Source of the DNA: Trichodelitschia bisporula | Taxonomy: Eukaryota; Ascomycota; Dothideomycetes; Phaeotrichales; Phaeotrichaceae | Reading direction: 5' to 3' | Assembly (NCBI GenBank): GCA_010356995.1 | Contig: ML996705.1 | Coordinates: 607,699 to 630,398, forward strand | DNA length: 22,700 bases | Notes under the pieces: generated by a model | Seen by the model: only the letters and a program-made list of their open reading frames with translations | Database searches by the model: none | Told to the model about the DNA's origin: nothing | Program-made: the position numbers and the translations under genes | In this document: positions 1-22,700 of the stretch, in pieces | Numbering within the stretch: the stretch's first letter is position 1 | Layout: each line of letters starts with the position of its first letter

Positions 1-670
1 GGGATGGGGGGGAGGAGGTTTGTCGCAGGCTTTGGGGGTTGGGGATGGGGGATGGGTGATTGTTTGAGGGGAGGATAAGAGCGAGCATTAAGGCATTGGG
101 AGGAGTGTGTGTACATGGTGTCTGTCGTGTACTGGTCGTAGTATCGGTATCGGAGGGGGAGGAGAGGAGAGGAATGGTAACAGTCTTATAGGGTTAGAGT
201 CATGGTTGTGTTGAACGGGTACGGTGTATGTTCATCCAAGCATTGCCAATGGAGCTGGGTATGGTATGATTGCGTCAACATCAACGGAGGTGCATATCTG
301 GTCCGGTGTTCCCCAAAGCTTATTCTTCATGTCTGTTGTACTTAGTCTTAAGGCTTAAAAGGGAGTGATGTTGTAGCTTCATCCAAGCAATCACATCACC
401 AACAGAGCTGCATGCATATCCGGTGTCTCAAAGCCTAGCATTTCATATGTCCATCGTGCCCCAAGCCCTACTCCAAACTCTCATCCCCAGGAACAACATC
501 GCCGCCGTGGCTGGCGACGTAAACCACGCCCCCCATCCATCGCTCGCTCTATAGCGTACCCAACACGATACAATAAACGCCCGCAGTATGCCGCTCAAAC
601 ATCCGCAGCCGTCACCCTCCAGCTCAGACTTCTTCTCTTCCACAGCGAGGCAGGCCGCCCGCGACCTCCC

Positions 671-721
<51 letters not shown>

Positions 722-921
722 ATTCCCCTCCCTTCCACCTGATGCATGCTTGCGCAGCGAGGGCGTAGCACAACAGTAAAAACTACCATTCAACCCACAT
801 ACACAACCCCAAACGCCTTATCCCTTCCCAAGCAAAGGAGCATGCTAGATTCCCAACTCCGCTTTTGATCCATTCGGCAGCCGCATTCCCTTCTCCTGCA
901 CAAACACACACCGTCCCGAAC
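1..921. other. Intergenic region, 3' of the glycosyltransferase gene
   Basis: No reading frame here looks coding. The frames around 443-793 exist only because they read through the C/G homopolymer. The stretch holds a G-rich left edge (1-80), a weakly conserved direct repeat (about 229-330 and 378-455, sharing TTCATCCAAGCA and a GCATATC(T)GGTCCGGTGT-like block) and the 46-C run. The right end is the 3' flank of the minus-strand gene that stops at 922. Confidence 0.6.
673..718. repeat. Uninterrupted poly(C) run, 46 nt (G46 on the minus strand)
   Basis: Read directly: two A, then 46 consecutive C, then TC. It lies between genes, about 200 bp past the stop codon of the glycosyltransferase gene. 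Pure C/G homopolymers of this length are rare and unstable in ordinary genomic DNA, and the G strand can form quadruplexes. The exact length in the real genome is uncertain, since assemblers often mis-size such runs. Confidence 0.95.
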
Positions 922-2831
922 TCACACATACTCCGGCCAATAATTATACGGCATCAAAGCAGGGCCCCTCCAGCGCTCCCCATACGGGTTCACCCTCTGC
1001 CCCGCAAAGAACCCATCGTGCGCGTGCTCGATGACGGCCATCCAGGAGGAGGGCTCGGGGTGCTTCAACCACTGCGACCACATTAGCCCCTCTTCTCAAA
1101 GCTTCAAACGCAGCACCCCAAAAGGGCAGAAGCGCAACGTACCTGGTTATGCACATGATAACTCCAACTCCCCCTATAGAAATTCTCCAACGTCCGATTA
1201 TTCGCCGGGAACTTATCCTCGCTCACCACATACTCTCCAATCGCCCCCGCGCGCCGCAGCTCCGCCTCCTCAGCACTCGTCGCCGCGAACGAGTCCGTAG
1301 GCTCCGGTTCCGGGGCGGTAGGTGGATTCGCCCCCCTCCTCCTAAGCCCGACGCGCGTCGGCTCGTGTTCCGTCTCAACCGGGGGATCATAACTCTCCCA
1401 CTCATCCTTGACACTCCCGACCTTGCCCTTAAACGCCGCGCCATAGTCGCGCAAACAAGGCACCGTACACCGCCCCTCGCGATCCCAATTAAACTCCGTC
1501 CAGAGCGGATCGAACACCGCCGTTTCGAGCATGAGCAATTCCCCATCACGGCCATCCTTCCACGCCATTCTCCCAACAACCCTAGGATGGAAGTTCACGC
1601 CCATGCGCACGCCCCCGCGCAGCAGGTAACTCGACAAGCTCGAATTGGCAGAAAGGGACAGCACAGCCGTGTTATAATCCCCCGGATGACTATGCGCCGC
1701 CCAGCGCTCCGCAAACGCATGTTCTCGCGGCAGCAGCAGCGGGCGCATATCCCTCAGCAGTAGCACATCCATGTCGAAATACGCGCCGCCATGCAAGTGC
1801 AGAACCACGAAGCGCACGGCGTCGGAAACGGCCTGCGGGAGGAAGGTCATTTGCTTGGGCGTGAGGACGAGCCACTGCTGCCCGGACGCATCCTCCACAA
1901 TACCGTCCGCGACAATAAGCTCGCCCTTTACATTCTTGCGCTGCGGCGCCTTGTAGTACCCGAGCCCGTCGGTATGATCCTGCCCCGCGGGGAGCGGGAT
2001 CCGGGAGGGGAATTTCCACGTCCGGAGCACGACATCCCCTCTTTCAACCAGCGGTAGGAACCGCGCAAAGAGCGCATCCTTAGTGAGCATCTTCTCCACC
2101 GCGCCGGGGATGTTATCAGCATCGAGCCAGATGTTCAGCTGCGAGCAGGCGAGGTTCTGCGTGTACAGGTAGCTCTTGACGAAGATCTCGAGGCGCCACG
2201 TTGCGGGGCCGGTCCAGTATGTGTGGTAGGGGATGATGGGGCCGGGGCACGTGCCGCGGCTGGTTTTGTTCGGGGCGGCGTATGGCTCGTAGTGCGGGAG
2301 CGTGTTGGCGTGCCCGTCTGCGTTGGCGTATTCCGCGTTGTGCGGGTCCTGCGCCGAGGCGCGGTCGGCTGGGGGGGGGAGGTGGAAGTAGCGCTCGCCG
2401 CCTTCGGACAGGAACGTGAGGCAGGCGTGCACGTTGCGCATCTTCTCGAGCCCGGCATACGTGCCGCGGCATTCTTCGACGAGCAATTTCAAATCCGCCT
2501 CTGTATCCACATGCGGCCGGGGACCCAGGTAATCATCATGCGGGACGACGGCCGACTTCGGGCGATTAAACACATTCGCGTGCGGGTTTATCGTGACCGC
2601 ACTAGACGACGCGGCGAACTTGACCTTGACGCCGGCCTTGGTCGTCTTGAGTATGTCGGCTGGGCCTGATTTATCCAAAAAGGCGGGGATGCCGAGTTTG
2701 CCGCGGACGTTGGCGGGGCTGCGGGCGAGGATTATGATGCCGAGGATGAGGGCGTGGAGGAGGGCGGCGAACGTTAGGTTGCGGAGGAGGATGAGGATGT
2801 TGCGCAGCCGGGGGCGCGCGTCGGGGGACAT
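922..2831 (-). CDS. Golgi-type glycosyltransferase with DXD motif (GT32-like), two exons
   Basis: The predicted protein has 612 residues in two exons (2831-1143 and 1071-922). The 71-nt intron (1142-1072) has a GTACGT donor, a CTAAT branch site and a GCAG acceptor. Without splicing the frame ends at 1104 in an unrelated tail. With splicing HNQ joins WLKHPEPSSW and the C-terminus becomes well formed. Residues 1-15 are short and basic, 16-37 form one hydrophobic anchor, and the rest should be lumenal (type II topology). HGGAYFDMD at 348-355 carries the DXD (D353-x-D355) that binds nucleotide sugar through a metal ion in this superfamily (Gly_transf_sug Pfam family). N-x-S/T sites lie at N188, N396 and N545. 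I infer a secretory-pathway mannosyl- or galactosyl-type transferase; donor and acceptor are not visible. Its CT-rich promoter (purine-rich on the plus strand) lies at 2832-3500. Confidence 0.85.
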
Positions 2832-3384
2832 GCTGTCATGCGAGGGGGGGGGTGGGCAGCGGGGGCTGCAAGATGGTTGTTTGGTGTGTGCGCTGCGAGA
2901 CGTTGAATGCAGATGTTGTGAGATGTGGTCGCGTTGTCTAGCCGGAGGGATTGAGGATTGCGTGTGCTTGTTGTAATGGTGGTCGCCGTTTTGACTAGCG
3001 TGGAGGCGAGGGTGGAGAAGAGGAAGGGTTCGGTAGCGTGAGGCGAAGCGAAGCGACTTTTAGGGAGAGAGGAAGAGAGAAAGGGACCTGCGAGTTGGAG
3101 GGGTTGGAGGAGTTGGAGGGCTGCAGCGGCTGGCAGGGCCAAGCTCGTGGCTGGCTGCAAGCTGATGGAGGGCGGGCGAGGATTAGGTACAAAAAGTATG
3201 TACGGCGTTGCGGATAAGAGTACGAAGTTGAGTGTCGCGGCGTGTCAGAGAGACGGGAGAGGGAAAGCTGATTAGCAAGAGAGCGTGTAACAGTAGCATA
3301 GACAGAAGAAGGAGAGCAATTGGACTGCAAGAGTCTCGAATAAAGTGAGCTTAGGTCTCGTTTGAGGGAGTGAAGTACGAGAAG

Positions 3385-3415
3385 GAAGAAGAAGAAGAAG
3401 AAGAAGAAGAAGAAG
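3385..3415. repeat. (GAA)n microsatellite, about 10 units
   Basis: Roughly ten GAA units in a row, inside a longer GA-rich tract that continues to about 3460. It lies some 550 bp upstream of the glycosyltransferase start codon. Confidence 0.9.
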
Positions 3416-3588
3416 GAGAAGAAGAGGAGAGAGGAGAGGGACTGGGGAAAGTGAGGAGAAGGGGACGAGAGTTAGGGGGGGCGGAGTTGCGTGGGTGGTG
3501 GGCGAATTGAGAGTGGAGCGGAGCAGAGGAGTGGGGGCGGCCAGAGGAGAGGAGAGCCTTGGCTTTGGGGTTGGTCTCCTAAATTGGC

Positions 3589-3625
3589 AGGCAGCCAGGC
3601 AGCCAGGCAGCCAGGCAGCCAGGCA
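3589..3625. repeat. 8-bp minisatellite AGGCAGCC, about 4.5 units
   Basis: Perfect tandem copies of an 8-bp unit followed by a partial unit ending in AGGCA. The unit length is not a multiple of three and no gene is predicted here. Confidence 0.9.
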
Positions 3626-3670
3626 CACTTGGCAAAAAGTCTTTGTTCCTTTTTATTTCTGGACTGCAGA

Positions 3671-3724
3671 GATGTGAAGATGTGACGACGTGACGATGTG
3701 ACGATGTGACGATGTGACGATGTT
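3671..3724. repeat. 8-bp minisatellite GATGTGAC, about 6.5 units
   Basis: Six near-perfect copies of an 8-bp unit (variants GATGTGAA and GACGTGAC at the left edge) and a partial unit running into GATGTTT. It starts about 45 bp after a different minisatellite of the same period. Confidence 0.9.
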
Positions 3725-3784
3725 TCAACCTCCCGTCATAAGCTTCAACCACAACGCGATGAGATGGACAAACGGGACGGCAAC

Positions 3785-3835
3785 GACGGCAAGATGGCCA
3801 CGACGGCTAGATGGCCACGACGGCAAGATGGCCAC
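3785..3835. repeat. 17-bp tandem triplicate
   Basis: Three head-to-tail copies of GACGGCAAGATGGCCAC. The middle copy has one difference (CTAG for CAAG). Confidence 0.9.
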
Positions 3836-4286
3836 GACGACAACGCCAACCTTATGCCTCTCTTTATCGCTCCCCGCCAACAACCCAGAAGTCATGCCCT
3901 CCACACAGTATCGTCCAACCCGGTCACCCATCCCCCGTCCTCGCCGCCATCAGCAGGCCGAAAATCCGCCAGTCCCAGTCACAACCGCATCGCTTAGCCC
4001 CCCATCCCGTATTCTACTAACACGCGTACCCCACCGTCCACTTCGTATGAGCGGAGTATACTTCGTCCCAGATTCTGCCTTGCTTGTGCTCTGCGACAGA
4101 AAATGCGGGGACGCGCACGCTATCGACGCGTCCAGCAAAGCGGCCGCAGCTAGCTTTATGTCCAACCGTGTGTGTGTGTGTGGATCACGGTATCCGACGT
4201 CAACTGTCTGTGAGACGTGAGCGCCGTTGCAGCAGCGTCGCGACACAGCAGCGAAGCGCACAGTGACGGACATGGCAGGTCATCGC

Positions 4287-4450
4287 ATCCTCCCATCTCG
4301 GCGCTCTACTTAGAGAAGGCACACAGAGTGCTCGGCATATCACCCGTAGCACACTCGGATCCTGCACGATCCTCCCATCTCGGCGCTCTACTTAGAGAAG
4401 GCACACAGAGTGCTCGGCATATCACCCGTAGCGCACTCGGATCCTGCGCG
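4287..4450. repeat. 82-bp tandem duplication
   Basis: Copies at 4287-4368 and 4369-4450 begin ATCCTCCCATCTCGG and differ at only two positions, both A to G in the second copy. The first 8 bp of a third copy follow at 4451. The near identity indicates a recent duplication. No gene is recognised across it. Confidence 0.92.
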
Positions 4451-4802
4451 ATCCTCCCCCCAAATCCTCTCACTCTATCCTATCACCACCAATCCTTCGC
4501 ACATGGAATAACCGCAACCTGCATACTGTCAAATCCCCTTGGCATAGATTGACCCTATCGCAGACTCTGACGTGCGATAATCCTCCGACCGCCCACTTAT
4601 TGATAAGAACATTCGGCCTGCGCAAACTGGGCATATGCAAGGCACGTCAGTTTCCCACACAACCAAACCTGCATGACGCTGTCCGCTCAACAAGGCACTT
4701 TGGCATACGACCAGTCTGGACCATGCACCATATTGCACCTTCATAACCTTAAATGGCCTCGACGCCCCATGGCGAAATTGCGTTCAATCAACACACCAAA
4801 GT

Positions 4803-4875
4803 CTAGCCGCGGCTAGCTATGCGAGTAGCAACGCCATCACGTGACCATTTCGATGGGAGCATCACCATCACGTGA
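4803..4875. promoter_or_regulatory. Palindrome cluster: CTAGCCGCGGCTAG and two TCACGTGA boxes
   Basis: A perfect 14-bp palindrome centred on CCGCGG lies at 4803-4816. Two identical TCACGTGA palindromes follow at 4837-4844 and 4868-4875, exactly 31 bp apart start to start (close to three helical turns). CACGTG is the core site of bHLH factors such as Cbf1, and CGG/CCG palindromes suit fungal Zn2Cys6 factors. The cluster sits 3' of the secreted-protein gene ending at 5014, so its target gene is unclear. Confidence 0.4.
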
Positions 4876-5013
4876 CGCCATTCAGAAGATCAGAAGGCTG
4901 ACATTCAACTTCAAGCTTACTACACAGTACAAACTACAAAATCCCCCTCCAACAGCGAATCATTTACAAAAGTTTTTGACAGAAAAATATCCACCCCACA
5001 CCAGACGACCCGC

Positions 5014-5538
5014 CTACTGCGCCTCCACCTCAGGCACCTCCTCCTCAACTTCCGGCTCAGCCGCCTCAACAGCCGGCTCATATGCGTCCTCAGCCTCATT
5101 CTCCGGCTCGGGCCGTTGCTGCTGCGGCCGTCCCTGCTGCGGGCGCCCCTGCTGCGGGCGCGGCTGATTCTGCCACTGCGGGCGCGGCTGGTTCTGCGGG
5201 CGCGGCTGGTTGCCGCTGCTCGGCCACGGGCGCACCTCGATGGTGACGCTGTCGTCGCTGTCGTCGTCGCGGCCGGGACGGCCCTGTTGAGGACGTCCCT
5301 GCTGGGGGCGGCCTTGCTGGGGACGACCTTGCTGGGGACGGCCTTGCTGCACGTACTCCTCGTCGTCGTCGTCGCGCGGTGCGCCGCCGCGGGGAGGACC
5401 GTTGCGCGGCGCGCCGCCGAAGCCGGCGAAGCCGCCGGGGCCGCCGAATTGGCGCGCCACGAGGGTGGAGGAGGACTCCGGGGCGGGGAGCGCGGTGGCG
5501 GCGCTGATGGCCAGGGCGAGGGCGAGGATGAAACGCAT
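5014..5538 (-). CDS. Small secreted QQGRP-repeat protein of unknown function
   Basis: A 174-residue single-exon frame. Residues 1-17 form a signal peptide (MRFILALALAISAATA, then LPAPESSS). A Gly/Pro/Arg-rich stretch (31-55) and an acidic DDDDEE patch (56-61) follow. Then come five tandem QQGRP units (64-88), a second acidic patch (91-96), three NQPRPQ-like units (110-128), two more QQGRP units, and a Glu-rich tail (144-174). There are no cysteines, and the repeats contain no dibasic sites, so Kex2 cutting between units is not expected. The single VAR-Q at 27-30 could be a propeptide junction. I do not recognise the family. The composition suggests a disordered extracellular or wall-associated protein. 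A TATA-like element lies about 110 bp upstream. Confidence 0.75.
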   Translation of the reverse strand: MRFILALALAISAATALPAPESSSTLVARQFGGPGGFAGFGGAPRNGPPRGGAPRDDDDEEYVQQGRPQQGRPQQGRPQQGRPQQGRPGRDDDSDDSVTIEVRPWPSSGNQPRPQNQPRPQWQNQPRPQQGRPQQGRPQQQRPEPENEAEDAYEPAVEAAEPEVEEEVPEVEAQ

Positions 5539-5644
5539 TTTGCTGGTTGGTTTGAGGGTTGGGTGAATGAGTGGATTGGGTTGGATGAAAGAGTGTGGTG
5601 TTGTTGGTTGGTGAGTGTGGGTTATTGAGAGTGGGTGAGGGGGG

Positions 5645-5650
5645 TTTTAT
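5645..5650 (-). promoter_or_regulatory. TATA-like element of the QQGRP-repeat gene
   Basis: ATAAAA on the minus strand, about 110 bp upstream of the start codon at 5538. The leader in between is CA/CT-rich, as in many highly expressed fungal genes. Confidence 0.4.
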
Positions 5651-5665
5651 GTCGCTCGCTCTCAA

Positions 5666-6984
5666 CGGTTTTGCGGTTGTGGAGTGAGGGGGCGACGTAC
5701 ACTTACAGTGGCGAGCTTGCGTCCGTGAGAGGCTATTGTGGTTCCAGCTATTATTACTTCATTCCACGGACTGGGCGCTGCGCTTTCCACCTGTTGCGTG
5801 CGCGGGAGGGGGTGCGTGGCGCGTTCGCCAGAGTGTATTGCGCTGACGGCGGGTGTTAGATGAGGGGAACCAGTGGACGGGTTGGCGGGCGGCATATTGG
5901 GATGGGGGATGGGGTGTGGGGTGGGTTGAGAGCGGGGAAGTGGCGACCTGTTTGCGTACGATGGTCAGTCAATGAGGTGAGAGAGGGGTCAAACCTCGTG
6001 CTCGGTTTCTCCGAAGGATACTTTCCGAGAGTACTTTCGGGATGGATGGAAGCAATCTGGTTCCTGACGCAATATCTGGTTCCTGACAAGCTCGCCACCC
6101 GTGCCTGGCGATGCCCTTCTTTCCTGGCACGCTGTTGCGCCCTGGCTTCTTCGCCTGTGCTCCGGCCGGGAGATCGTGTGTCGGCACAAGCTGGCGGGGA
6201 GTTCGGGTTTGGCGCGGCAGTGACTCGCTTTGCTGGAGTGTGAGGCCACAGAATGCATCTAATGCACCAAGTGTAAGCCGAATCCAGGTCCCAAATCTCG
6301 AGGTAATTCTTAACTCAACTCTTGACACCACGCAAAGCCTTTTGGCACCTCTTCGCTCTGCCCTACGACCAGGTACGCATTCCCGGATTTCCCGGGTCCG
6401 CCGCCGTGGCAATAACGCGGGAAAATGGTCTGGGCACGAGCGTGATATTGCTGCCGGTCTGGCCTCACCTCGACCCGGCGCACATGTCAGCCGCGTGGCC
6501 TGGCTAGAACTAGCCCTGCGGACGGAATTACGTGCGTGCCAGCATCTCCGCATATCGTGGCTGGGCCGGGGCTGGGCTTAATATCGACGTCGTGCCTCGC
6601 TCGCCTCCACCACGCGTCACACGAGAATAGTCCTCGCTCGGGAATTAGCCCACTCGTCTGGTTTCTATTCTGGTCTCGAAACACGCCACGCCATGGTGGT
6701 GACATCGTGTACTTCGTGTTAGCGGCTCGTCTGTTTCTTCGATATGTATATGCCGACCTATGGCCCTGGATCGAGAGTTGTTCGGCGTCGGTGGTAGAGT
6801 GCCCAGGGTCTGGGCGCGGCCTCCGCGCGCACTGAGCGGATTAGGGTTCCGCGCTGTGCGGACAGCGGAAGCATTTCGGCTCGCTTGGTTAGCGGATGGA
6901 AAGTGAGAGGGGGATTGCGCGGATTTGTTTCACGCGGCCTTCTCCACATCGATCGGGCAAGCGGGTGGTGGGGGGAGGGGGGGG
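5666..6984. other. Intergenic region between two divergent secreted-protein genes
   Basis: About 1.3 kb. Long frames on both strands (5969-6553 minus, 6111-6581 plus) overlap each other, lack recognisable domains and look like GC-rich chance frames. One exact 14-bp direct repeat, ATCTGGTTCCTGAC, occurs twice near 6054-6087. I see nothing else defined. Confidence 0.5.
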
Positions 6985-6991
6985 TATATAT
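6985..6991 (+). promoter_or_regulatory. TATA box of the HGPDGDDDH repeat-precursor gene
   Basis: TATATAT directly after a G-rich run, 79 bp upstream of the ATG at 7070, with a short A/C-rich leader between. The spacing fits a core promoter. Confidence 0.6.
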
Positions 6992-7069
6992 CCCGCCCTG
7001 CACACGAAGCACGAAGCACCACCCACCACACACTCCCTTTCTACTACCAGCAAAGTCAGCGAAGTCAGA

Positions 7070-7796
7070 ATGAAACTCACTCTCCCCCTCCTCACTCTCT
7101 TCGCGTACGCACCTCTCTCTCTCTCTCTCTCTGTAGAACCCGACTAACCGAAGCAGCGCCCTCGCGGCCGCGCACGGCCCGGACGGAGATGACGACCACG
7201 CTCCTGCGCCGGTTCCTACAACGACTACGACGCCGGCCGTGGTTGTGAGGCGGCATGGCCCGGACGGCGATGATGATCACGCGCCGGTGCCTGCGCCGGT
7301 GACGACGGCTACGCCCGCGGTTGTAGTGCGGCGACACGGGCCGGACGGCGACGACGACCATGCCCCTGCGCCTGTGCCCGCCCCCGCGAACACGACTACG
7401 CCGGCGGTTGTAGTGCGGCGACACGGGCCGGACGGCGATGATGATCATGCCCCTGCACCGGTGCCCGCCCCCGCGAATACGACTACGCCGGCGGTTGTTC
7501 GGCGGCACGGGCCGGACGGTGATGACGACCATGCCCCCGCTCCTGCGACTACGGCTACCCCGGCTGTGGTGGTACGGCGGCATGGGCCGGACGGCGATGA
7601 TGACCACGCTCCGGCGCCGGTGACACCGGCTACGCCCGCGGTTGTGCTCCCTGCGCCGGTGACGACGGCTACGCCTGCCGTGGTTGTGAGGAGGCACGGC
7701 CCGGATGGAGATGACGATCATGCTCCGGCGCCTGTGCCGGCGACGCCTGCGCCTGCGCCGATACCCACGACGCTGGTGCCTGTTGTGAGGCGCTGA
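7070..7796 (+). CDS. Secreted Kex2-type repeat precursor with seven HGPDGDDDHAP units
   Basis: Two exons: 7070-7104 and 7154-7796, predicted 225 residues. The 49-nt intron has donor GTACGC, a CT repeat, branch site GACTAAC and acceptor GAAG. This splice is the only one found that joins the signal sequence to the open repeat frame, and it produces a normal signal peptide ending SALAAA. Seven units of 27, 27, 29, 28, 25, 38 and 33 residues follow with nothing between them. Each begins with the invariant HGPDGDDDHAP, continues with a variable Pro/Thr/Ala/Val spacer and ends VVRR (usually VVVRR). The last unit ends RR and stop. Arg-Arg is the classic Kex2 site, and signal-peptidase cutting after AAA would expose the first unit at the same His. 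This matches the design of fungal KEP proteins (pheromone precursors, repellents, dikaritin RiPP precursors). There is no Tyr or Cys in the units, so dikaritin-type cyclisation is not expected. Function of the peptides is unknown. Confidence 0.82.
7173..7793 (+). repeat. Seven in-frame coding repeats (HGPDGDDDHAP ... RR)
   Basis: Unit boundaries at His codons: 7173, 7254, 7335, 7422, 7506, 7581 and 7695. Among the 11 core codons, ten differ between copies only by synonymous changes (for example CAC/CAT, GGC/GGG, GGA/GGC/GGT, GAT/GAC, GCT/GCG/GCC), and only the first Pro codon is constant. The Arg-Arg codons also vary (AGG, CGG, CGA, CGC). Spacers vary in length and sequence. Unit 6 contains a second TATPAVV block without an RR after the first. 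Confidence 0.93.
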
Positions 7797-8330
7797 AGGC
7801 CGGGATTGTGATGAGAAAAAAGGCGCGAAGGAACTGTAATACTGAAGTTTTGAAGTAGAAGACAAAGAGAGGAGAGGAAGAGAGGAAGAGACTTAAATAC
7901 ACGATGCCGAGTATCCTCCTTTGCTCTTTCCCTCTGTCATGCGCTCATTAAATCGTGTCCCTCGATATGCCCCTTCCTGACATGACAATGCTCCTTTCAT
8001 CTCCACAGCAGATTGAATGGGGAGGTCTGGTGGAGATAGATGGTGGGAGATGCTTGTTGAGGGTGGAGAACGGCGGAGAAGGTGACTGAAGCTTGAATGT
8101 GTCAGCCTGCATTCGACGATGTTGAGTTCGGGGATGCGCCTATTCCATCATACACGGCTTATGGGCTCGGCCCGCACTTTGGCTTCACGTTCCCGATGCC
8201 GTTACCTACGCCGCTTCGAGATAACCCGGACTCGCCGATATCGCAGGCTGCCCTGAGTGTATCTATTCATCCACAGCCCATCAGTTCGGCCACCTCAGCC
8301 TCTTATTCTCATCACCGCCTCCCCACCACC
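7797..8330. other. Intergenic region between convergent genes
   Basis: About 530 bp between the stop of the repeat precursor and the stop of the ALKBH1-type gene. I see no coding frame, RNA or repeat beyond short purine-rich patches near 7850-7890. Confidence 0.5.
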
Positions 8331-9346
8331 TCACTCCCACATCTGCCTAACATTCAAATTCACCCTCTTCCCCCCCATCCATCCCCTCCACGCCTCATAC
8401 TCCGCCTCCCTCCCCGCCGGCCACTCCCCTAACTCTCTCGGACACGTCCCGGGCACCACCAGCGGAACCCCATGCCAGGCAAACCGCGCCGCACCCGTCA
8501 TATACACCGCATCGCCCGACCTCAACCTTACGGCGATAGCCTTATTCCCCTCGTCCCCCTCCTCGACCCCCACAACAAACACCCCCTCACACCCCACACT
8601 AACACTCACCAGCCCCGCCCCACACTCCTCGCTCACATCCCGATGCAGACTCAGCGTATCCCCGGGGGAGTAGAAATTCACAATCGCAGCCTCGGGTCTA
8701 AGTGCGGGATACAAGCCCGTCAACAAAGCCGCGATATCGGGCGGGAAGGGAGGAGGTGGGGTGGAGGGGTAGCGCTTTGCGGTCCAGTCATATTGCCCGC
8801 CCAGCGTCACCCAGCGCAGTTTCTTGCGCAGAAACGTCCCGTACTGGAGCGGCTTGTGCAGACTCGCGTCGAGCGGGGGTAGAGGCGGGGCCGAGCGCGG
8901 CAAGGCGAAGAAGGAGGTCCCGCTGGAGGGGAGCGTGTAGTGTAGGTGTGTGTTTGTGCGGTGGACGGGGTTGGAGAGGTCCCGGTGGAGGAGGCGGGTG
9001 AGAAGGGTGGTTTGGATGGCGGGGGGGAGGAGGGAGGGGGTTATGTAGAGGCCTGGGATGTTAGCTGGGGCTATTAGACAGTAGATATTGGAATACCTGG
9101 TACAGAGGGATGCTCCCACACCGGCGCATCATCCGTCTCCCCCGTCCAGTCCTCATCAAACGCACCGAAGACCTCGCGCAGCCGTGACCCCTCCACCGTG
9201 CCTACGCACCGCATCCCGTGCGCCTCGCCGCGGGGATCGACAACCAACTCATCGCGCTCCAGATCCTCGGCTGGCAGCTTCACATATCGTCGGTAAAGCT
9301 CCTTAAACGCATCGGGCGGCTTCGCGTGCGGATCGAGGTGTTCCAT
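8331..9346 (-). CDS. ALKBH1: ALKBH1-type Fe(II)/2-oxoglutarate dioxygenase, two exons
   Basis: Predicted 323 residues. Exon 1 is 9346-9097 and exon 2 is 9052-8331. The very short 44-nt intron (9096-9053) has donor GTATTC, branch CTAAC and acceptor CCCAG, and splicing joins EHPSVP to GLYITPSLL in frame. The double-stranded beta-helix core is complete. LRWVTLGGQYDW (162-173) is followed by NFYSPGDTLSLHRD with iron ligands H220 and D222. The distal ligand is H277 (RFAWHGVPLV), and RVNLNVR (R313 and R319) matches the AlkB R-x5-R that binds 2-oxoglutarate and substrate. The ALKBH1 branch acts on methylated tRNA and DNA bases, partly in mitochondria in animals; the substrate of the fungal enzyme is inferred only. 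The gene is head-to-head with COQ5, 131 bp apart. Confidence 0.9.
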
Positions 9347-9477
9347 AGTGCTTGTTCGCCGTTACGCGGAAATGTCGTGTGGCGCGGCGCGGCGATCTGC
9401 GCGGCCCGCAAACTCGGCGATCGATCCAGGGCAGGCCAACCGCGCCGAAACCTCACTTCAACCACAAATACACCACA
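9347..9477. promoter_or_regulatory. Shared bidirectional promoter of the ALKBH1-type gene and COQ5
   Basis: Only 131 bp separate the two start codons. The interval is GC-rich (several GCGCGGC-like blocks), with no clear TATA box and an A/C-rich leader just before COQ5. Both start regions must be driven from here or from inside the neighbouring gene. Confidence 0.6.
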
Positions 9478-10539
9478 ATGGCCACATCACGAATCGCGCG
9501 GCCGCTGGCCAGACGGCTCAATGCGCGCCATGTGCTATCTACGCAGGCGACTCCGCTCCGCGCGTTTTCCTATGCGCTTCCTGCGCGCTCAGAGCAGCCC
9601 CCGCGCACGACACACTTCGGCTTCGAAACCGTGCCAGAGGACGTAAAGCAATCGCGCGGTACGCTCCCCAATACCCCCCCCCTCATCCATCCCTCCTCCC
9701 TCCCTCTCACCTCCTACTAACCCCCCCCCCCAGTCGCCTCAGTCTTCTCCTCCGTCGCCACATCCTACGACACCATGAACGACCTGATGTCGCTGGGCAT
9801 CCACCGCCTCTGGAAAGATCACTTCGTGCGCGCCCTCGACCCAGGGATAAACCCGCTCATCGCAACCCCGGGCGCGCCTCCTTTATCCATCCTCGACGTC
9901 GCGGGCGGGACCGGGGATATCGCGTTCCGCCTCCTCGAGCACGCGGGTCGGGTACACGGGGATAATACCGCGCGGGTCATGGTTGCGGATATCAATCCCG
10001 ATATGCTGGCCGAGGGGCGGCGGCGCGCGGCGGGTACGCCGTATCTAAGCCAAGGGAGGTTGGAGTTCGTGGAGGCGAATGCGGAGGTGCTGAGCATGGT
10101 CCCAGACGCGAGTGTGGATATTTACACCGTGGCCTTTGGGATCAGGAACTTCACGAACATCCGCAAGGCCCTGGCTGAAGCACACCGCATCCTGAAACCC
10201 GGGGGCGTGTTCGCATGCCTCGAGTTTAGTAAAGTGGGAAACCCGGTGTTGGATGCTGTGTACAAGAGGTGGAGTTTTGGGGCTATTCCGCTGATAGGAC
10301 AGGTTGTTGCTGGGGATAGGAAGAGTTATCAGTATTTGGTGGAGAGTATTGAGAGGTTTCCGAGTCAGACGGAGTTTGCGGGGATGATTAAGGAGGGGGG
10401 TTTTTTGCTTCCTGAGGGGGGCGGGTGGGAGGATTTGAGCATGGGGATTGCGTGTGTGCATAAGGGGATTAAGCCCGTGGAGGAGAAGGTGAGGGCGGAG
10501 GAGCCGGTGAAAGCGGAGGTGCCGCCCGTCATGGCGTGA
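9478..10539 (+). CDS. COQ5: Mitochondrial 2-methoxy-polyprenyl-benzoquinol C-methyltransferase COQ5, two exons
   Basis: Predicted 328 residues. Exons are 9478-9658 and 9734-10539. The 75-nt intron (9659-9733) has donor GTACGC, a perfect TACTAAC branch site, a run of C and acceptor CCAG. The protein performs the C-methylation step of ubiquinone synthesis using SAM, in the matrix-side CoQ complex in yeast. The N-terminus (1-40) is Arg/Ala/Ser-rich without acidic residues, a good mitochondrial presequence. YDTMNDLMSLGIHRLWK (about 72-88) is the UbiE/COQ5 signature. LDVAGGTGDIA at 114-124 is SAM motif I, ADINPDML follows at 145-152, and RILKPGGVFACLEFSK (212-227) is the C-terminal family signature. 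Length and motifs are complete. The last 20 residues are a family-untypical Glu/Val/Pro tail. Confidence 0.95.
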
Positions 10540-10798
10540 GGGACTGCGAAATGTAATCATATTCCACTGCACATGCGTTTGAACTTAGAAGCCCATCTAT
10601 ATCCGCCCATCTAACCCAGCCCAAATCCCATACTAGAACTAAATGTCTCCAACATGAACTGCGCCCTACCGCCTACCTATGCTTTGAACGATGACCCATC
10701 ACGCCTTGCAACCAGCTCTGTGACACCCACGGAAACCCCTAAAAAGATCTCAAATTTTCCACCCCAAGACCCAACCAGATAACACCTAGCCAGAACCC

Positions 10799-12208
10799 CT
10801 AAAGCTCATCATCCTCCTCCTCATCCTCCCGCCCCATCTCACTCGACAAAATCACCCCCTTCCCCCCCCCAGGCGGCAGCGGAATCCGCCACCCCACCAA
10901 ACTCTGCGGCAACGCCCCCCTCCCCTCCCCCAGCAAACTATCCTGGCTCCACCACCACGCCTCCCCTTCTGCTCTCCCAGCCCCAGTCCCTCCAGTCCCA
11001 CCCGTAGACTGCGGCGCACTCGACGGCAACTCCTCGCCCTCGGTCTCCGTCTGCGAGGGCGGCGGTGAGTGGGCCGAGGGCGGGCGAGTAGAGCCTGGGT
11101 TCGTGGGCAGCGGGTGAGTGGAGAAGAAACTCGACCTCGGCGCACTCGACGGCGGATAGCTCGGATACCGCGGACTCGCACCCCCCTCCTCCTTCACCGG
11201 GCTCGGCCCTAGATCCGGGACCTGCGACTCCTGGAACCCGGTATCTCGCGCCCTATGTCTAGCCAAATAACTCATCTCCGTCTCGAGCTGCGAGTCTGGC
11301 TGGGAGTCCCAGAACGGGCCCCTCGGCCTGCCGAGCTCATTCCTTCCGAGCTCGTTCCTTGTCAGCTCGTTCCTTGCATGCTCGTACCTCGCAAGCTCGT
11401 CCCTCACTCGCCGCGGCGAGGGCGAGAGGTCCAGCGGTGGTGCTTCGGGGGACACGGAGCTGGGTACTGGGGGGCGGGATGAGAAGGGTGGGGTGCGGGG
11501 GGGTGGGAGCGTGTGTTGCGTCATGAAGAGGGGGGATTCGGTTGCGGCCTGGAGGGCTGCGGTGGCTTGGGTTGCTTCGCCGTTTTGGCCGAGGCCGATG
11601 TTGAAGCGGTCGAGGGGGGGTGGGGGGTAGGATTCTTCGTGCGAGTGGTGCGTTTCGTGCTCGTCGTGCTCCTCGTTGTGCTCCTCCTCGAGGTCCTCGT
11701 GCTCCTCATGCTCCTCGGCATGCTCCTCGTCGTGCGCCATCTCGTGGTCCTTGTTGTGGTCCATGTCGTGCTCCTCGTCGTGCTCCTCGTCGTGCTCCTC
11801 GTCATGCTCTTTCTCACGTTCCTCCCCGTGAACCTCCTCGCGCTCCCGGCCGAGGTGGCCATTAAACCGGGCCGGCGAGGCAGGGCGATACAACGAAAAT
11901 TTACCACGGTCCTTGTCCCCTGCTTCCGAGGGTGAGGATGAAGGTATTTCGGGAAGCTCTATCCAGGCCATTTGCGTAAGGGTAGTTTGATCGAGGGCCT
12001 TTTTGGGCGGGCGGGGGAGCCGGGCGGGTTGTGGTGAAGAGGGCCGGGCGAGACGTCGTGGCTGAACGAAGGGGAGTTGAGTTAGAGTTGATTGTGCTAG
12101 ATCACGGTCGCGCTTTTTAGGTTTGCGTCGCTGGGCGGTGGTGGGTGGTGTGTCGTTCTCGTCGTCGCCGGTGGTGGGGAGGGCGGCGCGCTTGCGCTTT
12201 GGGGCCAT
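10799..12208 (-). CDS. Disordered Glu/His-rich nuclear-type protein with duplicated TLTQ motif
   Basis: I start the protein at the ATG at 12208 (context AACC-ATG-G, MAPKRKR), giving 469 residues. The same frame is open to 12433, but that extension is Ser/Thr/Pro-rich without structure and I treat it as leader. Residues 1-35 contain basic clusters (KRKR; RRKPKKR), probably nuclear signals. A 12-13-residue motif occurs twice: LAQSTLTQLPFV (38-49) and LDQTTLTQMAWI (73-84). Residues 123-192 are almost entirely Glu/His/Asp built from EEHD units. About 290-325 holds ELxRxE/NELGR repeats. The C-terminus has WWWSQDSLLGEGRG, PQSLVGWRIPLPPGGGKGV and a final acidic DEEEDDEL. I do not recognise the family; most of it should be disordered. 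A nuclear adaptor role is inference only. Confidence 0.65.
   Translation of the reverse strand: MAPKRKRAALPTTGDDENDTPPTTAQRRKPKKRDRDLAQSTLTQLPFVQPRRLARPSSPQPARLPRPPKKALDQTTLTQMAWIELPEIPSSSPSEAGDKDRGKFSLYRPASPARFNGHLGREREEVHGEEREKEHDEEHDEEHDEEHDMDHNKDHEMAHDEEHAEEHEEHEDLEEEHNEEHDEHETHHSHEESYPPPPLDRFNIGLGQNGEATQATAALQAATESPLFMTQHTLPPPRTPPFSSRPPVPSSVSPEAPPLDLSPSPRRVRDELARYEHARNELTRNELGRNELGRPRGPFWDSQPDSQLETEMSYLARHRARDTGFQESQVPDLGPSPVKEEGGASPRYPSYPPSSAPRSSFFSTHPLPTNPGSTRPPSAHSPPPSQTETEGEELPSSAPQSTGGTGGTGAGRAEGEAWWWSQDSLLGEGRGALPQSLVGWRIPLPPGGGKGVILSSEMGREDEEEDDEL
11640..11830 (-). repeat. Low-complexity coding repeat (Glu-Glu-His-Asp units)
   Basis: Imperfect 12-bp units (plus-strand GTCGTGCTCCTC) encode EEHD and variants (MDHN, EMAH, EEHE). 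The strand is almost free of stops in several frames, which explains the long antisense frames here. Confidence 0.85.
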
Positions 12209-12433
12209 GGTTAATATGGTGGTGGGATGCGGCGATACCGGAGTAGGAGATTCAGGTCCAGTTGTGTTAGACGAGGTCGATGGGCAGGGCCGGTGTGAGA
12301 GGCTACACTGTTTGGTGTGACTACTGTGCTGCACTGGAGCTGACATTGATATGAATGAAATGGATTTGAGGTCGTTGGGACGCGCGCCGCGATTGGTCGT
12401 GCGCGTCTCGCGTGGCGCGTGTGCACGTGGCAC

Positions 12434-13007
12434 TGAGGGCTAGGCACATGGAGAGTTGGGGTTTGGGAGGCATAAGATAGGGAAGGAGGTGTTTGGATTT
12501 ATTGAATATGCTTTTGAATGCTTTTTGTGTGGTTTGGCTGGTCTTGTTTGGGGAGATTTTGTTGTGTGTGTTCTCTTGCTGTTTTGGGCGCCAAGTGGGC
12601 TCCGTCGCGGCAAGGCTGATGGATCGGGGACGACAGATCGTGCATTGCGTTGGGGAGTTTGGGCTCAGCCTGCGGGCTGGGAGGAGGGCTTGCTGATATT
12701 TATTAGAATATACTTCAGTAGTGGGGATGGTTTCCCTTCGTCTTTTGGGCCTTGTCATGATGGGTAGACAGAGATTTCTTGTTAGGCAAATGTCGTCGTG
12801 GGGGGCATCCTCTGCCTTGCGTTCGGCTACAGTGGAGGAATATCCGCATATGGCACACTAGTTTACTACTCATACACTTTATTACTTGCACAGAGACTAA
12901 AAGTACAACGTTTTGACAGTTCGCTCATACATCACTTCCGCTTTCCTCCCCCAAGTCCGGCAAGGGGCCTACCTTTTTAGGCGGGGGTCAGACCCCTTAC
13001 CAGGCTT
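12434..13007. other. Intergenic region upstream of the Glu/His-rich gene
   Basis: About 570 bp between the start side of the Glu/His-rich gene and the 3' end of the decayed gene. The right end has short inverted repeats, including GGGGTC-A-GACCCC near 12985-12997. No coding frame is supported. Confidence 0.5.
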
Positions 13008-15854
13008 CTACTCCGTCTCCGGTTTCTTAAGCCCAAGCATGACCTCCAGGTCATTGCTTAAGGCAGAAATTTCCTCGTTCATCCAACCATATGAGCTCGC
13101 AGCGGGATACGTAATCTCAGATTAGACTCTGCCGTAAAGAACAGCAAACCGGTCATTTATGACCCGTTGCTGAGCCTGGGGTTTAATTCTGCCCCCATTC
13201 ATGAACGGTGCGATTTTTTTGATAAAGTTGAAGGGTATTTTCCTTCCGTTGGGCGACCGTAAGGACTTGCGAGCCAGAAGGCAGCGACCGGCCATCTTCA
13301 CAGCCAGCCTTATTTGCATCGCTGACTATCTTCATCAAGAGCCGGCGAGCGTTGTACAAATTGCCGCTAGCATCCTCGAAGGCCTTGCTCGCATTATTGC
13401 TCCTAAGCGCCTGCTGCATGATTTGTTTTATGTCGTTGAGTATTTTCGATGCCTCTCGGCACCGGACTTGCTCATCCTGGACCGTCCCTGCCAGTCGCTT
13501 GCTGAGATTCTCCTTTAGGGCAGCTGTCTTCTGCTGGGCCTCCGTCGGCGGTTTAAAGACAGGCCCCTTACGCTTCTTATGCCTATTTCCCTTTCCCTGG
13601 TGGGGCGTCTGTTGGAGAGATGACTGAGGCGGTGCCGAGCTCGGGCCGCTGCTCCACCCGCTCGCGCCCAACCCCCTGAGGGAGCTGGCGAGCTATGTGG
13701 AGAAGCAGCCGACGGAGTTTCCACCGGAGCAGGCTCGGAGCGCGAGAGTGCTGGAGGCGGAGCAGAGTGAACAGCGGGAGCAGTCTGGCTCCACCTGCTC
13801 TGGCCCAACCCCCCTGAGGGAGCCGGCGAGCGAGCCGGAGTCGCAGCCCGGGATGTTTGCCGAAACGCGCGCTTGGACGCCCACTGGGGTTTAGTGAGAC
13901 CGCGGGAAGGAGCAGGTGTTGAAGAGGTTTTCAGCCTCTTACACATCTCAAACTTCTTCTCAGGGTTCATCGTGTGCTTGCTGCCCGCCAGCTGTGCTGG
14001 GGGAGTGCGAGTCTGACGGGCGGGGTCGGCCGTCTGTGAGGCGGTAGTGGGAGTTGGGGGGGCAGGGGCGGGGTCGGCCGTCTCAATGGCGGGAGCGGTC
14101 GTCCGAGGGGCGGGGGCGGGGGCGGCCGTCTCAAGAGCGGGAGCGGACGTTTGAGGGTCGGGGGCGGGTACTGTTATGTCGGGGGCAAGTGTCTGAGCAG
14201 TAGTCGCGGCGTTATTGGCAGCGGAAGCTGGCGTCCGAGCGGTGGTAACCGGGTCGTACAGCCACTTCCCCAGCTTCGGCTTGGCTGAGGGCGCCGGTGC
14301 AGGGGGCGTGGCGGGCGTGGATGGTGTGGTACATCTCAATCCAGTCGCAGTCCTTCATTACCCTGAAAGATAGGCGGCGATTGGAGGTCTTGATTGGTGT
14401 GAAGTAAGGAGCGGAGTTGACGGAGGGCGCCGTAGGAGCCTCAGCGGTCCGAGCTGGCCCGCCAGGGAGGTTGTTCAGCATCTCATCTATGGCCGCCGTA
14501 AACATCGCGTCCTCACTGATGGCTTTTGACGCCGGCGCAGGCACGGGAGGCAGCGAGGCTGGCGCAGGCGCAGGTGGCGGCGAGGTCGGCGCAGGCGCGA
14601 GTGGAGGCGATGCTGGCGCAGGCGCGGGAGGCGGCGATGCTGGCGCAGGCGCAAGTGGCGGCGGGTCTGGCGCAGACGCAGAGGGCGGGCCACTCCGGAT
14701 GTCCTTTGAAATAGGTGCGCCAAAGATGTCCTGCAGCAACTCATGCTTCGCTGCTGCAATGGCCGCATCCTGGGCAATGGTCTTTGACGCTGACCCCTCA
14801 TTCGCGACCGCAATGTCCATCTCCCGGGTGACCTTGCGGACGCTTCTGCCACGTCCACTGTAGAACTAGCTTCAGTGACATGATCAACCACCTTACGCGC
14901 CTCGGGCTCCACATGCGTGGGAGCGGCCACTTCAACAGCTGGGACGTCCTCTGTTGTCTCGACCGAAACCATGTCAACTGGACTATCCACGTGCTGGATG
15001 GGGGTGGGTTCGACCTCCTCTTCATTATCGGCCGTACACAAGGTAGGCTTCGGCGTATCATCGGAAGTAGGCGGCGCCACCTCCCCCGTGATCTCGCAGG
15101 CGCTGGGCTCATTGACGTTCACCGCTTCCACCGTAGAAACAGTTTCAGCGATATTATCAATCACCTTACGCACCTCGGGCTCTATAACCAAGGCAGAATC
15201 GGGTACGATACCAGTCATAGGCAGGACCGTATTCGCAGTCACAGCCACTGGCTCAGCGTCCTTCATCTCTTCCAAGGGAGCGATCACTTCAGCGTTTTGA
15301 CAATCGGTCTGCTGTAGGGGGGTGGGCGAGACCTTCAGTTCGGCATCAGTCGTACACAAGGTAGACGTATCCGCATGATAGAAGGTCTCCTCGGGTTCGT
15401 CATCCGTCATGACCTCGGGGTTTTCACCCGTCGTGAGCACAGGCTCGGTCGTGCCGTTGGTGCCGTCTTCGGTCTCAACCACTGGTGCATCGAGGTCAAG
15501 CTGAAACTTGAACCCATCGATATCGGCAACTACTTGGGAGCCTCAGGTTCAGTCAACGTGTCATCGTCCTCCCAAGCCTGACCGAACTTCTGCCCGGATG
15601 CAAACACTGCTTAGTTAGCGAAGTGGACATTAGACAAGGCGAATGACTTACAGAACAATGCAGCAACGGCTGCCAGGAGAGGGAGAGGAGGCTGGGGGCC
15701 GTGAGCCGGGCGCATCGGGGCACCCGCCGCTGTCAAGTTAGCAATCCTGCGACGATAGTGGATGGGAAGACCTACAGAGAACTGCAACAAGCAGTTCAAA
15801 GAGAAAGAGAGCAAGGAAGATTCCTGGAATGACCCAGGTGAGATGCTTACCCAT
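13008..15854 (-). pseudogene. Decayed gene for a membrane-anchored Ala/Pro-rich protein with helical C-terminus
   Basis: The N-terminal part is clean: ATG at 15854, exon 1 15854-15776, a 46-nt intron (GTAGGT, GCTAAC, ACAG), exon 2 15729-15652, a 45-nt intron (GTAAGT, GCTAAC, GCAG), then exon 3 from 15606. It starts MGKHLTWVIPG with two hydrophobic segments (about 7-26 and 40-55). Exon 3 then continues as coding-like sequence, but in frames that change near 15.53, 14.85, 14.30, 13.67 and 13.24 kb, with one in-frame stop near 13.12 kb. No GT-AG pair I could find explains these. Content in order: an acidic part with a duplicated block of about 90 residues (TLCT..., then EPEVRKV/EPEARKV), a Pro-Ala repeat with flanking duplicated ASKxIxxD helices, a Pro/Ala/Thr-rich part, and a Lys-rich helical C-terminal domain ending GLKKPETE at 13008. 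The family is unknown. It is either a recent pseudogene or a locus with sequencing indels. Confidence 0.55.
14530..14690 (-). repeat. 30-bp tandem repeat encoding Pro-Ala units
   Basis: About five imperfect 30-bp units (plus strand GGCGCAGGCGCGGGAGGCGG-like) encode ten-residue units of the type SPPPAPAPA inside the decayed gene. Confidence 0.8.
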
Positions 15855-16983
15855 CTCCTGAAGGAGAAGGCAGAGAAGGCTCAAAACAGGAACATGTTGA
15901 TCACTTCGAAATCAAGGAATCAAAGAAACAAAATGCTGCTGTCCGGGGTGTTGTAACGTGTACGAGGTTTGGAGAAAGTCGGCGGCCAGCCTTTTAAAGG
16001 GGACCATTGCCGAGCACAGGCCACCCAATGTTTGCTCCATTCACTGAGCACTGACCAAAATAAGCCAAGCTCTGACAGAGATGGGAGAAGATGCTGAGCG
16101 ACGTTTCAACCCATACATGCTTAGGTCTGAAGAACAAGTCGAAGGAGTCCGCCCTAAGTACCAGCGGGTAACTACTTTCAGCCTTGCTGAGTCATCAGAC
16201 AAAAGGAGTATTCTCATCTCACACTTTCGACTCTGCACCCCAGTAGCGAAGCAACCCATCGTAAGGAGTTGGAAGAAGTAAGTAAGCATATAGAGATGCA
16301 AGGACACATGAACTTTGAATAAGATGAGATGTCAATGTTGTCGAGGTGGACGGAACGGAAAAACTCCTTCCCGATCGGGTTGCGGAGTAACCTTAACGGG
16401 CACCTTGATTTTGCATCCGGCCGAACTAGTTACACGAAAACAAAATCGCGAGATCCTGGACTGGAATCTTGACAAATACTTAAGCAGCTCATACGGCGCA
16501 CATAATGTTATAGCTTGCCAACTGGTCCCAGTGAGCTAGCTATCCGTGCCCAAGGGCTGGGTCTCGAACCGGTAAAGACAGTGTTGCTTGAAATGCCGTA
16601 GATAAGCATCATGTTAAAAAAGTACTGCACGTAATGACTTTACAGAGCCTAAATAGAGACAAGCTAAAGCTCCCTTGATCCTGCATTTCTTCCTGTTCTG
16701 TCATATTAATAGTACGACGTCCACTTAACGGCGCGCAAGAAATGGACCTCGGATCAACGCTGGCGTTAAGTGCATGGCGTATGAGACGGTTCAGATATGG
16801 GAGTCAGTCAAGACTTAATGCAAAGCTTCGGCATCTACACGACTTTGCTTCGTCAAAGAGTGACAGTCCATCGTATTAAGGTGAGCAAGCCTCCGAGTTC
16901 CTAGCCATCCAAGTTAAGAGACCGAATCCCCAGCTCAAACACGAAACCCTTCAGCGAACCCAAATCCTCGCCCATCGCCCCAA
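15855..16983. other. Intergenic region, mostly featureless
   Basis: About 1.1 kb. A TATA-like TTTAAA at 15993-15998 lies about 140 bp upstream of the start at 15854 and probably served the decayed gene. Base composition is more AT-rich than around the housekeeping genes. Short frames at 16041-16539 have no recognisable features. Confidence 0.45.
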
Positions 16984-17583
16984 TCAGCACATATTCACGT
17001 TGGTCGAGCACCCTTTGAACCCATTCCCGCAAACATTGTAAATCCCCGTGCCAATAGGGCAAACACCCGGCTCCACCTTGCCCGAGCAGCGCACATCATT
17101 CTTATTCCCCAGGCAGCCAAGGTAACCCGTCGCGCAAACACCAGCACCAAAGTATGTGGTATCCGGGGGGCACTTCCAGCCCGCATTCTCCCCCACACCC
17201 TCTGCCACAATCGGAATCTGCACCGGCAGCGCCTCAGCCCCGCCCAGACCCTTCAAGTCACACACATTCGTCCGCGTGGTGCAGCCGATGAAGCCATTAG
17301 CGCAGTTGTAGAAGTTGCCCAGCCCCTGCTCGCCGCTGCAGTCGTTGTAGAAGCGCTTCGAGCCAGCGCACACGGAGGAATAGCGCGCAAAGTTGACGCA
17401 GCCAATGAATCCGCTGGGGCATTTGTCTTCCTTCGCCTGGTACCAGGTGCCCGTGGGGCAGAAGCTGGAGGGGTCGGCAGTGACGCCTGGGGCGGCGTTG
17501 GAGGGGACTTCGCTGATGGCGACGATGAGCATGGGATTCGCCGCGGCGAGGAGCGGGAGGAGGGTGAGGATTGGGATGTACAT
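16984..17583 (-). CDS. Secreted cysteine-rich protein with four 4-Cys repeats
   Basis: A 199-residue single-exon protein. Residues 1-15 are a signal peptide (MYIPILTLLPLLAAA). The mature part has 16 cysteines in four copies of one unit, C-x(9-12)-C-x2-G-[FY]-x-G-C-x(6-9)-C. The units are C42/55/62/72, C82/94/101/108, C138/150/157/166 and C175/185/192/199. The central C-x6-C block is PSGFIG, ANGFIG, ATGYLG and GNGFKG in turn. The middle gap is always six residues. The last Cys is the final residue. A 29-residue linker separates units 2 and 3, so the protein looks like two pairs. No membrane anchor or GPI signal follows. I do not recognise a named family. An apoplastic or wall-associated, disulphide-rich protein (effector-like in size) is the likely class. 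A TATA box lies 90 bp upstream. Confidence 0.85.
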   Translation of the reverse strand: MYIPILTLLPLLAAANPMLIVAISEVPSNAAPGVTADPSSFCPTGTWYQAKEDKCPSGFIGCVNFARYSSVCAGSKRFYNDCSGEQGLGNFYNCANGFIGCTTRTNVCDLKGLGGAEALPVQIPIVAEGVGENAGWKCPPDTTYFGAGVCATGYLGCLGNKNDVRCSGKVEPGVCPIGTGIYNVCGNGFKGCSTNVNMC

Positions 17584-17672
17584 GGTGATTGGATGGTAGA
17601 TACTTTGTGGTTGTTTGGTTGAATGTTGTAGTTTGGCGACTGATGTGGAAGGAATTGCGTGATTTTCGGCTC

Positions 17673-17680
17673 TTTATATA
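17673..17680 (-). promoter_or_regulatory. TATA box of the 4-Cys repeat gene
   Basis: TATATAAA on the minus strand, 90-97 bp upstream of the ATG at 17583. It is a strong consensus TATA at normal fungal distance, as expected for a regulated secreted-protein gene. Confidence 0.65.
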
Positions 17681-19296
17681 ATTCTGATGCTCATCGCGGT
17701 CGAGTACGATTGCAGCTGTGGTTCAAGTCCCGCTCATGCTCTTCATCCGCCCTCGAGCTCCAGACCATCGAAGCCGCTGCGAGGCCGCCTGCCGCGCAGC
17801 CTTGGAGCTGCAAGTTACAGCGCGCTTAACCAATAGGGAGAAGATACATGCCCATGGTGCTGACGACAAGAAGAGCTGGAAACGGAACCTCCAATGAGGT
17901 CGAGGTAAACTCTCCGACCCAAGCATCTCGCTGGGGCTGCTGAAGTTGCGGGGTAGCTGAAGTGCTGCAAGGCTGAGAACGCATGAGTCGCTGGCTAATG
18001 TACTCATTAGCTATGTTTCTCATACCCGAGTACGCGTCATCAGACGCAGGATATCCTGCTTGAACCTACTCCCGACTGTGCCTGAACGGGCATCCGCTGT
18101 TCCACACTCGCCCTCAGGTATACACCAACCTCATTCACCCTCCAAGCCACCTAAGTACCAGCCGCCCAGCAATAAACGTTCAGCTGCCAAGTGGTGCCCA
18201 GAGACCTGAAAGCTGTCAGCGTCCACCAAACGCTTCTTCCTGCCTATCAATGGACAACACCGCGCACGGAGCTGTAACTCCGCTGACAGCAGCAACGTTT
18301 AGCAAAAGGTTCTGCCGCGCAAATACGCTCACCCACTCCCTACCTCAGCCCACGGCAAGACGGGATCCAGTCTCAGGTCCACGCAGCCGGGCGTCGACTT
18401 CAGCTCTTGAGTTGTCTGCAGTGGTACCTAAACGGAGAACGGTACATGCAGCGCAGATGCAACAAAAGTGCGGCAGACACGCAGTGACCCGCTTTTTTGA
18501 CGTTCAAAGGCCGAGATGCGGGAAGCTGAATCCCTATCCTGCGGACATGCGGAAGCTGAAGTCACATGATGGGGCGGCTGAGAGACATGCTGCAGCCCGG
18601 CGGTTCGAGCTCGGGGCGGGGTAAGGCGGGAGATCCCGCTGCCGCTGGCCTCGGTTAGCGTTTCGGAGCGTAGATCAGGAGAGAAGAATCGAGCAAAGCC
18701 GTGAGGGATCAGGGTTTTTGCCTGGTGGCAGTTTGGGAGTTCCTTCCGGATATGGACGGCACGTGATAGATTTGAGCCTTGCGGCCTTGCTGCCATCGTC
18801 CTCCATGTGGTGCCCGAAGGCCACTTGGGAAGTCATGGCCGTATGCCAGAAAAGCGTCGCTGCTCCGCACTGAAAGGTTTGCTGGGTGGTAAACAATGAT
18901 TATCAGGACGCCCGCCATGACTTTTGCAGGACGCCCTCGGCCCCTGTGCGGACGATGTCCATGCGAGAAGCTTTTGTAGCAAAAGCTTCATTCAACAGCG
19001 CACCAGACATCGCGAAGCCGCGAAGAAGTCTCTCATGATTAGAACCGGGCTTGTAAATAAACCTGTAGAAGAAAGAGGGTGCTGAGCCAAATGCTCGATT
19101 TTAACTAGATTTGAGAAAACTACAGAGTTGGATCAAAATATCCGTTCATACGATGTCACCGGATTAGTCGATTTCAGTGATTTCTTTTCGCCTTTCTTTC
19201 CCTCTGTCTAGGCGAAACTGATGTGTCCATTATCCAATTAGAACAAGGTAATTAACACAAGCTTGTATTTATAATTGTTATAATAACAAATCGCAC
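17681..19296. other. Long intergenic region without a supported gene
   Basis: About 1.6 kb. Frames at 18250-18624 (plus) and 18428-18918 (minus) overlap and show no domain, signal or composition of real proteins. One perfect hairpin lies at 18967-18989. The last 200 bp are AT-rich and lead into the first 5S gene. Confidence 0.5.
18967..18989. repeat. Perfect 10-bp inverted repeat with 3-nt loop
   Basis: GAAGCTTTTG, loop TAG, CAAAAGCTTC. It lies in the gene-free stretch left of the 5S cluster. No T-run follows, so a Pol III terminator role is not suggested. Confidence 0.85.
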
Positions 19297-19414
19297 ACAT
19301 ACGGCCATAGATCAGAGAATGCACCAGTCCCCGTCTGCTCACTGAAGTTAAGCTCTGAATCGGTAGACTAGTAGTTGCGTGGGTGACCAGCAGCGAATCC
19401 CTGCTGCTGTATGT
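19297..19414 (+). rRNA. 5S ribosomal RNA, copy 1
   Basis: A 118-nt 5S rRNA. ACATACGGC at the 5' end pairs with the 3' end GCTGTATGT (helix I). The internal promoter has its A-box-like part at GTTAAGCTCTGAA and its C-box at GCGTGGGTGACCAGCAGCGA. Helix III-type arms CAGAG/CUCUG with a bulged A are intact. Transcription should stop in the T-runs after the gene (TTTTAATCTTTTT). An AT-rich TATAATAAC-like block lies about 20-30 bp upstream, where fungal 5S genes often have a TATA element. Confidence 0.9.
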
Positions 19415-19608
19415 TTTAATCTTTTTGCACTCCAGGAGCTCGCAGATCGGCCCGTCCAACGGGGGAAGCTCCGAAACTCAAACCGAGTTGACTTTTGGTC
19501 TCAGGCCATAGGAGAAATTCGTGCCCGGCCTGGGGGTTCGTGTTCCTTTTGACAAGACTGGCCGTCAACCGCCCGTCATCACTAACTTGTTAATACAATA
19601 AGTCCATC

Positions 19609-19726
19609 ACATACGGCCACAGGTCAAAGAGAACACCAGTCCCCGTCTGCTCACTGAAGTTAAGCTTTGAACCGGTTGACTAGTAGTTGCGTGGGTGACC
19701 AGCAGCGAATCCCAACTGCTGTATGT
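19609..19726 (+). rRNA. 5S ribosomal RNA, copy 2
   Basis: 118 nt, same orientation as copy 1 and 312 bp further on. The arm equivalent to CAGAG/CUCUG is CAAAG/CUUUG, so a base pair has changed on both sides. The outer part has GGU/ACC where copy 1 has GAU/AUC. Followed by T6-GTC-T6, a strong Pol III stop. About 90 bp of the downstream flank (GATCGGCCCGT ... GGAGCTCCGAA) resemble the flank of copy 1. Confidence 0.92.
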
Positions 19727-20063
19727 TTTTTGTCTTTTTTGCACCCCGGAAGCTTGCTGATCGGCCCGTTCAGCGGGAGGAGCTCCGAAGCTTAACGTAA
19801 GCCGACACTTTGGCCAAAGGACCAGCCGAAAAAGTCATAGCTGTCCCGTCCACAAAATCAAGCAGGCGAGATGGCCATGATAATTTTTCAGGTGGCCCGT
19901 GAAGCTTTTTGCTCGGCCGGCTGATCGAGGGGAGATGCTCCGCAGCTTAACGCACGTCCCCTATTCCAACCCAAAAACGCTCTCGCTCGGAGAGCTAACA
20001 CTTCTTTTGACAATGCTTCCGTCTTCTTCGCCAGCTATTAGTTAACTGGCAGCACAGTCCACC
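19727..20063. other. Spacer between 5S copies 2 and 3
   Basis: About 340 bp with no gene. It contains the flank shared with copy 1 (19740-19830) and, at about 19907-19955, another weaker copy of the same flank (CTGATCGAGGGGAGATGCTCCGCAGCTTAACG) with no 5S gene in front of it. Confidence 0.55.
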
Positions 20064-20181
20064 ACATACGGCCATAGGTCGAAGAGTACACCAGTCCCCG
20101 TCTGCTCACTGAAGTTAAGCTTCGAACCGGTTGACTAGTAGTTGCGTGGGTGACCAGCAGCGAATCCCAACTGCTGTATGT
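20064..20181 (+). rRNA. 5S ribosomal RNA, copy 3
   Basis: 118 nt, same orientation as copies 1 and 2. The arm is CGAAG/CUUCG with the bulged A and GGU/ACC outer pairs, a third compensated version of the helix. The internal promoter blocks are identical to those of copy 2. T5 and a second T5 follow directly. The downstream flank differs from those of copies 1 and 2 after about 20 bp. Confidence 0.92.
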
Positions 20182-20402
20182 TTTTGCCTTTTTGCTTTTC
20201 TGCGGGTGGATTCACACGGCCGAGGGGTCGACAGAGTGCTGAGAAGTAAGGCGGGACTCGAAGCCCGGATAGGACGGTACAGTTCGGAATCAACATTTCG
20301 CACCGGTGGAGACTGACGGAACAGCCGTAATGACCTCAATGAATTCAACTTCCAGCCATTAGCAAGATGCCTCTTAGCCGCCAAAAACCCAAAGACGAGG
20401 AC

Positions 20403-21841
20403 CTAATCAAACGTAACCTTCGTCCCCTTAAACTCCATTTTCCCCATCGCCTCCTTAACCTTCTTCTTCGCCACCCAACTCGGATGCAACGGCCCCTCAT
20501 CATCCTTCCTCCTAGGAACAACCTTCTTCTCCCGCTCCACAACCGGCTCGGTATTCGCCCCCGTGCTCCTCCTCCCCCTCCCGTGTCCATCGGTCCCCTG
20601 GGCGCCGCGCTTCAGATCCCACCCCTCGTCCCTGCCTCCGCGTTCTTTAGGCGCGTTGGCGACGTGTTTGGCTTTGTCGCCGTATTTTTTTTCCCAGATG
20701 GCGCGGCGCGCGCGCTGGCCCCGTCTGTTTTTGCGAGGCGCGATTTCTTCGCCGAGGTCTGAGGGGGCGGAGTCGCTGCCGGACCAATAGCCGGCCATGG
20801 TGAGGGAGGGGAGGAAGGTTGAGGAGTTGGGTTTTGAGACGGCGGGATCGGCGGTGGGGAGGAGGGGGGCGGTGGCTTTGGCTTTGCGTATGGTGTCTGC
20901 GAGTTCGATGTGCAGTTGTGAGGCTGCGCTGTCGATGCTGGAGGGTAGGGAGGGGGCGTCGGACTCGTTGTCAGAGTCAGAGTCCGAGCCAGGTGCTAGC
21001 CGTGCATCGTAGGTACCGAAGTCGTCGCTTTCGGAGGCGGCGTCCTCGACCCCACTCCCGCTCCCGGCGCCGTCAGACGAGCTGAAACCGTTCCACCCCT
21101 CCTCCTCGGACTCTGAGTCCGCGTCCATATCCACATCGTCGGAGACAGGTGCTCGCGGCTTATTCGTTGTTTCGCTGGTCCGACCCACCGCCCCCAGCGC
21201 ACCCTTCACCCTCTCAACAATCCCATCAACGCACTCACGAACAGGCTGACTCGCACACAAGCGGGCTCGTATATTCGCCGCCGCAAGCTCTTCCAGCGCG
21301 TCCTTCTTCGGCGGATCCGTTGGCGCGGTTGGGAGTACGTCCGTATTCGCAATGGCCTTTACGCGGCCGAGCACGCGGAGCATGTACCCCTCTGCTAGGA
21401 CGGGGAAGTCGCATGCCTGCCAGCTACAATTAGCTCAATCCACATACGAGGCGAAAGATTTGCAGGGTTCCAAGTCGTCCAGTCGCGACCTCCTTCACCC
21501 GCACTCAAGGTGGGACATACCTTCAACGCGCGAATCTCGCGGCACACCTTCTCAACCCCCGGCTGATCCTTCCCCGCCTCCGCAGTCTTCTTCCTCCGAC
21601 TGAGTTTCTGCCGCTCAAACCCACGGGCTAGCTTCAGGGCCTTCGTCAAGTCCTTCTTCCCAGAGTTAAGAAGCGCGGCGATGGTCGTGCGCTGCCTGGA
21701 GGAGAGGCGCGGAGGGGAGGCGGGCGCTGCGACGGCATTGGGGTTCACTTTCGCGGCGCTGGTCGTCTCAGGCCTGGTACTAGGAGCCCCCTCGGCGGGG
21801 GAGGTGGGTTCGCGCTTGCGTTTGGGCATGGTGGTGGTCAT
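20403..21841 (-). CDS. BUD22: BUD22 family ribosome-biogenesis protein, two exons
   Basis: Predicted 444 residues. Exon 1 is 21841-21521 and exon 2 is 21416-20403. The 104-nt intron (21520-21417) has donor GTATGT, branch GCTAAT and acceptor GGCAG, joining EIRALK to ACDFPVL. I start at MTTTMPKRKRE; the next ATG, four codons on, is equally possible. BUD22 works in nucleolar 18S rRNA maturation and small-subunit assembly in yeast. The N-terminal part (about 45-140) is a basic helical region. An acidic Ser/Asp/Glu stretch lies at 200-261. The family block KNRRGQRARRAIWEKKYG (336-353, then DKAKHV) and the terminal LHPSWVAKKK ... FKGTKVTFD (417-444) are the conserved BUD22 signatures. No defect is seen. 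It sits between 5S rRNA copies, a suggestive but probably chance neighbour. Confidence 0.9.
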
Positions 21842-22108
21842 GCGTGGGCGGGTGTTTGGTTGACGTTGAGATGGTGAAGTTTGAAGCACTTTTTGGGTGT
21901 GGCTGAAGGGTGGGCCAAGGCGCTAGCGCGCGTGGATGTGGCGGTACGGGGATGTCAGTCTTTTGCGCGCAATCGATGAACAGTCGCGCCGCTGGGTGCG
22001 GGCAGAGCCTGGATATCAAATATGAATATTACCACGGTTTTTCTAGCAGTCTTTCATCGGGGTAAAAAGATTGATCCCGAGGACATCTCCGAGTGCAAAA
22101 AGACAGAA

Positions 22109-22226
22109 ACATACAGCAGTTGGGATTCGCTGCTGGGCACCCACGCAACTACTAGTTAACCGGTTCAAAGCTTAACTCCAGTGAGCAGACGGGGACTGGT
22201 GTATTCTTTGGCCTGTGTCCGTATAC
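22109..22226 (-). rRNA. 5S rRNA-like copy 4, inverted and degraded
   Basis: 118 nt on the minus strand, clearly alignable to copies 1-3 but with more changes. The 5' end reads GTATACGGACAC instead of ACATACGGCCAT. The C-box has GGGTGCCCAGC instead of GGGTGACCAGC. One outer helix pair is broken (GGC opposite ACC). The first T-run is interrupted (TTTCTGTCTTTTT). The length is unchanged. It may be a pseudogene or a variant copy; the uncompensated helix change favours decay. Confidence 0.75.
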
Positions 22227-22700
22227 TTAGCTCAATGAGAAAGGTGCTTAATTTGGACTAGCCTGTGCATTGTCATCCTTGCTAGCCATTACTTTCCTCC
22301 GTCTTGCCGCTAAATCCAGCGCCAGATTTCCTCAATTGGAAATTACTGACGTGCTAAGTGATTTTAGATGGGCAGTAACATGTGCTCGTCCTGCCCTCCG
22401 CATTGAACCACAACGCCTCCCTCAAATCGCCTGGTCTTCGGCCTGTCGCCGGCTTCCCTCTCCAGAACCGGCCCGGTTGGACCTGCAAGCGAAGTATCAT
22501 GAGTATCGGAAGGGTCACATCTCAATTAAGCGGGGGCGCCTGTTAGGATCCCTATTTCGTCTTCGCAGTGTCAGCTCTGCCTCAACGTGACTCAGGCAAC
22601 ACTACCCCCGCACTCCGATTCTCCGAGTGGGGTGGCTAGGGGGCTAAGTGTGGAGTTGTACCGTGGTGAGGGAAGGGAAGACGAGCCGAGGCAGTGACGC
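22227..22700. other. Right-hand end, no supported gene
   Basis: An open frame at 22270-22590 (plus) begins at a TTG and has no recognisable features. The region may be the edge of a gene that lies outside the window, but nothing in it shows this. Confidence 0.4.

Follow-up and report, generated by a model that had tools for sequence, protein, structure and literature searches.

A predicted seven-peptide Kex2-type precursor of Trichodelitschia bisporula and the recurrence of its HGPD head in other secreted-looking proteins

A gene that, by its architecture, most likely encodes a Kex2-processed repeat protein (KEP) was identified in Trichodelitschia bisporula (assembly GCA_010356995.1, contig ML996705.1). 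It lies in a window of 22,700 nucleotides, positions 607,699 to 630,398 of the forward strand, and window coordinates are used below. We consider it likely that the product is a Kex2-processed precursor of seven peptides, whose common head, HGPDGDDDHAP, is shared with other secreted proteins and perhaps binds metal. The KEP layout itself is known; what is new is the predicted placement of HGPD at or near the mature N-terminus of five further secreted-looking proteins. The gene model of the precursor comprises the following features.

6985..6991, plus strand: possible TATA box TATATAT, about 80 nt 5' of the ATG, read from the sequence
7070..7104, plus strand: exon 1, ATG and the greater part of the signal peptide (MKLTLPLLTLF plus GC)
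7105..7153, plus strand: intron of 49 nt, GTACGC..CTAAC..AAG; an alternative acceptor, CAG at 7156 (52 nt), is in frame too
7154..7796, plus strand: exon 2, end of the signal peptide, seven units and stop (7794-7796)
7173..7253, plus strand: unit 1, HGPDGDDDHAPAPVPTTTTTPAVVVRR, 27 aa; the preceding AAA agrees with the signal-peptidase -3,-1 rule
7254..7334, plus strand: unit 2, 27 aa, ending RR
7335..7421, plus strand: unit 3, 29 aa, ending RR
7422..7505, plus strand: unit 4, 28 aa, ending RR
7506..7580, plus strand: unit 5, 25 aa, ending RR
7581..7694, plus strand: unit 6, 38 aa, tail duplicated internally, ending RR
7695..7793, plus strand: unit 7, 33 aa, ending RR directly before the stop

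Splicing of the intron is predicted. When GT-AG pairs were tried over 7070-7200 with introns of at least 35 nt, the ATG was joined in frame to the array with a single stop only when donor 7105 was paired with 7153 or 7156 as acceptor, giving 225 or 224 aa, respectively. Both acceptors yield a signal peptide ending in AAA before the first His, in line with the -3,-1 rule, a residue rule for signal-peptidase cut sites. A CTAAC branch-type site is present at 7144-7148, and CAG 7156 may be the true acceptor because the branch-type A is 9 nt away. Acceptor 7136 was ruled out, being out of frame with 8 stops. The exon-2 frame contains no Met, and therefore the unspliced array has no ATG. A comparable intron of 50 nt, with CTAAC and CAG, was modelled in C8, one of the other genes described below. 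Translation of the spliced exons confirmed the signal peptide and the seven HGPDGDDDHAP..RR units, the last RR standing before the stop, that an earlier note on this DNA had described.

The mature part of the precursor (207 residues) consists wholly of the seven units. The head and the terminal RR are constant, and the tails differ in length and sequence. Beyond K2, Lys and Arg are confined to the seven RR pairs, of which the final one occupies 224-225; with random placement, the probability that 14 Arg fall as exactly seven isolated pairs is 9.5e-10. Among the seven 11-codon heads, all ten variable nucleotide columns are third codon positions, and the minimum set of 13 changes is entirely synonymous (P 1.8e-9 to 2.6e-8 under a simple model in which changes are taken as independent, which gene conversion would violate). 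The heads have thus diverged silently and the copies are therefore not merely fresh duplicates; we naturally infer that selection acts on HGPDGDDDHAP. A GC-rich minisatellite without a product is a very improbable account of the array. The opposite strand does have a long open frame of its own, 235 codons within the stretch examined, but in the heads only third positions in the sense frame vary, the frame is kept through spacings of 75-114 nt, and the gene has a start codon, a signal peptide, splice signals and a stop codon in place. An antisense or non-coding repeat was ruled out by the third-position variation.

TRF reported the array at periods 75-87. The whole precursor has one match in its own genome (25.65 Mb, 30 contigs), and no relative was found in Pfam, NCBIfam or the PDB sequences. 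A bacterial promoter and terminator scan of the locus, of a type unsuited to a fungus, returned nothing. The computed pI of the peptides is about 4.1, their charge about -4 and their GRAVY -0.57 to 0.23. They contain no Tyr, Cys, Trp or Met and no aromatic residue apart from His, of which each has two. Their Thr/Pro tails could be O-mannosylated. Monoisotopic masses computed for the unmodified peptides after removal of RR include 2466.166 and 2434.176.

By published definitions, a KEP has an N-terminal signal peptide and three or more similar repeats, each 8-100 aa long and bounded by Kex2 sites, with repeats making up at least 15% of the protein. The precursor has seven units of 25-38 aa, occupying 207 of 225 residues. 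A home-made rule detected the signal peptide (hydrophobic 9-mer 2.23, AAA before the cut). The producer also carries a kexin gene (C3:1689914, S8 and P domain) whose best PDB match is Kexin (2.6e-174); it holds the genome's one P-domain match over the cut-off, in frame with the subtilase domain. An S10 peptidase of the same genome matches KEX1(DELTA)P at 9.8e-62.

Five further secreted-looking proteins of this genome, here called C5, C8, C15, C21 and C23, also have HGPD at, or close to, the N-terminus predicted for their mature form. The DNA pattern HGPD[GDE][DE] gave 14 matches (reversed control, 2): seven in the precursor, four behind a signal-peptide-like start (C5, C15, C21 and C23) and three unconvincing. 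The last three (L031, L032 and L034) were set aside on account of their frames. The pattern [AP]HGPD gave 57 matches (reversed control, 32), all of which were examined. A home-made, splice-aware signal-peptide rule, devised after these genes had been seen, was passed by 5 of 5 [AP]HGPD sites continuing with [GDE][DE] versus 1 of 52 others (Fisher 1.4e-6); the one passing site, that of C8 (HGPDAPM), was counted as the sixth gene. A looser first rule, applied to the 52 others only, had flagged L087 and missed C8, whereas the splice-aware rule selected C8 only. Sites behind basic pairs were covered by [KR]RHGPD[GDE] (8 matches; control, 0) and [KRHQ]RHGPD (18 matches; control, 3). The 18 comprised five in the precursor, one in a C21 loop and 12 others, none of which looked secreted by eye and four of which have His or Gln before the Arg. 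Both patterns miss AGR as the second Arg, and so one of the six RR-H sites of the precursor was missed by both. Among 16 listed heads (precursor counted once), H-G-P is present in all, D4 in 15, D6 in 12 and D/E7 in 12; agreement at positions 1-4 is in part built into the method, because the own-genome cases were mostly found by an HGPD search. The HGPD head resembles a module destined to form a free N-terminus.

The models of these five genes are hand-made predictions; in the sites below, a slash stands directly before HGP or Gln. C21 (709 aa) contains FAD_binding_4 and BBE domains, and its nearest solved relatives by sequence are alcohol oxidase/MtVAO615. Its front end reads ..AHGLP/HGPDGDEPM, and an internal site, ..YKR/HGPDDMGGPM, lies in a Met-rich stretch. 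C5 (679 aa) is a paralogue of C21 by alignment, with the front end ..LGMP/HGPDGDMPAAP. Its internal site, ..QKR/HGPGMEM, occupies the same loop as that of C21; the flanks scarcely align and KRHGP is kept. This site is independent of the search because its fourth residue, Gly, cannot match the patterns used. Other KR sites occur in the two oxidases without HGP. The internal KR/HGP site was seen in the FAD/BBE-type oxidase pair at L053 2554-4770 and L054 3031-5209. Kexin cutting there would split the oxidase into two chains.

The remaining three genes encode smaller or compositionally biased proteins. C15 is Gly/Lys-rich (..ALP/HGPDGDDKHD; intron chosen among several possible). C23, 155 aa in the preferred model, whose intron was chosen among 14 possible pairs, reads MKLSLLFVAALSAFASA/HGPDEDEMP and has the C-terminal end HGHSHGSE. 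C8 (247 aa, modelled intron) reads ..ANAVP/HGPDAPM, has three RR/Q sites and ends in MAGMAGHGH. At its locus (L131 977-1767; C8:1255776-1256566), Gln-starting sections begin at MRR/QIPS, MRR/QVKA and VRR/QTSV, and MAGM and MAGMAGH motifs are present. C8 may release pyroglutamate peptides.

The position of HGPD relative to the predicted cuts differs among these proteins. In the precursor, in C23 and at the RR and KR sites, His would come first directly; in C21, C5, C8 and C15, two to six residues of XA/XP type would have to be lost beforehand. The LP, MP or VP before HG in these four genes means that a dipeptidyl peptidase (Ste13) or post-Pro cutting would be required. The head thus sits where a protease would leave His first, and therefore a free N-terminal His-Gly-Pro-Asp is, on the simplest reading, the working form; this form probably needs the free His. 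The claim that signal peptidase and Kex2 would expose the same first His gains support from the five further genes, in which HGPD stands at or near the likely signal-peptidase cut.

The same residues invite a reading of HGPD as a protective cap or trimming stop, in which XA/XP pairs are taken off by a secretory dipeptidyl peptidase that stops at H-G, Pro3 slows aminopeptidases and the head has no binding role. The residues before HGPD are indeed XA/XP pairs, LP in C21, MP in C5, VP in C8, SP-LA-LP in C15 and possibly LA-AA in the precursor, with the signal-peptidase cuts placed by eye under the -3,-1 rule. D4, D6 and the acidic run would be superfluous in such a cap, however, and the head also follows KR, a context in which this trimming is not expected; we regard this explanation as unlikely. 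An improbable alternative of similar standing keeps the same precursor and cutting but takes the peptides as hormone- or pheromone-like ligands whose common N-terminus is read by a receptor. Seven copies with identical heads would suit a ligand, and KEPs include alpha-type pheromones in the relevant part of PMC6339444. Against it, a head carried also by two large oxidases and Gly-rich proteins is odd for a diffusible ligand, the units lack Trp and Cys, and no STE13 XA/XP pair stands at the unit start.

We return to the reading of HGPD as a working free N-terminus. The homology search of the precursor and its head that the earlier note had called for covered 5.8 billion proteins, of which 8000 candidates were scored, so that counts of relatives are lower bounds; only a handful were found among the candidates scored. 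The precursor retrieved one relative at E <= 1, P0001 (E 3.6e-3), which has two sites, VKR/HGPDGDEEVMP and VKR/HGPDGDDEAMP, behind a separate domain. A search with P0001 led to P0002-P0004, each with one KR/HGPDG(D/A), to P0005 of Aulographum hederae (Dothideomycetes), which shares the domain of P0001 and has no HGPD, and, weakly (E 5.0e-3), to P0006, with three KR/HGPD sites after a Met/His-rich start. P0001-P0004 and P0006 come from jgi/lgn sources and were taken as metagenomic. A probe of joined heads retrieved P0006, P0001 and P0002 among the 8000 candidates scored. All eight HGPD sites of P0001-P0004 and P0006 lie directly after KR, which backs the proposed Kex2-type repeat layout. Among 7 pattern stretches in viral contigs and 181 in prokaryote contigs, no relative was confirmed.

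The use of RR in the precursor and KR in its relatives fits a protease site and does not fit a spacer. This weighs on the idea of an uncut, secreted, Pro/Thr-rich wall or mucin-like repeat protein with RR as spacers, which we judge quite unlikely. The Pro/Ala/Thr-rich tails would agree with it, as would a neighbouring gene for another secreted-looking repeat protein without dibasic pairs (5017-5538, minus strand); yet Arg is present only as RR, and RR stands at the very C-terminus.

Searched against the own genome, P0001 matched four stretches in the precursor window and two loci, on C11 and C2. P0006 gave no match there, an outcome that carries no weight by the terms of the search tool. These loci (L002, about 1441-2022, minus strand; L003, 1417-1710) encode the His-rich two-Cys domain CxPNxxE..HDINTG of P0001 and P0005, proteins for which no Pfam match was found. 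No HGPD was detected in the two domain genes by a six-frame scan of 5.5 and 4.5 kb around them; the one HGPD of the C11 stretch scanned falls in a different gene.

Other features were observed in the window. The neighbour at 5017-5538, about 1.5 kb from the precursor, begins MRFILALALAISAATALPAPE.., has QQGRP repeats and an acidic tail, and gave a weak Pro-rich Pfam match under the cut-off. No Pfam match was found for a protein that contains EEHDEEHDEEHD-type repeats in series (10802-12439, minus strand) or for a Cys-rich, secreted-looking protein in which G(F/Y)xGC motifs recur (16987-17673, minus strand). Four 5S rRNA genes lie within 3 kb (19297-19415, 19609-19727 and 20064-20182 on the plus strand; 22108-22226 on the minus strand).

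Here, we propose a processing model for the precursor, in which secretion, cutting and trimming are deduced from the sequence. Signal peptidase would cut off the leader at the first His or a few residues upstream of it. Kexin would then cut after each RR, and a Kex1-like carboxypeptidase would trim RR from the released peptides. The expected products are seven acidic linear peptides of 23-36 residues, each with the constant head HGPDGDDDHAP followed by a Pro/Ala/Thr/Val tail that drifts between units. Several secreted proteins would carry the head at or near the mature front or behind an internal KR. Outside the cell, the head might bind a metal ion, perhaps copper, through the terminal amine, the imidazole and acidic residues.

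Metal binding is our leading but weak functional guess, speculative and more apt to fail than to hold. It was placed first because of the Met/His-rich stretches in the relatives and the role of N-terminal His as a copper ligand. The former (MAGMAGH, HGHSH and GHSHGSGGMGMGMGSM) occur in C8, C21, C23, P0005 and P0006, and also in C15 if the modelled intron is right. Such sequence resembles metal-binding stretches of copper transporters. Codons for M[AS]GM[AS]G were found at nine genomic places (reversed control, 2), five of them in C8 and C21; the other four lie in short frames, with no HGP within the 901 bases examined. The precursor peptides have no Met and two His each, and a MAGMAG-type stretch is absent from the precursor and C5; the metal reading thus rests on part of the relatives.

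A bolder form, which we find doubtful, is that HGPD is an unnamed, portable, metal-binding N-terminal module that works only as a free N-terminus, being unveiled by signal peptidase on oxidases and small proteins and by Kex2 within oxidase loops, and released in seven copies from the precursor. If so, the free peptides would perhaps supply metal to, or strip it from, secreted oxidases. A head common to free peptides and identifiable secreted enzymes offers a handle on KEP function, with one motif and one chemistry in several genes, and suggests that secretomes could be mined for residues conserved just behind signal-peptidase and Kex2 sites instead of for repeats or domains.

The earlier note had not recognised the core as that of a described pheromone, repellent or dikaritin. 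In the main texts of 5.39 million papers, HGPDGD and RHGPD are absent, HGPDG occurs in one, and HGPDD, HGPDE or KRHGP in four together; by their descriptions these papers are unrelated, and supplementary KEP tables may hold the motif unnamed. HGPD is missing from the KEP cores given as conserved in the section concerned, and HGP has no occurrence in the main text of Umemura 2020 (PMC7329392). The words copper and metal are absent from the main texts of PMC6339444, PMC7329392 and PMC9769878, and a search combining KEPs with copper or metal binding gave no KEP paper among the matches listed.

Several known systems resemble the precursor in part. Dikaritins (ustiloxin-type RiPPs) likewise derive from a Kex2-cut repeat precursor; they differ in that the seven peptides here hold no Tyr, Cys or Trp. 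A dikaritin assignment was rejected: among 11 genome matches listed for UstYa/DUF3328 (best candidates scored), none lies on the precursor's contig (C19). Ascomycete alpha-pheromone precursors share the Kex2-cut tandem units, and their core is of a Trp/Cys type. The units here differ, beginning HG with no XA/XP and lacking Trp and Cys. The alpha-pheromone pattern gave nine matches in the genome (reversed control, 4), and none of the six on the plus strand was convincing. Rep1 peptides are hydrophobic. Unlike them, the peptides predicted here are acidic (pI about 4.1); the Rep1 repellent precursor of Ustilago maydis, named in PMC6339444, is Kex2-processed and has no STE13 signature, as predicted here.

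Many histidine-brace copper proteins begin with His-Gly. In such proteins, LPMOs included, the N-terminal His is a copper ligand, as stated in a portion of PMC10952591, and a free N-terminal His is likewise predicted for the precursor peptides. These differ in having neither a fold nor an established second His ligand; H1 and H9 are present in their sequence. The closest likeness is to KEPs, in the relevant sections of Le Marquer 2019 (PMC6339444), Umemura 2020 (PMC7329392) and Vogt 2022 (PMC9769878): a signal peptide, three or more similar units bounded by KR or RR sites, and repeats that fill most of the protein. Most KEPs are functionally unexplained in these sources, and KEP functions are described as largely unknown in PMC9769878. 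Unlike them, the precursor has a head that is predicted to stand also on non-repeat secreted enzymes.
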